Positions 1 to 64,000 of a stretch of DNA of 64,000 nucleotides are shown here, in pieces. The notes below the pieces were generated by a model. The model had not been told where the DNA came from. It worked only from the letters and a program-made list of their open reading frames with translations, and searched no databases. A program made the position numbers and the translations under genes. The stretch is taken from assembly GCF_011059185.1 (NCBI RefSeq), contig NZ_JAALFE010000002.1, positions 62,001 through 126,000 of the forward strand. The letters are read 5' to 3'. Source of the stretch: Paragemmobacter kunshanensis. GTDB lineage: Bacteria; Pseudomonadota; Alphaproteobacteria; Rhodobacterales; Rhodobacteraceae. Position 1 is the stretch's first letter. Every line of letters begins with the position of its first letter.

Positions 1-778
1 GCTTGCGCATCTGCAGAAGGCGGGGGATCAATCCGTCCGCTCGGCCACACTGTTCACGACGCTGACCGATTTCTCCGATCCCGGCGAGGTTGGGGTCTTC
101 CTGAACGACGATTTCGTCGATGGCATCGAACGCCAGTCCGAACAGGACGGGATCCTGTCGCGCTTCTTCATGTCGCGCACCTTCAGCTTCCTGCGGTCGA
201 ACGACCTGATCTATCAGCCCGCCATCAAGAGCTACATGATGGGCGAGGCCCCGCCCGCCTTCGACCTGCTCTATTGGAATGGCGATGGCACGAACCTGCC
301 CGCGAAGATGGCGGTCGAATACCTGCGTGGCCTGTGCCAGAGCGACCGCTTCGCAACCACGGGCTTTCCCGTCTTCGGCCATCCGGTCACGCTGGCCGAT
401 GTCCAGCTGCCGCTTTGCGCCATCGCCTGCGAGACCGATCACATCGCGCATTGGCGGGGCAGCTTCAACGGCGTGAAACAGATGGGATCGAAGGACAAGA
501 CCTTCATCCTGTCGGAAAGCGGCCATATCGCGGGCATCATCAACCCGCCCTCCAAGGGGAAATACGGCCATTACACCAGCGACGCGCCGCTGGAAGGCGC
601 CCCCGAAGACTGGAAAGCCAATGCCACCTATCATCAGGGCAGCTGGTGGCCGCGCTGGGGCGAATGGCTGGCGGGCCGGTCCGGCAAGAAGATCAAGGCG
701 CGGATCCCCGGCGATTCGGGGGCAGAGATCCTGGCCCCGGCACCGGGCACCTATGTGGTCGCCACGCCAAGTGGCTGA
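1..778 (+). CDS. phaC: Class I polyhydroxyalkanoate synthase, C-terminal part
   Basis: PHA synthase polymerises (R)-3-hydroxyacyl-CoA into polyhydroxyalkanoate on the surface of the cytoplasmic granule. The reading frame is open from base 2, so the start lies outside the window and only about 258 C-terminal residues are present. The alpha/beta-hydrolase end is recognisable: the catalytic Asp lies in CETDHIAHW and the catalytic His in SESGHIAGIINPP, while the nucleophilic Cys lies upstream and is not seen. Further family signatures are LYWNGDGTNLP and the tail SWWPRWGEWL. The neighbours phasin and PhaR confirm a PHA locus. The segment looks intact, with no frameshift up to the TGA. Confidence 0.97.
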   Translation, partial: LAHLQKAGDQSVRSATLFTTLTDFSDPGEVGVFLNDDFVDGIERQSEQDGILSRFFMSRTFSFLRSNDLIYQPAIKSYMMGEAPPAFDLLYWNGDGTNLPAKMAVEYLRGLCQSDRFATTGFPVFGHPVTLADVQLPLCAIACETDHIAHWRGSFNGVKQMGSKDKTFILSESGHIAGIINPPSKGKYGHYTSDAPLEGAPEDWKANATYHQGSWWPRWGEWLAGRSGKKIKARIPGDSGAEILAPAPGTYVVATPSG

Positions 779-781
779 TCC

Positions 782-806
782 CGCGCGCAATTCCCGGTTG
801 CGCGCG
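782..806 (+). terminator. Stem-loop after phaC
   Basis: A 9-bp perfect stem CGCGCGCAA / TTGCGCGCG (782-790 and 798-806) with a 7-base loop begins a few bases after the phaC stop. There is no T-run behind it, so it may be a weak terminator or a 3'-end stabiliser rather than a classical intrinsic terminator. Confidence 0.5.
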
Positions 807-825
807 CCATTCCGCCATCGCAATG

Positions 826-836
826 CTGCATTGCAG
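826..836. promoter_or_regulatory. PhaR-type operator 1 upstream of phaP
   Basis: CTGC-ATT-GCAG is a perfect inverted repeat with a 3-base centre. PhaR of Rhodobacter/Paracoccus is known (from memory) to bind TGC-rich sites of the form CTGC-N3-GCAG. Its centre is 27 bp from that of the second site, just upstream of the -35 of the proposed phaP promoter. Confidence 0.7.
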
Positions 837-844
837 AAAAATAC

Positions 845-873
845 TTGAAATGCTGCGGTGCAGCATGTATATC
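845..873 (+). promoter_or_regulatory. phaP promoter with PhaR operator 2 in the spacer
   Basis: A sigma-70-like promoter can be read as TTGAAA (845-850), a 17-bp spacer, and TATATC (868-873). The spacer is almost filled by the perfect palindrome 850-866, whose core is CTGC-GGT-GCAG (853-863). A repressor bound there would block RNA polymerase directly. This fits the known model in which PhaR represses phasin until granules titrate it away. The promoter call is inferred from sequence alone. Confidence 0.65.
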
Positions 874-922
874 CTGCTCATCAGGAAACGGGCCAACACC
901 CGGAACGCCAGGAGCAAATGAA

Positions 923-1372
923 ATGACCAAGACCCCCGACTTCACCAAAGTCATGCAGGACATGATGGCTTCGTTCCCGGTCGACTCGTCGGCCCTCCAG
1001 AACGCCTTCAAGACTCAGGCCGCGATGGGCGAGAAGCTGTCGAAAGTGGCCCTCGAAGCCGCCGAGAAATCGACCGAGATCACCGCCAAGTGGACGAAAG
1101 ACACCATCGCCAAGCTGGGCGACGTGTCCAAGGCCAAGACCGAGCCGACCGACTACACCAAATCGGTGACGGATTTCGCTTCGGCCGCTGCCGAAATGGC
1201 CGCCGAAAACATGGCCGCCTTTGCCGAAGTGGCGAAGAAGGTCCAGATGGAAACGGTCGAGCTGATGCTGGCCGCCGGCAAGGACTTCTCGGAAGACGCG
1301 ACCGCCGCCGTCAAGAAAGCCACCGCGGAAGTGACCTCGGTCGCCAAGAAGGCCGCTGCAGCCGCGAAGTAA
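923..1372 (+). CDS. phaP: Phasin (PHA granule surface protein)
   Basis: This 149-residue protein begins MTKTPDFTK and is almost entirely amphipathic helix, rich in Ala, Lys and Glu. It has no Cys and no membrane segment and ends in a lysine/alanine-rich tail (AKKAAAAAK), as phasins do. Phasins coat the PHA granule and set its size and number. The start is set by AGGAGC a few bases before the ATG; a longer in-frame extension from 845 would begin inside the promoter and is rejected. The gene sits between phaC and phaR behind its own promoter, which carries two PhaR-type operators, and is followed by a strong terminator. Confidence 0.93.
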   Translation: MTKTPDFTKVMQDMMASFPVDSSALQNAFKTQAAMGEKLSKVALEAAEKSTEITAKWTKDTIAKLGDVSKAKTEPTDYTKSVTDFASAAAEMAAENMAAFAEVAKKVQMETVELMLAAGKDFSEDATAAVKKATAEVTSVAKKAAAAAK

Positions 1373-1424
1373 TCCGCAAGGATCGCGCGCCGTTCGTACT
1401 CCTCCCTGTCGGACAGGCGCCATT

Positions 1425-1454
1425 GGGCGGGCTTCATGCCCGCCCTTTCTTTTT
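1425..1454 (+). terminator. Intrinsic terminator after phaP
   Basis: An 8-bp GC stem GGGCGGGC / GCCCGCCC (1425-1432 and 1438-1445) with a 5-base loop is followed by TTTCTTTTT. This is a textbook rho-independent terminator, separating the highly expressed phasin transcript from phaR. Confidence 0.9.
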
Positions 1455-1477
1455 GAAAATCCCTGTCCTAAGCTTCT

Positions 1478-1488
1478 CTGCGATGCAG
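1478..1488. promoter_or_regulatory. PhaR-type operator upstream of phaR
   Basis: CTGC-GAT-GCAG lies 37 bp before the phaR start codon and matches the same inverted repeat as the two phaP sites. A looser TGCA-AC-TGCA motif follows at 1493-1502. This predicts negative autoregulation of phaR. No convincing -35/-10 pair could be assigned here. Confidence 0.65.
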
Positions 1489-1524
1489 CCAATGCAACTG
1501 CAAAAGACCAGGGGAGGGGGCCAG

Positions 1525-2091
1525 ATGGCCGATACCGAAAAGCCGCTGCTGATCAAGCGCTATGCCAGCCGCCGCCTCTACAATACCGAGACATCGGATT
1601 ACGTCACGCTCGAGGATATCGCAGGCTTCATCCGCGCCGGGCGCGAGGTGCAGATAGTCGATCTGAAATCCGGCGATGACCTGACGCGCCAATACCTGCT
1701 GCAGATCGTGGCCGAACATGAATCCAAGGGCGAGAATGTCCTGCCGATCAATGTGCTGACCGATCTCGTCCGCTCCTACACGACCGAGATGCAATCCGTG
1801 GTGCCGCAATTCCTCGCCGCGTCGTTCGAGATGCTGCGCGATGGACAGTCCAAGATGATGGAAAACCTGCAGGCCTTCCCCAATCCGATGGCCGCCATGC
1901 CCGGCTTCGATGCCATGCGCAAGCAGCAGGAAGTCTTCATGCAGGCCTTCATGGGCGGCCTTCCCGGATGGGGTGGCTCCGGTCCGGCCCCCAAGGAGGA
2001 CAGCGCATCGGACAGCGCCTCCAAGGATGACGAACTGGCCCAGATCAAGAAGCAGCTGGCCGAGCTTCAGAAGAAGCTTTCCAGACTCTGA
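1525..2091 (+). CDS. phaR: Polyhydroxyalkanoate synthesis repressor PhaR
   Basis: PhaR is a DNA-binding repressor of phasin and of itself that also binds PHA granules. The 188-residue protein has the N-terminal PHB/PHA accumulation regulator DNA-binding domain at about residues 9-70 (IKRYASRRLYNTETSDYV, then DLTRQYLLQIV). A second accumulation-regulator domain with LPINVLTDLVRSYT and many Met/Phe residues follows. The tail is charged and probably coiled-coil (LAQIKKQLAELQKKL). The start ATG follows a purine-rich GGGGAGGGGG stretch. The gene lies downstream of phaP, with a CTGC-N3-GCAG site in its leader. Confidence 0.95.
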   Translation: MADTEKPLLIKRYASRRLYNTETSDYVTLEDIAGFIRAGREVQIVDLKSGDDLTRQYLLQIVAEHESKGENVLPINVLTDLVRSYTTEMQSVVPQFLAASFEMLRDGQSKMMENLQAFPNPMAAMPGFDAMRKQQEVFMQAFMGGLPGWGGSGPAPKEDSASDSASKDDELAQIKKQLAELQKKLSRL

Positions 2092-2111
2092 CGGAGCAGG
2101 GGGCGCGGCCC

Positions 2112-3056
2112 ATGTCGGAAAGTCAGGGTCGCGTCACGCTCTGGGGGATCGAGGTCTTCCTCGCCGCCGCCGAGGAAGGCGCGATATCGGCCGCCGCGCG
2201 CAGGCTTGGCGTCAGCCCCTCGGCGGTGAGCCAGCAGCTGGCCTCGCTCGAGGCGGCGCTGGGGGCGGCTCTTCTGGATCGCGGCGCGCGCCCGATGATG
2301 ACCACGCCCGCAGGCACCATGTTCCGCCGCCACGCCCAGGTGATCCTGAACGCCGAAGCCGAGGCGCGGGCCGAGCTTGCCCTTGCGGACCTGTCCGGTC
2401 TGACCACCCTTCGCCTGGGGATGATCGAGGATCTCGATGCCGAAGTGACGCCGCAACTGCTGGCGGAACTGGCGCGCGAACTCAAGGGCTGCCGTTTCCT
2501 GCTTGAAACCGGGGCCAGCCATCATCTGCTGGAACAACTGTCGAACCGCGCGCTGGACATGGTCGTGGCCGCCGATGCGCCGCTTGATGCGCCGGAAGGC
2601 TGGCGAGAGGTGCATCCCCTGCTGGCCGAACCCTTTCTGGCCGTAGCGCCAAGGGGCGGCGATCCGGCCAGCCTTCCCTTGATCCAGTATACCACACGCC
2701 ACCTGATGGGCCGTCAGATCGCGGCACATCTGGCGCGGCAGAATATCCGCGTCGGCGCGCGCTTCGAACTGGACAGCTATACGCCGATCCTCGCCATGGT
2801 CGCTGCGGGCGCAGGCTGGACGATCCTGACGCCGCTCGCCCTGCATCACGCCGCGCGGTTTCGCGATGCCGTGGACCTGCGGCCCTTGCCCTTTGAGCCG
2901 CTGGGGCGCAGCCTGTCGCTTCAGGCCCGGGCCGGGGTGCTGCGCGACATGCCGGGCGAGGTGGCTGTCCGCCTGCGCCGGCTGCTGGACCGGCAGGTCG
3001 TCCAACCGACCCGCACGCGCTGGCCCTGGCTGGGCGATACATTGCGCATGTTGTGA
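2112..3056 (+). CDS. LysR-family transcriptional regulator
   Basis: The 314-residue protein has an N-terminal LysR winged helix-turn-helix (VFLAAAEEGAISAAARRLG then SPSAVSQQLASLE, about residues 14-50) and a C-terminal substrate-binding domain. The effector and targets cannot be read from the sequence. It starts 20 bp after phaR on the same strand, with GGAGCAGGGGG ahead of the ATG, so it may be co-transcribed with phaR. LysR genes usually control a divergent neighbour, but here the next gene is convergent. No link to PHA metabolism is shown. Confidence 0.93.
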   Translation: MSESQGRVTLWGIEVFLAAAEEGAISAAARRLGVSPSAVSQQLASLEAALGAALLDRGARPMMTTPAGTMFRRHAQVILNAEAEARAELALADLSGLTTLRLGMIEDLDAEVTPQLLAELARELKGCRFLLETGASHHLLEQLSNRALDMVVAADAPLDAPEGWREVHPLLAEPFLAVAPRGGDPASLPLIQYTTRHLMGRQIAAHLARQNIRVGARFELDSYTPILAMVAAGAGWTILTPLALHHAARFRDAVDLRPLPFEPLGRSLSLQARAGVLRDMPGEVAVRLRRLLDRQVVQPTRTRWPWLGDTLRML

Positions 3057-3060
3057 GGGC

Positions 3061-3170
3061 GAAGATTTTTCATCCGAAAAATCTTCCCACCCGAAAATTC
3101 TTCGCAGAAGAATTTTCACGACCTTCCAAAGGAAGGTCGCTCCGGAAGAATTTTCGACTGAAAATTCTTC
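3061..3170. repeat. Cluster of four short-loop inverted repeats
   Basis: Four consecutive hairpins fill the gap between two convergent genes. They are 3061-3071/3076-3086 (GAAGATTTTTC arms), 3093-3103/3107-3117 (GAAAATTCTTC arms), 3119-3127/3131-3139 (CGACCTTCC arms) and 3145-3155/3160-3170 (GAAGAATTTTC arms). Stems are 9-11 bp and loops 3-4 bases. Three of the four stems are AT-rich variants of one another, in sharp contrast to the GC-rich genes around them. A bidirectional terminator role is plausible here. Confidence 0.9.
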
Positions 3171-3174
3171 TGCC

Positions 3175-4362
3175 TCAGCCCATGATCTCGCGCGCGGCTT
3201 CGGTCAGGGCGCTGGCGATATAGTCCAGCTCCGGTCCGGTCAGCCGGGCGGGAAGGCGCACGTCGCAGGCACGCATCAGCATGGCCCGCGTGCGGGGCAG
3301 GTCCGGCACGTCGCCAAGGAATTGCCAGTTCCAATAGGCGCGGGCATTTCCTTCGGACAGGCCAAAGACCTGCACGGACACACCGCGCCGTTTCGCGGCC
3401 TTCTGGAAGGCAAGTGCCTGCTCATCGCTCCAATCGCCCTTCAGGTTGAACTGGATCGAATCGGGCGCGCGGCTCTCCTGCGGCAGGGCAGGGGGCACCT
3501 CCAGCAGGCCGCAGGCGTTCAGGCGGTCCGCCACCCAGTCGTGGTTTGCCCGCCCCTGGGCCACACGCCGCGCCACTTCGGGCAGTTGCGGGCGGATCAC
3601 CGCCGCCGACAGGTTCTGCATGCGCAGATTGTAGAGCGGCAGGCGGTTCTGCCAATGCGCGCAGGAATTGGACAGGCCGGGATGTTTCTTCCAGTTTTCT
3701 TCATAGGCGCCGGACATGATGATCGCGCGGGCGGCAAGCTCGGGATCATCGGTCACCATGATCCCGCCTTCGCCCGCGTTCACCAGCTTGTAGGACTGGA
3801 AGCTGAAGCATCCCACCTTGCCGATGGTGCCGATGTTGCGCCCGTTCCATGTGGTGCCAAGCGAATGGGCCGCATCCTCGATCACCGGGATGCCGCGCGC
3901 ATCCGCAAGCGCCATGATCGCGTCCATGTCCGAGGTATGGCCGCGCATATGGCTGATCATCACGGCGCTTGCGTCGGCGAGTTTGGCTTCGAAATCCGCC
4001 ATGTCCACGCGGTAGTTCTCGCCCACTTCCACCAGCACGGGGATGCAATCGGCATGGACGATCGACGACGGCACGGCGGCGAAGGTGAAGGCCGGGATCA
4101 GGACCCTGGCTCCGCGCGGCAGATCCAGCGCCTTGAGCGACAGGAACAGCGCCGCCGAACAGGAGGAGACGGCAAGTGCATAGCGCGACCCCAGCAATGC
4201 GGCGAATTCGCTTTCCAGCAGGGCAACGGGCGCGCCTTCGGGCGCGGTGTAGCGGAACAGGTCACCGCTGGCGAGAAGGCGGTCAATCTCGGCCCGCGCG
4301 GCCTCGGGGATTGCTTCGGCGTCATAGACATTGGGGGCGAGCGTCTGTCCGTCCGGGGCCAT
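3175..4362 (-). CDS. DegT/DnrJ/EryC1/StrS-family PLP aminotransferase
   Basis: This 395-residue protein belongs to the PLP fold-type I group that usually transaminates nucleotide-linked keto-sugars. The Schiff-base lysine is K192 in FSFQSYKLVNAGEGG, and the PLP-binding aspartate is D163 in VIEDAAHSLG. SSCSAALFLSLKAL matches the phosphate-binding region. No sugar-nucleotide or polysaccharide genes are nearby. It lies downstream of the glutamine-synthetase/oxidase genes on the same strand, separated from them by 128 bp. A role on an amine or amino-acid substrate is possible but unproven. Confidence 0.9.
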   Translation of the reverse strand: MAPDGQTLAPNVYDAEAIPEAARAEIDRLLASGDLFRYTAPEGAPVALLESEFAALLGSRYALAVSSCSAALFLSLKALDLPRGARVLIPAFTFAAVPSSIVHADCIPVLVEVGENYRVDMADFEAKLADASAVMISHMRGHTSDMDAIMALADARGIPVIEDAAHSLGTTWNGRNIGTIGKVGCFSFQSYKLVNAGEGGIMVTDDPELAARAIIMSGAYEENWKKHPGLSNSCAHWQNRLPLYNLRMQNLSAAVIRPQLPEVARRVAQGRANHDWVADRLNACGLLEVPPALPQESRAPDSIQFNLKGDWSDEQALAFQKAAKRRGVSVQVFGLSEGNARAYWNWQFLGDVPDLPRTRAMLMRACDVRLPARLTGPELDYIASALTEAAREIMG

Positions 4363-4490
4363 GCCTGCACCTTTTCTGAAACTCTTCTTCGCCTTTTCTG
4401 TAATAGGGGGGGCGTCACATTTCCAGTGACAAGTTCAAGACAGGGGTCTTTTCCCTGCGTCACGGGGCGAGAAACCGCCGAGATTCCGGG

Positions 4491-5792
4491 TCAGAGCCCC
4501 AGCCTGTCGCGCATGGAATACCAGGTCATGGCCAGCACCAGCATGGGCCAGCGCAGGGCCGCCCCGCCGGGAAACCGCGGCGTAGGAAGCTTCGACATCA
4601 CGTCAAAGCGTTCGGCCTGCCCGGCCACGGCTTCGGCCAGGATGCGCCCCGCCAGCGTGGCCAGCGCCACGCCGTGCCCCGAATAGCCCGAGGCCGACAG
4701 CACATTGGGCGCCACGCGCAGGAAACAGGGGTTGCGCGTCATGGTGATGGCCAGCGTGCCGCCCCAGGCATGATCGATCTTCACGTCGCGCAGGCCGGGA
4801 TAGATTTCCAGCATCGGCTTGCGCACCGTCTTCACGATATCGGGGAAGCGATAGCCATAGCTTTCGCCGCCCCCGAAAAGCAGGCGGTTGTCCTCCGACA
4901 GGCGCCAATAGTTCACGACGAATTTCGTGTCTGCCACGGCGACGGGTTCGGCCAGAACCTCGCGCGCGCGGTCCCCCAAGGGTTCGGTCGCCACGATGAA
5001 GTTGTTGATCGGCATGACGCGGGCGGCCACCTGCGGTTCCAGCGATCCCATATAGCCGTTGCAGGCAAGGATCAGGTGGTCGCAGGTCACTTGGCCTTGC
5101 GCCGTCGCCACCACGGGCTGTGCGCCGTGGGTGATCTTCGTCACCTCGGACCGTTCATGGATCACCGCCCCCGCCCCCTGCGCCGCGCGGGCAAGGCCGA
5201 TGGCGTAGTTCAACGGATGCACATGCCCCGCGCCTCGGTCCAACTCCCCCCCGGCAAAGACGCCCGAGGGAATGAGGCGGGCGATCTGGTCCTTCGACAG
5301 CGCCTCAAGCTGATCATAGCCATAGTCGCGGCGGAGTTTGTCGGCATAGGCGGCGGCGTGCTTTACCTCACCCGCCGACCAGCAGGCATGGGCAATGCCG
5401 GGGTAAAAGCGCACGGGCATGTCATGCTGCGCGATCAGACCGCGCACCATGTCCTTCGCCTCTTGCGCCAATCCCCACAGCTTGCGCGCGTCGTCCAGAC
5501 CGACCGCTGCTTCCAGCGCGTCCTGATCCAGCCGCTGCCCGCTGCCCACTTGCCCGCCATTGCGGCCCGATGCGCCGAAGCCCACGCGATGCGCCTCAAG
5601 CACGATGACCTTCAGCCCGCGTTCTGCCAGATGCAGTGCGGCAGACAGGCCGGTATAGCCAGCCCCGACGATGCAGACATCGGCCCGCACCGCCCCCTGA
5701 AGCGGGGGCAGGGCGGGGAAGTCCGCGCGTGTGGCGGCGTACCAGGACGGGGGATATTCCCCCGCCCGGTCATTTGCGTGCAGCAGGTTCAT
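4491..5792 (-). CDS. FAD-dependent oxidoreductase, PuuB/OrdL-like (gamma-glutamylputrescine oxidase family)
   Basis: The 433-residue DAO-family flavoprotein has the dinucleotide-binding motif GAGYTG at residues 43-48 and GASGRNGGQVG just after it. The late motif SGYSGHGVALATLAG is typical of the C-terminal FAD contact. PuuB oxidatively deaminates gamma-glutamylputrescine to the aldehyde. The start lies 6 bp after the stop of the glutamine-synthetase-like gene, so the two are almost certainly co-transcribed, which supports the gamma-glutamylation reading. The true substrate could be another gamma-glutamylated amine. Confidence 0.9.
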   Translation of the reverse strand: MNLLHANDRAGEYPPSWYAATRADFPALPPLQGAVRADVCIVGAGYTGLSAALHLAERGLKVIVLEAHRVGFGASGRNGGQVGSGQRLDQDALEAAVGLDDARKLWGLAQEAKDMVRGLIAQHDMPVRFYPGIAHACWSAGEVKHAAAYADKLRRDYGYDQLEALSKDQIARLIPSGVFAGGELDRGAGHVHPLNYAIGLARAAQGAGAVIHERSEVTKITHGAQPVVATAQGQVTCDHLILACNGYMGSLEPQVAARVMPINNFIVATEPLGDRAREVLAEPVAVADTKFVVNYWRLSEDNRLLFGGGESYGYRFPDIVKTVRKPMLEIYPGLRDVKIDHAWGGTLAITMTRNPCFLRVAPNVLSASGYSGHGVALATLAGRILAEAVAGQAERFDVMSKLPTPRFPGGAALRWPMLVLAMTWYSMRDRLGL

Positions 5793-5798
5793 GGGCCG

Positions 5799-7154
5799 TC
5801 ACACGTTCAGCAGAAGATGCTCGCGCTCCCACGGGCTGATGACCTGAAGGAACTCCTTGTATTCGTTCCGCTTCACAGAGTCATAGACATTGCAGAACTC
5901 CACACCCAGCACCTCGCGCAGCGCGCCATCCTCTTCCAGCAGGTCAAGCGCGTCACCCAGATTGTAGGGCAGGTCCGTCTCCATGTTATAGGCATCCTCG
6001 GTGCATTCCGCGCGCGGCATCTTGCCCGCCTTCAGGCCGAGATAGCCACAGGCAAGGCTGGCCGCGATGCCCAGATAGGGGTTGCAATCCATGCCCGCCA
6101 GACGGTTTTCCAGCCGCCGCGCCTCGGGCCCGGAGATCGGCACGCGAAGGCCCGTGGTGCGGTTGTCGCGGCCCCATTCCAGATTGATGGGCGCGGCAAA
6201 GTCGGGGACATAGCGGCGATAGCTGTTGACGTAGGGCGCCAGCAGCGCCACGGCTGCGGGCAGATGGGTCTGCATGCCGGCGATGAAATGCAGGAACTCT
6301 GCGGTCTCGCCGCCCTTCCTGTCGGAAAAGATGTTCTTGCCCGTCTTCATGTCCACCACCGAATGGTGGATATGCATGGCGCTGCCGGGTTCGCCCTCGA
6401 TGGGCTTGGCCATGAAGGTGGCGAAACAGTCATGCCGCAGCGCCGCCTCGCGGATCAGCCGCTTGAAGAAGAAGATCTCGTCGGCCAGCGCCACGGGGTC
6501 GCCATGGGCGAGGTTGATCTCGATCTGCCCGGCCCCACCTTCCTGCAGGATGCCGTCGATCTCGAATCCCTGCGCCTCGGCGAAATCGTAGATGTCGTCG
6601 ATGACCTTGCCGTATTCGTCAACGGCACTCATCGAATAGGCCTGCTTGCCCGCCGCCCGGCGGCCGGACCGGCCCATCGGCGGGATGATCGGCATGTTCG
6701 GGTCGATATTGCGCGCGACAAGGAAGAATTCCATCTCGGGCGCGACGATGGGGTTCCAGCCTTCGGCGTTGTAAAGCTGCACGATCCGCTTCAGCACATT
6801 GCGGGGTGCGGTGGGCACGGGGTTTCCGGCCTGATCCTGCGCATCATGGATCACCTGCAGCGTGACATCCGCCGTCCAGGGCGCGGCGGTTGCCGTGCTG
6901 AAATCGGGGACAAGGATCATGTCGGGTTCGGTGAAGGCCCCGGTCGGGTTGTCGGCCCATTCCCCCGTGATCGTCTGCAGGAAGATGGAATTGGGCAGGA
7001 AATAGCTGGCCTGCTTGGCGAATTTCGAGGCGGGCATCGCCTTGCCCCGCGCCACGCCGGCGATGTCGGCGATGATGCATTCCACCTCGTCCACGCGGCG
7101 GCCTGCGATGAAATCGCGGGCTGCCTCGGGCAGTTTCTCGGTCCATTTGGACAT
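5799..7154 (-). CDS. Glutamine synthetase family protein (gamma-glutamylpolyamine synthetase-like), copy 1
   Basis: The 451-residue protein has the GS catalytic domain: MEFFLV (metal-binding Glu), GAGQIEINLAHGDP, HIHHSV, and NRTTGLRVP (nucleotide and glutamate contacts). It lacks the Tyr adenylylation loop expected of housekeeping GlnA. PuuA-type enzymes ligate glutamate to putrescine or another amine using ATP. It is one of two GS-like genes that flank a class-I amidotransferase. With the downstream PuuB-like oxidase it forms two steps of a glutamylated-amine pathway. The two GS copies differ clearly from each other, so this is not a recent duplication. Confidence 0.92.
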   Translation of the reverse strand: MSKWTEKLPEAARDFIAGRRVDEVECIIADIAGVARGKAMPASKFAKQASYFLPNSIFLQTITGEWADNPTGAFTEPDMILVPDFSTATAAPWTADVTLQVIHDAQDQAGNPVPTAPRNVLKRIVQLYNAEGWNPIVAPEMEFFLVARNIDPNMPIIPPMGRSGRRAAGKQAYSMSAVDEYGKVIDDIYDFAEAQGFEIDGILQEGGAGQIEINLAHGDPVALADEIFFFKRLIREAALRHDCFATFMAKPIEGEPGSAMHIHHSVVDMKTGKNIFSDRKGGETAEFLHFIAGMQTHLPAAVALLAPYVNSYRRYVPDFAAPINLEWGRDNRTTGLRVPISGPEARRLENRLAGMDCNPYLGIAASLACGYLGLKAGKMPRAECTEDAYNMETDLPYNLGDALDLLEEDGALREVLGVEFCNVYDSVKRNEYKEFLQVISPWEREHLLLNV

Positions 7155-7193
7155 GTTTAGCTCATGTTTTTGCGGTTGCCCGCGCGCCCCTTC

Positions 7194-7874
7194 TCAGGCA
7201 CGCGGTTCCTTGAAGAAGGCGGCAATACGGCCCGCCATGGTCTTGTCCTGAATGGGCAGGTCCAGCTTGGCGGCGGCTTCGGCCATCACCTCGTCGGGAA
7301 CCAGCCCCTTGCCCCGCGTCCGCATCAACCCATCGACGAATTCGGGGCGGAATTCGGGATGGGCCTGCACCGTCAAGGCGCGGTCGTCGTAAAGCAACGC
7401 CGCATTGGTGCAGAAGTCGTTGGTGGCGATCACCTTCGCGCCGGGCGGCGCCGTCACCACCTGGTCGCGATGCCAGGCGTTCAGGCGCAGCGTTTCGCCG
7501 CCGAAATCATATTCGGTCGCGCCCACGGCCCAGCCGCCGTCAAAGCGTTCGACCTTGCCACCCATGGCCTGCGCCACGATCTGATGGCCAAAGCAGATCC
7601 CCACCACAGGCACCCGCGCGGCAAAGGCATCGCGGATGAACTGCTCCAGTGGCGGGATCCAGGGGTGATCCTCATAGACGCCATGGCGCGATCCGGTGAT
7701 CAGCCAGCCATCCGCCTCGGCCACCGAGGCGGGCAGCTCTCCCTCGACCACCTTCCAGGTGCGGAAGGTGAAACCATGCCCGTCCAGCAGGCGGGCAAAC
7801 ATGTCGGGATAATCCCCCATTTCGGGGGCAAGCGCCTCGGGGGCGAGGCCGGTCTGAAGGATGCCGATCCGCAT
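7194..7874 (-). CDS. Type 1 glutamine amidotransferase (GMP-synthase-like)
   Basis: The 226-residue single-domain protein has a complete class-I amidotransferase triad: nucleophile C94 in GICFGHQ, and H172 and E174 in AHPEF. Such free-standing domains hydrolyse gamma-glutamyl amides. In the Puu pathway the last step, cleavage of gamma-glutamyl-GABA, is done by PuuD, a related but distinct family. Its position between two GS-like genes suggests that it removes the glutamyl group these ligases attach. That role is inferred from context. Confidence 0.88.
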   Translation of the reverse strand: MRIGILQTGLAPEALAPEMGDYPDMFARLLDGHGFTFRTWKVVEGELPASVAEADGWLITGSRHGVYEDHPWIPPLEQFIRDAFAARVPVVGICFGHQIVAQAMGGKVERFDGGWAVGATEYDFGGETLRLNAWHRDQVVTAPPGAKVIATNDFCTNAALLYDDRALTVQAHPEFRPEFVDGLMRTRGKGLVPDEVMAEAAAKLDLPIQDKTMAGRIAAFFKEPRA

Positions 7875-7931
7875 GTTTCGCCTTTTTGTCCCTCACAAAG
7901 GTAGTGTCATGGCCCCGCCTTCGGCAAGGGG

Positions 7932-7999
7932 CCTGATTTTTCGCAGAAAAATCGTTGGCCCCTGCCATGCGCCCAACGAATTTTCTGCGAAAATTCAGG
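7932..7999. repeat. Nested inverted repeat with two internal hairpins
   Basis: Two short-loop hairpins, GATTTTTC-GCA-GAAAAATC (7935-7953) and GAATTTTC-TGC-GAAAATTC (7978-7996), sit inside larger pairings CCTGA/TCAGG (7932-7936 and 7995-7999) and CGTTGG/CCAACG (7953-7958 and 7973-7978). The unit can fold either as separate hairpins or as a cross-shaped structure. It fills the 136-bp gap between two same-strand genes and shares arms (GAATTTTC) with the cluster at 3061-3170. Confidence 0.88.
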
Positions 8000-8010
8000 G
8001 CGCACGCCGT

Positions 8011-9351
8011 TCAGACAGTATCGAGGTAGAGTTCGACCCTCTCGCTTTCGCTCAACTCGCCGATGTAATGCAGTTCCTGCCGCTTGGTCTGGATCAGGTT
8101 CTTGATCAGTTCGGGATGGATGAAGCGCGGCACGATGGTGCTGCGTTCCAGCGCCTCGATCGCGCCTTCCCAGCTGTCGGGGATCTGGGCCAGCCCCTCC
8201 AGCGCATAGGCATTGCCGGTGATCGGCGCAGGCGGTTCCATCGCCTGGGTGATCCCGTCCAGCGCCGCGCCAAGGATGGCGGCCAGCATCAGATAGGGGT
8301 TCACATCGCCCCCCGCCACACGATGCTCGATCCGGCGGGCCGAAGGGTTCCCCGCCGGGATCCGGATCGCGCCGGTGCGGTTCTCGTATCCCCAGCAGAT
8401 CGCCGTGGGCGCATGCTTGCCCGGCACCAGCCGTTCATAGCTGTTCTGATGCGGGGCAAAGATCAGCGTCGAGTCATGCATCGCGTTCAGGCAGCCCGCC
8501 ACGGCAGAGCGCAGCGTCGCCGTGCCCTTGGGGCCGCCCGAGTCGAACACGTTCTTTCCGTCTTCATCGATCAGGCTGAAATGCGTGTGCAGGCCGGACC
8601 CGGAATATTCCGGATAGGGTTTTGCCATGAAGCTTGCCGCGAACCCGTGCCGCCGTGCCAGACCCTTCACCAGCATCTTGAACAGCCAGGCATCATCCGC
8701 CGCGCGCAGCGGATCGTCGCAATGCATCAGGTTCACTTCGAACTGGCCAAGGCCGGTTTCCGACGTGGTCGTGTCGGCGGGAATGTCCATCGCCTCGCAG
8801 GCATCATAAAGGTCGGTGAAAAAGCTGTCGAAGGCATCCAGCGCCCGGATCGACAGCGTCTCCGCAGCCTTGCGCCGCTTGCCCGAGCGGGGGCTGGGCG
8901 GCACCTGCAGCGTCTTGCCGCTGTCGTCGATCAGGAAGAATTCCAGCTCCATCGCCACAACGGGCGTCAGGCCGCGCTCCTTGAACTTTTCCACCACCGC
9001 GCGCAGGGCGTGGCGGGGGTCGCCCTCATAGGGCAGGCCATTCTCGCGGAACATCCAGATCGGCAAAAGCGCCGTCGGCGCCTCCAGCCAGGGCATCGGC
9101 ATGAAGCCGCGCTCGGTCGGACGCAGGACGCCGTCCTGATCGCCCTGTTCAAAGACAAGCGGGCTGTCGTCGATATCCTCGCCCCAGATATCGAGGTTCA
9201 GGACAGAGAACGGGAACCGCGTCCCGTTCTTCACCACATTCTCCGCAAATCGCGCCGGAACGCGCTTGCCGCGCGCCTGACCGTTCAGGTCGACGGCGGC
9301 CACGCGGATCGTCCGCACGGCCGGATGCTTTCTCAGCCAATCCTTCATCAT
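8011..9351 (-). CDS. Glutamine synthetase family protein (gamma-glutamylpolyamine synthetase-like), copy 2
   Basis: This 446-residue GS-family ligase has MELEFFLIDD, GLGQFEVNLMHCDDP, HTHFSLIDEDG and NRTGAIRIPAGNPSARR, all GS catalytic-domain blocks. The start could be GTG 9354, ATG 9351 or ATG 9348; the first ATG was chosen. It lies just downstream of two ABC permease genes and upstream of the amidotransferase. Imported amine would thus meet two GS-like ligases. Two differing copies suggest two substrates or a heteromeric enzyme, which cannot be settled from sequence. Confidence 0.92.
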   Translation of the reverse strand: MMKDWLRKHPAVRTIRVAAVDLNGQARGKRVPARFAENVVKNGTRFPFSVLNLDIWGEDIDDSPLVFEQGDQDGVLRPTERGFMPMPWLEAPTALLPIWMFRENGLPYEGDPRHALRAVVEKFKERGLTPVVAMELEFFLIDDSGKTLQVPPSPRSGKRRKAAETLSIRALDAFDSFFTDLYDACEAMDIPADTTTSETGLGQFEVNLMHCDDPLRAADDAWLFKMLVKGLARRHGFAASFMAKPYPEYSGSGLHTHFSLIDEDGKNVFDSGGPKGTATLRSAVAGCLNAMHDSTLIFAPHQNSYERLVPGKHAPTAICWGYENRTGAIRIPAGNPSARRIEHRVAGGDVNPYLMLAAILGAALDGITQAMEPPAPITGNAYALEGLAQIPDSWEGAIEALERSTIVPRFIHPELIKNLIQTKRQELHYIGELSESERVELYLDTV

Positions 9352-9496
9352 CACTCTTCAGGCGGGGGGGCGTTCAGCCCGGCCCCGATCCTTCCCCTGT
9401 GTTTCGATCCCCTTCCAGCCAGGCCCCATGCCCGACGCCGCATCTTCGGCGGACCCGGGCGAACACTGCCCGAGGAATTTGATCAAATCCACGCTA

Positions 9497-10333
9497 CTAT
9501 CGGATCACCTGCAGACGCAAGCGGATTCTGCCGCGCAGGTTTGATGGCAGATGGCGGTTCAGGCGGCGGTTGATCAGGCCGAAGACCCAGATCAGGAGAA
9601 GCGTCAGGCAGATGAAGTAGAAGCCCACGATGGGGTAGGGGATGAAGGGGTTGAAGGTCTTGTCGGCGAAGAAATTCGCGTAGTAAAGCGCGTCCCCCTT
9701 CTGCTGGAACGCGGGAAAGCCCGAAAAGAAGACCAGCGTCGTGGCATGGAACAGGAAGATCGCCTCGTTCGTATAGGCAGGCCAGCCAAGGCGCAGCATG
9801 GTGGGCCACAGGATGCGCCGGAACCGCGGCCATCCGGTGATCCCATAGGCATCCGCCGCCTCGACATCGCCCTTCGGAACCGATTTCAGCGCGCCGTGGA
9901 AGATCTCGGCCGAATAGGCCGCCGTATTGAGGAACAGCACGAACAGCGCCCCCGCCCAGGCGCGCGTCGTCCAGGCCGTCTCGATGGTGATGCCAAGGAC
10001 GTTGATCCCCGCCTTGGGCAGAAGCACCAGCAGCTCATAGGCCAGAAAGAACTGGATGAAGAGCGGCGATCCCCGGAAGACGAAGATGAACCACTCCGCC
10101 GGCTTGCGCAGCCAGGGGTTTTGCGCGGCCTTGGCCAGGGCCAGCGCATTGGCCAGGACAAAGCCGAAGGCCAGGGCCAGCACGCCGAAATAGATGTTCC
10201 AGATCAGCCCCGATCCGATCAGCGTGAAATGCTGGCACAGCGTATAGTCGGAACGCGGCAGCAACCGCTCGCCGATCCCGATGGAGCGCAGGCCATAGGC
10301 CTGGATGGTCTCGAGGCAGGTCATCGGTTCCAT
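9497..10333 (-). CDS. Amino-acid/amine ABC transporter permease (HisM-type)
   Basis: This inner-membrane permease of about 278 residues belongs to the polar amino-acid uptake family. It has several hydrophobic segments and the EAA loop (EVEAADAYGITGWPRFRRILWP in the family pattern EAA---G), where the ATPase docks. The chosen start, ATG 10333, lies 1 bp after the stop of the upstream permease; ATG 10324 is a close alternative with AGGA ahead of it. A longer reading from 10384 would overlap the neighbour and has no family support. It forms a heterodimeric pore with the HisQ-type partner. Confidence 0.92.
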   Translation of the reverse strand: MEPMTCLETIQAYGLRSIGIGERLLPRSDYTLCQHFTLIGSGLIWNIYFGVLALAFGFVLANALALAKAAQNPWLRKPAEWFIFVFRGSPLFIQFFLAYELLVLLPKAGINVLGITIETAWTTRAWAGALFVLFLNTAAYSAEIFHGALKSVPKGDVEAADAYGITGWPRFRRILWPTMLRLGWPAYTNEAIFLFHATTLVFFSGFPAFQQKGDALYYANFFADKTFNPFIPYPIVGFYFICLTLLLIWVFGLINRRLNRHLPSNLRGRIRLRLQVIR

Positions 10334-10334
10334 C

Positions 10335-11219
10335 CTATGCCCCCGCCTTGCGCAATTGCTCGCCGCCCAGCGTGGCCTGCCCATGCGACAGGCGCTGCGT
10401 CAGGCCTGCCAGCACCACTTCGGACAGGCGGGTGAAGGCCAGATAGAAAACCAGCAGCCCCAGGAAATAGAACACCCGCCAGTCGCCATGCGGATAGGGG
10501 TTGTTGCCCGATGTCTTGGCACTGCCCAATTCGCGCGCCCAATAGACGATGTCCTGTATCCCCAGCAGGAACAGCAAAGGCGTCGCCTTGATCAGGATCA
10601 GCCACAGGTTCGACAGGCCCGGCAGGGCATAGACCCACATCTGCGGCACCAGAACGCGGCGGAAGACCTGGCGTGGCGTCATGCCATAGGCTTCCGCCGT
10701 TTCAAGCTGTGCGCGCGGCACGGCCTGCATCGCGCCATAAAGGACATTGGCCGCAAAGGCCCCGAAGACCAGTGCAAAGGTAAAGACGGCCAGCGCAAAG
10801 GCATAGGCCGAATGCCAGATCGCGGCCGAGCTGGCCAAGGGCACCTTGGCCGCCGCGCAGACGTTGAATTCCGTGCCGTTCCAGACCGGCTGGCCCAGAT
10901 CATCGCAGACGAACAGATGCTTGGCCCATTCGATCCCCTGATCCAGCGCGATCACGAAGAACAGGAAATAGACGATATCCGGCACGCCCCGCACGGCGGC
11001 GATATATCCCCGCCCGATCAGCGACACCGGCAGAAAGGGCGACCGCGCCGCCATCGCACCGCCGAACCCGAAGGCCAGCGCCACGGGCGCGGTCACCGCC
11101 AGCAACATCAGGACCGTGGCGAATGACCAATAGAACCTGAAATGCGTCCCTGTGGTCAGGTAGCAGCTCAGCCAGCTCAGGCCGGACAATTGGCTGGGAT
11201 CGGCGCAATATTCGAACAT
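10335..11219 (-). CDS. Amino-acid/amine ABC transporter permease (HisQ-type)
   Basis: The 294-residue inner-membrane permease has an N-terminal periplasmic insertion after the first helices, including the stretch around FVCDDLGQPVWNG. The conserved EAA loop is ETAEAYGMTPRQVFRRVLVPQ. It is longer than minimal HisQ proteins because of this insertion. It is followed 1 bp later by the HisM-type gene and preceded by the substrate-binding protein, from which a strong intercistronic stem-loop separates it. The four transporter genes lie in the order ATPase, binding protein, HisQ, HisM. Confidence 0.92.
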   Translation of the reverse strand: MFEYCADPSQLSGLSWLSCYLTTGTHFRFYWSFATVLMLLAVTAPVALAFGFGGAMAARSPFLPVSLIGRGYIAAVRGVPDIVYFLFFVIALDQGIEWAKHLFVCDDLGQPVWNGTEFNVCAAAKVPLASSAAIWHSAYAFALAVFTFALVFGAFAANVLYGAMQAVPRAQLETAEAYGMTPRQVFRRVLVPQMWVYALPGLSNLWLILIKATPLLFLLGIQDIVYWARELGSAKTSGNNPYPHGDWRVFYFLGLLVFYLAFTRLSEVVLAGLTQRLSHGQATLGGEQLRKAGA

Positions 11220-11220
11220 G

Positions 11221-11256
11221 GGAAAGGGCGGGGCGGCCCGGGGGCCGCCCCTTTCC
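11221..11256 (-). terminator. Intercistronic stem-loop between binding-protein and permease genes
   Basis: A GC stem GGGGCGGCC / GGCCGCCCC (11230-11238 and 11243-11251) is extended by GGAAAG / CTTTCC at its outer ends (11221-11226 and 11251-11256). It sits between the stop of the binding protein and the start of the permease. In ABC operons such hairpins typically attenuate or stabilise mRNA so that the binding protein is made in excess. Confidence 0.75.
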
Positions 11257-11259
11257 GGA

Positions 11260-11991
11260 TCAGAAGGTCACGGCTTCGGGGCCGAACCACTTGGTGATCA
11301 TGGCGTTCAGGCTGCCATCATCCTTCATCGACTGGATCGCCGCGTTCATCTTTTCCTTCAGCTCGGTATCGGTTTCCCGCAGGCCGATGCCCACACCGCC
11401 GCCCAGCTGCACTTCATTGGCCAGCAGCACCAGTTCGCCATTCGAATCCGCGGCGATCGGGGCCAGATAGTCCTTGTCGGCGAAGACGGCATCCGCTTCG
11501 CCGTTCTTCACGGCGGCCACGGTTTCATCCGGCGTCGCGAATTCCAGCAGCGTCGCGCCCGATTCCGCCACATAGCCTGCCTGGATCGTGCCGGTCTGGG
11601 CCGCCACCACCGCGCCTTCGCCGGTATTGGCCTCGGCCGTCAGCGCCAGATAGGCCGAAGAGGCCGGGGGAATGTAGTTCTGCGAAAAGTCGATGACCTC
11701 TTCCCGCTCATCGGTGATCGACATGCCGGCCATGATCATGTCGTAGTTGCCCGATTGCAGGTTCGGGATGATCGAATCCCATGCGTTCTGCACGAATTCG
11801 CAGTTCAGCGAGGCACGCTTGCACAGTTCATTGCCAAGCTCGATCTCGTAGCCCGTCAGTTCGCCGGTGGCCTGGTCGATATAGTTGTAGGGCTCATAGG
11901 CGCCCTCGGTGCCGATCCGCACCACGTCCTGCGCCAGCGCGGCGCCCGCAGTCAGCGCCATCAGCGCGGTGGCAAGCATCATCTTTTTCAT
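11260..11991 (-). CDS. Periplasmic substrate-binding protein, polar amino-acid/amine type
   Basis: The 243-residue protein has a Sec signal peptide (MKKMMLATALMALTAGAALA, cleaved before QDVV). It then has the SBP family-3 fold: IGTEGAYEPYNYID at the N-lobe, GYEIELGNELCKRA, and DMIMAGMSITDEREEVIDFS. Lysine/arginine/ornithine- and histidine-binding proteins look like this, so a cationic amino acid or amine is likely. Its position next to GS-like ligases and an amine oxidase suggests the ligand is the amine they process. Confidence 0.93.
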   Translation of the reverse strand: MKKMMLATALMALTAGAALAQDVVRIGTEGAYEPYNYIDQATGELTGYEIELGNELCKRASLNCEFVQNAWDSIIPNLQSGNYDMIMAGMSITDEREEVIDFSQNYIPPASSAYLALTAEANTGEGAVVAAQTGTIQAGYVAESGATLLEFATPDETVAAVKNGEADAVFADKDYLAPIAADSNGELVLLANEVQLGGGVGIGLRETDTELKEKMNAAIQSMKDDGSLNAMITKWFGPEAVTF

Positions 11992-12035
11992 CGGTATCTC
12001 CCTCGGGTTGATGCAATCTTGTTCTTGTCCGGCGC

Positions 12036-12815
12036 TCAGGCCGTGGCGGAAAGGAACCCGCGCAGACGTTCGGTCTGCGGGTTTCCGAAAAGCCGGTCGG
12101 GCGGACCCTCTTCCTCGATCCTGCCCTGATGCAGGAAGATGACATGGTCCGACACATCGGCCGCAAGCCGCATGTCATGCGTGACAAGGATCATCGTGCG
12201 CCCCTCATCGGCCAGCGCCTTGATGACCTTCACCACTTCCTGCTCCAGTTCCGGGTCCAGCGCGCTGGTCGGCTCATCGAACAAAAGCGCGCGCGGCTCC
12301 ATGCACAGCGCCCGCGCAATCGCGGCACGCTGCTGCTGCCCGCCCGAAAGCTGCGCGGGCCAGGCATCGCATTTCTCGACGATCCCCACCTTGGCCAGAT
12401 AGGCGCGGGCCTTTTCCTCCACCTCTTTCGGATCGCGACGCAGCACCGTCACCGGGGCCTCCATCACGTTCTGCAGGATGGTCATGTGCGACCACAGGTT
12501 GAACTGCTGGAACACCATCGAAAGATTCGTGCGCATCCGCATCACCTGCGCCTTGTCGGCGGGGTGGCGGTTGTGGCCCGTCCCCTTCCAGCGCACGGCC
12601 TCGCCCTCGAACTCGATCTCGCCGTCCTGGCTTTCCTCCAGCATGTTGCAGCAGCGCAGCAGGGTGGATTTCCCCGAACCCGAAGACCCGATGAGCGAGA
12701 CGACATGCCCGCGCGGCGCGACCAGATCCACCCCCTTCAGCACTTCAAGCTGGCCATAGCTCTTGTGCAGGTTGCGGATGCGGATGACAGGCGTATCGGG
12801 GCTGGGATTGGTCAC
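12036..12815 (-). CDS. ABC transporter ATP-binding protein (HisP/GlnQ-type)
   Basis: The 259-residue ATPase has Walker A GSSGSGKST, Q-loop VFQQFNLW, signature LSGGQQQR, Walker B LLFDEPTSALDPE and the H-loop VTHDM. It energises the neighbouring HisQ/HisM pore. The start is GTG at 12815, since no ATG lies between the beginning of homology (VIRIRNLHKSYGQ) and upstream; the ribosome binding site is poor. The frame stays open to 13079, but that extension has no family resemblance and overlaps the gene upstream. Confidence 0.92.
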   Translation of the reverse strand: MTNPSPDTPVIRIRNLHKSYGQLEVLKGVDLVAPRGHVVSLIGSSGSGKSTLLRCCNMLEESQDGEIEFEGEAVRWKGTGHNRHPADKAQVMRMRTNLSMVFQQFNLWSHMTILQNVMEAPVTVLRRDPKEVEEKARAYLAKVGIVEKCDAWPAQLSGGQQQRAAIARALCMEPRALLFDEPTSALDPELEQEVVKVIKALADEGRTMILVTHDMRLAADVSDHVIFLHQGRIEEEGPPDRLFGNPQTERLRGFLSATA

Positions 12816-12918
12816 GTGGCTCGTCGCACTGTTGAACTTGGTTGCCGAGTAAGGCGCATCATCCGGGGCAATGCAACGTCCTTTCGGTATAGGTCCCCCC
12901 GGATCGCCGCCGATTTGA

Positions 12919-13686
12919 TCAGTTCGCCTTTCCGATCTGCTCAGGCGTGGGCGGAATGGGAACGGCCAGATAATCGGCCGCCGGGATCGTGACCAGGCCG
13001 CGCAGGCGCAGCGCCGCGCGATCCGCCGCCGACAGCCGCTCGATGGCCGTGGCGATGGCGTCGTGGATCGCCCCGGCATCGCGGCCCCGGGCGGTGATAT
13101 AGGGCAGGGCCGGGGTGGGATCGGTCGCCCCGACCACTTTCACGCCCGAGACATCCTCGAATTCCGAAATCAGCGCCCAGGTCAGCGCGTCGATAGCGGC
13201 AAGGTCGGCCCGCCCTTCCGCCACCGCCTGAAACGAGGCGCGATGCGATCCGGTCTCCGGCCCCGGCAGAAGGCGGATGCCCTTTGCTGCCGCATGGTTG
13301 ATCGGCGCCGCCCAGCCCGATTGCGACATCCCGTCGTTATAGGCGAGCCGCGCCCCGTCAAAACCCGCCAGATCTGCGCGCGGATCGTCAGCCCGCGCGA
13401 TCAGGACGGATCGGTAATATCCCGGCGGGCAGCCCGCATTCCCGAAATCCGGCGTGCCCACCAGTTCCACCCGCCCATGTAGCCGAGCCCGATAGGGAAA
13501 ACCGCAGGTCTGCGACAGGATCAGATCCGGATCCTCCCATTGCGGCATCAAGACCGCATCGCCCCGCCGCAACCCTTCGGGCGCCTCCAGGCCGCGCGCC
13601 GCCAGTTCGGCGCGGATCAGCGCCCAATAGCGATCCGTCGCGGCCCGCAATTCCGGGCGGTCATACATCGGCAAGGACGCGATCAT
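12919..13686 (-). CDS. PhnD-like phosphate/phosphite/phosphonate substrate-binding-domain protein without signal peptide
   Basis: The 255-residue protein has the PhnD-type periplasmic-binding fold: SLPMYDRPELRAATDRYW, YRSVLIARADDPRADLAG and GSHRASFQAVAEGRADLAAID. It has no N-terminal signal peptide, so export is not evident. Its ATG overlaps the TGA of the TerB-like gene by 4 bases (ATGA), so the two are translationally coupled. It lies 103 bp upstream of the amine transporter ATPase. A solute-sensing role in the cytoplasm is possible, and the ligand is unknown. Confidence 0.82.
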   Translation of the reverse strand: MIASLPMYDRPELRAATDRYWALIRAELAARGLEAPEGLRRGDAVLMPQWEDPDLILSQTCGFPYRARLHGRVELVGTPDFGNAGCPPGYYRSVLIARADDPRADLAGFDGARLAYNDGMSQSGWAAPINHAAAKGIRLLPGPETGSHRASFQAVAEGRADLAAIDALTWALISEFEDVSGVKVVGATDPTPALPYITARGRDAGAIHDAIATAIERLSAADRAALRLRGLVTIPAADYLAVPIPPTPEQIGKAN

Positions 13687-14132
13687 CCCCGCGCGGCCCC
13701 GCGTTCGGCCCGCTGCCGCGCCAGCCCCGATTCCACATCCGTCAAGCCAAGCAGCGAGGCGACCATGCGCAGCAACCGGTCCTCTTCGGCATCGCGCACC
13801 CCATCGGCCAGCGCCACGCGCCACAGCGCCTCCATCAGCGCGGCCCGGTCTTCCAGAGCGGTGGCCGATTTCAGCGCGCGGGTGAAGCGCACCGTATCGG
13901 GGGCCACGGATTCAAGCTCTTCGGCCTCGGCCCGCAGCCTTGCCACCTCAAAGGGGCCAAGGCCGTGGCGGGCCATCAGGATGCGGTCGATCCGTTCCAC
14001 CTCTTCGGCGGAATAAAGGCCATCTGTCTTTGCCACCCGCACCAGCAGCGCCGCGAGCGCCAGGCGCGCATCGGGTTCAGTCAGGCGGGCGGGTTCGGGG
14101 GCGCTCAGCGCGCGCAGGATCGCTTGCAACAT
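13683..14132 (-). CDS. TerB-family (tellurite resistance-like) protein
   Basis: This 149-residue all-helical cytoplasmic protein has the TerB-like pattern LALAALLVRVAKTDGLYSAEE near the N-terminus and a second acidic repeat, WRVALADGVRDAEEDRLL. The paired D-G acidic segments are the metal-binding-like positions of the fold. No other ter genes are nearby, so a direct role in tellurite resistance is not supported. It is coupled to the PhnD-like gene by an ATGA overlap. Confidence 0.85.
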   Translation of the reverse strand: MLQAILRALSAPEPARLTEPDARLALAALLVRVAKTDGLYSAEEVERIDRILMARHGLGPFEVARLRAEAEELESVAPDTVRFTRALKSATALEDRAALMEALWRVALADGVRDAEEDRLLRMVASLLGLTDVESGLARQRAERGAARG

Positions 14133-14178
14133 GGTCAGGACATTATCATTCGCCGCGCCTGCGGCAAGACATGGCGCT

Positions 14179-15075
14179 TCACGCTTCGGGGATGGCGATG
14201 CGCCCGTCCGACAGGGGCACTGCCGCGCCGCGGATGCGGACGGCGCGGATCGCGCCTGCCGCCACCTCCACCGTCATCCACAGGTCCGAGGCGCGCCCCA
14301 TCTCCACCCCCTGCCGCAGATGGAACCGCGTCTCGCCGTCCCGCAGCGCCCCGCTGGCCATAAGCTGCGCCGCAAGGATCGCCGTGGCGGAGCCGGTCGC
14401 CGGATCCTCCGGTATCCCCGCCGTGGGCGAAAACATCCGCGCCCGGAAATCGCAATCCGCGCCGGGGGTATAGAGATAGGCGCTGTCCACCCCCGCCGCC
14501 GCCATCACCGCATCCCAATGCGGCTGCATCGGCCCTGCCCGTGCCAGCACGTCCAGCGATGCCACCGGCACATAAAGGAACCTCGGCCCACCCTGCCAGA
14601 TGCCGGGGCGATGCGCGCCAAAGCCGATCTCCCCCGCCGCCAGCCCCAGCGCATCGGCCAGCGCCCCATGCACCCGCCCCTCCGTCCCGTGCGGGATCAC
14701 GGGCGCGGTGAACTCCGCTTCCGTCACGCCGCCGCGCCGCCAGACGGTGACAGGCACCAGCCCCGCCTCCTCCTCCAGCACCAGATGCGCCTCGAAATCC
14801 CCCGGTCCCGCATCCATCCCGGCCAGCAGCACCGCGCAGCCGATGGTGGGATGCCCCGCGAAGGGAATCTCCGCCGTCGGAAAGAAGATGCGCACCCGCG
14901 CCCGATGCGCCGCATTGCGCGGGGCCATCACGAAGATCGTCTCCGACAGGTTGAACTCCCGCGCGATGGTCTGCATCTGCGCCGTGGTCAACCCATCCGC
15001 CCCCAGCACCACCGCCAGCGGATTGCCCGTGAAGGGGCGCGCGGTGAAGACGTCCAGCGTGCGGAATTCAAGCAT
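14179..15075 (-). CDS. PhzF-family phenazine-biosynthesis-like isomerase
   Basis: The 298-residue protein has the family signatures FTARPFTGNPLAVVL at the N-terminus and IPFAGHPTIGCA, plus a repeated late GIPEDPATGSATA. PhzF enzymes are two-domain, diaminopimelate-epimerase-like isomerases. No other phenazine genes are here, so the natural substrate is unknown. The start ATG at 15075 gives MLEFRTLDVFTARP and overlaps the end of rlmJ by 8 bases; the open frame up to 15129 lies inside rlmJ and is not used. Confidence 0.93.
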   Translation of the reverse strand: MLEFRTLDVFTARPFTGNPLAVVLGADGLTTAQMQTIAREFNLSETIFVMAPRNAAHRARVRIFFPTAEIPFAGHPTIGCAVLLAGMDAGPGDFEAHLVLEEEAGLVPVTVWRRGGVTEAEFTAPVIPHGTEGRVHGALADALGLAAGEIGFGAHRPGIWQGGPRFLYVPVASLDVLARAGPMQPHWDAVMAAAGVDSAYLYTPGADCDFRARMFSPTAGIPEDPATGSATAILAAQLMASGALRDGETRFHLRQGVEMGRASDLWMTVEVAAGAIRAVRIRGAAVPLSDGRIAIPEA

Positions 15076-15853
15076 CGCCCAACCCCCCGAACAGCGCATC
15101 CAGCCGCGCGCATTCCGCCTCAACCCCATAGGGCGGATTCAGCATCCACATTCCCGATCCAACCATGCGATGCCCCTCCCGCGCAGGCGGGAAACGCACT
15201 TCATGCCGCAGCGCCCCGGGATGCGCCGCCATCAGGGCGCGCAGCATCCCCTCATGCAGGCCATCCGTCAGGATCGGATACCACAGCGCGATGATCCCCA
15301 CATTCCACTTCCGCGCCACCTGGCCGATGACCTTCGGGATCGTCTGATACTCCGCCTTCACCTCATAGGAGGGGTCGATCAGCAGCATCCCCCGGCGCGG
15401 GGTGGGCGGCGTGATCGCCAGCGCCATCTCGAACCCGTCGCGCTTTTGCACATGCGCCCCCCAGGGGGCCAGCAGCGCCGCCAGCGCCGCATGTTCCTGC
15501 GGATGCAACTCCGCCAGATGCATCACATCGCCCTCGCGCAGCCCCATCGCCGCCAGCAAGGGCGATCCCGGATAGGCCCGCGGCCCATGCATCGCCCGAA
15601 CCCCCGCCAGCGAACGCCGGTAGGGATGATCGGCGGGAAACCCCGCCTCCAGCCGCGCGATGCCCTGCGCCGCCTCGCCCGTCTTTTCCGCCTCGGCCCC
15701 GCCAAGGTCGTAAAGCCCGCGCCCGGAATGGGTTTCGATATAGCTGAGCGGCTTGTCCTTCTGCGTCAGATAGTCCAGCACCCATGCCAGAAGCGCGTGC
15801 TTCTGCACATCGGCCAGGTTTCCCGCGTGATAGCTGTGCTGATAGGAAAGCAT
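15068..15853 (-). CDS. rlmJ: 23S rRNA (adenine(2030)-N6)-methyltransferase RlmJ
   Basis: The 261-residue enzyme methylates A2030 of 23S rRNA using S-adenosylmethionine. Signatures are the start MLSYQHSYHAGNLADVQKH, ETHSGRGLYDL (SAM-binding), the catalytic motif LLIDPSYE and the late GSGMWMLNPPYG. The start at 15853 matches the conserved family N-terminus; the frame remains open further upstream without homology. It overlaps the start of the PhzF-like gene by 8 bp. Confidence 0.95.
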   Translation of the reverse strand: MLSYQHSYHAGNLADVQKHALLAWVLDYLTQKDKPLSYIETHSGRGLYDLGGAEAEKTGEAAQGIARLEAGFPADHPYRRSLAGVRAMHGPRAYPGSPLLAAMGLREGDVMHLAELHPQEHAALAALLAPWGAHVQKRDGFEMALAITPPTPRRGMLLIDPSYEVKAEYQTIPKVIGQVARKWNVGIIALWYPILTDGLHEGMLRALMAAHPGALRHEVRFPPAREGHRMVGSGMWMLNPPYGVEAECARLDALFGGLGDA

Positions 15854-15939
15854 TCCCCCGCCTAACCCGGAACCCCGCCGCTCTGCAACGCCCCTGCGCT
15901 GGGCGGGCATCCGAGGATCGAGATCGTCCGGCCGGACAG

Positions 15940-16055
15940 GCGTTTCCTGACGCAGGAAACGCGCCGGAATTTGACGCAAATTCCGGTCCCCGACCGCCGC
16001 TCTGACAGCGTTTTCTGCGTGCAGAAAACGACGCGAAATCTGCGTCAGATTTCGC
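15940..16055. repeat. Cluster of four short-loop inverted repeats next to pyrG stop
   Basis: Four hairpins with 10-bp stems occur in a row: 15940-15949/15953-15962 (GCGTTTCCTG arms), 15964-15973/15977-15986 (CCGGAATTTG arms), 16009-16018/16021-16030 (CGTTTTCTGC arms) and 16033-16042/16046-16055 (GCGAAATCTG arms). Loops are only 2-3 bases (ACG, ACG, GT, CGT). The last arm ends exactly where the pyrG stop codon begins. The architecture matches the clusters at 3061, 7932 and 18739 although the arm sequences differ. Confidence 0.9.
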
Positions 16056-17699
16056 CTAGACCAACCGGCTCACCTCCACCGCCGCCCGCACGAAATCGGC
16101 AAACAGCGGATGCGGCGCGAAGGGTTTCGACTTCAGCTCCGGGTGGAACTGCACGCCGATGAACCAGGGGTGATCCTTCACCTCCACGATCTCGGGCAGT
16201 CGCCCGTCGGGCGACATGCCCGAAAAGATCAGCCCGCATTTCTCCAGCTTGTCGCGATACTGGATGTCCACCTCATAGCGGTGGCGATGGCGTTCCTCGA
16301 TCGTGGTCGTGCCATAGACACCGGCCACCTTCGATCCTTCCGCCAGCGTCGCCGTATAGGCCCCCAGCCGCATCGTGCCGCCCTTGTCATCGCTCAGCTT
16401 CCGCGCGACGACATGGTTGCCCTGCACCCATTCCTTCAGGTGATAGACGACCGGCGTGAACCGCTTCGCCCCGGCCTCGTGATCGAATTCCTCCGACCCG
16501 GCATTCGCCAGCCCGGCCAGATTGCGCGCGCTTTCGATCACCGCCATCTGCATTCCCAGACAGATGCCCAGATAGGGGATCTTCTTTTCGCGCGCGAATT
16601 GCGCCGCCTTGATCTTGCCTTCGGTTCCCCGCTCGCCAAACCCGCCCGGCACCAGGATCGCGTGGAAATTCTCCAGCCAGGGCGCGGGATCCTCGCGCTC
16701 GAAGATCTCGGCGTCGATCCATTGCGCCCTGACGCGCGTCCGGTTCGCCATGCCGCCATGGGTCAGCGCCTCGGCGATGGATTTGTAGGCGTCTTCCAGC
16801 TGGGTGTATTTCCCAACGATGGCCACCCGCACCTCGCCCTCGGCGTTCAGCAGGCGGTCCATCACGTCTTCCCAGCGGGCGAGGTTGGGCTTCGGCGCGG
16901 GGGTGATGCCAAAGGCATCCAGCACCGCCTGATCCAGCCCCGCCCGGTGATAGGCCAGCGGCGCCTCATAGATCGTCTTCAGGTCATAGGCGGGAATCAC
17001 CGCCTCTTTCCGCACATTGCAGAACAGCGCGATCTTCTCGCGCTCCTTCTCCGGGATCGGATGCTCCGACCGGCAGACCAGCACGTCGGGCGCCAGACCG
17101 ATCGACTGCAACTCCTTCACCGAATGCTGCGTGGGCTTCGTCTTCAACTCCCCACTCGCCGCCAGATAGGGCAGCAGCGTCAGATGCATCAGGATCGACT
17201 GTCCTCGCGGGCGTTCATGGATGAATTGCCGGATCGCCTCGAAGAAGGGCAGCCCTTCGATATCGCCCACCGTGCCGCCGATCTCGCACAGCATGAAATC
17301 GACCTCGTCATCGCCGATGCGAAGGAAGTCCTTGATTTCATTGGTCACATGGGGGATCACCTGAATGGTCTTGCCCAGATAGTCGCCCCGCCGCTCCTTC
17401 TCCAGCACGTTGGAATAGATGCGCCCGGACGAGATGCTGTCGGTCGTGCGCGCCGAAACCCCGGTAAACCGTTCGTAATGGCCAAGGTCCAGGTCGGTCT
17501 CCGCCCCGTCATCGGTCACGAAGACCTCGCCATGTTCGAAGGGCGACATCGTGCCGGGATCGACGTTCAGATATGGGTCCAGCTTGCGCAGCCGTACCGT
17601 ATAGCCCCGCGCCTGCAACAGCGCCCCCAGCGCGGCCGAGGCCAGCCCCTTGCCAAGCGATGACACCACGCCGCCGGTGATGAAGATATAGCGCGCCAT
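16056..17699 (-). CDS. pyrG: CTP synthase
   Basis: CTP synthase converts UTP to CTP with glutamine and ATP in the cytoplasm. The 547-residue protein, of normal length, has the synthetase domain ([33 protein letters not shown]) and a C-terminal glutaminase domain with the nucleophile Cys in GICLGMQ and the His/Glu pair in QFHPE. It is a single gene between rlmJ and secG. Its leader contains a long stem that includes the ribosome binding site, described separately. A cluster of hairpins follows the stop codon directly. Confidence 0.98.
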
Positions 17700-17707
17700 G
17701 GTCGGAT

Positions 17708-17772
17708 CTCCCGTGATGTCATGTCCAAAGGGGCGATGTGATCCCCCTCAGGGAATCGCATCATCACGGGAG
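17708..17772 (-). promoter_or_regulatory. Candidate RBS-sequestering stem in the pyrG leader
   Basis: On the minus strand CTCCCGTGATG (17772-17762) is perfectly complementary to CATCACGGGAG (17718-17708), an 11-bp stem closing a 43-base loop. The GGGAG in the second arm is the pyrG Shine-Dalgarno sequence, 8 bases before the ATG. The loop holds a further small pairing (GGGGATCACATCGCCCC). This could control pyrG translation. It is a structural observation only, with no known family. Confidence 0.55.
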
Positions 17773-17857
17773 TTAAGCCTTAATCCACCTCGGCCCGGCA
17801 TGCAACCGGACCGCAAGATGCAGGCCCATCCGTGGCTTTTTCGTCAATAAGTGGTGG

Positions 17858-18244
17858 TTATTCGCTGGCGGCGGGCGGAGTTGCCGGGGCATCCGCCGCG
17901 GGCGGCGCAAGCGGCGCATCCGCGGGAGCGGGCGGCAGCAGGTCCGATCCGGCCGGCAGGTCGCCCGCGGGCGGTGCCACCGGCGCGTCCACGCCGATCT
18001 GGTCCAGGACCGAGGCCCCCTCCGTGCCGCGCGCGGCAAGGATCGTCAGGGTCAGCGATGTCGCGATGAAGGCCGCAGCCAGCAGCCAGGTCAGTTTCTG
18101 CAGGGCCGTGGTCGCCCCCCGGCCCGACATCACGGAATTGCCGCCGCCCATGCCCAGACCACCGCCTTCGGACCGCTGCAGAAGCACGATGCCCACCAGC
18201 AGCAGCGCAAGGATCAGATGGATGGTTAGGACGACATTTTCCAT
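17858..18244 (-). CDS. secG: Preprotein translocase subunit SecG
   Basis: SecG is the small membrane subunit of the SecYEG channel. The 128-residue protein has two transmembrane helices (VVLTIHLILALLLVGIVLLQ and LTWLLAAAFIATSLTLTIL) separated by the Gly-rich loop SEGGGLGMGGG that marks the family. The C-terminal tail of about 40 residues, rich in Pro, Ala and Asp, is longer than in enterobacterial SecG but usual in alphaproteobacteria. It is transcribed in the same direction as pyrG, about 160 bp upstream. Confidence 0.95.
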   Translation of the reverse strand: MENVVLTIHLILALLLVGIVLLQRSEGGGLGMGGGNSVMSGRGATTALQKLTWLLAAAFIATSLTLTILAARGTEGASVLDQIGVDAPVAPPAGDLPAGSDLLPPAPADAPLAPPAADAPATPPAASE

Positions 18245-18309
18245 GAAGGCGCTTTCCGTAACTGACGCGCCTATCTAGGCGCAAGCGGGATAGGGCGCAA
18301 GTAGGCGTG

Positions 18310-18699
18310 TCACCTGGCGGGCGGCCCTTCGCAGACGGCCGACAGCTTGTTGCCATCGGGATCGCGGACATAACAGGCATAGAAGGATGGCCCGAAAGGC
18401 CGCAGCCCCGGCGCGCCCTCATCCGTGCCGCCATGGGCCAGCGCCGCGCGATGGAAGGCATCCACCGCGTCGCGGCTTGCCGCCACCAGCGCGGGCATGG
18501 ACCCGTTGCCCACCGTGGCTGGCCGCCCGTCGAAGGGCCGCGTCACCCAGAGACGGCAGCGCGTATCGCCCGGCGCGGCATAGCCGATCTCATCCTCCAG
18601 CGTGCGCAGGCGCGACAGCCCCAATGTCCCCATCACCGGGTCATAGAAGCGCGTCGCGCGCGCCAGGTCATTCGTGCCAAGGGTGATGTAGAGGAACAT
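18310..18699 (-). CDS. VOC-family (glyoxalase/bleomycin-resistance-like) protein
   Basis: The 129-residue single-module protein begins [20 protein letters not shown], the characteristic first beta-alpha unit. It ends with [20 protein letters not shown], where the RDPDGN turn and the Glu are typical metal-side features. Members range from glyoxalase I to resistance and ring-cleavage enzymes, so the substrate is unknown. The start 18699 was chosen because homology starts there; the open frame up to 18822 runs through the intergenic hairpins. Confidence 0.88.
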
Positions 18700-18738
18700 C
18701 CCCCAACCCTGCCGCCCCGCGCGCCCTGCCGCAAGGCA

Positions 18739-18797
18739 CAAATTTCTTCGAAGAAATTTGCAAATTCGTTCAAACGAATTTGGCCCGCCTTGCGGGC
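18739..18797. repeat. Cluster of three inverted repeats between divergent genes
   Basis: A loop-less 22-bp perfect palindrome (18739-18760, arm CAAATTTCTTC) is followed directly by CAAATTCGT/ACGAATTTG (18761-18769 and 18774-18782) and then GCCCGC-CTT-GCGGGC (18783-18797). The cluster lies between the start of the VOC gene and that of purA, so it cannot be a simple terminator for either. It may instead lie in the 5' leaders or mark a boundary. Confidence 0.88.
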
Positions 18798-18881
18798 GGC
18801 GCGACCATTTCCCCGTTTCCATCCCCCCCGCGCCCCGCTATAGGACGCACGGTTTCACCGGACCGGAAAAGGACATCTCCG

Positions 18882-20174
<1,293 letters not shown>

Positions 20175-20184
20175 AAGGATCCAG

Positions 20185-20418
20185 ATGGCGCTGCCCTACA
20201 AGACCCGGCGCAGGCTTTCGCTACTGATACTGGTGATCGGGCTGCCGCTTTACATCGCGGCGGCCCTTTTCGTGATCAGCCTGTTCGACCGCCCCCCGAT
20301 CTGGCTGGAATTCGTGATCTATGTGGCGCTCGGCATTGTCTGGGCGCTGCCCTTCCGCTCCATCTTTCGCGGCGTGGGGCAGGCCGATCCCGATGACCCG
20401 GGCGAGAAGGGCCAATAG
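20185..20418 (+). CDS. DUF2842 small membrane protein
   Basis: The 77-residue protein has a basic N-terminus (LPYKTRRR) and two hydrophobic segments (LSLLILVIGLPLYIAAALFV and WLEFVIYVALGIVWALPF), then the conserved RSIFRGVGQADP end. This matches the alphaproteobacterial DUF2842 family of unknown function. It starts 10 bp after purA with AAAGGATCC as its ribosome binding site, so it is probably co-transcribed with purA. A terminator follows. Confidence 0.88.
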   Translation: MALPYKTRRRLSLLILVIGLPLYIAAALFVISLFDRPPIWLEFVIYVALGIVWALPFRSIFRGVGQADPDDPGEKGQ

Positions 20419-20423
20419 AAAAA

Positions 20424-20452
20424 GGCGGACCGTTCCCGGTCCGCCCTTCCCC
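20424..20452 (+). terminator. Intrinsic terminator after the DUF2842 gene
   Basis: An 8-bp stem GGCGGACC / GGTCCGCC (20424-20431 and 20438-20445) with a 6-base loop is followed by CTTCC. A run of five A precedes it, so it could serve as a bidirectional terminator with the convergent gene ending at 20488. Confidence 0.8.
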
Positions 20453-20487
20453 TGGGGCCTGAGTGGCAGCTCTCGGCCCGCGATCCC

Positions 20488-22932
20488 TCAGCCTGCGATC
20501 TTGCGCGCCTCGGCCAGATAGGCGGATTCGTCGGACAGCGTGAACTGCCCGCGCCGCACCTTCGCAAAACGCCCGTTGCGCAGAAGCGACCCAAAGCTGC
20601 GCAGCCCGTCCTCGCGCTGATAGCTGCCCTGCGGCACGACGGCGCTCAGATGCTGCATCAGTTGCGGGCGGCTGAAATGCGACCGGCCCTCGATCCCGGC
20701 CAGATAGGCGGCGGAAGCCTCGAGGATCTGCTCAAGGCTGGTCGCCCCCACCCGCTCGACGAATTCGGCAAAGCCGCGGCTGTCGCCAAAGAGGTTGGAC
20801 AGATCCTCGTCGCCGTCTTCATCCGACAGGTCCAGATCGGCCGCCGTTGCCATGCCCAACCCCCCCGTCGTCACGCGGCGCGGGCGGATCGGGGCGGTGG
20901 AAACCCCGGCCGGGGCTTGCGGTGCCGGGGCCGGACGCGGACGGTCGATGCGTTGTTCCGAAACCAGAACCAGCGGGGCAGGGCGTTCGGCCTGCGCCTC
21001 GGTTCCGCTGCTGCGGCCCGGCAGGGCGGCCTTCACGACCATGGCCAGATCATTGCGATAGCGCGCAAGGCGCGACACGGTTTCCGCCTCGCCGGTCTTG
21101 TCGCCCGTCACCTTGCGGTCCGCCACTGTGGCGGCCACGGCGGCCTTCAGATGGGCGATCGCGGATTGGCGGCGCTTGTTTTCGCTGCCCGCCATCTCGG
21201 TATCGGTCTGCTGCATCAGCCGGCCCACCGCATCATCGGCCGAGGCCCCCTCAAAGGGCTTGCGCGCATCGGCCTGGGCGGCAGGGGCAGCGGTTTCGGA
21301 AAGCTCCTCCCGATCCGCCCCACCCAGACGCAGCGCCGCCAGTTCGCGCTGCAATTCGGCCTCATCCTCGGCCGACAGCAGGGCGCCGATCGTGGCCGGT
21401 GCGGGCGATGCCGCCTCGGGCCGGGGGGCCGGGGCCTCGGCTGCGGTCTCTTCCTCGATCTCGGCAAAGGCATCGGGCGAAATGGCAGGGGCGGGCTGCG
21501 CCTCGGCGGGTTTCACCTCCAGCTCCTCGCCACGGCGGATGCGGATCACGCGGGCCCGCGCCCGCTGCAGCTTTTCGGCGGCCCCGGGGCGCAGTTCCAT
21601 CCCGGCGGGCGTCTCGGCGGCGGGGGAGGGATCACCCTGTTCCGCAGGCACGCCCTCGGCGGCCTCGGGCCAGGCGCCATCGCTTTCGGGCGCGGTTTCC
21701 CCGGCCGCGGGGGCATAGCCCTCGCTTTCTTCGGCAACAGCAATCGTCCCGGATGTGGCCTCGGCTTCCGCATGCCCCAGCACCGCCCCGAGCGAGGCAA
21801 AGAGCGTCTCATCCGATTGCGCCGCTTCGGTGGGTTCGGTGCTGTCCTGCGCCTGATCCTCGGACTCGTAGGCCACGGCCACGTCGGCCATTTCCCCTGC
21901 CGCCGCATCCGCTTCGGCCACATCCGCCGCGGCGCTGTCGGGCATATCCGTCCCGTCCAGCGCGGCCCGAAGCGAATCGGCAAGCGCGGCCTCCAGATCG
22001 GCTTCGGCTTCTTCGGTCACCGGCGCGTCGGGCAGGGGGCCTGCCTGCGCCTCGTCGGCCGCTTCCATCACCGCGATGGGCGTGTCCTCGGCTGCGCCGT
22101 CCGCGATCAGGGTCTTGGCCGCCATCCCGGGGTCAGCCACATCCGCTTCGGCTTCGGCATCAAGTGCCTCGGTCAGCGCCGCGATGTCGAATTCTTCCTC
22201 GACCTCCGTCATATCGGGGGTGGGGGATGCCTCGGCTTCCTCCGGCAGGTCAGACGCGGCATCAGGTCCCGCCTCGGGCAGGAAATCGGCCAGCGCCTGT
22301 TCCACGGCCGGGTCCAGCACATCGGCATGCTGATCTTCCAGATATTCCGGGATGGCAAAGCTCAGGACGGGGGATGTCGCCGCCGCCGTCGTTTCGGCAG
22401 GCTGCGCCGCGATTTCAGAGCGCAGGCGCGACAGCCGTTCCACGACCGATTCCGCGGCGCTTTCGCTGGCAGGGGCCAGGCTGGGCCGCGCCACCTCGGC
22501 AGCGACGGTTTCGGCAGGGGCATCGGCAACAGGCGCCTGCGGGACGGGGGCTTCCTGAACGGTGGTCGCCGTCACATTGGCGGGCATCGCTGCGGCAACC
22601 GGGGCAGGGGTGGGCGCGGCAACGGCCGGCGCTGCGGCGGGCCGTGCAACCGCACCCTCCGTGCCGGATCCATCCAGATCCGTCGCCCGCAGGACAACGC
22701 CATTCTCCTGGATCTTCGCCTCGACCCGGCGCTGGATTTCGCGTTCGGCAATCTGATGCAGCATGGCGGCATCGGGCGTCGGGGGTTCCGCGCCGAAATA
22801 CCTGTCCCCCGCGGCAAGGTCACGGAAGTATTCCGCGATCGCCTTCATGGTGTTGAAGGGATCGTCAAAACCCTCGAGGGTACATGAGAAGGTCCCGTAG
22901 GAGACCGTTAGTATCTTACTCGCACCATTCAT
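20488..22932 (-). CDS. Large acidic, mostly disordered protein with winged-helix-like C-terminus
   Basis: The product (814 residues) is not a recognised enzyme. The first 80 residues (MNGASKILTVSYGTFSCTLE, then FDDPFNTMKAIAEYFRDLAA) look folded. About residues 100-600 are low-complexity, rich in Ala, Glu, Asp and Pro, with repeated AEAEAD-like runs, and are probably disordered. The last 110 residues are folded again, with a pattern ending SLLRNGRFAKVRRGQFTLSD that resembles a winged helix. I recall similar conserved proteins in Rhodobacterales annotated as hypothetical or, doubtfully, CheA. No kinase motifs are present. It is a single gene, divergent from the thiamine pyrophosphokinase gene. 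Confidence 0.75.
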   Translation of the reverse strand: MNGASKILTVSYGTFSCTLEGFDDPFNTMKAIAEYFRDLAAGDRYFGAEPPTPDAAMLHQIAEREIQRRVEAKIQENGVVLRATDLDGSGTEGAVARPAAAPAVAAPTPAPVAAAMPANVTATTVQEAPVPQAPVADAPAETVAAEVARPSLAPASESAAESVVERLSRLRSEIAAQPAETTAAATSPVLSFAIPEYLEDQHADVLDPAVEQALADFLPEAGPDAASDLPEEAEASPTPDMTEVEEEFDIAALTEALDAEAEADVADPGMAAKTLIADGAAEDTPIAVMEAADEAQAGPLPDAPVTEEAEADLEAALADSLRAALDGTDMPDSAAADVAEADAAAGEMADVAVAYESEDQAQDSTEPTEAAQSDETLFASLGAVLGHAEAEATSGTIAVAEESEGYAPAAGETAPESDGAWPEAAEGVPAEQGDPSPAAETPAGMELRPGAAEKLQRARARVIRIRRGEELEVKPAEAQPAPAISPDAFAEIEEETAAEAPAPRPEAASPAPATIGALLSAEDEAELQRELAALRLGGADREELSETAAPAAQADARKPFEGASADDAVGRLMQQTDTEMAGSENKRRQSAIAHLKAAVAATVADRKVTGDKTGEAETVSRLARYRNDLAMVVKAALPGRSSGTEAQAERPAPLVLVSEQRIDRPRPAPAPQAPAGVSTAPIRPRRVTTGGLGMATAADLDLSDEDGDEDLSNLFGDSRGFAEFVERVGATSLEQILEASAAYLAGIEGRSHFSRPQLMQHLSAVVPQGSYQREDGLRSFGSLLRNGRFAKVRRGQFTLSDESAYLAEARKIAG

Positions 22933-23072
22933 CGGATGCTCGCTTTCCGCCAGTTCGATGTCCTCAATCTACCCGGCTCCTGATCGTTTTCATGGACAGA
23001 TAGGGGTAATTTGAAGGATTGATTATGGCCCACGAACGCTCGACTTGCCTCAATTGGAAAGACAGTATTGCC

Positions 23073-23789
23073 ATGAATGCCCCGATTGTCCAATCATCCG
23101 CGGGGGTAACGCTTGTCGGTGGCGGCCCTGTCACCAGGGCCGAATTCCGCATGGCAACTGCCCGCGCGCCAAGGATTCTTGCCGCCGATGCGGGGGCAGA
23201 CCGGGCACTTGCGGCGGGCTATATCCCCGAAGCGGTGGTGGGCGATTTCGACTCGATCTCCGATGCCGCGCGGGCGCGGCTGGGGCCTGCGCGATTGTTC
23301 CCGATCCCGGAACAGATGACGACGGATTTCGACAAGGCCCTCCGCTCGGTCGAGGCCCCCTTCACCCTGGCGCTGGGCTTTGCGGGTGCGCGGATCGACC
23401 ATGGCCTTGCGGTCTTCGCCAGCCTTGCGCGCCACGCCACGCGGCGCTGCCTCGTGATCGGGCCGCGCGATGTGGTCTTTCACGCCCCGCCCCGCCTGCG
23501 GCTTGACCTGCGGCCCGGGGATCGGCTGTCGCTCTTTCCCATGGCCCCGGTCACCGGGCGCAGCGAGGGGTTGGAATGGCCCATCGCAGGGCTGGCCTTC
23601 GCCCCAGACGGGATGATCGGCACCTCGAACCGCGTCACCGCCCGGCAGGTCCGGCTGGAATTCGACGGCCCCGGCATGCTCGTCATCCTGCCGCGCGCGC
23701 GGCTGGATGCGGCGATCAGATCGCTTCTGCCGGAAGGATGGCAGCCGCCTTCCGCTTCGCCTTCGCGCTCAGCCTCTCGCGGTGGATGA
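23073..23789 (+). CDS. Thiamine pyrophosphokinase
   Basis: The enzyme transfers pyrophosphate from ATP to thiamine to form TPP. The 238-residue protein has the two acidic motifs of the catalytic domain, AADAGADRAL and VVGDFDSI, then TDFDKAL, which completes the substrate and metal site. The C-terminal part contains the thiamine-binding beta-domain (LEWPIAGLAFAPDG, GTSNRV). The start at 23073 gives MNAPIVQSSAGVTLVGGG. The last 74 bases overlap the tail of the convergent EamA transporter gene. Confidence 0.92.
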   Translation: MNAPIVQSSAGVTLVGGGPVTRAEFRMATARAPRILAADAGADRALAAGYIPEAVVGDFDSISDAARARLGPARLFPIPEQMTTDFDKALRSVEAPFTLALGFAGARIDHGLAVFASLARHATRRCLVIGPRDVVFHAPPRLRLDLRPGDRLSLFPMAPVTGRSEGLEWPIAGLAFAPDGMIGTSNRVTARQVRLEFDGPGMLVILPRARLDAAIRSLLPEGWQPPSASPSRSASRGG

Positions 23790-24651
23790 CGTAAAGCCCG
23801 GATGACACGATGATCGCGATCCCCGCCCAGGTCATCGCATTGGGGAAATCGCCGAAGATCAGATAGCCCAGCGCCACCGCCGCCACGATCTCGGTATAGT
23901 GCAGCGGGGCCAGCGTCGCCGAAGGCGCGTATTTCAGCGCATAGGTCATGCACATATGGCTGACCCCGGCCCAGAACCCCACCCCGAACAGCCACAGCCA
24001 GTTCAACCCCTCGGGCATCACCGGATCAAGCTGCGCCCAGCCCGTGCCATCGAACAGGAACATCAGCGGCACCGCAATCGCGATCCCGGCAAGCGAGGTA
24101 TGCAACTGCATCGTCACCGGATGCATGTAGGCCGCCATCGCCCGCGTCACCAGCATGTAGAAGGCGAAGGAAAAGGCCGTCCCCAGCGGCCAGAGCGCGA
24201 CATAGCCGAAGGCCGCGATCGACGGCTGGATCACCAGCAGCGCGCCGCAGAACCCCACGGCGCTTGCCGCGATGCGGCGCGGGCCGACCTCGTCGCCAAA
24301 GATCAGGCTGCCCAAGATCAGCAGGATGAACGGCTCGACAAAGGCGATGGCCAGCGCATCCGCCACCGGCATCACCGCGATGCCCGACACGAAGGAAAAG
24401 GTCGACAGGATCAGAAAGACCGCCCGCAGGAAGACGAAACCCAGCACCCGCGGGCTCACCGCCCAGGGCAGCCCCATCCACAGCACCACGGGCAGCATCA
24501 GGGCCCCCTGCACCACGAACCGCGCCGCGGTGATCTGGCCCACCGGGATGCCGTTCTCGGCCGCCAGCTTCGATGAAACGTCCAAGAGCGGCGCCAGCAT
24601 GCAGAAGCACAGCATGAGGACGATGCCGGGAAAGATGCGATCCTGTGTCAT
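23716..24651 (-). CDS. EamA/DMT-family transporter
   Basis: This 311-residue inner-membrane protein has about ten hydrophobic helices made of two EamA repeats. The first repeat ends near AFVEPFILLILGSLIFGDEV and the second near HYTEIVAAVALGYLIFGDFP. These paired FGD-type ends are typical of drug/metabolite exporters. The substrate is unknown; relatives export amino acids or metabolites. Its basic tail (RERLSAKAKRKAAA) is encoded opposite the last 74 bases of the thiamine pyrophosphokinase gene. Confidence 0.9.
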   Translation of the reverse strand: MTQDRIFPGIVLMLCFCMLAPLLDVSSKLAAENGIPVGQITAARFVVQGALMLPVVLWMGLPWAVSPRVLGFVFLRAVFLILSTFSFVSGIAVMPVADALAIAFVEPFILLILGSLIFGDEVGPRRIAASAVGFCGALLVIQPSIAAFGYVALWPLGTAFSFAFYMLVTRAMAAYMHPVTMQLHTSLAGIAIAVPLMFLFDGTGWAQLDPVMPEGLNWLWLFGVGFWAGVSHMCMTYALKYAPSATLAPLHYTEIVAAVALGYLIFGDFPNAMTWAGIAIIVSSGLYVIHRERLSAKAKRKAAAILPAEAI

Positions 24652-24700
24652 CCCCTTGGCCTAGCCGGGCCATTCCGGCCCGTCCATCCTGAAACCGACA

Positions 24701-26080
24701 TCAGCAATTCGGCACGTTCACCGCCAGGCCGCCAAGACTGGTTTCCTTGTATTTCTCATGCATGTCGCGGCCCGTCTGGCGCATCGTCTCGATACAGACA
24801 TCCAGACTGACCAGATGGATGCCATCCCCCCGCAGGGCCAGCGACGCCGCCGACACCGCCTTGATCGCGCCCAGCCCGTTCCTTTCGATGCAGGGCACCT
24901 GCACCAGGCCCTTCACCGGATCGCAGGTCATGCCCAGGTGATGCTCCAGCGCAATCTCCGCCGCGTTTTCCACCTGCTCGGGCGTGCCGCCCAGCACGGC
25001 ACACAGCCCCGCCGCCGCCATCGCCGCCGCCGATCCCACCTCGGCCTGACAGCCGCATTCCGCGCCCGAGATGCTGGCATTGTGCTTCACCAGCCCGCCG
25101 ATGGCCGAGGCCGTCAGCAGGAACTCCCCCACCCGGCTGGCCGATGCGCCCGGCACATGATCCAGCCAATAGCGGATCACCGCAGGCACCACCCCCGCCG
25201 CGCCATTGGTCGGTGCCGTGACAACCTGCCCGCCCGCCGCGTTCTCCTCATTCACCGCCATCGCATAAAGCGACATCCAGTCGTTGATCACATGCGGCGG
25301 CGTCATGTTCAGCCCGCGTTCAGCCATCAGCGCATCATGGATGCCCTTGGCCCGCCTGCGCACCTTCAACCCGCCGGGCAGAATGCCTTCGCCCGTCATG
25401 CCGCGGGTGATGCAGTCATTCATCACCTGCCAGATCCGCTCCATCCCGCGGTCCAGATCGGCGGCAGAGCGGAACTTCAACTCATTCGCCCGCTTCATCG
25501 CGGCGATGGACAGGCCCGATGCCTTGGCCATGGCCAGCATCTCATCCGCCTTCTCGAAGGGATAGGGGACATCCGCCCGCGCCTTGGCCTTCGATCCCCC
25601 GGCTTCCGCCAATTCCCCCGCCGTCAGCACGAAACCGCCCCCGATGGAGTAATAGGTTTCCTCCATGATCACGTCGCCCTGCGCGTCCGTGGCCTTCAGG
25701 ATCATCCCGTTCGCATGGCCCGCCAGCGCCGGGCCATAGTCAAAGACCAGATCCTTGCCCGGATCAAAGGCCAGCGCGCCCATCCCCGGCACCTCGATCA
25801 CCTTGCGCGCCTTGATGTCGGCCAAGGTCGCCTCGGCCTTGGCCGCGTCATAGGTGGCCGGCTCGAACCCCGCCAGACCAAGGATCGTGGCCCGGTCCGT
25901 CGCATGGCCCACGCCGGTAAAGGCCAGCGATCCATGCAGCGATGCCCGCAGCCCGTGGAAGTGGAAGGGCGAGGCGCGCATCTTCTCCAGGAACCGCGCC
26001 CCGGCGACCATCGGCCCCATCGTATGGCTGGAAGAGGGGCCGACCCCCACCTTGAACATGTCGAAGACGGAAAGGAACAT
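24701..26080 (-). CDS. sdaA: L-serine ammonia-lyase (iron-sulfur dependent)
   Basis: L-serine dehydratase converts serine to pyruvate and ammonia using a 4Fe-4S cluster. The 459-residue single-chain enzyme has the beta domain ([20 protein letters not shown]) and the catalytic alpha domain with the three cluster cysteines in [23 protein letters not shown] and VPCIERNG. The chain ends in a Cys (AVNVPNC), which in characterised type-2 enzymes folds back as the fourth cluster ligand. It is preceded 4 bp upstream by the GST gene on the same strand, so the two are probably co-transcribed. Confidence 0.97.
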
Positions 26081-26084
26081 CGGA

Positions 26085-26741
26085 TTACGCCTCGGGCTGT
26101 GTGAAGAAGGCCCCGCTCAGCCCGTTCGCCGCCGCCGCGCGGATCGCGGCGGGCCGCGTCTCGCAGGCGCGGGCAATCGCCAGCAAGGCAGGGGTGTCAT
26201 GTGCGGAAATGGCAAGATCCGGCGCCCAGGGAAAGGCGCGAAGCCAGCGAAGAAGCATGGAAATGTAAAGTCCCAGAATGCCCGGCTCTTCCGGCGAAAG
26301 CCAGTCCGGGCGGGTGGCCGCCATGGCATCCAGCGTCGCCAGCCGCTCCACCAGCCGCGCGCGGGCGGCCTCAGACACGATGCGGGCATGGGCCTCGCTC
26401 ACCCGGTAGGGATGGATCAGGTCCATCGCCGCCGTGTGGATGCCGTTATTGACGAAGACGAACCACGACAGGAACGCCCCCCGCGCGGCCGTGCCCGGCG
26501 CCGGTGCCAGCCCATGCCGCTCGCCCAGAAAAAGAAGACAGGCCCCCGTCTCGAAGATCGTGCCCTCCGGCGTCTCCAGCGCGGGCACCAGCCCAAGGGG
26601 ATGCCGCGCCAGATGGGCGGGGGATTTCAACTCGCCCGCATCGGCATCCAGAAAGACCGCCTCATAAGGCACGCCCAGTTCTTCCAGCGCCTGATGCACC
26701 ACCAGATTCGCGAAATCCTGCACCCCGTAAAGCCTGTACAT
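26085..26741 (-). CDS. Glutathione S-transferase family protein
   Basis: The 218-residue protein has an N-terminal thioredoxin-like domain (MYRLYGVQDFANLVVHQALE, HPLGLVPALE with the cis-Pro, and the Glu/Thr pair in TIFETGACLLFLGE that binds the gamma-glutamyl group). An all-helical C-terminal domain follows. The start at 26741 fits the fold; an open extension to 26951 crosses the divergent EF-hand gene and is rejected. Its stop is 4 bp from the sdaA start. Confidence 0.88.
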   Translation of the reverse strand: MYRLYGVQDFANLVVHQALEELGVPYEAVFLDADAGELKSPAHLARHPLGLVPALETPEGTIFETGACLLFLGERHGLAPAPGTAARGAFLSWFVFVNNGIHTAAMDLIHPYRVSEAHARIVSEAARARLVERLATLDAMAATRPDWLSPEEPGILGLYISMLLRWLRAFPWAPDLAISAHDTPALLAIARACETRPAAIRAAAANGLSGAFFTQPEA

Positions 26742-26916
26742 CCCGTCCTCCCTTGCGGCCCGCGCAGAATGCGCCGCGCCACAATGGCACGTCCTGCGGA
26801 AAGCGACATTCGGAATGCGTATTCCGCACATCTTTCCCCCGTCTTTCCCCCGGCCTTCACCATCCGTTAACCCAAGACCCCCATCCTGCGCCCATCCCAC
26901 CCGCATCGGAGAAGCC

Positions 26917-27495
26917 ATGCGCGCCGTCCTCGCCCTGCTTGCCCTCCTCACCGCCCCGGCCCCCTACCCGGCCCTCGCGCAAGAGGCGGCTGCGCCTCCC
27001 ACCCTCGTCCTGCCCGCCAGCCTTCCCCCCGAAGTGGCCGAGGCGATCCTCGCCCGGCCAGATCGCTTTGCCGATCTGGCCGCCGATCTGATCCACGGCC
27101 ACGGCACCGGCGGGGCCATCGCCCCCGCGGCCATCGAAACTGCCATCGCCCTTGATCGCGCCTATTTCCGCGCCCGCGCCCTGCGGCCCTTCCTGGAAGC
27201 CGATCTCGATGCCGATGGCACCCTGCAGGCCCCCGAAATCGCCGCCCGCGCCGCCACGCTTTCCACCACCGGAAGGGCACGCCTCATGCGCCAGCAGACC
27301 GATGCGGATGCCGATTCCGACGGCACGATCACCCCCGCCGAACTGTCCCGCCACGCCGAGGCCGCCGTCGCCCGCGCCTCGCGCCCGCAGGACGAGGCGC
27401 TCCTGCGCGCCGTTGCCATCTTCGATGCCAATACCGACGGGACGGCATCCCTGGCCGAGATCGCGCAGGCCATGCAGACCGTCGCGCCCGACTGA
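26917..27495 (+). CDS. Exported EF-hand protein
   Basis: The 192-residue protein begins with a Sec signal peptide (MRAVLALLALLTAPAPYPAL, cleaved near AQEAA), so it is periplasmic or secreted. It has three calcium-binding EF-hand loops: about residues 96-107 (DLDADGTLQAPE), 131-142 (DADSDGTITPAE) and 170-181 (DANTDGTASLAE). All have Asp at position 1 and Glu at 12. It is a single gene before rpiA, and its target is unknown. A longer frame from 26815 would lack the signal peptide at the N-terminus and is not used. Confidence 0.87.
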   Translation: MRAVLALLALLTAPAPYPALAQEAAAPPTLVLPASLPPEVAEAILARPDRFADLAADLIHGHGTGGAIAPAAIETAIALDRAYFRARALRPFLEADLDADGTLQAPEIAARAATLSTTGRARLMRQQTDADADSDGTITPAELSRHAEAAVARASRPQDEALLRAVAIFDANTDGTASLAEIAQAMQTVAPD

Positions 27496-27618
27496 CCGGC
27501 CCGCCGTCGCCCCCGCCATCTGGGCACGGAAGACCGCCCCCCCGCGGCACGCGGCAATTCGCCCTTACACGACCCGCTCGCATTGCCTATAAGGGGCACG
27601 ATCCGAAGGAGGTGCCCC

Positions 27619-28404
27619 ATGCCCGCAGAGCTTTCCCCCATCGACAAGGCGAAATTCGTCGCAGCCAAAAGGGCGACCGAATTCGTCGAAGACGGGATGA
27701 AACTCGGCCTCGGCACCGGCTCCACCTCGGCCTGGATGGTGCGCTGCCTTGCCGAACGCATCCGCGAGGAAGGGCTGCGCGTCACCGGCGTGCCCACCTC
27801 CACCCGCACGGCGGAACTCGCGGCCTCGCTCGGCGTGCCGATCTCTACGCTGGACGAGGTGAAATGGCTCGACCTCACCATCGACGGCGCGGATGAATTC
27901 GATCCCCATCTCGCGCTGATCAAGGGCGGCGGCGCGGCCCTTCTGCAGGAAAAGATCGTGGCCACCGCCTCGGACCAGATGATCGTCATCGCCGATGCCG
28001 CGAAAGAAGTTACCCAACTCGGCGCCTTCCCCCTTCCGGTCGAGGTGATCCCCTTCGGCTGGCAAACCACCAAGGCCCTGATCGAGGAAACGCTCGTCTC
28101 GCTTGACGTGATGAACCGCGATTGCACCCTGCGCATGAACGGCGACCGCCCGCTGGTGACGGATGAGGCGAATTTCATCATCGACCTGCACCTGAAGCGG
28201 ATCGGCAACCCCCGCCAGCTTGCGCTGGTGCTGAACCAGATCCCCGGCGTGGTGGAAAACGGGCTCTTCATCGACATCTGCGACATCGTGGTGATCGGCC
28301 ATGGCGATGGCCGCGTGACGGTGCGCGACATCAATCAGGGCACGGAAGGCGAGGATTTCGTCGAATTCGCCCCCACCGACAACATCTTCGCGGATATGGA
28401 ATGA
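27619..28404 (+). CDS. rpiA: Ribose-5-phosphate isomerase A
   Basis: RpiA interconverts ribose-5-phosphate and ribulose-5-phosphate in the pentose phosphate pathway. The 261-residue protein has the phosphate-binding GLGTGSTSAWMV, the catalytic acids in TIDGADEFDPHLALIKGGG (Asp and Lys) and LLQEKIVA. An ideal AAGGAGG ribosome binding site (27606-27612) precedes the ATG by 6 bases. The C-terminus is about 30 residues longer than in E. coli RpiA. Its TGA overlaps the ATG of the glutathione reductase gene by 4 bases, so the two are coupled. Confidence 0.96.
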   Translation: MPAELSPIDKAKFVAAKRATEFVEDGMKLGLGTGSTSAWMVRCLAERIREEGLRVTGVPTSTRTAELAASLGVPISTLDEVKWLDLTIDGADEFDPHLALIKGGGAALLQEKIVATASDQMIVIADAAKEVTQLGAFPLPVEVIPFGWQTTKALIEETLVSLDVMNRDCTLRMNGDRPLVTDEANFIIDLHLKRIGNPRQLALVLNQIPGVVENGLFIDICDIVVIGHGDGRVTVRDINQGTEGEDFVEFAPTDNIFADME

Positions 28405-29759
28405 CCTTCGACTACGATCTCTTCGTTATCGGTGGCGGCTCCGGCGGGGTCCGCGCGGCGCGGATCGCGGCGGCCGAAGGCGGGGCGAAGGTGGGTCTGG
28501 CCGAGGAAAGCCGCATGGGCGGCACCTGCGTCATCCGGGGTTGCGTGCCCAAGAAGCTGATGGTCTTCGCCTCGGCCTTTCCCGACCTGATCGAAGATGC
28601 CAATGCCTATGGCTGGCGCGTCAGATCCGAAGGCTTCGACTGGCCCCGCTTCCGCACCGCGCTCGAGGCCGAACTCACGCGGCTGGAAAACGCCTATCGC
28701 TCCACGCTCCTCACTGCAGGCGTCACCATCCACGACGCCCGCGCCACCGTGGTCGATCCCCATACCGTGCGCCTCGCCTCGGGCGAAACCTTCACCACAA
28801 GGCATATCCTCGTTGCCACCGGCGGCTGGCCCTTCGTCCCCGATATCCCGGGGCGCGACCTTGCCATCACCTCGAACGAGGTCTTCCATCTCGACGCCCT
28901 GCCGAAACGGGCGCTGGTGGTGGGGGGCGGCTATATCGCCTCGGAATTCGCCTGCATCCTGCACGGCCTTGGCGTGGAAACCACCCAGTATTACCGCGGC
29001 GCGCAGATCCTGCGCGGCTTCGATGATGAATCGCGCGGCCATGTCGCCAATGCCATGCAGGCGCGCGGCATCGCCATCCATTGCGGCACCGATGTGATCC
29101 GGCTGGAAAAAACCGCCACCGCCATCCGCGCTGTCGCCACCGACGGGACAGAGCGGGAATTCGACCTCGTGCTTTACGCCACCGGCCGCCGCCCCAATTC
29201 CGCGGGGCTGGGGCTTGCGGATCTTGGCGTGAAATTCGGCCGCAACGGCCAGATCGTCGTGGATGAATGGTCGCAGACCGCCGTTCCCTCGATCTTCGCC
29301 GTGGGCGATGTGACTGACCGCGTCAACCTGACGCCGGTCGCCATCCGCGAAGGCCATGCCTTTGCCGATACCGTCTTCCGCGGCGTTCCCACGCGCTTTG
29401 ACCACAGCCTCATCGCCTCGGCCGTCTTCACCCAGCCCGAGCTTGGCTCCATCGGCCTGACCGAGGAACAGGCCCGCGAACAGGAACCGATCGAGGTTTA
29501 TTCCGCCACCTTCCGCCCGATGAAGACGCTCTTCGCAGGCCGGCAGGACCGCGTGCTGATGAAACTGATCGTAGGCGAGGCCAGCCGCAAGGTTCTGGGC
29601 TGCCATATCGTCGCACCCGAGGCGGGCGAGCTGATCCAGCTTGCCGCCATCGCCATCGGCATGGGGGCCACGAAAGAAGATTTCGACCGCACCGTCGCCG
29701 TTCACCCGACCATGGCCGAGGAACTGGTGACGATGCGCAAAGCCAGCCGAAAAGGCTAG
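28401..29759 (+). CDS. gor: Glutathione-disulfide reductase
   Basis: The cytoplasmic flavoenzyme reduces GSSG with NADPH. The 452-residue protein has the FAD motif VIGGGSGGVRAARIA, the redox-active disulfide C43/C48 in GTCVIRGCVPKK, the NADPH-binding fold VVGGGYIASEFA, the second FAD motif IFAVGDVTDRVNLTPVA and the interface catalytic His in VAVHPTMAEE. Coupling to rpiA (ATGA overlap) is metabolically apt, because the pentose phosphate pathway supplies NADPH. No stress operator was recognised. Confidence 0.96.
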   Translation: MTFDYDLFVIGGGSGGVRAARIAAAEGGAKVGLAEESRMGGTCVIRGCVPKKLMVFASAFPDLIEDANAYGWRVRSEGFDWPRFRTALEAELTRLENAYRSTLLTAGVTIHDARATVVDPHTVRLASGETFTTRHILVATGGWPFVPDIPGRDLAITSNEVFHLDALPKRALVVGGGYIASEFACILHGLGVETTQYYRGAQILRGFDDESRGHVANAMQARGIAIHCGTDVIRLEKTATAIRAVATDGTEREFDLVLYATGRRPNSAGLGLADLGVKFGRNGQIVVDEWSQTAVPSIFAVGDVTDRVNLTPVAIREGHAFADTVFRGVPTRFDHSLIASAVFTQPELGSIGLTEEQAREQEPIEVYSATFRPMKTLFAGRQDRVLMKLIVGEASRKVLGCHIVAPEAGELIQLAAIAIGMGATKEDFDRTVAVHPTMAEELVTMRKASRKG

Positions 29760-29836
29760 ACGCCAGCAGGCAACTGCTTGAATTTGACGCGGGCATGACC
29801 AGTTTATGCCGGAAGACAAGAAAAAGGGTTCGATCA

Positions 29837-31033
29837 ATGGCAGGAAGCGGAGGTCCCTGGGGCGGCGGTGGCGGCCCGGGCGATGATGACCGGAATGGCG
29901 GGCGTGGCGGCGATGATCGCCGCGGGGGCCGCAAGCCCGGCGACAGCGGGCCGCAGATCCCGGAAATCGACGAAATCGTCAAGAAGGGCCAGGAACAGCT
30001 GCGCGTCCTGATGGGCGGCCGCAAGGGCGGCGGCTTCAACGGCGGCGGCGGCGGCGGCGGGCGCGATCCGAACGGGCCGCTTGTCTCGAAGCAGGGGCTG
30101 ATGCTGGGCGCGCTGGCGGCTGTCGGCCTCTGGGCCTTCATGTCCTTCTATACCGTCCGTCCCGAAGAACGCTCCGTCGAGCTTTTCCTCGGCGAATTCT
30201 CCGCCGTGGGCAATCCGGGCCTGAACTTCGCGCCCTGGCCCGTGATCACGGCGGAAATCGTGCCGGTGACCGGCGAACGCACCACCGATATCGGTGCCGT
30301 CGGCGACGGGGCCATGGGCAATGGCCTGATGCTCACCCGCGACCAGAACATCGTCGATATCGGCTTTCAGGTCGTCTGGAACGTCTCGGACCCGGCGGCC
30401 TTCCTCTTCAACCTCGCCGATCCCGATGACACGATCCGCGCGGTGTCGGAATCCGCCATGCGCGACATCATCGCGCGGTCGGAACTTTCGCCCATCCTCA
30501 ACCGTGACCGGGGCGTGATCGCTTCGGACCTGCAGACCAACGTGCAGAACACGCTCGACAGCTACATGGCGGGCATCAACGTGATCCGCGTCAACCTGCA
30601 GCGCGCCGCCCCGCCCGCCGAGGTGATCGACGCCTTCCGCGAAGTGCAGGCCGCCCAGCAGGAACGCGACCGGCTTGAGAAAGAAGCCGACGCCTATGCC
30701 AACCGCGTCACCGCCGGCGCCCGCGGCGATGCCGCCCGCCTTCTCGAAGAGGCCGAGGCCTATCGCGCCCAGGTCGTCAACGTGGCCCAGGGTGAGGCCA
30801 GCCGCTTCCTTTCCGTCTATGCGGAATATGTGAAGGCCCCCGAGGTCACGCGCCGCCGCATGTATCTGGAAACCATGGAAAAGGTCTTCGGCGGCATGAA
30901 CAAGGTCATCCTTGACGGTGTCTCCAGCGGCGAAGGCGGTGGTCAGGGCGTGGTGCCCTTCCTGCCGCTGAACGAACTGAACCGTCCGGCCGGCACGGCC
31001 GGTGCGGCCGCATCGACCGGGGGCAGCAACTGA
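29837..31033 (+). CDS. hflK: FtsH protease activity modulator HflK
   Basis: HflK and HflC form a membrane-bound SPFH complex on the periplasmic side that encloses and modulates the FtsH protease. The 398-residue protein has a long Gly/Asp/Arg-rich cytoplasmic N-terminus (GGPWGGGGGPGDDDRNGG), one transmembrane helix (LMLGALAAVGLWAFMSFYTV) and the SPFH/band-7 domain, followed by a coiled coil (QQERDRLEKEADAYANRV). The start at 29837 follows AAAAAGGG. Its TGA shares one base with the hflC ATG (TGATG). Confidence 0.96.
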   Translation: MAGSGGPWGGGGGPGDDDRNGGRGGDDRRGGRKPGDSGPQIPEIDEIVKKGQEQLRVLMGGRKGGGFNGGGGGGGRDPNGPLVSKQGLMLGALAAVGLWAFMSFYTVRPEERSVELFLGEFSAVGNPGLNFAPWPVITAEIVPVTGERTTDIGAVGDGAMGNGLMLTRDQNIVDIGFQVVWNVSDPAAFLFNLADPDDTIRAVSESAMRDIIARSELSPILNRDRGVIASDLQTNVQNTLDSYMAGINVIRVNLQRAAPPAEVIDAFREVQAAQQERDRLEKEADAYANRVTAGARGDAARLLEEAEAYRAQVVNVAQGEASRFLSVYAEYVKAPEVTRRRMYLETMEKVFGGMNKVILDGVSSGEGGGQGVVPFLPLNELNRPAGTAGAAASTGGSN

Positions 31034-31935
31034 TGAAAAGCGCAATCCTTCTTCCCATCGCGGCCATTGTCGGGGCCGCCGCGCTGTCTTCGCTCTTCAT
31101 CGTCGATGAACGCGAAAAGGCGCTGGTGCTGCAGTTCGGTCAGGTCAAGCAGATCAAGGAAGATCCGGGTCTCGGCTTCAAGATCCCGCTGATCCAGGAG
31201 GTTGTCCGTTATGACGGCCGCATCCTCGGCCTGCCCACGACCCCGGTCGAGGTTACCATGCTCGACGACCGCCGCCTTGTCGTCGATGCCTTCGCCCGCT
31301 GGCGCATCACCGATCTGGTGGAATTCCGCGAAGCCGTCGGCGCCGGGGGCGAGGTGCAGGCGCTCCGCCGTCTCGAAGGGATCATCAACCCGGCGATCCA
31401 GCAGGTTCTGGGCTCTGTCCCCTCCAGCCGCGTGCTGTCGGAAGACCGCACCGCGCTGATGAACCAGATCCGCGACATCGCGCGCCGCCAGGCGCTCAAT
31501 CTCGGGATCGAGGTGATCGACGTGCGCCTCACCCGCACCGATCTGCCCGACCAGAACCTCGAGGCGACCTTCGCCCGGATGCGCGCCGAACGCGAACGCG
31601 AGGCGGCGGATGAAATCGCCCGCGGCGGCGAGGCCGCGCAGCGCGTCCGCGCCAGCGCCGACAGGACGGTGGTCGAACTCACCTCCGACGCGCGCCGTCA
31701 GGCCGATGTCATCCGGGGTGAGGCCGATGCCGAACGCAACGCGATCTATGCCGAAGCTTTCGGTCAGGATCCGGAATTCTTCGCCTTCACCCGCTCGCTC
31801 ACCTCCTATGAACGGGCGCTGCAATCGGGGAATTCCTCCATCGTCATGCAGCCGGACAGCGAATTCTTCGATTATCTCCGCTCCGATTCCGGGCGCGGTG
31901 ATGTTCCCGGCGCGGCGACCGCCCCGCAGGAATGA
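31033..31935 (+). CDS. hflC: Protease modulator HflC
   Basis: The 300-residue protein partners HflK. It has an N-terminal signal-anchor (LLPIAAIVGAAALSSLFIV), the band-7 start VDEREKALVLQFGQVK and a charged coiled coil (RMRAEREREAADEIARGG). Its start overlaps the hflK stop by one base and its stop overlaps the DUF2065 start (ATGA). The set HflK-HflC-DUF2065-Do protease is a known alphaproteobacterial envelope quality-control arrangement. Confidence 0.96.
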   Translation: MKSAILLPIAAIVGAAALSSLFIVDEREKALVLQFGQVKQIKEDPGLGFKIPLIQEVVRYDGRILGLPTTPVEVTMLDDRRLVVDAFARWRITDLVEFREAVGAGGEVQALRRLEGIINPAIQQVLGSVPSSRVLSEDRTALMNQIRDIARRQALNLGIEVIDVRLTRTDLPDQNLEATFARMRAEREREAADEIARGGEAAQRVRASADRTVVELTSDARRQADVIRGEADAERNAIYAEAFGQDPEFFAFTRSLTSYERALQSGNSSIVMQPDSEFFDYLRSDSGRGDVPGAATAPQE

Positions 31936-32126
31936 CCTGGGCGCTTCTGGGCCTTGGCCTTGTGCTTGTGATCGAGGGGCTGGCGCTTGCGCTGGCCCCT
32001 TCGCGTCTGGAACAGGTGCTGGCGCTGCTCGCCGCGCTCGGCCGCGATCGCCGCCGCCTTGTCGGGCTCATCTCTGTCGCGCTTGGCACGGGCCTGATCT
32101 GGCTTGCGCGGCACCTTCTGGCCTGA
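31932..32126 (+). CDS. DUF2065 small membrane protein
   Basis: The 64-residue protein has two hydrophobic helices (MTWALLGLGLVLVIEGLALA and LVGLISVALGTGLIWLARHL) linked by a short basic stretch (GRDRRR), matching the DUF2065/YjeT-like family found after hflC. It overlaps the hflC stop by 4 bases. It may be an accessory of the HflKC-FtsH complex, by position only. Confidence 0.85.
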   Translation: MTWALLGLGLVLVIEGLALALAPSRLEQVLALLAALGRDRRRLVGLISVALGTGLIWLARHLLA

Positions 32127-32302
32127 CCGGCTCTTTTTCCGCCTGCCGGGTTGAAACAATTGCCCCAAAGGGTTCACATGCTGTTGAGAGGCCGCGACCC
32201 GGTTTGCATTGTGTTCGGTCCTTCCTAACTGGATAACACCAGTGTGCTCTGTGCCGCGGCCCTTCAGGCGCTTGCGGCACCTCGAAACGAAAGGAGTTCG
32301 GA

Positions 32303-33808
32303 GTGCATCCCACTACCCAGTCCCAGGTCATGCGCGCCAGGGGCGCGCAGCGCCCCATTCCCCGCCTCTTCCTTGCCCTCGTGCTTGGCATGTCGCTGGC
32401 GCTGGGCAATGCGCTGGACGCAGCGGCCCGGTCGGCCCCCGAAAGCTTTGCCGATCTTGCCGAACAGATCAGCCCCTCGGTCGTGAACATCACCACCTCG
32501 GCCGTGGTCGCGGCCCCCACGGGCAATGGCCCGATGGTGCCGGAAGGATCCCCGTTCGAGGATTTCTTCCGCGATTTCATGCCGCCCGGAAATGACAGCG
32601 GCCCCCAGGAACCCCGCCGGTCCGAGGCGCTGGGCTCCGGCTTCGTCATTTCTGAAGACGGCTATATCGTCACAAACAACCACGTCATCGAAGGCGCGGA
32701 CGAGATCGAGATCGAATTCTTCTCCGGCGACCGGCTGAAGGCCGAACTCGTCGGCACCGATCCCAAGACCGACATCGCGCTGCTCAAGGTCACCTCCGAC
32801 GAACCGCTCCCCTTCGTGCAATTCGGCAATTCCGATCTGATGCGCGTGGGCGACTGGGTCATGGCCATGGGCAACCCGCTGGGTCAGGGCTTCTCGGTCT
32901 CGGCGGGCATCGTCTCGGCCCGGGGTCGCGCGCTTTCGGGCACCTATGACGATTACATCCAGACCGACGCCGCCATCAACCGCGGCAACTCCGGCGGCCC
33001 GCTCTTCAACATGGACGGGCAGGTCATCGGCGTGAACACCGCGATCCTCTCGCCCAATGGCGGCTCCATCGGCATCGGCTTCTCCATGGCCTCCAATGTG
33101 GTGACCAAGGTCGTCGACCAGCTCCGCGAATTCGGCGAAACCCGCCGCGGCTGGCTGGGCGTGCGCATCCAGGACGTCACCCCCGACGTGGCCGAGGCGA
33201 TGGGCCTGGCCGAAGCCGCGGGCGCGCTGATCACCGATGTGCCCGATGGCCCGGCCAAGGATGCCGGCATGCTGGCCGGTGACGTAATCACCACCTTCGA
33301 CGGCAAGGCCATTGCCGATGTCCGCGACCTGACGCGTCAGGTGGCCGACAGCCCGGTCGGTGCTGCCGTGCCGGTGATCGTGCTGCGCGACGGGGCGACC
33401 ACCTCGCTTTCCGTCACCCTTGGCCGCCGCGAAGAGGCCGAGGCGACCGAAGTCGTCCCCGCCGCCGCCGATCCGCAGCAGGATCCGGCCAATCTGGAAC
33501 TGCTCGGCCTGACGCTCTCCCCGCTCACCGCGGAAAGCGCGGCTGAACTGGGGCTGCCTGCGGATGCCAAGGGCCTTGCCGTGACGGCGGTCGACGCGGC
33601 CTCCGAGGCCTATAGCAAGGGCCTGCGCGAAGGCGACGTGATCACCGAAGCCGGGCAGCAGCCCGTCATCCGGCTGCAGGATCTCGAAGACCGCGTGACC
33701 GAGGCGCGCGATGCCGGGCGCAAGTCGCTTCTGCTTCTGGTGCGCCGTGCGGGCGATCCGCGCTTTGTCGCGCTGTCGGTCGACGAGGCTGCCCCCGCCG
33801 AACAGTGA
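32303..33808 (+). CDS. Do-family periplasmic serine endopeptidase (DegP/DegQ/MucD-like)
   Basis: The 501-residue HtrA-type protease degrades or refolds damaged envelope proteins. It starts at GTG 32303, 6 bases after AAGGAG. The signal peptide (LFLALVLGMSLALGNALDAA) follows. The catalytic triad is H127 in TNNHVIEG, D157 in KTDIALLKV and S230 in RGNSGGPLFN. Two PDZ domains occupy about residues 280-370 and 400-495. It lies downstream of hflKC with a 176-bp gap that may hold its own promoter, though none was assigned with confidence. A hairpin terminator follows. Confidence 0.95.
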   Translation: MHPTTQSQVMRARGAQRPIPRLFLALVLGMSLALGNALDAAARSAPESFADLAEQISPSVVNITTSAVVAAPTGNGPMVPEGSPFEDFFRDFMPPGNDSGPQEPRRSEALGSGFVISEDGYIVTNNHVIEGADEIEIEFFSGDRLKAELVGTDPKTDIALLKVTSDEPLPFVQFGNSDLMRVGDWVMAMGNPLGQGFSVSAGIVSARGRALSGTYDDYIQTDAAINRGNSGGPLFNMDGQVIGVNTAILSPNGGSIGIGFSMASNVVTKVVDQLREFGETRRGWLGVRIQDVTPDVAEAMGLAEAAGALITDVPDGPAKDAGMLAGDVITTFDGKAIADVRDLTRQVADSPVGAAVPVIVLRDGATTSLSVTLGRREEAEATEVVPAAADPQQDPANLELLGLTLSPLTAESAAELGLPADAKGLAVTAVDAASEAYSKGLREGDVITEAGQQPVIRLQDLEDRVTEARDAGRKSLLLLVRRAGDPRFVALSVDEAAPAEQ

Positions 33809-33835
33809 CGCCATGCCGCAAGGGCAATCGGGCAA

Positions 33836-33862
33836 GGGGCGGCATCTGCCGCCCCTTCTGCT
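33836..33862 (+). terminator. Intrinsic terminator after the Do-type protease gene
   Basis: An 8-bp stem GGGGCGGC / GCCGCCCC (33836-33843 and 33848-33855) with loop ATCT is followed by TTCTGCT. It lies between the convergent protease and HD-domain genes. Confidence 0.75.
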
Positions 33863-34508
33863 ATGCGATCTCGCGCAGAAGGCGGCTGCGAAAGCTTTCC
33901 ATCCATTCCGCCCGCTCGGCGGCGATGGCGCGGCCTGTCGCCGTCTGCATCCGCCCGGGCAGGTGGAACAGCTTCACCTCCAGATGATCCAGCGCAAAGC
34001 GCCTGTCATCCAGCGGCCTGTCCATCGCCATGGGATCGGCGGCATCGAACAGCGCCCCGCCCATCTGCCCCGCGATCAGGAACATCCGCGCCAGCCCGAT
34101 GGCCCCCAGCGCCTCCAGCCGGTCGGCATCCTGCAGGATGCGCGCCTCGGCTGTTTCCGGCGCGATCCCGGCGGAAAAGCTGTGCGCGGCGATGGCGTGA
34201 TGCACCGACGCCAGCCTGCCTGCATCGAACCCCATCGCCGCCAGTTCCCTGACCGCCAGATCCGCCGACAGGATCGAGGCGCGCGCCCGCTCGGGGCTGT
34301 CCTTGGGCAGGTTCACCGCATCATGGAAATAGGCCGCCGCCGCCAGCACATCGCCATCCGCCCCCGGCTCGTCCATGGCAATCATCCGGCAAGAGGCCCA
34401 GACCCGGTCCAGATGCCCCAGATCATGCGCGCCATCCGCGGCCCCATCCGCAGCCGCGCCCCAGATTTCCGCCATCCGCGCCCGGGCGCGGCCAGCCCAG
34501 CCGCTCAC
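33861..34508 (-). CDS. HD-domain phosphohydrolase
   Basis: The 215-residue protein has the HD-superfamily metal ligands: His in GAHDLGHLDRV, the His-Asp pair in AAAYFHDAVN, and a later Asp in ILQDADRLEALG. Such proteins hydrolyse nucleotides or phosphate esters, but the substrate is unknown. It starts with GTG at 34508, which overlaps the stop of the lipoprotein gene (GTGA), so the two are coupled. Confidence 0.87.
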   Translation of the reverse strand: MSGWAGRARARMAEIWGAAADGAADGAHDLGHLDRVWASCRMIAMDEPGADGDVLAAAAYFHDAVNLPKDSPERARASILSADLAVRELAAMGFDAGRLASVHHAIAAHSFSAGIAPETAEARILQDADRLEALGAIGLARMFLIAGQMGGALFDAADPMAMDRPLDDRRFALDHLEVKLFHLPGRMQTATGRAIAAERAEWMESFRSRLLREIA

Positions 34509-35041
34509 AATTCGTCCAGCGCGGTGGGCAACAGGCCCAGTTCCCGCGCTGCCGCCAGCGAAAGGCGGGGGCTGTCCAGCCCGCGATCCGTCTGATACCG
34601 GCGCACCGCATCACGCGTGGCGCTGTCCAGCTGCCCGGTCAGCGCCGCCGTGTAATAGCCCCGCGCCTTCAAGGCGCGCTGCAGCGAGGCGACGAAATCC
34701 ACGGTGTAATCCGCCGGGCAGGGCGCGCGGAACCAGATCTCCTCGCGGTCGTTCAGGATGCGCGTCCTTGTATCGGTGCGATAGGTGGCGGGTTGCAGCA
34801 GGCGGCCCGTCTCGTTGCGGGTTTCCGGCGTCACCACCACCTGTTCCGTCACCGTCTCGATCACCGCGGGGGTGACATCGCTTTCCCAGCAGGCCCCTTC
34901 GGGCCGGGTCGGCGGGCCGGGCCGGTTCAGGCGCACGATCTCGGACCCAAGGTCGCTGCGCGTCGCGGGGGCCGGCAGGCTGCCCTGGCAGGCCGCCAGC
35001 ACGGCGGCAATCACGCCCATCGCAAGGGTCTTGTTTCGCAT
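34505..35041 (-). CDS. Peptidoglycan-binding-domain lipoprotein
   Basis: The 178-residue protein starts MRNKTLAMGVIAAVLAACQG, a lipoprotein signal with lipobox LAAC. A cysteine-containing middle part of unknown fold follows, and then a C-terminal peptidoglycan_binding_1-like domain (SLQRALKARGYYTAALTGQL, then SATRDAVRRYQTDRGL). It is probably anchored in a membrane and touches the murein. The start at 35041 puts the signal at the N-terminus; an upstream in-frame start adds residues that would bury it. It overlaps the GTG of the HD gene. Confidence 0.85.
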   Translation of the reverse strand: MRNKTLAMGVIAAVLAACQGSLPAPATRSDLGSEIVRLNRPGPPTRPEGACWESDVTPAVIETVTEQVVVTPETRNETGRLLQPATYRTDTRTRILNDREEIWFRAPCPADYTVDFVASLQRALKARGYYTAALTGQLDSATRDAVRRYQTDRGLDSPRLSLAAARELGLLPTALDEL

Positions 35042-35121
35042 CTGCTCTTCCCGCCCGCCCGGTTCGCCCGGATCACCGGCGCACAGCATAGCGGCAAAGC
35101 CGCGCCACCGGAACCCTGCCG

Positions 35122-35583
35122 TCAGGGCTGATCGCCCGCCCGCGTGCCGTCATGGCGGAAATCCGGATGCAGCAGCCGGTCCAGCATCGCCGACAGATCC
35201 TCGATCACCTCGGCCACCACATGCACCACCCCCGCATCGCGCTGCACCCGCCCCGTCACCCGCAGCATCCGCCCCGCGATCACCGCCCGGCGGAACCGTT
35301 CATAGACCTTCGCCCAGACCACCACATTGCAACTGCCCGTCTCATCCTCCAGCGTCACGAAGATCACCCCCTTCGCCGTGCCCGGCCGCTGCCGCACCAG
35401 CACCAGCCCCGCCACGCAGACGCGCGCACCGGCGGGCGGTTCGTCCAGCCGCGCGGCCACCAGCGCCGCGGGCGGGCGCGGCCATGCGCCGGGCCGGGCC
35501 GTGGGGGCCAGCCAGTCGCCGATCGGGCGGGCAGGGGGCAGGGCACCATGCGGCGTCACGCGGGGCGTCTCATGCGGCGGCAT
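35122..35583 (-). CDS. Stand-alone OB-fold protein related to the C-terminal domain of DnaE2
   Basis: The segment [19 protein letters not shown], then [17 protein letters not shown] and [20 protein letters not shown], is the nucleic-acid-binding OB-fold found at the extreme C-terminus of the error-prone polymerase DnaE2 (ImuC). The polymerase, PHP and thumb domains are absent, so only about 150 residues remain. ATG 35583 is the first in-frame ATG behind a promoter with a LexA box (35627-35659); its AGGAG is 14 bases away, so the exact start is uncertain. It may be an SOS-controlled single-domain protein, or a remnant in which dnaE2 collapsed onto its operon promoter. Confidence 0.6.
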
Positions 35584-35626
35584 CAGGGGGCGGCATTCTC
35601 CTGGGGGTCTGCGGGGCGCGACATGG

Positions 35627-36073
<447 letters not shown>

Positions 36074-36739
36074 TCACTCGGCCATCAGCAGCGCCGCCTC
36101 GGCCCGATCCACGCAGGGCCGGGCCGTGCCGCCCAGCAGCGTGTCCTCCCAGAAGGCAGGGCCAAGGTCGGGAAAGATCGCGGCCAGTTCGGCCATCGTT
36201 TCGGGGGCCAGCACCGTAAGCCCGTCGGCAAAGGGATGATAGCTTTCCGTCGCCGCGCCTTCGGCGAAGATGATCTCGTGCCGGTCGAACAGCAGGTGGA
36301 AATATTCCACGCTGTCCCGCGGTTCGATCGTCACCTGTCCCCGGCCCACCAGATCGCGCGCCGCGGCCAGAACCTCGGTCTCGCCCGTCATCAGTTCCGC
36401 GCGCCAGCCCGACAGCACCATCCGGTGATGCGGCGAAACAAGCAGCGGGCGGATATTGCCCAGAACCCCGCGCTCGATCCGGATCGGTGCCAGCGCCTCC
36501 TGCGCCGCCACCGTCTTCGACAGCACGCGCCGCACCGGCTGCAGGCCATGATCCATGGTTTCGATCAGCATCCCGTCGCGCAGATCCTCGACCGCGACGA
36601 AACCCGTCGCCGTCTCGATCCGCGTGCCGCGGACAAAGCAGGCCAGTTCCGTTGTCTGAAAGACCTCTACCGCCAGATCCAGCGCCCTGTCGATGCGCTG
36701 CCCCATGGTCCTGTCCGCACTCGCCATACCGATCACCAT
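36074..36739 (-). CDS. Stand-alone Hint-domain (Hedgehog/intein) protein
   Basis: The 221-residue protein matches the Hint_2 type domain of Rhodobacterales. The would-be nucleophile is C34 in ELACFVRGTRIETATGFVAV, followed by VEDLRDGMLIETMDHGLQPV and the conserved LLVSPHHRMVLSG block, then FHLLFDRHEIIFAEG. In other bacteria these domains are attached to large secreted RTX proteins and can self-cleave. Here no secreted partner or signal peptide is present. The stop directly abuts that of the ferredoxin gene. The function is unknown. Confidence 0.85.
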   Translation of the reverse strand: MVIGMASADRTMGQRIDRALDLAVEVFQTTELACFVRGTRIETATGFVAVEDLRDGMLIETMDHGLQPVRRVLSKTVAAQEALAPIRIERGVLGNIRPLLVSPHHRMVLSGWRAELMTGETEVLAAARDLVGRGQVTIEPRDSVEYFHLLFDRHEIIFAEGAATESYHPFADGLTVLAPETMAELAAIFPDLGPAFWEDTLLGGTARPCVDRAEAALLMAE

Positions 36740-36871
36740 TCACAATCGAACTGGGCCGAGACTCGGCTTCAAACAAGGCCGAATTGGGGCGGAAACGGCG
36801 CGCAAGCTTGGAAAATGGTTACCGGTTCAAGGCAAATGCGCCGGATCGCAGGCCCGGCGGCGCCTGATCGT

Positions 36872-37306
36872 TCAATGCGCCTTGCGGGCAGGCAGAAAGG
36901 GCAGGGGGGCCACCGGCACGCCCTCTTCGATCAACTTGCGCGCATCATCCAGACGGGTTTCGCCATAGATGGATCGTTCCGGCGCATCGCCCGAATGGAT
37001 CCGCCGCGCCTCGGCGGCAAAGTTCATGCCGACATATTCGGAATTCGCCTCGATCTGCCGCTTCAATTCGGCCAGCGTGGCCTCGCGCGCCGTGGCCGGA
37101 TCGCGCAGGTCGGGCCGGGCCGGGGCGGCCTCGGCACGGCTGCCGGGCCGCAGCGCCGGGGTCATCAGGGCCTTCTCCACCCTCGAAGACCCGCATTCCG
37201 GGCAGATCACATGGCCCGCCGCCTGCAATGCCGCAAAGGCGGCGCCGGACTGGAACCAGCTTTCAAAGGAATGATCTTCAGCGCATTTCAGATGGAAGCG
37301 GATCAT
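36872..37306 (-). CDS. DUF1178 family protein
   Basis: The 144-residue protein begins MIRFHLKCAEDHSFESWFQS and has the paired-Cys motif CPECGSS, so together with the first Cys it may bind a metal ion. The C-terminal half (ATLAELKRQIEANSEYVGMN, FAAEARRIHSGDAPERSIYG) is the most conserved part of the family. The function is unknown. In alphaproteobacteria it often lies near a Nudix hydrolase and carbon-nitrogen hydrolase; here the Nudix gene lies 150 bp away on the same strand. Confidence 0.87.
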   Translation of the reverse strand: MIRFHLKCAEDHSFESWFQSGAAFAALQAAGHVICPECGSSRVEKALMTPALRPGSRAEAAPARPDLRDPATAREATLAELKRQIEANSEYVGMNFAAEARRIHSGDAPERSIYGETRLDDARKLIEEGVPVAPLPFLPARKAH

Positions 37307-37456
37307 CTCTGTCTACCGCGGTTTCACTGGCCCTTCACGATGCCTTGCCCGATCCGGCCGACAGGGGGCGGCCCATATCCCGACCCGGCACAGGCAAGGC
37401 GCGATTGAAGCCCGGAACAGGGCCCGATGCAACCATTCCCTCACGCCCGGGCACCC

Positions 37457-37933
37457 TCATGCCTGCTCCGTCAGGGGCGAGGGGTCGCCCGCAAGCCCGC
37501 TCAGGATCATGCGCAGTTCCGGTTCGGCCACCAGACGGGCCGCCCGTTCCGCGCTGAACCAGCGCCGCCGCCTTTCGCTGCGTTCGGGAAACTGCGCGGC
37601 CAGCGCCTCGACCCGCAGCGGATAGACGGCCACCACACAGGGCAGCGCATCCTTGGTCTTGCGCGTCTTGTCATAGGCATAAAGCCCAAGCGCCTCGTCC
37701 CGGCCGGCCCCGCGGACACCCGCTTCTTCCCAGGCTTCCTGGGCCGCCGATTGCGCCGGGTTCTTGCCTTCGATGGGCCACCCCTTCGGGATCACCCAGC
37801 GCCCTGTATCGCGGCTGGTGATCAGAAGAACCTCCACCCGCCCGCGATGCATGCGCCAGCACAGCGCGCCATACTGGCTGCGTGGCCCTTCGCCTTCGGG
37901 GCGAAGGAACTGGTCAGATTGCGTCCGCTTCAT
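37457..37933 (-). CDS. Nudix hydrolase
   Basis: The 158-residue protein contains the Nudix box: GWPIEGKNPAQSAAQEAWEE then AGV, matching G-x5-E-x7-REUXEE with one substitution (AQEAWEEAG in place of REUXEE, the Arg being Gln). WVIPKGWPIEGK resembles diphosphoinositol/diadenosine polyphosphate hydrolases of the DIPP/MutT-like group. The start 37933 has GGACGAG before it. The frame remains open far upstream through a tandem repeat and the opposite-strand GPx gene, but this has no homology. Confidence 0.88.
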   Translation of the reverse strand: MKRTQSDQFLRPEGEGPRSQYGALCWRMHRGRVEVLLITSRDTGRWVIPKGWPIEGKNPAQSAAQEAWEEAGVRGAGRDEALGLYAYDKTRKTKDALPCVVAVYPLRVEALAAQFPERSERRRRWFSAERAARLVAEPELRMILSGLAGDPSPLTEQA

Positions 37934-38001
37934 CTCGTCCTGTCCCGCCGATCCATGCTGTCCGGATTTTCTGTTCGGGTCTTGCTGCTCATCCCCAGTA
38001 T

Positions 38002-38181
38002 ATGGCACCAGAACCGCCCGATTTCCACCTGAACGACGTGATCCGCAAAGATTTGAACGACTTTCAGGCCCGGATGGCACATCTCGGGCAACCCGCGCCT
38101 TCCGACCCCGCTCCTTCCGACCCCGCTCCTTCCGACCCCGCGCCTTTCGACCCCGCGCCTTCCGACCCAAGTCGCGATTGA
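38002..38181 (+). CDS. Possible small protein with APSDP repeats
   Basis: A 59-codon frame begins MAPEPPDFHLNDVIRKDLND and ends in five near-identical APSDP pentapeptides encoded by the 15-bp tandem repeat. The repeat preserves the frame, and the first 35 residues look like an amphipathic helix. No ribosome binding site of quality is seen and no family is recognised. It lies in the 303-bp gap between the Nudix and GPx genes. It may not be expressed. Confidence 0.3.
   Translation: MAPEPPDFHLNDVIRKDLNDFQARMAHLGQPAPSDPAPSDPAPSDPAPFDPAPSDPSRD
38095..38169. repeat. 15-bp tandem repeat, five copies
   Basis: Five consecutive 15-bp units (consensus GCGCCTTCCGACCCC) differ by at most two bases from each other. 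The unit length is a multiple of three, so copy-number change would keep any frame. It lies in the otherwise empty gap 37934-38236, where apart from the small frame above I see no further feature. Confidence 0.95.
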
Positions 38182-38236
38182 CCTGCCCGACCATTGGCTT
38201 ATCTCTCGGGTCAGACATCCCTGCCGGATCACGCCC

Positions 38237-38755
38237 ATGCGCCTGCTGCCCCTCGGTCCCTCGCTTCTTTTGGCCCTGCTGCCCGCGGCGGCCTTCGCGG
38301 GCTTCAGCTTCCCCTCCATCGACGGCGGCACAATCGACCTTGACGATTTCCGCGGTCGCCCCGTTCTGGTGGTCAACACCGCCTCGCTCTGCGGCTTCGC
38401 GCCCCAGTTCGACGATCTCCAGACCCTGCACGAGGAATATGCCGACCGTGGCCTCGTCGTGCTGGCCGTCCCCTCGGACGATTTCCGCCAGGAGCTTGCC
38501 TCGGGCGAACAGGTCAAGGAATTCTGTGCGGTCAACTTCGACCTGACCATCCCGATGACCGATATCACCCGCGTCATGGGCGATCAGGCGCATCCCTTCT
38601 ACAAATGGCTGCTGGATACCGAAGGCTTCGCCCCGGGCTGGAACTTCAACAAGGTGCTTCTGGATGGCGAAGGCGACGTCGTGGCGACCTGGGGCAGCGT
38701 GATGCGCCCCACCGCCCAGCCGATCACCCGCAAGATCGAGGCGCTGCTGCCGTGA
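38237..38755 (+). CDS. Exported glutathione peroxidase-family protein
   Basis: The 172-residue peroxidase has a signal peptide (MRLLPLGPSLLLALLPAAAF, AG), so it is predicted to act in the periplasm, unlike the usual cytoplasmic BtuE-type enzyme. The fold signatures are VVNTASLCGFAPQ, with the peroxidatic Cys C52, then VLAVPSDDF and the Trp-Asn motif GWNFNKVLLD. The substrate in the periplasm would be a lipid or organic peroxide, reduced by an unknown thiol. Its TGA overlaps the GTG start of the HDAC-like gene. Confidence 0.92.
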   Translation: MRLLPLGPSLLLALLPAAAFAGFSFPSIDGGTIDLDDFRGRPVLVVNTASLCGFAPQFDDLQTLHEEYADRGLVVLAVPSDDFRQELASGEQVKEFCAVNFDLTIPMTDITRVMGDQAHPFYKWLLDTEGFAPGWNFNKVLLDGEGDVVATWGSVMRPTAQPITRKIEALLP

Positions 38756-39873
38756 CCGCCCCGCTTCCGGGGCCGCTCTTCCTCGGCTCCGGCATCTATC
38801 GCGGCTCCTCCTACGGGCCGCATCACCCGCTGCGCGTGCCCCGCGTCTCCACCGTGATGGACCTCTCTGCCGCGCTGGGCTGGCTGCCCCCCGCCCGCTA
38901 CCGCACCAGCCCCCGCGCGAAACCGGCGGCGCTGACAGCCTATCACACACCCGCCTATATCGCGGCCCTCCAACGGGCCGAAGAGGCGGGCGACGTGGAT
39001 GACGACACCCGCCGCCGCCACCATCTCGGCACGACCTCCAATCCCGTGTTCCCCGAGATGTTCCGCCGCCCCGCCACCGGGGCAGGGGGCGTGATGCTGG
39101 CCGCCGAACTCCTGGCGTCCCATGGCGCGGGCGCGATCCATGTCCCCGGTGGTGGCACACATCACGGCCTGCCCGACCGCGCCAACGGCTTTTGCTACCT
39201 CAACGACCCCGTCCTCGCGCTCATGGCGCTGCGCCATGCGGGGCTCTCCCGCCTCGCCTATGTCGATCTCGACGCCCACCACCCCGACGGCGTGGAACCC
39301 GCCTTCGCGGGCAACCCCGACATCCTGATGATCTCCGTGCATGAGGAAAACCGCTGGCCCTTCACCGGCCACCTCACCGACGACGCCGGAGGCAACGCCT
39401 TCAACCTCCCCGTCCCGCGCGGCTATAACGACACCGAGGCGCGCGCCGTCCTCCACCAGCTCATCCTCCCCCGCCTCGCCGCCCATGCCCCGCAGGCCAT
39501 CGTCCTGCAATGCGGCGCTGACAGCCTGCTCGAAGACCCGCTCTCCCGCCTCGCCCTCTCCAACCGCGCCTATGTCGAGGCGCTTGCCGAAATCCGCCCG
39601 CTCGCCCCCCGCCTCATGCTGTTGGGCGGCGGCGGCTATAACCCGTGGTCCGTCGGCCGCTGCTGGACGGCGCTCTGGGCCACGCTCGCGGGTCTGGACA
39701 TCCCCGACCGCCTGCCCGACGATGCCAGAGCCGTCCTCCGCGCCCTCACATGGGGCGGCGGCACCCGCCCGACGCCAGAGCCCCAGATGCTCACCACCCT
39801 CCTCGACCCCCCGCGCGAAGGCCCCCTCCGCCCGGAAATCACCACCCGCCTCGCCCATCTGGCCGCAAGATGA
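38752..39873 (+). CDS. Histone deacetylase-superfamily protein
   Basis: The 373-residue arginase/deacetylase-fold protein begins at GTG 38752, overlapping the GPx stop (GTGA). It has the zinc and charge-relay residues of the family: VPGGGTHHGLPDRANGFCYL (His-His), VDLDAHHPDGVE (Asp and His ligands) and LQCGADSL (Asp ligand), then GGGGYNPWSVGRCWT. Bacterial members deacetylate acetylpolyamines, acetoin pathway proteins or small amides. The substrate is not known. The 49 extra codons of open frame upstream overlap GPx and are rejected. Confidence 0.92.
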   Translation: MTAPLPGPLFLGSGIYRGSSYGPHHPLRVPRVSTVMDLSAALGWLPPARYRTSPRAKPAALTAYHTPAYIAALQRAEEAGDVDDDTRRRHHLGTTSNPVFPEMFRRPATGAGGVMLAAELLASHGAGAIHVPGGGTHHGLPDRANGFCYLNDPVLALMALRHAGLSRLAYVDLDAHHPDGVEPAFAGNPDILMISVHEENRWPFTGHLTDDAGGNAFNLPVPRGYNDTEARAVLHQLILPRLAAHAPQAIVLQCGADSLLEDPLSRLALSNRAYVEALAEIRPLAPRLMLLGGGGYNPWSVGRCWTALWATLAGLDIPDRLPDDARAVLRALTWGGGTRPTPEPQMLTTLLDPPREGPLRPEITTRLAHLAAR

Positions 39874-40409
39874 TCCGCGCCTTCCTCGCCCTTCCCCTGC
39901 CAGACCCCGTCCTCTCCGCCCTCCGCGTGCAGCAATTCCTGCTGCCCCTCCCGAAGAAGACCGATCCCGAAACCTTCCACCTCACCCTCGTCTTCCTTGG
40001 CGAACAGCCCGAGCCCGTGCTTCAGGCCGCCCATGACCTCTTCACCGAAATCCGCGTCCAGCCTTTCCCCTTGTCGCTGAAATCCCTGGGCCTCTTCGGC
40101 GGACCCAAACCCCGCGCCGCATGGGCAGGCACCGCCCCCTCCGAAACCTTGAACCGCCTGCAGGCCAAACTCGAACACGCCGCCCGCAGCGCGGGCATCG
40201 CCACCGAAAGCCGCCGCTTCACCCCCCATGTCACACTGGGCCGCTTCCCCCCGCCACCCCCGGAAGAAACCTTCCGCCTCGAACGCGCCATCGCCGCAGG
40301 CAGCACCTTCACCACCCCGGAATGGGTGGTGGACCACTTCATCCTCTACCAAAGCCACCAGACCAAACAGGGCAGCCGCTACAGCGAACTCGCCCGCTAC
40401 GACCTATAG
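39870..40409 (+). CDS. thpR: RNA 2',3'-cyclic phosphodiesterase
   Basis: The 179-residue 2H phosphoesterase has both catalytic H-x-T motifs: H37-L-T39 in FHLTLVFLGE and H120-V-T122 in FTPHVTLGRF. Members hydrolyse 2',3'-cyclic phosphates and can ligate tRNA halves in reverse. The ATG overlaps the HDAC stop by 4 bases (ATGA), and the homology begins exactly there (MIRAFLALPLPDPV). Its last bases overlap the convergent amidase end by 6 bases. It is the third gene of a coupled operon. Confidence 0.93.
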   Translation: MIRAFLALPLPDPVLSALRVQQFLLPLPKKTDPETFHLTLVFLGEQPEPVLQAAHDLFTEIRVQPFPLSLKSLGLFGGPKPRAAWAGTAPSETLNRLQAKLEHAARSAGIATESRRFTPHVTLGRFPPPPPEETFRLERAIAAGSTFTTPEWVVDHFILYQSHQTKQGSRYSELARYDL

Positions 40410-41822
40410 GTCGGGTCGCCGCTTCCCCGGCCAATCCGTCGCCAGATGGTACTGCTGTCCCATCGCCAGCACCCGCGCATCCGCCCCATGCGGCCCGAAA
40501 ACCTGCATCCCCATCGGCAGCCCCTGCGCCCCGAACCCCACCGGCACGTTCAGCGACGGCAACCCCGCAAGGCTCACCGGGATCACCACCTCCATCCAGC
40601 GGTGATAGGTATCCATCACCCGCTCCCCGATCCGCTCCGGCCAGCGCCATTCCACCGGAAAGGGCCAGACCTGCGCCGAAGGCATCACCAGCGCGTCATA
40701 TTGCGCGAAAAGCTTCGCCACCCGCGCATACCACCGCGACCGGATCACGCTTGCCGCATGGAACTCCGCCGCCGTGACCTTCGACCCCTGCTCGATCTCC
40801 CACAGGCTTTCCGGCTTCATCAGCGCCCGCTTCGCCGGGTCCGCCGCCATCGCCTGCTTGTCGCCTGCATTCAGCATGGCCCGGATCGTGGTCCATGCCT
40901 GCCACAGCTTTTCCGCAGGGAAGGGCGGCGGTACAGGCTCCACCACCGCCCCCATCCCCTCGAACACCCGCAAGGCCCCTTCGCACAGGTCCGATATCCC
41001 CGGCTCGCAGCCATAGGCCCCGCCCCAGTCGCCCAGCCAGCCGATGCGCCTGCCCCGCATCTCGATGGCCAGAAGGTCCGCAAAAGGCTCCGCCGCCCGC
41101 CCGAAGGGCACCTCCGGGTTCACCCCCGCCTGCACCTCCAGCAGCCGCGCCACATCCTCTACCGTCCGCGCCATGGGGCCTTCCGTCGCCATCGTGGCGA
41201 GGAAGGTATCCCCCACCGCATCGGCAGGCACCAACCCGTAACTCGGGCGAAACCCATAGACATTGCAAAAGGCCGCAGGGTTCCGCAGCGACCCCATCAT
41301 GTCCGACCCATCCGCCACCGAAACCATCCGGGCCGCCAGCGCCGCCGCCGCCCCGCCCGACGATCCCCCCGCCGTGCGCGTCAGGTCATAGGGGTTCCGC
41401 GTCACCCCATGCACCGGGTTGAAGGAATGGCTCCCATGCCCCCATTCCGGCGTGTTCGTCTTGCCGATGAAGATCGCCCCCGCCGCGCGCATCCGCGCCG
41501 CCAGCAGGTCATCCGCCACCGGCACATGGTCGGCAAAGATCGGCGACCCCCATGTGGTTCGCATGCCCCGGACCGCCACCAGATCCTTCACCGCCATGGG
41601 TATCCCATGCAGCCATCCGGCTGGCGCCGCCCCATCCGCCGCCCGCGCCTGATCCATCAGCGCGTCCCCGTCCGGCATCGACACGATCGCATTCACCGCC
41701 CCGTTGACGGCGGCCACCCGCGCCAGCGTCGCCTCCATCACCTCCGACGGCTTCACCTCGCGCGCCGCGATCAGCCGCGACAGCGCCGTCGCGGAAAGCT
41801 CACACAGATCATCCATCTTCAT
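40404..41822 (-). CDS. Amidase signature-family protein
   Basis: The 472-residue amidase has the Ser-cis-Ser-Lys triad context: K79 in GIPMAVKDLV, cis-Ser S154 in TAGGSSGGAAAA, and nucleophile S178 in GSDMMGSLRNPA. In most members the last motif is GSDxGGSIRxPA, so the MM replacing xG next to the oxyanion hole is unusual. The substrate is unknown. The start 41822 has GGAG 5 bases before it. It lies downstream of the polyamine transporter genes on the same strand, separated by strong hairpins. Confidence 0.92.
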   Translation of the reverse strand: MKMDDLCELSATALSRLIAAREVKPSEVMEATLARVAAVNGAVNAIVSMPDGDALMDQARAADGAAPAGWLHGIPMAVKDLVAVRGMRTTWGSPIFADHVPVADDLLAARMRAAGAIFIGKTNTPEWGHGSHSFNPVHGVTRNPYDLTRTAGGSSGGAAAALAARMVSVADGSDMMGSLRNPAAFCNVYGFRPSYGLVPADAVGDTFLATMATEGPMARTVEDVARLLEVQAGVNPEVPFGRAAEPFADLLAIEMRGRRIGWLGDWGGAYGCEPGISDLCEGALRVFEGMGAVVEPVPPPFPAEKLWQAWTTIRAMLNAGDKQAMAADPAKRALMKPESLWEIEQGSKVTAAEFHAASVIRSRWYARVAKLFAQYDALVMPSAQVWPFPVEWRWPERIGERVMDTYHRWMEVVIPVSLAGLPSLNVPVGFGAQGLPMGMQVFGPHGADARVLAMGQQYHLATDWPGKRRPDL

Positions 41823-41867
41823 CTTGGCTCCAAATACCCCTGGGTTTGGGGTGGAACCCCAACTGGA

Positions 41868-41937
41868 ACGGGCGCGGGCGAAGGCCCGCGCCCGTGACCC
41901 AAAAGGAACGTGCTGCGGGCCACCCGGCCCGCAGCAC
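41868..41937 (-). terminator. Two 12-bp stem-loops downstream of the binding-protein gene
   Basis: Stem one is 41868-41879/41884-41895 with loop GAAG; stem two is 41910-41921/41926-41937 with loop ACCC. Read on the minus strand, the second is followed by GTTCCTTTT. They lie between the potD-like stop and the amidase start and should terminate or attenuate the transporter transcript. Confidence 0.8.
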
Positions 41938-41946
41938 TCCGCAAGA

Positions 41947-42972
41947 TCACTTCTGCAACTCGGTCCAGATCGCGGTGATGTATTCCTGCGCCTTGCCCGT
42001 GCAGGTCGGCAGGAAGACACCCGCCGCCTTGTGCTCTTCCGGGATCACCACTTCCGGCGCGGTCTTCATGTCTTCCGGCATGAAGGCCTCCGACCCCGAA
42101 ATCCCGTTCGCATAGCGCGCAAAGGCCGAAATCATCGCCGCATTCTCCGGCACCATGATGAAGTCGAGGAACTTGTAGGCCTCTTCCACATTCTGCGCAT
42201 CCGCGAGCAGCGCGACCGAATCCATGAACAGCGGATAGCCTTCCTTGGGATAGCCATAGGCCACCTTCGGATTGGCCACGCGCACGCGCATCGACGATCC
42301 GTTCCAGTTCACGCTCGCCGCCCAGTCGCCATTCGACAGACGCTCCGTCGCGCCGTAATCCATGCTGATCCAGTCGGGCTTGGCCGCCACCAGCAGGTCG
42401 CGCGCCTTCTTCAGAACCTCCGGGTCTTCCGAGCAGGGCTCGCCACCCGCATACATGGTGGCCATGGCCACGATGTCGTTCATCTCGGGCACCACATTGA
42501 TCTTGCCCTTCAGTTCCGCCGGAACCTCCAGGAAGACGGCGCTGGTATTGATGTCGCCGGTATAGATCGTGGTATCCACGGCAACCCCGGTCGAACCCCA
42601 TTGCCACGGCACGGTATGCGTCCGGCCCGGATCCCAGCTCACATCCGCCCATTCCGGGGCGATATTGGCCTTGTTGGGCAGTTTCGATGCGTCCAGTTCG
42701 ACGATCAGCCCCTTCTCCACCCAGATCGGCACATAGTTCGCCGACGGCACCACCAGGTCAAATCCATGCCCGCCCGCCTCGACCTTGGCCAGCGCGGTGT
42801 CGTTGCTGTCATAGTCGGTCACCGTCACGGTGATCCCGGTCTCGGCCTTGAACTTCTCCAGCAGTTCGGGGCTCGTGTAATTGCCCCAGTTGTAAAGGTT
42901 CAGTTGCCCTTCCGCCTGCGCGATGGCGCTGGTGGCCATCAGCAGCGCAGTTGCAGAGATCAGTCGTTTCAT
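41947..42972 (-). CDS. Polyamine-type ABC transporter substrate-binding protein (PotD/PotF-like)
   Basis: The 341-residue periplasmic protein has a signal peptide (MKRLISATALLMATSAIAQA) and then the PotD-type start LNLYNWGNYTSPELLEKF. The conserved YDSNDTALAKVEAG, SANYVPIW and MDSVALLADAQNVEEAYKF follow. The chosen start has GGGAG 8 bases upstream; a second ATG lies 15 bases earlier. The ligand is probably putrescine or spermidine, but related proteins bind other compounds. The last gene of the transporter, it is followed by hairpins. Confidence 0.93.
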   Translation of the reverse strand: MKRLISATALLMATSAIAQAEGQLNLYNWGNYTSPELLEKFKAETGITVTVTDYDSNDTALAKVEAGGHGFDLVVPSANYVPIWVEKGLIVELDASKLPNKANIAPEWADVSWDPGRTHTVPWQWGSTGVAVDTTIYTGDINTSAVFLEVPAELKGKINVVPEMNDIVAMATMYAGGEPCSEDPEVLKKARDLLVAAKPDWISMDYGATERLSNGDWAASVNWNGSSMRVRVANPKVAYGYPKEGYPLFMDSVALLADAQNVEEAYKFLDFIMVPENAAMISAFARYANGISGSEAFMPEDMKTAPEVVIPEEHKAAGVFLPTCTGKAQEYITAIWTELQK

Positions 42973-43013
42973 CGCAGTCGCTCCCATGTTGAGGTTGTTT
43001 CTTCTTGTCGTCG

Positions 43014-43817
43014 TCAGTCCCGCTTCCGCGTCAGCAGGAAGAAGGCCGTCAGCAGCATCACCGTCAGCGCCAGCAGCGCGGTCGAGATGGCATTCACTTC
43101 GGGCGTCATGGTGCGGCGCAACTGGCCCAGCATGTAGGTGGGCAGCGTGTCCTGCCCGCCCGATTTCACGAATTCGGTGATGATGACATCATCCAGCGAA
43201 ATGACAAAGGCCAGCATCGCGCCGGCAAGGATGCCCGGCCCCAGAAGGGGCAGGGTGACATGGCGAAAGGTCTTCCAGGGCGTGGCATAAAGATCCGATG
43301 CGGCGGCCTCCAGGCTCAGATCCATGCCCTCCAGCCGGGCGCGGATCGGCAGATAGGCAAAGGGGATGCAGAAGGCCGAATGCGCCAGGATCAGATAGCC
43401 CAGCCCCTGATAGCCCGTCGCCACCTTGATCATCCCGAAGAAGATCATCAGCGCCACCGCCGTCACGATCTCGGGCACCATCAGCGGCTGGTTGATCGCC
43501 ACATAGATGAAGGTCTCGCCCCGGAACTTTGCCCGCCGCGTCGTGCCCAGCGCCGCCATGGTGGCGACCGTAGTCGAAATCACCGCCGCGCAGACCGCGA
43601 TGATCAGCGACCGCGCGGTCGCATCCTTCACCGCCTGATTGTCCCATGCCTCGCGATACCAGTGCAGCGACAGCCCCTCCCAGACGGCGATGCTGTTGCC
43701 CTCGTTGAAGGAAAAGGCCACCAGCGTCGCAATCGGCAGGTAGAGCATGACGAAGGTCGCCACCGCCACGGTGGCAAAGCCCGGAATGCGCCCGATCTCG
43801 AACCGCCGCTCAGCCAT
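43014..43817 (-). CDS. Polyamine-type ABC transporter permease (PotC-like)
   Basis: The 267-residue inner-membrane permease has six hydrophobic segments, the typical SFNEGNS loop, and the EAA docking loop LEAAASDLYATPWKTFRHVTLP. It pairs with the PotB-like protein to form the pore. The start ATG 43817 overlaps the upstream permease stop by 8 bases; a longer reading to 43850 lies within that gene. Confidence 0.93.
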   Translation of the reverse strand: MAERRFEIGRIPGFATVAVATFVMLYLPIATLVAFSFNEGNSIAVWEGLSLHWYREAWDNQAVKDATARSLIIAVCAAVISTTVATMAALGTTRRAKFRGETFIYVAINQPLMVPEIVTAVALMIFFGMIKVATGYQGLGYLILAHSAFCIPFAYLPIRARLEGMDLSLEAAASDLYATPWKTFRHVTLPLLGPGILAGAMLAFVISLDDVIITEFVKSGGQDTLPTYMLGQLRRTMTPEVNAISTALLALTVMLLTAFFLLTRKRD

Positions 43818-44724
43818 GCGGATTGCTCCCCCGGTTCGCCGCCCGGACATAGATCAGAAGCGCCGCCGTCACGATCAGCAGCAGCGTCACCGAAAGCGCC
43901 GCGCCCAAGGGCCAGTTGCGCCCGGCCAGGAACTGCAATTCGATGAAATTCCCGATCATCATGTTCTTGCCGCCCCCCAGCACGCGCGGCGTCACATAGG
44001 CGCCCAGCGAGGGGACAAAGACCAGAATCGACCCCGCCACGATGCCGGGCTTCACGATGGGCAGGATCACCCGCCGCAGCACCTGCCAGCGGCTGGCGTA
44101 AAGATCATAGCCCGCCTCCAAGAGCCGCATGTCAAACCGGTCGATCGCCGCGAACAAGGGCAGCACCATCAGCGGCAGATAGACATAGGCCATCCCGATC
44201 AGCACGGCCGTATCGGTATAGATGATCGACAGCGGCCGCTCGATCACCCCGGTCCAGAGCAGGAAGGTATTCAGCACCCCCTCCTGCCGGATCACCTCAT
44301 TGATCGCGAAGGTGCGGATCAGCAGGTTCGTCCAGAACGGGATCGTGATCAGGAACAGCCACAGCCCCCGCTGCCGGGGGGGGCGTGTCGCGATGAACCA
44401 GGCCGTCGGAAAGCCCAGCGCGAACGTCGCCAGCGTCGTCATCAAGGACAGCGAGACCGACCGCCAGAAGATCGTCAGATGCGCATCCGCCAGCCCCAGC
44501 GTGCCGTCGAATATGTCGCGCGTGAACAGGATCGACACCCAGCCGTCCCAGCTGAATTCCCAGACGACATTGCCATATTGACCCGGCGTCAGCACGGAAT
44601 AGACGAAGATGATCAGAAGCGGCCCCAGCGCCGCGATCAGCAACAGCCCCAGCGCCGGCAGCGACAGCAGCCAGCCATTCCGTGCCGATTGCCGCTGCAT
44701 CCGTTCCTCGGCCCGGCTTGCCAT
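43810..44724 (-). CDS. Polyamine-type ABC transporter permease (PotB-like)
   Basis: The 304-residue inner-membrane permease starts MASRAEERMQRQSARNGWLL, 2 bp after the stop of the ATPase gene. It has the first helix LLSLPALGLLLIAALGPLLI and an EAA loop LLEAGYDLYASRWQVLRRVI. The open frame up to 44865 runs inside the ATPase gene and is rejected. It overlaps the PotC-like gene by 8 bases. Confidence 0.93.
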   Translation of the reverse strand: MASRAEERMQRQSARNGWLLSLPALGLLLIAALGPLLIIFVYSVLTPGQYGNVVWEFSWDGWVSILFTRDIFDGTLGLADAHLTIFWRSVSLSLMTTLATFALGFPTAWFIATRPPRQRGLWLFLITIPFWTNLLIRTFAINEVIRQEGVLNTFLLWTGVIERPLSIIYTDTAVLIGMAYVYLPLMVLPLFAAIDRFDMRLLEAGYDLYASRWQVLRRVILPIVKPGIVAGSILVFVPSLGAYVTPRVLGGGKNMMIGNFIELQFLAGRNWPLGAALSVTLLLIVTAALLIYVRAANRGSNPHG

Positions 44725-44726
44725 CC

Positions 44727-45791
<1,065 letters not shown>

Positions 45792-45860
45792 TCTGCGGCG
45801 CTCCCCGTTGTTATCTTCTTTTGATCATATCTGATCGTCCGAATCCCCGCTTGGCAAGCA

Positions 45861-47306
45861 TTATCGCCGCGCAGCGCCCGCCATCGGGGCGCGGATCGCG
45901 GCCCAGGGGGCCGCCCGCTCCAGTTCTGCACAAAGCGCGATCAGTTCCTCATCCGCCCCGAACCGCGCCGCCAGATGCACGCCGATGGGCAGATCCTCCG
46001 CCGACCAGCCGAGGGGGAGGCTCGCCGCAGGCTGGCCGCTGGCGTTGAACACCGCGCAGAAGGGCGAATATTCGAAGATGCCGCCGGGTCCGATGCGATA
46101 ACCCAGGTAATCCTCGGTCTCATGCGAGAACCGCCCCACCCTGGCGGGCGGTTCCGCCAGACAGGCCGACAGGATGATGTCCGGCCCATTCTCGAACACT
46201 ACCGCCATCTGGCGGCCAAAGGCATGGATTTCCCCCACCGCTTCCAGATAGCGCGTCGGATGCAGCCCCTCGGCATGGGCCACCGCGCCCCGCGAGACGC
46301 CCTCGACCAGATCCGCCATCGCGCGCCCCTTCAGCGCCCGCCGCACGCCAAGTGCGGTGCCCACGCCCACGATATCCGTCCAGGCCCGCATCATCATGGG
46401 CACATCCGCCTGCGGCCGCCCCGGTTCCACATGATGCCCCAAGGATTCCAGCATCCGCCCCGCCTGATGCACCGCCGCCCGCACCTCCGGGTGGATCGGC
46501 GCGCCCGTAAAGGTCGTGTCGCAGATCATCACGCGCAGCCGCCTTGGCGGGCGGCTGATCGCATCGGCATGGCTGCGCAGCAGGGCAGGGGCCACGTATG
46601 GCGCGCCAGGGTCCGCCCCCGCGCAGGCATCCAGCATCACCGCCGTATCCCGCACGGATCGCGTCAGGAAGCCGTCGATCGCCATGCCCGCCCAGCCCTC
46701 GCCCACATAAGGCCCGTCCGGCAGCCGCGCCCGCGTCGGCTTGAACCCGAACAACCCGCAGCTTGAGGCCGGGATGCGCACCGATCCGCCCCCGTCCGAC
46801 CCATGGGCAAAGGCCACGATCCCCGCCGCCACCGCAGCCCCAGCCCCGCCCGACGACCCGCCCGAGGTGTGATCCGTGTTCCACGGGTTCCGCGTCGGCC
46901 CGCCATAGACGGCCGCCTCCGTCGCCGCCCCGATGCCGCCTTCCGGGCTGGTCGTCCGCCCGAAGGTCACCACCCCCGTCGCCCGGATGCGCGCATAGAT
47001 CGCCGAATCCCGGTCGTATCGCGTATCGGCCAGCAGCCGCGATCCGTTATGCGACGGGAAATCCACCGCCTCGCAGCCCAGATCCTTCAACAGGAACGGC
47101 ACCCCCCGGAACGGCCCCTGCGGCAGGCCCGATGCAATGGCCCGCCGCGCCACATCCTCCTGCATCAGGACGACCGCATTGATCACAGGATTGCGCGCCT
47201 CCACCGCCGCCAGCGCCGCGTCCAGCAGTTCGGTGGGCGTCACCTCCCCCGCCGCGACAAGCTCTGCCAAGGCCGTCGCATCCCGCGCCCCCAGATCTCC
47301 GATCAT
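45861..47306 (-). CDS. Amidase signature-family protein
   Basis: The 481-residue amidase has a canonical triad context: K74 in [10 protein letters not shown], the cis-Ser in [17 protein letters not shown], and nucleophile S175 in [16 protein letters not shown]. It differs clearly from the amidase at 40404 and keeps the GG that copy lacks. The start at 47306 gives [20 protein letters not shown] with GGGAGAAGG ahead. It lies 69 bp upstream of the PotA-like gene on the same strand, so the transporter may feed it amide substrate. Confidence 0.92.
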
Positions 47307-47657
47307 CGCCGCCTTCTCCCTTCCCGTCCGTCCGCCCCCATGCTGGACCCGCGCCGCGCCGACGGTCATGCCCAAGCCCGCCACCTCACGGTCGGTTTCC
47401 GCCGTGCCGGGACGATCCGGCGCGATCCGGGCCGATTCGGCGGGATGGTTAATCCTGAAGCGAAGGTGAAATTGCCGTTCTTGGCGTGCATACCGCCGTC
47501 TGCACTGGCCGTCTGCACTGGCCATCTGCACCGGCCCCCGGGCCACCCCGGCCCGTTTTCGCAGGGAATTAACCCAGCGCGCGCCCCTTTCCCCCTCCCA
47601 CCCCCTTCCAAAGCGACACCCCGTCACAAAACCGCGACACGGGCGGAAAATCGTCAA
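47307..47657. other. Divergent gap between amidase and B12 operon
   Basis: This stretch has no credible gene. It contains a three-copy 13-bp tandem repeat (47495-47533) and is GC-rich elsewhere. The open frames across it are extensions of the amidase frame with no resemblance to any family. I see no transposon remnant or RNA gene here. Confidence 0.6.
47495..47533. repeat. 13-bp tandem repeat, three copies
   Basis: Three copies of GCCGTCTGCACTG occur in a row, the third with two changes (GCCATCTGCACCG). The unit is not a multiple of three, and the repeat is in the gap upstream of the amidase gene. Confidence 0.9.
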
Positions 47658-47685
47658 TTGACACCCCGCGCCATCGCACTATGCA
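47658..47685 (+). promoter_or_regulatory. Promoter of the B12 uptake operon
   Basis: A perfect -35 TTGACA (47658-47663) is followed after a 16-bp spacer by TATGCA (47680-47685). The predicted transcript starts just before the cobalamin riboswitch, as expected. Confidence 0.7.
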
Positions 47686-47692
47686 GGGGGGG

Positions 47693-47852
47693 CCTTAGGT
47701 TCCGGCAGCGATGTCGGATGAAAAGGGAACGCGGTGCGAATCCGCGGCTGCCCCCGCAACTGTAAGCGGCGAGAGACGGCGACTAAGCCACTGGAATCAT
47801 TCCGGGAAGGCCGCCCGATCGCAGACCCGCAAGCCAGGAGACCTGCCAGGGA
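47693..47852 (+). promoter_or_regulatory. Cobalamin riboswitch
   Basis: The aptamer core is recognisable from AAAGGGAACGCGGTGCGAAT, CCGCGGCTGCCCCCGCAACTG and the conserved B12 box AAGCCAGGAGACCTGCC at 47831-47847. It lies in the leader of btuB. High intracellular adenosylcobalamin would fold the aptamer and shut off translation or transcription of the operon. The 5' and 3' limits are approximate. Confidence 0.94.
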
Positions 47853-47893
47853 GATCACCTTTCCGGTGCGCGGGGCGCGCGTCGGGTGGCGGG

Positions 47894-47994
47894 CCTTCCG
47901 CTTGTGGTGACACCCTCACCGTCGGCGGAAGGGGTGCGCAATCCTTTCCCAAGACAGATCATTGTCCGGGCCGTCAGGCCCGCCGGAAAGGAAG
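47894..47994 (+). promoter_or_regulatory. Riboswitch expression platform with SD-sequestering stem
   Basis: CCTTTCC (47943-47949) pairs with GGAAAGG (47985-47991), which is part of the btuB Shine-Dalgarno GGAAAGGAAG, and encloses the CGGGCC/GGCCCG hairpin (47967-47982). A separate 8-bp stem CCTTCCGC/GCGGAAGG lies at 47894-47932. There is no T-run. This suggests control of translation initiation rather than termination. Confidence 0.6.
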
Positions 47995-48001
47995 ATAGGC
48001 C

Positions 48002-49837
48002 ATGAAACGCCTTTCGATCTCCCTCGTCGCGCTGCTCGCAGCGCTGCCCGCCTTCGCGCAAACCACTGACAACGAAGAGATAATCCTCGATGACATCGTG
48101 GTCAGCCCCAACCGCACCGCCCTTGCCCTGAACCGCACCGGCAGCACCGTCACCGTCATCGACGAAGCCGCACTTGACCGCGCGGGGGATCAGTCGGTCG
48201 CCACGATCCTGTCGCGCATTCCCGGGGTCCAGGTCACCCGTCAGGGGCCGGCCGGAACGCAGGCGAAACTCCGCATCCGGGGCGCGACCCCGCGCTATAC
48301 GGCGGTCTATATCGACGGCGTCCGCGTCGATGATCCTACGGGAATCGCTACGGAATTCGATTTCGCGACGCTCCGCACATCTGACATTTCGCGCATCGAA
48401 GTGCTGCGCGGCTCGCAATCCGCGCTCTATGGCGGCTCGGCCATTGCCGGGGTGGTGAACATCACCACCAAACGCCCCGAAGCCCCCGGCTTCACGCAAT
48501 CCCTGGCGGTCGAGGCGGGCAGCTACGGCACGGTCGAAGGCTCTTACAGCCTTGGCTATTCCGATGATCGCTGGTCCGCCGCGCTGACCGTTTCGGTCTA
48601 TGAAAGCGAAGGCTTCTCCGCCTACGACACCCTTCCCCGCACCCCCGGGCTGGAAGATGACGGCCTCTCCAGCCAGCGGCTCAGCTTCTCCACCAGCTAC
48701 AAGGTCAATGACGTCCTTACCGTCGGCCTGAACGGCTTTGTCGCCGAATCCAGCGCCGATTACGATGATTTCGGGGCCGATGCCGCGAATGTCACCGATG
48801 GATCAGAGCGCAGCCTTTCCGCCTTCGCCACCTGGGATCTGGGTGCCACGCAGCACGAACTGCGCCTTTCGGGCTATTCCGTGGATCGCGATCTTGTCGA
48901 ACCGCTCGGTTCCGGCGGGTTCTTCTACGGCGACCGGCAGGCGATCAGCTATCAGGGCACGACCGAGATCTCCTCGGCCTTCACCCTGGTCTATGGGGCT
49001 GATGCAACACGCGATTCCGTCCGCACCTCTGCCCAGCCCGGCGGGCAGGATACCCAGGTGAACGGGGTATTTGCCCAAGGGATCTGGTCCCCCACCGGCG
49101 ATATCGACGTCTCTGCAACCCTGCGCTTCGACGAGAATTCCCGCTATGGCAGCTTCACCAGCGGCCGCATCGCGGCGGCCTGGCAGGCGGCCGAGGGCCT
49201 TACCCTGCGCGGCGCCGTCGCGCGCGGCTTCCGTGCGCCCTCGCTTTACGAACAATTCGGCGATACCCGCTTCGGCATCGCCGCCAACCCCAACCTGACC
49301 CCGGAACGCAGCAACAGCTATGAGATCGGCGTCGATTACGAATGGGCGGGCGGCGCGTCGGTTTCGGCCACGCTCTTCAAGCTGGATACCGAAAACGAGA
49401 TCGGCTTCGGGGCCAGCTACATCAACGTGGCCGGCATATCGAAGCGCAAGGGGATCGAGCTTGAAACCCGCCTGCCTGTCTTCGGCACTGCCGAACTTGG
49501 CCTTGCCTACAGCTATACCGATGCACGCCAGCCCAGCGGGGCAAGGATCGCGCGCGTTCCCCGGCATCTGCTGACCCTGTCACTGGATGGCGAACTGGCC
49601 GATCGCGTCACCGGCAGCCTTGCCATCCGCCATGTCGCAGACCGCCCGGCTGACGGTTTCCCGTCGCGGCCGATGCCCGATTTCACGGTGGTGGATGCCA
49701 AGATCGGCTATGCGCTTTCCGATACGGCGGAACTTTCCCTGCGCGTCGACAATCTCTTTGATGAAGACTACCAGGAGATTGCAGATTACGGCACCTCCGG
49801 TCGGGCGATCTATGTCGGCATTTCCGCGAAATTCTGA
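48002..49837 (+). CDS. btuB: TonB-dependent vitamin B12 outer-membrane receptor
   Basis: The 611-residue receptor brings cobalamin across the outer membrane using TonB energy. A signal peptide (RLSISLVALLAALPAFA) is followed by a TonB-box-like DDIVVSPNRT and the plug domain (IPGVQVTRQGPAGTQAKLRI, RIEVLRGSQSALYGGSAIAG). A long beta-barrel ends in a terminal aromatic (YVGISAKF), as outer-membrane proteins need. It sits directly behind a cobalamin riboswitch, which identifies the ligand. It overlaps the btuF gene by 26 bases. Confidence 0.95.
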   Translation: MKRLSISLVALLAALPAFAQTTDNEEIILDDIVVSPNRTALALNRTGSTVTVIDEAALDRAGDQSVATILSRIPGVQVTRQGPAGTQAKLRIRGATPRYTAVYIDGVRVDDPTGIATEFDFATLRTSDISRIEVLRGSQSALYGGSAIAGVVNITTKRPEAPGFTQSLAVEAGSYGTVEGSYSLGYSDDRWSAALTVSVYESEGFSAYDTLPRTPGLEDDGLSSQRLSFSTSYKVNDVLTVGLNGFVAESSADYDDFGADAANVTDGSERSLSAFATWDLGATQHELRLSGYSVDRDLVEPLGSGGFFYGDRQAISYQGTTEISSAFTLVYGADATRDSVRTSAQPGGQDTQVNGVFAQGIWSPTGDIDVSATLRFDENSRYGSFTSGRIAAAWQAAEGLTLRGAVARGFRAPSLYEQFGDTRFGIAANPNLTPERSNSYEIGVDYEWAGGASVSATLFKLDTENEIGFGASYINVAGISKRKGIELETRLPVFGTAELGLAYSYTDARQPSGARIARVPRHLLTLSLDGELADRVTGSLAIRHVADRPADGFPSRPMPDFTVVDAKIGYALSDTAELSLRVDNLFDEDYQEIADYGTSGRAIYVGISAKF

Positions 49838-50654
49838 ACCTTGCCTGATCGCCGCCCTTGCCCTTTGGGCCGGGGCGGCGGTTGCGGCGCCGCCCGAAAG
49901 GGTGGTGTCGATGAACCTCTGCACCGATCAGCTGGCCATGCTGCTGGCCGATCCCGGGCAGCTGATTTCCGTCAGCAACCTCGCGCTGGATCCGCTGTCC
50001 TCGGCGATGGTGGAAGAGGCGCAGGCCTATCCCGTCAACCGGGGCGGGGCAGAGCAGATATTTCTCATGCATCCTGATCTGGTTCTGGCAGGCACCTATA
50101 CCGCGCGGGCATCGGTCGATCTGCTGCGGGGGCTGGGGATCGAGGTGGTCCAGTTGCCCCCCGCCGACCGGCTGGAAGATGTCGCCGATCACATGCGCCA
50201 GATCGGCGCGGCGCTCGGGCGTCCCGAACGGGGCGAGGCGATGGCCCGCGAATTTGAAACCTCCCTCGCCTCCATCGGGCATGACGGCCCGGCTGCGACG
50301 GCCGCGATGTATTATCCCAATGGCTATACCGCCGGTTCCGGCACCCTGTCGGACCAGATCCTTTCGCTGACCGGCTTTCGCAATGTCGGGGCAGAGGCGG
50401 GGCTGACCGGCGGCGGCATCCTTCCGCTGGAACGTCTCGTCATGGCTGAACCGCAGGTCGTCGTCACCTCCACCCCCTATCCCGGCGCGTCGCGGTCCGA
50501 GGAAATCCTGTCCCATCCCGCGCTGCGCCAGTTGCGCGACGGCGCGGCACAGGCGCATGTCCGCGATGCCGACTGGGTCTGCGGCACCCCCCATCTTCTG
50601 AACGCCATCAGGACCATGGCCGATGCCCGCGCCGGGCTGGAAGGGCAGCAATGA
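49812..50654 (+). CDS. btuF: Periplasmic cobalamin-binding protein
   Basis: The 280-residue class-III binding protein carries an N-terminal signal (CLIAALALWAGAAVAA, cleaved before PPERVVS). It has the family start RVVSMNLCTDQLAMLLADPG, then ALGRPERGEAMAREFE and VVTSTPYPGASRSEEIL. Start 49812 lies inside the end of btuB (26-base overlap) and is the only ATG that gives a complete signal. It would deliver B12 to BtuCD. It ends ATGA into btuC, so translation is coupled. Confidence 0.88.
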   Translation: MSAFPRNSEPCLIAALALWAGAAVAAPPERVVSMNLCTDQLAMLLADPGQLISVSNLALDPLSSAMVEEAQAYPVNRGGAEQIFLMHPDLVLAGTYTARASVDLLRGLGIEVVQLPPADRLEDVADHMRQIGAALGRPERGEAMAREFETSLASIGHDGPAATAAMYYPNGYTAGSGTLSDQILSLTGFRNVGAEAGLTGGGILPLERLVMAEPQVVVTSTPYPGASRSEEILSHPALRQLRDGAAQAHVRDADWVCGTPHLLNAIRTMADARAGLEGQQ

Positions 50655-51643
50655 CCCTGCGCCACATTGCCCTGCTGCTCTTGTCGCTGCTTGTGATGGC
50701 GCTGTTTCTTGCCTCGTTGCTGATCGGCCCTGCGGCGCTTGGCCTGAAGCAGAGCGTCATGGCGCTTCTCGCTGGCGAAGGCGGCCCGGTCGCCCTGGTG
50801 ATGCAGGAGATCCGTCTGCCGCGCGCGCTGCTGGGGCTTCTGGTCGGGGCGGTGCTTGGCCTCTCGGGGGCCGCCATGCAGGGCTTCCTGCGCAATCCGC
50901 TGGCCGAACCCGGGCTGGTGGGCGTCTCCTCTTCTGCGGCCCTTGGCGCAGTGCTTTCGCTGCAGACCGGCCTGGCTGCCAGCTTTGCCCTTGCCCTGCC
51001 GCTTTCGGCATTGGCGGGTGCGGCGCTGGCGGTGTTGCTGGTTCTGGTCATGGCCGGCCCGCGCGGGGGGGCGCTGTCCCTGATCCTGGCCGGCATTGCC
51101 ATTTCCGCCCTTGCAGGGGCGCTGACATCGCTGGTGCTGAACCTGTCGCCCAATCCCTTTGCGGTGATGGAAATCGTCTATTGGATGATGGGCTCGCTGG
51201 CGGATCGGTCGATGACCCATGTCTGGCTGGCGCTGCCCTTCATGGCCATCGGCTGCGGCCTTCTGCTGGCCACGGGGCGGGGGCTGGATGCGCTGACGCT
51301 GGGCGAAGACGCGGCCCGCTCCATGGGGGTGGATCTGGCGCGACTGCGCCTGCTGATCGTCCTGGGCACGGCTTCGGCTGTCGGTGCATCGGTGGCGGTG
51401 GCGGGGGCGGTGGGCTTTGTCGGGCTGGTCATGCCGCATCTTCTGCGTCCGCTCGTCGGGGGCAGGCCATCGCATCTGCTGCCGGCGGCCGCGCTTGGCG
51501 GGGCGGCCATGGTGCTGACGGCAGATATCGCCGTGCGGCTGATCGCCCCGGACCAGGATCTGAAGCTGGGCGTGCTGACAGCGCTGGTGGGGGCGCCCTT
51601 CTTCCTGCACCTTCTGTGGCGGATGCGGGGGCTGGAGGCATGA
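50651..51643 (+). CDS. btuC: FecCD-family ABC permease for cobalamin
   Basis: The 330-residue inner-membrane permease has about ten hydrophobic helices, the FecCD signature GLSGAAMQGFLRNPLAEPGLVG, and the late motif FVGLVMPHLLRPLVGGRPSH that contacts the ATPase. Its start overlaps the btuF stop and its stop overlaps the btuD start (both ATGA). The ligand is assigned as B12 from the riboswitch and CbiZ; similar permeases carry ferric siderophores. Confidence 0.92.
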   Translation: MTLRHIALLLLSLLVMALFLASLLIGPAALGLKQSVMALLAGEGGPVALVMQEIRLPRALLGLLVGAVLGLSGAAMQGFLRNPLAEPGLVGVSSSAALGAVLSLQTGLAASFALALPLSALAGAALAVLLVLVMAGPRGGALSLILAGIAISALAGALTSLVLNLSPNPFAVMEIVYWMMGSLADRSMTHVWLALPFMAIGCGLLLATGRGLDALTLGEDAARSMGVDLARLRLLIVLGTASAVGASVAVAGAVGFVGLVMPHLLRPLVGGRPSHLLPAAALGGAAMVLTADIAVRLIAPDQDLKLGVLTALVGAPFFLHLLWRMRGLEA

Positions 51644-52392
51644 CGCTGTTCTCGCTGGATCATCTGTCGGTCCGCCGCGCCGGGAAATCCGTCGTCGATG
51701 ACGTGACCCTGTCGGTGCAGGCGGGGGAATGCGTCGGCCTGATCGGGCCGAACGGCGCGGGCAAGACAACGCTGATGCGGGCGGCGCTGGGCCTGCTGCC
51801 GCATGAAGGATCATCGAACCTTGCCCGCCTTCCCCTGGGCGAAAGGGCACGGCAGGCGGCCTTTCTGCCGCAAAACCGCGATATCCACTGGCCCGTCACC
51901 GTCGATGCCGTGGTGGCGCTTGGACGCGCGGCCCAGGGATCGGGCAAGCTTCACGCCGAAGACCGCCGCGCCATTGACCGCGCGCTTGCGCGCATGGGCC
52001 TTGCCGATTACCGCGACCGGATCGCCACCGCCCTGTCGGGCGGGGAACAGGCCCGCGTCCTGATCGCCCGCGCGCTGGCACAGGAAACCCCGCTTCTCCT
52101 GGCCGACGAACCCGTGGCGGGCCTCGATCCCGAGGCGCAGTTGCGCACCATGCAGGTCTTTGCCGATCTTGCGCGGGAAGGGCGGGGGATCGTTGTGTCG
52201 ATCCATGATCTGGGCCTTGCCGCGCGGTTCTGCACGCGGCTTGTCGTGCTGCATCATGGGCGCGTCGTCCTTGACGCCCCGCCGCGCGAGGTTCTGTCGG
52301 ATCCCCGCCTGTCCGAGGTTTTCGGCATACGCGGCTTTCTGGCCGACACGCCTGATGGCCCGGTCTTCCAGCCGATGGCGGTGACGCGATGA
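51640..52392 (+). CDS. btuD: ABC transporter ATP-binding protein for cobalamin
   Basis: The 250-residue ATPase has Walker A GPNGAGKTT, Q-loop FLPQNRDIHW, signature LSGGEQAR, Walker B LLLADEPVAGLDPE and the H-loop SIHDLGL. The ATG at 51640 follows GGAGGC and overlaps the btuC stop by 4 bases. The frame stays open to 50623, but that is the other frame of btuC. It is the third transporter gene and overlaps cbiZ by ATGA. Confidence 0.93.
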   Translation: MTLFSLDHLSVRRAGKSVVDDVTLSVQAGECVGLIGPNGAGKTTLMRAALGLLPHEGSSNLARLPLGERARQAAFLPQNRDIHWPVTVDAVVALGRAAQGSGKLHAEDRRAIDRALARMGLADYRDRIATALSGGEQARVLIARALAQETPLLLADEPVAGLDPEAQLRTMQVFADLAREGRGIVVSIHDLGLAARFCTRLVVLHHGRVVLDAPPREVLSDPRLSEVFGIRGFLADTPDGPVFQPMAVTR

Positions 52393-53051
52393 TCTCGGCC
52401 CGGCTCGCGCGGCCCTGGCTTGTGGCGGAATTCGCCAGCCTCCTGCGCGTGCTCAGCTGGGCCCCGTTCCGCCCCGGATTCGTGCAGGCGGAACGTGTCC
52501 TCTGGCGTGAGGTGCGCAATGCCGATCTCTCGCAGGATTTCGATGTCGACGCCTGGTTCGCGCGGGAAATGCTGCAATGGCCCGATGCCGTCGGGATGCT
52601 GACATCGCGCGATATCGGCACCTTTCGCCTGGCCGAGGCGCGGGTAGAGGGCGTGCAGGCCACCTGCCTTGCGACGGTCGGCCTGTCAAATGCCGAAGCA
52701 GTCGGCCGTCGCCGCCCCTATCATTCCGCCGATTGGGGAACGATCAACCTCTGCACCGCGGTTGATGCCCCCCTGACCGAAGCCGCGCAGATCGAGGCGC
52801 TTTCGATCGCGGTCGAGGCGCGCACGGCTGCCGTGATCGAGGCGGGCCTCACCCTGTCCACGGGTCTTGCCTCGGGCACCGGAACGGATTGCGCGGCCCT
52901 TGCCTGCCCCCCGGGTGACGGGCGCTATGCCGGCCTGCATACCGCCGTGGGCGAGGCGATCGGTGCCGCGACCCGTGCCGCCATCGCGACGGCCGCCGCC
53001 GACTGGATGGTCTGGCGCCGCGAAGAGGAAGACCGGAGACGCCAGAGATGA
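52389..53051 (+). CDS. cbiZ: Adenosylcobinamide amidohydrolase
   Basis: CbiZ removes the lower-ligand arm from (pseudo)cobamides to give adenosylcobyric acid, allowing cells to remodel imported corrinoids. The 220-residue protein has the family pattern VQATCLATVGLSNAEAVGRR, ADWGTINLCTAV, GTGTDCAALACPPGDG and YAGLHTAVGEAIG. Characterised CbiZ in Rhodobacter sphaeroides destroys pseudocobalamin preferentially. It overlaps btuD by 4 bases and is followed by another overlap into the last gene, so transport and remodelling are one transcript. Confidence 0.92.
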   Translation: MISARLARPWLVAEFASLLRVLSWAPFRPGFVQAERVLWREVRNADLSQDFDVDAWFAREMLQWPDAVGMLTSRDIGTFRLAEARVEGVQATCLATVGLSNAEAVGRRRPYHSADWGTINLCTAVDAPLTEAAQIEALSIAVEARTAAVIEAGLTLSTGLASGTGTDCAALACPPGDGRYAGLHTAVGEAIGAATRAAIATAAADWMVWRREEEDRRRQR

Positions 53052-53827
53052 CCTTTTCCCGGATCGTCTGCCTGACGGAAGAAACCGTCGAGACGCTGTA
53101 TCTGCTGGGGCAATCCCACCGGATCGTGGGTGTCACGGGCTATGCCGTCCGCCCGCCGCAGGTGCGGCGCGAAAAACCGCGCGTGGGGGCCTTCACTTCG
53201 GCCGATGTCGAAAAGATCCGATCGCTTGCGCCTGATCTGGTGCTGACCTTCTCGGATCTGCAGGCCCCCATCGCCGCCGACCTGATCCGCGAAGGGATCG
53301 AGGTTCACGCCTTCAATCAAAGAACCGTCGCAGGCATCCTTGCCATGATCCGGACCTGCGGCGCGCTGACCGGCGTGCCCGAACAGGCCGACACACTCGC
53401 CTGCGGCTATGAGGAACGCCTTGCCCGGATTGCCGCGACCCATCGCCCCAACCGGCCCGTTGTCCTGTTCGAGGAATGGGACGAGCCGCTGATTTCGGGC
53501 ATCGGCTGGGTATCGGAACTGATCGCGATTGCGGGCGGGCAGGATGCCTTTCCGGAACTGGCCGCCTGCAAGGCCGCGAAGGACAGGATCCTGACGCCCG
53601 ATCAGGTGATCCCGCGCGCGCCGGACATCATCCTGGCCTCATGGTGCGGCAAGAAGGTGGTGCCCGCCCGCATCGCCGCCAGACCGGGATGGGATGTGCT
53701 GCCGGCGGTGCGGAACAACCGCATCCACGAGATCAAGTCGCCCCTCATCCTGCAGCCCGGCCCCGCCGCCCTGACCGATGGCCTGGATGCCATCCTGCAG
53801 GCGCTCTGGGGCAGGGCAGAGGCGTAG
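53048..53827 (+). CDS. BtuF-like cobalamin-binding protein without signal peptide
   Basis: The 259-residue protein has the class-III binding fold (SRIVCLTEETVETLYLLGQS, GVTGYAVRPPQVRREKPRVG, LAPDLVLTFSDLQ, VVLFEEWDEPLISGIGWVSE). It starts MTFSRIVCLT with no hydrophobic leader, so it should stay in the cytoplasm. It follows cbiZ with an ATGA overlap (53048/53051). It may bind corrinoid next to CbiZ or act as a sensor. The relation to the exported BtuF is family-level, not a recent duplicate. Confidence 0.87.
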   Translation: MTFSRIVCLTEETVETLYLLGQSHRIVGVTGYAVRPPQVRREKPRVGAFTSADVEKIRSLAPDLVLTFSDLQAPIAADLIREGIEVHAFNQRTVAGILAMIRTCGALTGVPEQADTLACGYEERLARIAATHRPNRPVVLFEEWDEPLISGIGWVSELIAIAGGQDAFPELAACKAAKDRILTPDQVIPRAPDIILASWCGKKVVPARIAARPGWDVLPAVRNNRIHEIKSPLILQPGPAALTDGLDAILQALWGRAEA

Positions 53828-53831
53828 GCCG

Positions 53832-54131
53832 TCACTCCTCCAGCCGGATTTCCTGCCGAAACTGCCCGTCGCGCCCATATACGAGAAGCCGCCCATCCTC
53901 TGTCACCACAAGCATCCGGTCCTTGCTGATCGTCACGGCTTCGGCCCTGGCGCCTTCGGGCAGGGTCAGGTTTTCCGGCAGAACCGGGGCAGAGCCATCC
54001 GGCATCCGGGTGACAAGCAGGCTGACGATGGTTATGACACCCCCGATCATCGTGACCATCAGCACGATCACTAGCCATTTGAGGAAGCTCAGGCTGGGCG
54101 GAAGCCCGCCGGGATCAGGAGTGTCGTCCAT
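53832..54131 (-). CDS. DUF6476-like small membrane protein
   Basis: The 99-residue protein has a Pro-rich start (MDDTPDPGGLPPSLSF), one transmembrane helix (LKWLVIVLMVTMIGGVITIV) and a soluble beta-rich tail (AVTISKDRMLVVTEDGRLLV, YGRDGQFRQEIRLEE). I recall similar proteins next to RluA genes in Rhodobacteraceae under DUF6476; the number is from memory. Its start codon overlaps that of the divergent pseudouridine synthase in the sequence CATG. The stop is 4 bp from the BtuF-like stop. Confidence 0.75.
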   Translation of the reverse strand: MDDTPDPGGLPPSLSFLKWLVIVLMVTMIGGVITIVSLLVTRMPDGSAPVLPENLTLPEGARAEAVTISKDRMLVVTEDGRLLVYGRDGQFRQEIRLEE

Positions 54132-55179
54132 GTCAGACCTTTCGGAAGAGGGCGGGGCCACCCTGATCGTCGTCATCGGGCCAAACCCGCCTGACCGCCT
54201 TGATAAGGCGCTGGCCCGCGAGGTGCCAGAGGAAGCCGCGCTGTCGCGTTCGCGTCTGATGAAGATGATTGCCGATGGCGATGTGCTGAAGGGGGGGATG
54301 CCCCTCCTCGATCCCAAGGCGAAGGTTGCCGAAGGCGATGCCTTCACCCTGCGGCTTGCCCCGGCCGAAGACTATCACGCCCGGCCCGAGGATATCCCGC
54401 TGGTCATCCTTTACGAGGATGACGATCTGATCGTGATCGACAAGCCCGCAGGGATGGTTGTCCATCCCGCGCCCGGAACGCCCTCCGGCACGCTGGTCAA
54501 TGCCCTGCTGCATCATTGCGGCGATACGCTCTCCGGGATTGGCGGCGAAAAGCGGCCCGGGATCGTTCATCGCATCGACAAGGACACGACAGGGCTGCTG
54601 GTCGTGGCGAAATCCGATCGCGCCCATCACGGGCTGGCGCGGCAGTTCGAAACCCACAGCGTCAACCGCCACTACATCGCCCTTGTCCATGGCAGGCCGG
54701 ACGCGGCCGATCCGCGCCTGCGCGGCACGCGCGGGGTTACCTTCGAAGCGGGCGGCATCCTGCGCATCGCGACTGGCCTTGCCCGGCACAAGACCGACCG
54801 GCAGCGTCAGGCCGTGGTCTGGGATGGCGCGGGCCGCCATGCCGTGACCCGCGCCCGCGTGGTGGATTCCTTCGGCGGCGATGCCGCGGCCCTGGTGGAT
54901 TGCTGGCTGGAAACAGGGCGGACGCACCAGATCCGCGTGCATATGGCCCATGCGGGGCATGGCCTGATCGGAGATCAGACCTATGGCGGCCGCCGTCGCC
55001 TTTCGCCGGCGGCTGTCGGGCCGCTTGCGGCCGAACGGGGAAATGGCTTTCCCAGGCAGGCCCTGCATGCCGCGACGCTGGGCTTCGTTCACCCTGTCAC
55101 CGGCGAGGAGATGGAATTCGAAAGCCCGCTTCCGCCCGACATGGAAGATCTGGTGGAATGCCTGCGCGCGGCGCGCTGA
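54130..55179 (+). CDS. RluA-family pseudouridine synthase (RluD-like)
   Basis: The 349-residue enzyme isomerises uridine in rRNA. It has an N-terminal S4-like part (PPDRLDKALAREVPEEAALS, SRLMKMIADGDV) and the catalytic domain with nucleophile D150 in PGIVHRIDKDTTGLLVVAK, then LETGRTHQIRVHMAHAG. The length suits RluD (23S U1911/1915/1917), but RluC or a paralogue cannot be excluded. Start ATG 54130 interlocks with the start of the divergent gene, so its promoter must lie inside that gene. Confidence 0.92.
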   Translation: MSDLSEEGGATLIVVIGPNPPDRLDKALAREVPEEAALSRSRLMKMIADGDVLKGGMPLLDPKAKVAEGDAFTLRLAPAEDYHARPEDIPLVILYEDDDLIVIDKPAGMVVHPAPGTPSGTLVNALLHHCGDTLSGIGGEKRPGIVHRIDKDTTGLLVVAKSDRAHHGLARQFETHSVNRHYIALVHGRPDAADPRLRGTRGVTFEAGGILRIATGLARHKTDRQRQAVVWDGAGRHAVTRARVVDSFGGDAAALVDCWLETGRTHQIRVHMAHAGHGLIGDQTYGGRRRLSPAAVGPLAAERGNGFPRQALHAATLGFVHPVTGEEMEFESPLPPDMEDLVECLRAAR

Positions 55180-55358
55180 TGTCTTGAAACAATGGCTGAC
55201 ATGTGCGTGACCGCACCGAAACGCGCCTTTAACGAAGACGGAACATTTCCCACTTATCGTTGAACGGACCGGCAAACTTGCACAAGCAAGGCCGCATACC
55301 TAGATTTGACGGTTCCCGGAGGCTTGCTGAAGATCCGGGTCAGAACAGGGGGCACGAC

Positions 55359-56255
55359 ATGAGCACCTACCAGACACTTCCCGCACCAAGCCCGGAGCAG
55401 GGCCTTAACCGCTATCTTCAGGAAATCCGCAAGTTCCCGCTGCTGGAGCCGGAACAGGAATACATGCTGGCAAAGCGCTGGGTCGATCATCAGGACGCCG
55501 GCGCTGCGCACCAGCTTGTCACCTCGCATCTGCGCCTCGCGGCCAAGATCGCCATGGGCTATCGCGGCTATGGCCTGCCGCAGGCCGAAGTCATCTCTGA
55601 GGCGAATGTCGGCCTGATGCAGGCCGTGAAGCGGTTCGATCCCGAAAAGGGCTTCCGTCTGGCCACCTATGCCATGTGGTGGATCCGTGCCTCGATCCAG
55701 GAATACATCCTGCGCTCCTGGAGCCTTGTGAAACTCGGCACGACCTCGGCGCAGAAGAAGCTGTTCTTCAATCTGCGCAAGGCCAAGGCCAAGGTGGGCG
55801 CGCTGGAGGATGGCGATCTTCGCCCCGAGAATGTGGCCCAGATCGCCAAGGATCTCTCCGTCTCCGAAGACGAAGTCATCGACATGAACCGGCGTCTGTC
55901 TGGTTCCGATGCCTCGCTGAACGCGACCGTCGGTTCCGATGGGGAAGGGGCGACGCAGTGGCAGGACTGGCTGGAAGACGAAGACAGCGATCAGGCCGGC
56001 GCCTATGAGGAGCGTGACGAACTCGATACCCGCCGCGCGCTTCTGGTGCAGGCCATGGCCGTGCTGAACGAACGCGAGAAGGATATCCTGATGCAGCGTC
56101 GCCTTGCCGATACGCCCGTCACGCTTGAGGAACTTTCCGAAAGCTATGGTGTCAGCCGGGAACGGATCCGCCAGATCGAGGTGCGGGCCTTTGAAAAGCT
56201 GCAATCGAAGATGCGCGAACTCGCCCGTGGCAAGGGCATGGTGATCCCGGCCTGA
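55359..56255 (+). CDS. rpoH: RNA polymerase sigma-32 (heat-shock) factor
   Basis: RpoH directs transcription of chaperone and protease genes. The 298-residue protein has the RpoH-specific box QKKLFFNLRKAK at about residues 132-143, sigma region 2 (EANVGLMQAVKRFDPEKGFR, LATYAMWWIRASIQEYI) and region 4 (VTLEELSESYGVSRERIRQI). The start at 55359 gives MSTYQTLPAPSPEQGLNRYL; the frame is open upstream without homology. The 179-bp leader may hold regulatory RNA structure, as rpoH leaders often do, but none was resolved. A terminator follows. Confidence 0.96.
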   Translation: MSTYQTLPAPSPEQGLNRYLQEIRKFPLLEPEQEYMLAKRWVDHQDAGAAHQLVTSHLRLAAKIAMGYRGYGLPQAEVISEANVGLMQAVKRFDPEKGFRLATYAMWWIRASIQEYILRSWSLVKLGTTSAQKKLFFNLRKAKAKVGALEDGDLRPENVAQIAKDLSVSEDEVIDMNRRLSGSDASLNATVGSDGEGATQWQDWLEDEDSDQAGAYEERDELDTRRALLVQAMAVLNEREKDILMQRRLADTPVTLEELSESYGVSRERIRQIEVRAFEKLQSKMRELARGKGMVIPA

Positions 56256-56280
56256 ACTCCGCCGGATCAGGGATAAGCAG

Positions 56281-56312
56281 CGGCCCGCGCGCAATCGCGG
56301 GCCGTTTCTGTT
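56281..56312 (+). terminator. Intrinsic terminator after rpoH
   Basis: A 9-bp stem CGGCCCGCG / CGCGGGCCG (56281-56289 and 56296-56304) with a 6-base loop is followed by TTTCTGTT. Confidence 0.88.
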
Positions 56313-56405
56313 GGGCTGTCGGTTTCCTGAACAATTGGTTAACGTAAGTTAATTCTTTGGTGCCCCATTGTTCGTGATGCGGGCCAGTTCCCGGGACCCG
56401 CCTTG

Positions 56406-57221
56406 ATGAATGACTCGCCCAGTTTCGCCGCCTACCTGGAAAGCCCCTATCGCAGCCTGAAACACTCCTCCTATTTCCGGGTCTATGACACACTCTTCGG
56501 CCCCTATCGTGGCAGGGCCATCACCTTTGTCGAGGTTGGCATCCTCGGCGGGGGATCGCTGTTCATGTGGCGATCCTTCTTCGGCCCGCAGGCACGGATC
56601 ATCGGGGTCGATCTCAATCCGAATGCGCGGAAATGGGAAAAGGACGGGTTCGAGATCTTCATCGGGTCGCAATCCGACACCTCCTTCTGGCAGGATTTCG
56701 CCCGCAAGGTCGGCCCGGTGGATATCCTGCTCGATGATGGCGGCCATACCTATGCGCAACAGATCATCACGGTCGAATCCATGCTGGACTCGATCCGTGA
56801 CAAGGGGTTGCTGGTGGTCGAGGATACCCACACCTCCTACCTGCAAGGCTACGGGCCTGAAAAGTTTTCCTTCATGCGCTACAGCCAGAACCTGATCGAC
56901 CGGATCAACCGCCGATCCAGCCTCGTCAGCGACAGCCCGGCGGAACGGCGGATCTGGTCGGTCCAATGCTTTGAATCCATTGTGGCCTTTCACATCAACC
57001 GCCCCGAATCCGCGGCGCCCTCCGTCGTGACGACGAATGACAAGCCGGGAGACGACGCGCAGGATTTCCGCCATCGCGAAAGGCGCGATCCCAGGATCGT
57101 CACGGTGGCAAGGCCGCTTGTTCCGCTGCTTCGTCACCTGCCCGGGATCCGTCGGGCGGGTCGCTGGCTGCGCAACCGGGCGGAACTGCGCCGCTTCCGC
57201 ATCGACAGGTTCTTCCGCTGA
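56406..57221 (+). CDS. Class I SAM-dependent methyltransferase-like protein
   Basis: The 271-residue protein has a Rossmann-type core: VEVGILGGGSLFMWRSFFG (motif I), ARIIGVDLNPNARKWEKDG (acid ending motif II) and VDILLDDGGHTYAQQIITVE. This is the pattern of cephalosporin-hydroxylase/FkbM-like and macrolide-type small-molecule O-methyltransferases. The last 60 residues are basic and probably not part of the fold. The ATG at 56406 was preferred over TTG 56403. The substrate is unknown. It is preceded by an AT-rich stretch (56337-56356). Confidence 0.8.
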   Translation: MNDSPSFAAYLESPYRSLKHSSYFRVYDTLFGPYRGRAITFVEVGILGGGSLFMWRSFFGPQARIIGVDLNPNARKWEKDGFEIFIGSQSDTSFWQDFARKVGPVDILLDDGGHTYAQQIITVESMLDSIRDKGLLVVEDTHTSYLQGYGPEKFSFMRYSQNLIDRINRRSSLVSDSPAERRIWSVQCFESIVAFHINRPESAAPSVVTTNDKPGDDAQDFRHRERRDPRIVTVARPLVPLLRHLPGIRRAGRWLRNRAELRRFRIDRFFR

Positions 57222-57352
57222 AACCGGTGCATTTCGCCGGTCGCATCTTGGGCAGGCCGTGCCCGCGCCCATATTGTCGTCAGGATGCCGCGGTCAGGAC
57301 GGTTGCCTCGACTGGCCCGCAGAGGTAGACCGCAGCAAAGCTGGAGACCGAC

Positions 57353-58045
57353 ATGACGATGCTCGAAACCTTCATCAAGCCGATGCACAAGGAAGGCATC
57401 CGCTTCGTTGCAGCCTTCGCCGCGGCGACGGTCCTGCTTTTCCTGCTGTGGGAACCCCTCGGCTGGATCGGTCTGGGTCTGACGGTGTGGTGCTATTACT
57501 TCTTCCGCGACCCCCGGCGCGCCGTGCCGCAGAATGCGGGCCTGATGGTCAGCCCGGCGGATGGTGTCGTGTCGCTGATCGAACGGGCGGTGCCGCCGCC
57601 CGAACTGGGCATGGGGCCCGAACCGCTGATGCGGATTTCCGTCTTCATGTCGGTCTTCAACTGCCACGTGAACCGCGCACCCATCGCCGGGCGCATCTCG
57701 GAGATCAGCTATCGCCCGGGCAAGTTCCTGAATGCCTCGCTCGACAAGGCATCGGTGGACAACGAACGGAACTCGCTGCGCATCGACATGGCGGATGGGC
57801 GCTCCATCGCCGTTGTGCAGATCGCCGGGCTTGTGGCACGCCGCATTCTCTGCTTCGCGACCAAGGGTCAGGATGTGCGAACCGGGGAACGTTTCGGCCT
57901 CATCCGTTTCGGATCGCGTCTTGATGTCTATCTGCCCGAAGGCGTGGAACCGCAGGTGGCCCTTGGCCAGACCTGTGTCGCCGGGGAAACGGTGATCGCG
58001 ACGATCGGGCAAGACAGCCCGCAGCGCATGGCGAGGATGGAATGA
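57353..58045 (+). CDS. psd: Phosphatidylserine decarboxylase proenzyme
   Basis: The enzyme makes phosphatidylethanolamine from phosphatidylserine at the inner membrane, using a pyruvoyl group. The 230-residue short-form proenzyme has a hydrophobic N-terminal segment ([20 protein letters not shown]), MVSPADGVV and the self-cleavage Gly187-Ser188 in [12 protein letters not shown], which creates the pyruvoyl on the alpha chain. It overlaps pssA by 4 bases (ATGA). The two together turn CDP-diacylglycerol and serine into phosphatidylethanolamine. Confidence 0.95.
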
Positions 58046-58812
58046 ACCAGCCGCCCGAGGGTCAGCCGCGCCCGCGCCGCAAGGTGCATATCCTTCAGTT
58101 GCTGCCCAATCTCGTGTCGATCCTCGGCCTTTGTTCCGGACTGACCGCGATCCGCTTTGCCATCGACGGCCGCGTAGCCACGGCCATCGCCCTGATCGGT
58201 CTTGCGGCAGCGCTGGATGCGCTGGACGGGCGCCTTGCCCGCATGCTGAAATCCGAAAGCGCCATCGGCGCCGAACTCGACAGTCTTGGCGATTTCGTGA
58301 ATTTCGGGGTGACACCAGCCATCGTTCTCTACCTTTGGGGGCTGAAGGGCGAGGCCAGCCTCGGCTGGATCGCCGTCCTCATCTATGCGATCTGCTGCAT
58401 GTTGCGGCTGGCCCGGTTCAATGTCGGCAACAAGCGCAGCGATGGGGAGGAACCGGCCGAGCGTACCTCCTTCATCGGCGTTCCCTCGCCCGCCGGTGCC
58501 ATGCTTGTGCTGGCCCCCGTCTATCTCGCCTTCTGCTTCCCCGGGGATGTGCGGCTGCCGGCCGAGGCCGTCGCCATCTGGATGGTGGCCATGGGGGCGC
58601 TGATGATCAGCCGGATCCGCACACCCTCTCTCAAGCGCGTCACCTTCTATGCCGAGGACGCGCGCTATATCCTTGTTGCGCTTGTGGCCTTGTTTGCCGC
58701 GCTCTTCACCTATCCCTGGGTCACGCTTCTGTCACTTTCGCTGGCCTATCTGGCGGGGATCCTCTTTGTGGCGAGAGGGCAGCTTTTTGCGCTGTTCCGG
58801 AAGCAGGACTAG
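58042..58812 (+). CDS. pssA: CDP-diacylglycerol-serine O-phosphatidyltransferase
   Basis: The 256-residue integral membrane enzyme makes phosphatidylserine from CDP-diacylglycerol and serine. The CDP-alcohol phosphotransferase motif D-x2-DG-x2-AR-x8-G-x3-D-x3-D is seen in [18 protein letters not shown] followed by AELDSLGDF. Several transmembrane helices follow. It is the type-II (membrane) form. The start overlaps the psd stop, so it is translated from the same mRNA. Confidence 0.96.
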
Positions 58813-58880
58813 GGCGAAGACCGCTTGCACAGGCTGGCGCGCGCCCATAGCCTGCGGCTGTCACCAAAGGGAGAAGACCG

Positions 58881-59864
58881 ATGAAACCCGTCCGCTGGGG
58901 CGTGCTGGGCAACGCCAAATTCGCCCGCGATCACATGGCACCGGCCATCCATATGGCCGAGAATGCCGAACTGGCCGCGCTGGGCACGTCAAACCCCGGA
59001 TCGGCAAAGGGGTGGGATTTCTGCCCCGGCCTGAAGCAGATGAGCTATGAGGATCTTCTCGCCGATCCATCGATCGACGCGATCTATATTCCGCTGCCCA
59101 ATCACATGCATGTGGAATGGACGCTGAAGGTTCTGGCGGCGGGCAAGCATGTCCTGACCGAGAAGCCGATCTCGATGACCGCCGAAGAGATCGACATCCT
59201 CATCGCCGAACGCGACAGGACCGGGCTTCTCGCGGCCGAGGCCTACATGATCGTCCACCATCCGCAATGGCAGCGCGCGCGCGATCTGGTGCAGGGTGGG
59301 GCGATCGGCAAGTTGCTGCATGTGGACGCCTTTTTCAGCTACAACAATGCCGACGAACTGCAGAACATCCGCAACCGGCCGGAAACCGGCGGCGGCGGCA
59401 TCCGGGATATCGGTGTCTACACCTATGGATCGGCCCGGTTCGTGACGGGGGGCGAGGCGCGCGATCTTTCCTGCCGGATGATCCGCGAGAATGGCGTCGA
59501 TGTCTGGGCACAGGTGGATGCGATGATCGAGGGCCCCCTGGGCCGGGCCACCTATATCGCCATGACGTCGATGCGGATGCAGAACCGGCAGGAAGTCACC
59601 TTCCATGGCGACAAGGGCCTTCTGAAGGTGGCGCATGGGCCGTTCAACGCGAACCTCTTCGCCGAGGCGCGGATCGAACTGCACCGTGATCAGACCGTTA
59701 CCAGCGAACGCTGGCCCGCGGCAAATCACTACAAGCTGCAGGTCGAGAATTTCGGGAAAAGCATCAGGACCGGGGCTACCTATCCCTGCCCGCTGGAATT
59801 CACCCGCGGAACGCAGGAAATGATCGACCGCGCCTTCGAAACCGCGCGCGAGATTTCCTGGTAA
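58881..59864 (+). CDS. Gfo/Idh/MocA-family oxidoreductase
   Basis: The 327-residue NAD(P)-dependent enzyme has an N-terminal Rossmann domain (WGVLGNAKFARDHMAPAIHM, then IYIPLPNHMHVEWTLKVLAA) and the catalytic-type motif GKHVLTEKPISMTAEE with its Lys. The C-terminal domain contains GGGGIRDIGVYTYGSARFVT. Members oxidise sugar alcohols, myo-inositol or sugar-like compounds, but the substrate is not known. GGGAGAAG sits just before the ATG. It is a single gene 68 bp after pssA. Confidence 0.92.
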   Translation: MKPVRWGVLGNAKFARDHMAPAIHMAENAELAALGTSNPGSAKGWDFCPGLKQMSYEDLLADPSIDAIYIPLPNHMHVEWTLKVLAAGKHVLTEKPISMTAEEIDILIAERDRTGLLAAEAYMIVHHPQWQRARDLVQGGAIGKLLHVDAFFSYNNADELQNIRNRPETGGGGIRDIGVYTYGSARFVTGGEARDLSCRMIRENGVDVWAQVDAMIEGPLGRATYIAMTSMRMQNRQEVTFHGDKGLLKVAHGPFNANLFAEARIELHRDQTVTSERWPAANHYKLQVENFGKSIRTGATYPCPLEFTRGTQEMIDRAFETAREISW

Positions 59865-60037
59865 CGCCATCCTCCCCTGCATGGGCGGCCCTTGTCGCCC
59901 ATGCATTTGGCCGTCTGGCCTCTCGACCCGCGCCCGACTGGGGCTATTTCCCTCCCTCGATCCCGCGATGCGCTAAGACAGCGCCCCGACATGCCGTTCC
60001 CTATCCCGGGGGTCTGTGGTCCACGGGGGGCGAAGGT

Positions 60038-60412
60038 ATGAAGACAAGACGAAACATGATCCTGGTTGCAGCGGAAAGGGATCTGCGCCTGCTGGTATCC
60101 GAAGGCCAGGGGCTGGGGGTGACCGAGGTCCGCCACATTCGGGCGGCAGACCTCGATCGCCAACCCGGAAACACCGAAAGAAGCCGCCTCGCCCGCTTTC
60201 CAAAGCTGATCGCGGATCTGGTCGAGATGGAATGGCGCAAGGGCGGTTATGACCGGCTTACGCTGGTTGCGGGAACACAGATGCTTTGCGCCATGCGGCA
60301 GGAACTGCCCGACAGATTGCGCGACAGGGTGGCGACGGTCCTTGACCGGGATCTGATCAACCATCCGCTGCGCGATATCGCCGGGCAGCTGCAGGCCGCC
60401 CAGGCGATCTGA
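60038..60412 (+). CDS. Host-attachment (baeRF-type) family protein
   Basis: The 124-residue protein fits the family named for a plant/host-attachment protein: MILVAAERDLRLLV at the start, YDRLTLVAGTQMLCAMRQEL in the middle and VATVLDRDLINHPLRDIAGQ at the end. These correspond to the release-factor-1-like fold. It is slightly shorter than usual (about 140) and its N-terminal substrate loop is compact. The name is historical; attachment is not shown here. A short GAAGG site precedes the ATG. It converges with the oligopeptidase gene. Confidence 0.82.
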   Translation: MKTRRNMILVAAERDLRLLVSEGQGLGVTEVRHIRAADLDRQPGNTERSRLARFPKLIADLVEMEWRKGGYDRLTLVAGTQMLCAMRQELPDRLRDRVATVLDRDLINHPLRDIAGQLQAAQAI

Positions 60413-60428
60413 CGCTGGTGGGGGCCTC

Positions 60429-62255
60429 TCAGGCCTCCATCGCTTCCAATTCGTCGATGAAGCCTGCGATCATCGACAGGCCCTTGTCCCAGAACTTCGG
60501 ATCGCTGGCATCCAGACCGAAGGGTGCCAGCAGGTCCTTGTGATGCTTCGATCCGCCTGCCGACAGCATCTCGAAGTATTTTTCCTGGAACCCGGGCAGC
60601 CCATCCGCGTAAGCCGCATAAAGCGCATTCACCAGACCATCGCCAAAGGCATAGGCATAGACGTAGAAGGGCGAATGCACGAAATGCGGGATATAGGCCC
60701 AGAAGGTTTCGTATCCGTCCATGAATTCGAAGGCATCGCCAAGGGATTGGGCCTGCACGCTCATCCACAGGGCATTGATGTCGTCCGGGGTCAGTTCCCC
60801 TTCGCGACGCGCGGCGTGAAGCTTGCATTCGAAATCGTAGAAGGCGATCTGGCGGACGACCGTGTTGATCATGTCTTCAACCTTGCCAGCCAGCAGGGTC
60901 TTGCGTTCAGCGGGGGTCTTGGCCCCGTCCAGCAATTTGCGGAAAGTCAGCATCTCGCCGAAGACACTCGCCGTCTCGGCAAGGGTGAGCGGGGTCGATG
61001 ACAGAAGCTCCCCCTGCTTTGCCGCCAGAACCTGATGCACACCATGGCCCAGTTCATGGGCAAGCGTCATGACATCGCGGGGTTTGCCCAGATAGTTCAG
61101 CATCACATAGGGATGCACGGTCGACACCGTGGGATGGGCAAAGGCCCCGGGCGCCTTGCCCGGCTTCACGCCTGCATCAATCCAGCCCTTTTCGAAGAAG
61201 GGCCGGGCCAGATCGGCCATCTTCGGATCAAAGGCCGAATAGGCATTCATCACCATGTCCCTGGCGCTATCCCAATCCACCGATTTGGGGGTCTCGATCG
61301 GCAGCGGTGCATTCCGGTCCCAGATCTGCAGTTTCTCAAGGCCCATCCACTTTGCCTTCAGGCGGTAATAGCGGTGCGACAGCTTCGGATAGGCGGCAAC
61401 GACGGCGTTGCGCAGCGCCTCGACCACTTCGGGCTCCACATGATTGGACAGGTGCCGCCCGGTCTGGGGGCTGGGCATCTTGCGCCAGCGATCCTCGACT
61501 TCCTTCTCCTTGGCCAGGGTATTGTGGATGCGGGCGAACAGCTTGATGTTGCGGTCAAAGACCCCGGCCAGCGCCTGCGCTGCCGCCTTGCGCCGATTGC
61601 GATCCGTGTCGGTCAGCAGGTTCAGCGTGGCTTCGAGGTTCAGTTCCTCGTCCTCGCCTTCCACGGTGAACATCAATCCGGCCATGGTTTCATCGAACAG
61701 CTTGTTCCATGCGCTTGCACCGACCACCGAATTGTCATGCAGGAACTTCTCAAGCTCGTCCGAAAGCTGATAGGGGCGCATCGCCCGCATGCGATCAAAA
61801 ACCGGCTTGTAGCGCGCCAGATCCGCATTTGCCTGCAGAAGGCGGTTCAGGTGATCTTCTTCCAGACGGTTGAACTCAAGGCTGAAGAAGACCAGCGGGG
61901 TCGTGAAGGTGGTGATCCGGTCCTGCGCATCGGCCATGAACTTGGCGCGGTCGCTGTCCATCGTGTTCTGGTAATAGCGCAGTCCCGCATAGGACATGAT
62001 GCGCCCGGCAGCCACGTCGATCCGTTCATAGGCAAGCACGCATTCCAGCATCGCCCCGGCATCAAGGGATGCAAGCCTGCCCTCGTAGCTGGCCGCGAAA
62101 TCTGCACATGCCTTTTCAAGCCAGGCCATGTCACGTTTGAATTCGGCGCAATCGGGGCTGGAATAGAGATCGGACAGATCCCATTCCGGCAACTTTCCAA
62201 GCCCGCCACCAGAGGCGTTCGCGTCATGGACGGGGCGGGGCAGGGGAAGCGTCAT
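60429..62255 (-). CDS. pepF: Oligoendopeptidase F (M3 family)
   Basis: The 608-residue zinc metallopeptidase cleaves oligopeptides in the cytoplasm. The catalytic helix is TLAHELGHGVHQVLA, with HEXXH; the third zinc ligand, a Glu, lies in LAETASVFGEML. The N-terminal half is the helical M3 domain (RIMSYAGLRYYQNTMDSDRA). The start at 62255 follows GAGG. The downstream neighbour, about 90 bp away on the same strand, is the DNA ligase, but no link is shown. Confidence 0.95.
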   Translation of the reverse strand: MTLPLPRPVHDANASGGGLGKLPEWDLSDLYSSPDCAEFKRDMAWLEKACADFAASYEGRLASLDAGAMLECVLAYERIDVAAGRIMSYAGLRYYQNTMDSDRAKFMADAQDRITTFTTPLVFFSLEFNRLEEDHLNRLLQANADLARYKPVFDRMRAMRPYQLSDELEKFLHDNSVVGASAWNKLFDETMAGLMFTVEGEDEELNLEATLNLLTDTDRNRRKAAAQALAGVFDRNIKLFARIHNTLAKEKEVEDRWRKMPSPQTGRHLSNHVEPEVVEALRNAVVAAYPKLSHRYYRLKAKWMGLEKLQIWDRNAPLPIETPKSVDWDSARDMVMNAYSAFDPKMADLARPFFEKGWIDAGVKPGKAPGAFAHPTVSTVHPYVMLNYLGKPRDVMTLAHELGHGVHQVLAAKQGELLSSTPLTLAETASVFGEMLTFRKLLDGAKTPAERKTLLAGKVEDMINTVVRQIAFYDFECKLHAARREGELTPDDINALWMSVQAQSLGDAFEFMDGYETFWAYIPHFVHSPFYVYAYAFGDGLVNALYAAYADGLPGFQEKYFEMLSAGGSKHHKDLLAPFGLDASDPKFWDKGLSMIAGFIDELEAMEA

Positions 62256-62345
62256 CTTGAACCTCGTTGCACATTGCTGCCTTCCATCTAGGGCTGGCAA
62301 CCGGGAAGGTGCAAGGGACAGAGGCCCATTTTGCCGTGAAGCCTG

Positions 62346-63944
62346 TCACGCCTGCGCCCGGGCCAGCAACTGGCGCAGGTTCTCCATCGTGTCGATCTCG
62401 GACAGGGGCTTGTCCTTTCGCCAGCGGATCATGCGCGGAAACCGCAGGGCGATCCCCGATTTGTGCCGCGGGCTTTCCTGAATGCCTTCGAAGCCGATCT
62501 CGAACACCAGTTCCGGCGTGACGCGCCGGACGGGGCCAAAGCGTTCGAGGGTGTTCTTCTGAACCCAGCGGGTGATCTCAGCAAACTCTGCATCCGTCAG
62601 CCCGGAATAGGCCTTTGCAAAGGGCACCAGGCTTTCTCCGTCACGCAGGGCGAAGGTGAAATCGGTGAAGAGATTGGCCCTTCGTCCGTGCCCCGCCTGC
62701 GCATAGATCATCACGGCATCCACCGACCACGGATCCAGCTTCCATTTCCACCATTCGCCCCGTTTCCTGCCGTTATGATACGGGGATTGCACCTGCTTCA
62801 GCATCACCCCTTCGGCGCGGAACTGGCGCGCGCTGCGGCGCAGATGATCAAGCTCTTCCCAATTGGAAAAGGGCAGGGCGGGCGAAATGCCCAAGGGCAA
62901 GGTCGGGGACAAACCCGCGACAAGCGATTGAAGCCTTGCGCGACGCTCCATCAGGGGGGCGGTGCGGATATCCTTCCCCCCGGTCTCAAGCAGATCATAG
63001 GCGATGAACCGCGCCGGTGCTTCGGCCAGGATCCGCCGCGTCACGGATTTGCGCCCGATCCGCCGCTGCAGCGCGCTGAAGGCCATCGGCAAGTCTGCCT
63101 CGTGATCCCAGACCACCACCTCGCCATCCAGCGCCGTGCCAGAGGGCAGAAAGTCGGCAAGCATGGCGAATTCCGGGAAGCGGTCGGTGATCAGTTCTTC
63201 CCCCCGCGACCAAAGCGCAAGCAGACCATCGCGGTGGATCAGTTGGCCACGAATGCCATCCCATTTCCATTCGGCCGTCCACAGCGACGGCGCGCCCAGG
63301 ATTTCAGGCGTTTTTTCCAAACCTGAGGCCAAGGCAAAGGGATAGGGGCGGGTATCGGCGCGGGAATCCCCATCTCCGATCAGGTGGTCAAAGCTGGTGG
63401 CGGCTGGCGTCCAGTCGCCCATCAGCCGGTGGGCGAGCGTGCCCTCGTCCATTCCCGTGGCTTCGGCCAGGGCCCGCGTCACCAGGCCACGACTGACGCC
63501 GACGCGGAAGCCGCCGGTGATCAGTTTGTTGAAGACAAGCCTTTCCATCGGGCCAAGCCGATCCCAGGCATCAAGGATCGCTGCCTTGCGGTGATCATCG
63601 TCCATGCCGGACAGAGCAGCAAGTTCGCGCATGGCACTTGCCAAAGCCGGTGGATCAACCGCCTTGCCCGCGGGCAGGATCAGGGCGATGGTTTCGGCAA
63701 GGTCGCCCACCATCGCATAGCTTTCCTCGAACAGCCAAAGCGGCACCTGCGCCTTTTCGGCGGCCCACGCTCGCAACTCCGTGCTGCGGACGCTGCGCCT
63801 TGGCCGTTTGCCCGACAAAAGCGCGATCGCCCAGACGCGGTCTTCCCCGGGCGCGCTGCGAAGGTAGTCGGCAAGGGCCGCCACCTTGGCCGAGGTCTTT
63901 GTCGTGCCGTCGAGCGTGGCGAAGAGCGCGGCGAAGCGGTTCAT
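62346..63944 (-). CDS. ATP-dependent DNA ligase of the cisplatin damage-response type
   Basis: The 532-residue ligase seals nicks using ATP. The adenylated lysine is K227 in EWKWDGIRGQL (KxDGxR motif), with ligase motifs LDGEVVVWD and VMLKQVQSPY and the OB-domain end LVFEIGFEGIQESPRHKSGI. An N-terminal domain of about 200 residues precedes the core, as in the LigC-like ligases that go with an Lhr-like helicase, an exonuclease and an endonuclease. Its ATG overlaps the TGA of the next upstream gene, whose tail reads STEFGEDMAEAAE. Confidence 0.9.
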   Translation of the reverse strand: MNRFAALFATLDGTTKTSAKVAALADYLRSAPGEDRVWAIALLSGKRPRRSVRSTELRAWAAEKAQVPLWLFEESYAMVGDLAETIALILPAGKAVDPPALASAMRELAALSGMDDDHRKAAILDAWDRLGPMERLVFNKLITGGFRVGVSRGLVTRALAEATGMDEGTLAHRLMGDWTPAATSFDHLIGDGDSRADTRPYPFALASGLEKTPEILGAPSLWTAEWKWDGIRGQLIHRDGLLALWSRGEELITDRFPEFAMLADFLPSGTALDGEVVVWDHEADLPMAFSALQRRIGRKSVTRRILAEAPARFIAYDLLETGGKDIRTAPLMERRARLQSLVAGLSPTLPLGISPALPFSNWEELDHLRRSARQFRAEGVMLKQVQSPYHNGRKRGEWWKWKLDPWSVDAVMIYAQAGHGRRANLFTDFTFALRDGESLVPFAKAYSGLTDAEFAEITRWVQKNTLERFGPVRRVTPELVFEIGFEGIQESPRHKSGIALRFPRMIRWRKDKPLSEIDTMENLRQLLARAQA

Positions 63945-64000
63945 TCGGCGGCCTCGGCCATGTCTTCCCCGAACTCGGTCGACACAATGCCTGCGTCATA
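63941..64000 (-). CDS. C-terminal end of the gene upstream of the ligase (probable ligase-associated exonuclease)
   Basis: Only 19 codons and the TGA are in the window, encoding YDAGIVSTEFGEDMAEAAE. It overlaps the ligase ATG by 4 bases. In this type of locus the upstream gene is usually the metallo-beta-lactamase-like ligase-associated exonuclease. The identity is inferred from context only, since the short acidic tail is not diagnostic. Confidence 0.45.
   Translation of the reverse strand, partial: YDAGIVSTEFGEDMAEAAE

Follow-up and report, generated by a model that had tools for sequence, protein, structure and literature searches.

Within the analysed stretch of DNA (64,000 nucleotides, hereafter the window), positions 47680-53827 of the + strand carry a cobalamin riboswitch ahead of btuB, btuF, btuC, btuD, cbiZ and a further btuF-like gene, here called BtuF2, as listed below.

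47680..47864, + strand: cobalamin riboswitch aptamer (RF00174; cmscan 142.1 bits, E 7.5e-36; gathering cut-off: 31.5 bits)
47943..47991, + strand: candidate expression platform, in which CCTTTCC (47943) would pair with GGAAAGG (47983-47991, the ribosome-binding site of btuB)
48002..49837, + strand: btuB, TonB-dependent B12 receptor (PF00593 and PF07715, TonB plug and barrel)
49812..50654, + strand: btuF (BtuF1), signal-bearing periplasmic binding protein (PF01497, Peripla_BP_2, 68.9 bits)
50651..51643, + strand: btuC, permease (PF01032, FecCD, E 8e-82)
51640..52392, + strand: btuD, ATPase (PF00005, ABC_tran, E 2.5e-25)
52389..53051, + strand: cbiZ, by family an adenosylcobinamide/cobamide amidohydrolase (PF01955, 156.1 bits; cut-off: 27 bits)
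53048..53827, + strand: BtuF2, leaderless BtuF-like protein, predicted to be cytoplasmic and corrinoid-binding (PF01497, 134.1 bits)

The btuB and btuF genes overlap by 26 bp when the start of btuF is taken at the ATG at 49812, and the remaining four junctions, from btuF through BtuF2, are 4-bp ATGA overlaps. Coordinates, Pfam and Rfam thus confirm the original prediction of a riboswitch and six overlapping genes joined mostly through ATGA. Pfam assignments and coordinates place a TonB receptor, a FecCD permease, an ABC ATPase and an exported binding protein in one unit (the N-terminus of BtuF1 is signal-like and the protein keeps its docking glutamate), and on the strength of the riboswitch and these families BtuBFCD is predicted to transport B12; btuB scores 259.6 bits against TIGR01779, under the model cut-off of 599.7. 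Gene order and overlaps also support the earlier proposal that import and CbiZ are coupled in a single riboswitch-led unit.

In the minimum free energy fold of the btuB leader, obtained from the window sequence alone, the CCTTTCC at 47943 covers the btuB ribosome-binding site, a modelled arrangement that would fit a translational OFF switch. The promoter that had also been proposed was not confirmed: a TTGACA stands at 47658, though no sigma-70 pair passed a consensus scan. Promoters of this bacterial group often depart from the sigma-70 consensus. Another cobalamin riboswitch of the genome lies before a different gene, whose sequence suggests a CbtA-type cobalt transporter.

The in-frame peptide 5' of the BtuF2 start (ATG at 53048) reads RALCRPAYRRGRGDRCRDPCRHRDGRRRLDGLAPRRGRPETPE and reaches back to a stop at 52916; it is Arg-rich and has no hydrophobic segment, which rules out that a start further upstream would add a leader. 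Relatives of BtuF2 (from named and whole-genome loci) open with a brief stretch (for example MRRFPPERIVCLTEE), a stop codon precedes the start by 3-12 codons in many of them, and a leader was absent in every member checked. The upstream frame and the stops near the starts of relatives agree with the original description of a leaderless BtuF-like protein, with the cytoplasm as its predicted location. An origin of BtuF2 by recent copying of the neighbouring btuF was ruled out, the two being 27% identical over 142 residues (half length). This operon holds the only two Peripla_BP_2 proteins of the genome, which leaves no second importer of that class for BtuF2 to serve.

An AlphaFold2 model of BtuF2 (pLDDT: 94.2) adopts the class III binding-protein fold and aligns with ligand-bound E. 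coli BtuF (PDB 1n4a) at VIA Z 25.7 (rmsd: 2.7; 240 residues); it is comparably close to heme-binding proteins (Z: 25.8). The pocket of E. coli BtuF is formed by Y50, W66, W85, F162, F168 and W196, with the lower corrin face towards the N-lobe (PMC5269720). BtuF2 Y32, F49 and F68 match the N-lobe residues Y50, W66 and W85 and are nearly invariant in the family; the C-lobe aromatics F162, F168 and W196 are not kept. A W66F mutant of E. coli BtuF bound Cbl at 8 nM and Cbi (cobinamide) at 30 nM (PMC5269720). Because the C-lobe aromatics are lost and the fold is equally near that of heme-binding proteins, the ligand of BtuF2 is read from its context. That BtuF2 binds some other ligand (heme or cobalt) and sits in the operon for another reason would accord with the equally good structural match; we nevertheless regard this as very unlikely, given the cobalamin riboswitches and BtuCD neighbours that members of the family have across classes and given that the genome encodes no class III binding protein besides the two of this operon.

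BtuF docks on BtuC through a glutamate, E72 in E. coli precursor numbering (printed as Glu74 in PMC3741162). An equivalent of E72 is present in 16/16 BtuF1 sequences; in the BtuF2 family the position is Pro in 39/48 and 30/41 sequences (two sets) and Glu in two sequences of each set, among them the window copy, which carries E55. This comparison concerns the N-lobe glutamate and excludes the E202 position, whose alignment in BtuF1 is insecure. The same residue bears on whether BtuF2 could be a second periplasmic BtuF, exported without a classical signal. Such a role would be in keeping with its fold and its position beside BtuCD, but the leader is absent in all members checked, a signal-bearing BtuF is already present in the operon or elsewhere in the genome, and the docking glutamate is lost in most members, so that we hold export to be extremely improbable. 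As a family, BtuF2 resembles E. coli and Vibrio BtuF (PDB 1n4a, 1n2z, 5ysc) in fold, in three N-lobe aromatics (Y/F/F) and in linkage to BtuCD, and differs in lacking both a signal peptide and a conserved N-lobe docking Glu, in its C-lobe cleft (FEEWD, SWCGK) and in its two invariant cysteines.

These cysteines, Cys8 and Cys200, are invariant down to about 55% identity, and E11, E12, D70, E142, E143, W144 and W199 hold over the same range. Judged from the secondary structure of the model, the cysteines and the other conserved residues appear to sit at or beside cleft loops. BtuF2 might accordingly process the corrinoid chemically, for example by using the cysteines to remove or exchange the upper ligand before adenosylation. 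A precedent is BtuM, a corrinoid-uptake protein that also has an invariant cysteine, which serves as a cobalt ligand while B12 is decyanated (PMC6072759); BtuM, unlike BtuF2, is a membrane protein, and its fold is different. The cysteines of BtuF2 could be structural, and we consider processing a minor possibility. To our knowledge, no BtuF-type fold has been described as an enzyme. A more specific version, in which BtuF2 is a cytoplasmic B12 chaperone whose two invariant cysteines strip the upper ligand, making it a bacterial counterpart of human CblC in function but with the fold of a binding protein, we regard as doubtful.

The original prediction placed BtuF2 in the cytoplasm beside CbiZ, possibly handing over or sensing imported corrinoids, and proposed a survey of cbiZ neighbourhoods. 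In the genus, cbiZ occurs in 9/19 genomes; these nine have one operon in common, and BtuF2 adjoins cbiZ in all of them (9/9). Two genomes of the survey, G006 and G022, have an intact BtuF2 and no cbiZ anywhere in the genome; in G006, a member of the genus, BtuF2 stands alone between the same flanking genes, with neither riboswitch nor cbiZ. The reverse, cbiZ without BtuF2, was found in genome G023 and in 37/40 cbiZ genomes of the order. Across 245 genomes of the order, BtuF2 was present in 24 and CbiZ in 40, with both in 3 against 3.9 expected, and cbiZ lay inside 1/23 other BtuF2 units (genome G071); in an Aestuariivita MAG cbiZ also adjoins BtuF2. In a class sample of 289 genomes, CbiZ was found in 3/17 BtuF2 genomes versus 3/271 of the others (p=0.003; own genome left out of the test), a modest genome-level association; the BtuF2 and CbiZ genes are on separate contigs there, and a single genus supplies two of the three genomes. 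The predicted adjacency therefore stands within the genus and fails beyond it: the CbiZ link of BtuF2 holds within the genus only.

A dedicated CbiZ partner, passing on imported cobamides or making CbiZ selective, would account for the ATGA-overlapped adjacency in the window, for its recurrence in the genus, in G071 and in the Aestuariivita MAG, and for the class-wide association. With co-occurrence at chance level in the order, each gene found without the other, and beta- and gammaproteobacterial members of the family standing with other B12 genes or solitary, dedicated partnership is unsupported and we judge it distinctly unlikely. BtuF2 and CbiZ may possibly share a B12-salvage lifestyle.

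The neighbourhoods of BtuF2 point elsewhere. The sample of the order was evenly drawn and excludes the window's own locus, leaving 23 BtuF2 loci, in 15 of which BtuC and BtuD lie directly upstream of BtuF2 on the same strand (the one cbiZ-bearing locus is among these fifteen). Six of the 23 have no BtuCD and carry their own cobalamin riboswitch upstream of BtuF2, which brings the loci with either feature to 21/23; two have neither, and ExbB and ExbD come after BtuF2 in eight. In a set of named genera, which was picked by similarity and is therefore biased, Thioclava and Frigidibacter have btuBFCD-BtuF2 with cbiZ absent, and Marivita has riboswitch-btuCD-BtuF2 with btuB-btuF at another genome location; this signal-bearing BtuF with BtuB (3/4 genomes) rules out BtuF2 as the sole binding protein of Marivita. 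Many BtuF2 genes of Bradyrhizobium, Methylobacterium and Paracoccus are solitary, with no riboswitch or transporter alongside. At class level, a riboswitch lies upstream on the same strand in 2/17 BtuF2 loci, and a few more of the 17 have B12-transport genes or a riboswitch nearby in other arrangements. Loci of the Betaproteobacteria type (about 53-58% identity) repeat this linkage and read riboswitch-btuB-BtuF2-btuF. In two of them btuC comes next, and two contain an additional gene, CobB-like or CobU-like as read from its sequence, so that the general order is riboswitch-btuB-(cobB)-BtuF2-(cobU)-btuF-(btuC). An Ideonella homologue lies within an icmF/acyl-CoA dehydrogenase cluster, and gammaproteobacterial (Xanthomonas-type) members are solitary, near pdxH or aroB.

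BtuF2 keeps company with BtuCD and cobalamin riboswitches, which favours a general corrinoid role over partnership with CbiZ. Judged from gene content and order, BtuF2 is a widespread partner of B12 import that many bacteria share, rather than a dedicated helper of CbiZ. One general role would be that of a cytoplasmic sensor, which would either gate the importer from inside, by trans-inhibiting BtuCD once corrinoid is abundant, or act on a regulator. The tight linkage to BtuCD, a binding fold without export and the absence of any enzymatic partner constant between loci are consistent with sensing. Against this, feedback is already supplied by the riboswitch, the N-lobe BtuC-contact residue is lost in most members and solitary members have no transporter alongside; a sensor is in our estimate unlikely.

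We consider it somewhat more likely than not that BtuF2 works in the cytoplasm as an acceptor of the corrinoid that BtuCD releases, with CbiZ optional. What the analysis shows is how the operon is built, that BtuF2 lacks a leader, its fold and conserved cleft, that most members have lost the N-lobe docking residue, and that the gene is linked to BtuCD and riboswitches; from these we infer that BtuF2 binds corrinoid, which way the handover runs and which clients it serves. The operon would be a B12-repressible import unit (cobalamin riboswitch, BtuB, BtuF, BtuCD) in which BtuF2, with its substrate-binding-protein fold, would remain in the cytoplasm, pick up the corrinoid leaving BtuCD on the inner side and keep it for the next cytoplasmic enzymes (adenosylation, CbiZ or CobU/CobB steps, B12 enzymes). 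As the cytoplasmic acceptor of this regulon, which it probably is, BtuF2 may also carry out chemistry through its cysteines. The stand-alone alphaproteobacterial members, the lost C-lobe aromatics and the glutamate E55 of the window copy count against an acceptor. We know of no protein of the BtuF2 kind described for B12 import in E. coli, and a cytoplasmic acceptor would for that reason not be generally required.

How B12 is received and carried in bacteria after release from BtuCD is poorly known. A concrete candidate for such a receiver or carrier is BtuF2, a conserved, riboswitch-linked and leaderless family of BtuF relatives that spans Alpha-, Beta- and Gammaproteobacteria. A literature search, conducted mostly without subscription journals, found no leaderless or cytoplasmic BtuF. 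The riboswitch-linked leaderless family looks undescribed, though NCBI names some members 'cobalamin-binding protein'; entries of this name on plasmids are 59-72% identical and belong to the BtuF2 family, the designation being a name only and the papers found giving neither function nor location. Annotation of binding proteins should not default to periplasmic.

An operon of cbiZ with transport genes is of a known kind: according to PMC7733943, some cbiZ genes adjoin transport genes and coupling to uptake is suggested. The CbiZ remodelling system of R. sphaeroides (Gray and Escalante-Semerena 2009, cited in PMC7733943) has a CbiZ of the same Pfam family; here, by contrast, btuBFCD and BtuF2 all stand in one riboswitch-led unit, and pseudocobalamin is a putative substrate of this CbiZ. 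CbiZ, as one optional client of BtuF2, would strip the lower-ligand loop from unusable cobamides, and because CbiB is encoded in the same genome, the resulting cobyric acid could be rebuilt into a cobamide.

Two segments of the leader upstream of btuB are each complementary to the btuB ribosome-binding site:

47858, forward strand: CCTTTCCGG, 3' end of the cobalamin riboswitch aptamer
47943, forward strand: CCTTTCC, second leader segment
47983 (region to 47991), forward strand: CCGGAAAGG, btuB ribosome-binding site

Judged from the sequence, the leader at 47858-47991 is a candidate translational switch.

Many Rhodobacterales (loci L128, L129, L131, L133-L136 and L140) have ExbB and ExbD downstream of the leaderless BtuF-like protein BtuF2, so that their unit also holds energy-coupling genes for the outer-membrane receptor. 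In a genome of the same genus (G006, locus L011), BtuF2 is intact between genes identical in kind to those of the window (amidase, small membrane protein, pseudouridine synthase), and the riboswitch, btuBFCD and cbiZ are all missing; either the operon was lost save for its last gene, or it was gained upstream of BtuF2.

In two Betaproteobacteria-type operons, a putative CobB-like gene (L175) or CobU-like gene (L176), named by sequence reading, lies between btuB and btuF, adjoining BtuF2. On Ideonella dechloratans plasmid NZ_CP088082.1 (L168), IcmF, an AdoCbl-dependent isobutyryl-CoA mutase fusion, is close to a BtuF2 homologue in one co-directional cluster. A homologue (L179; 38% identity), a possible outgroup, retains Cys200 and the EEW motif and has Ala at the Cys8 position.
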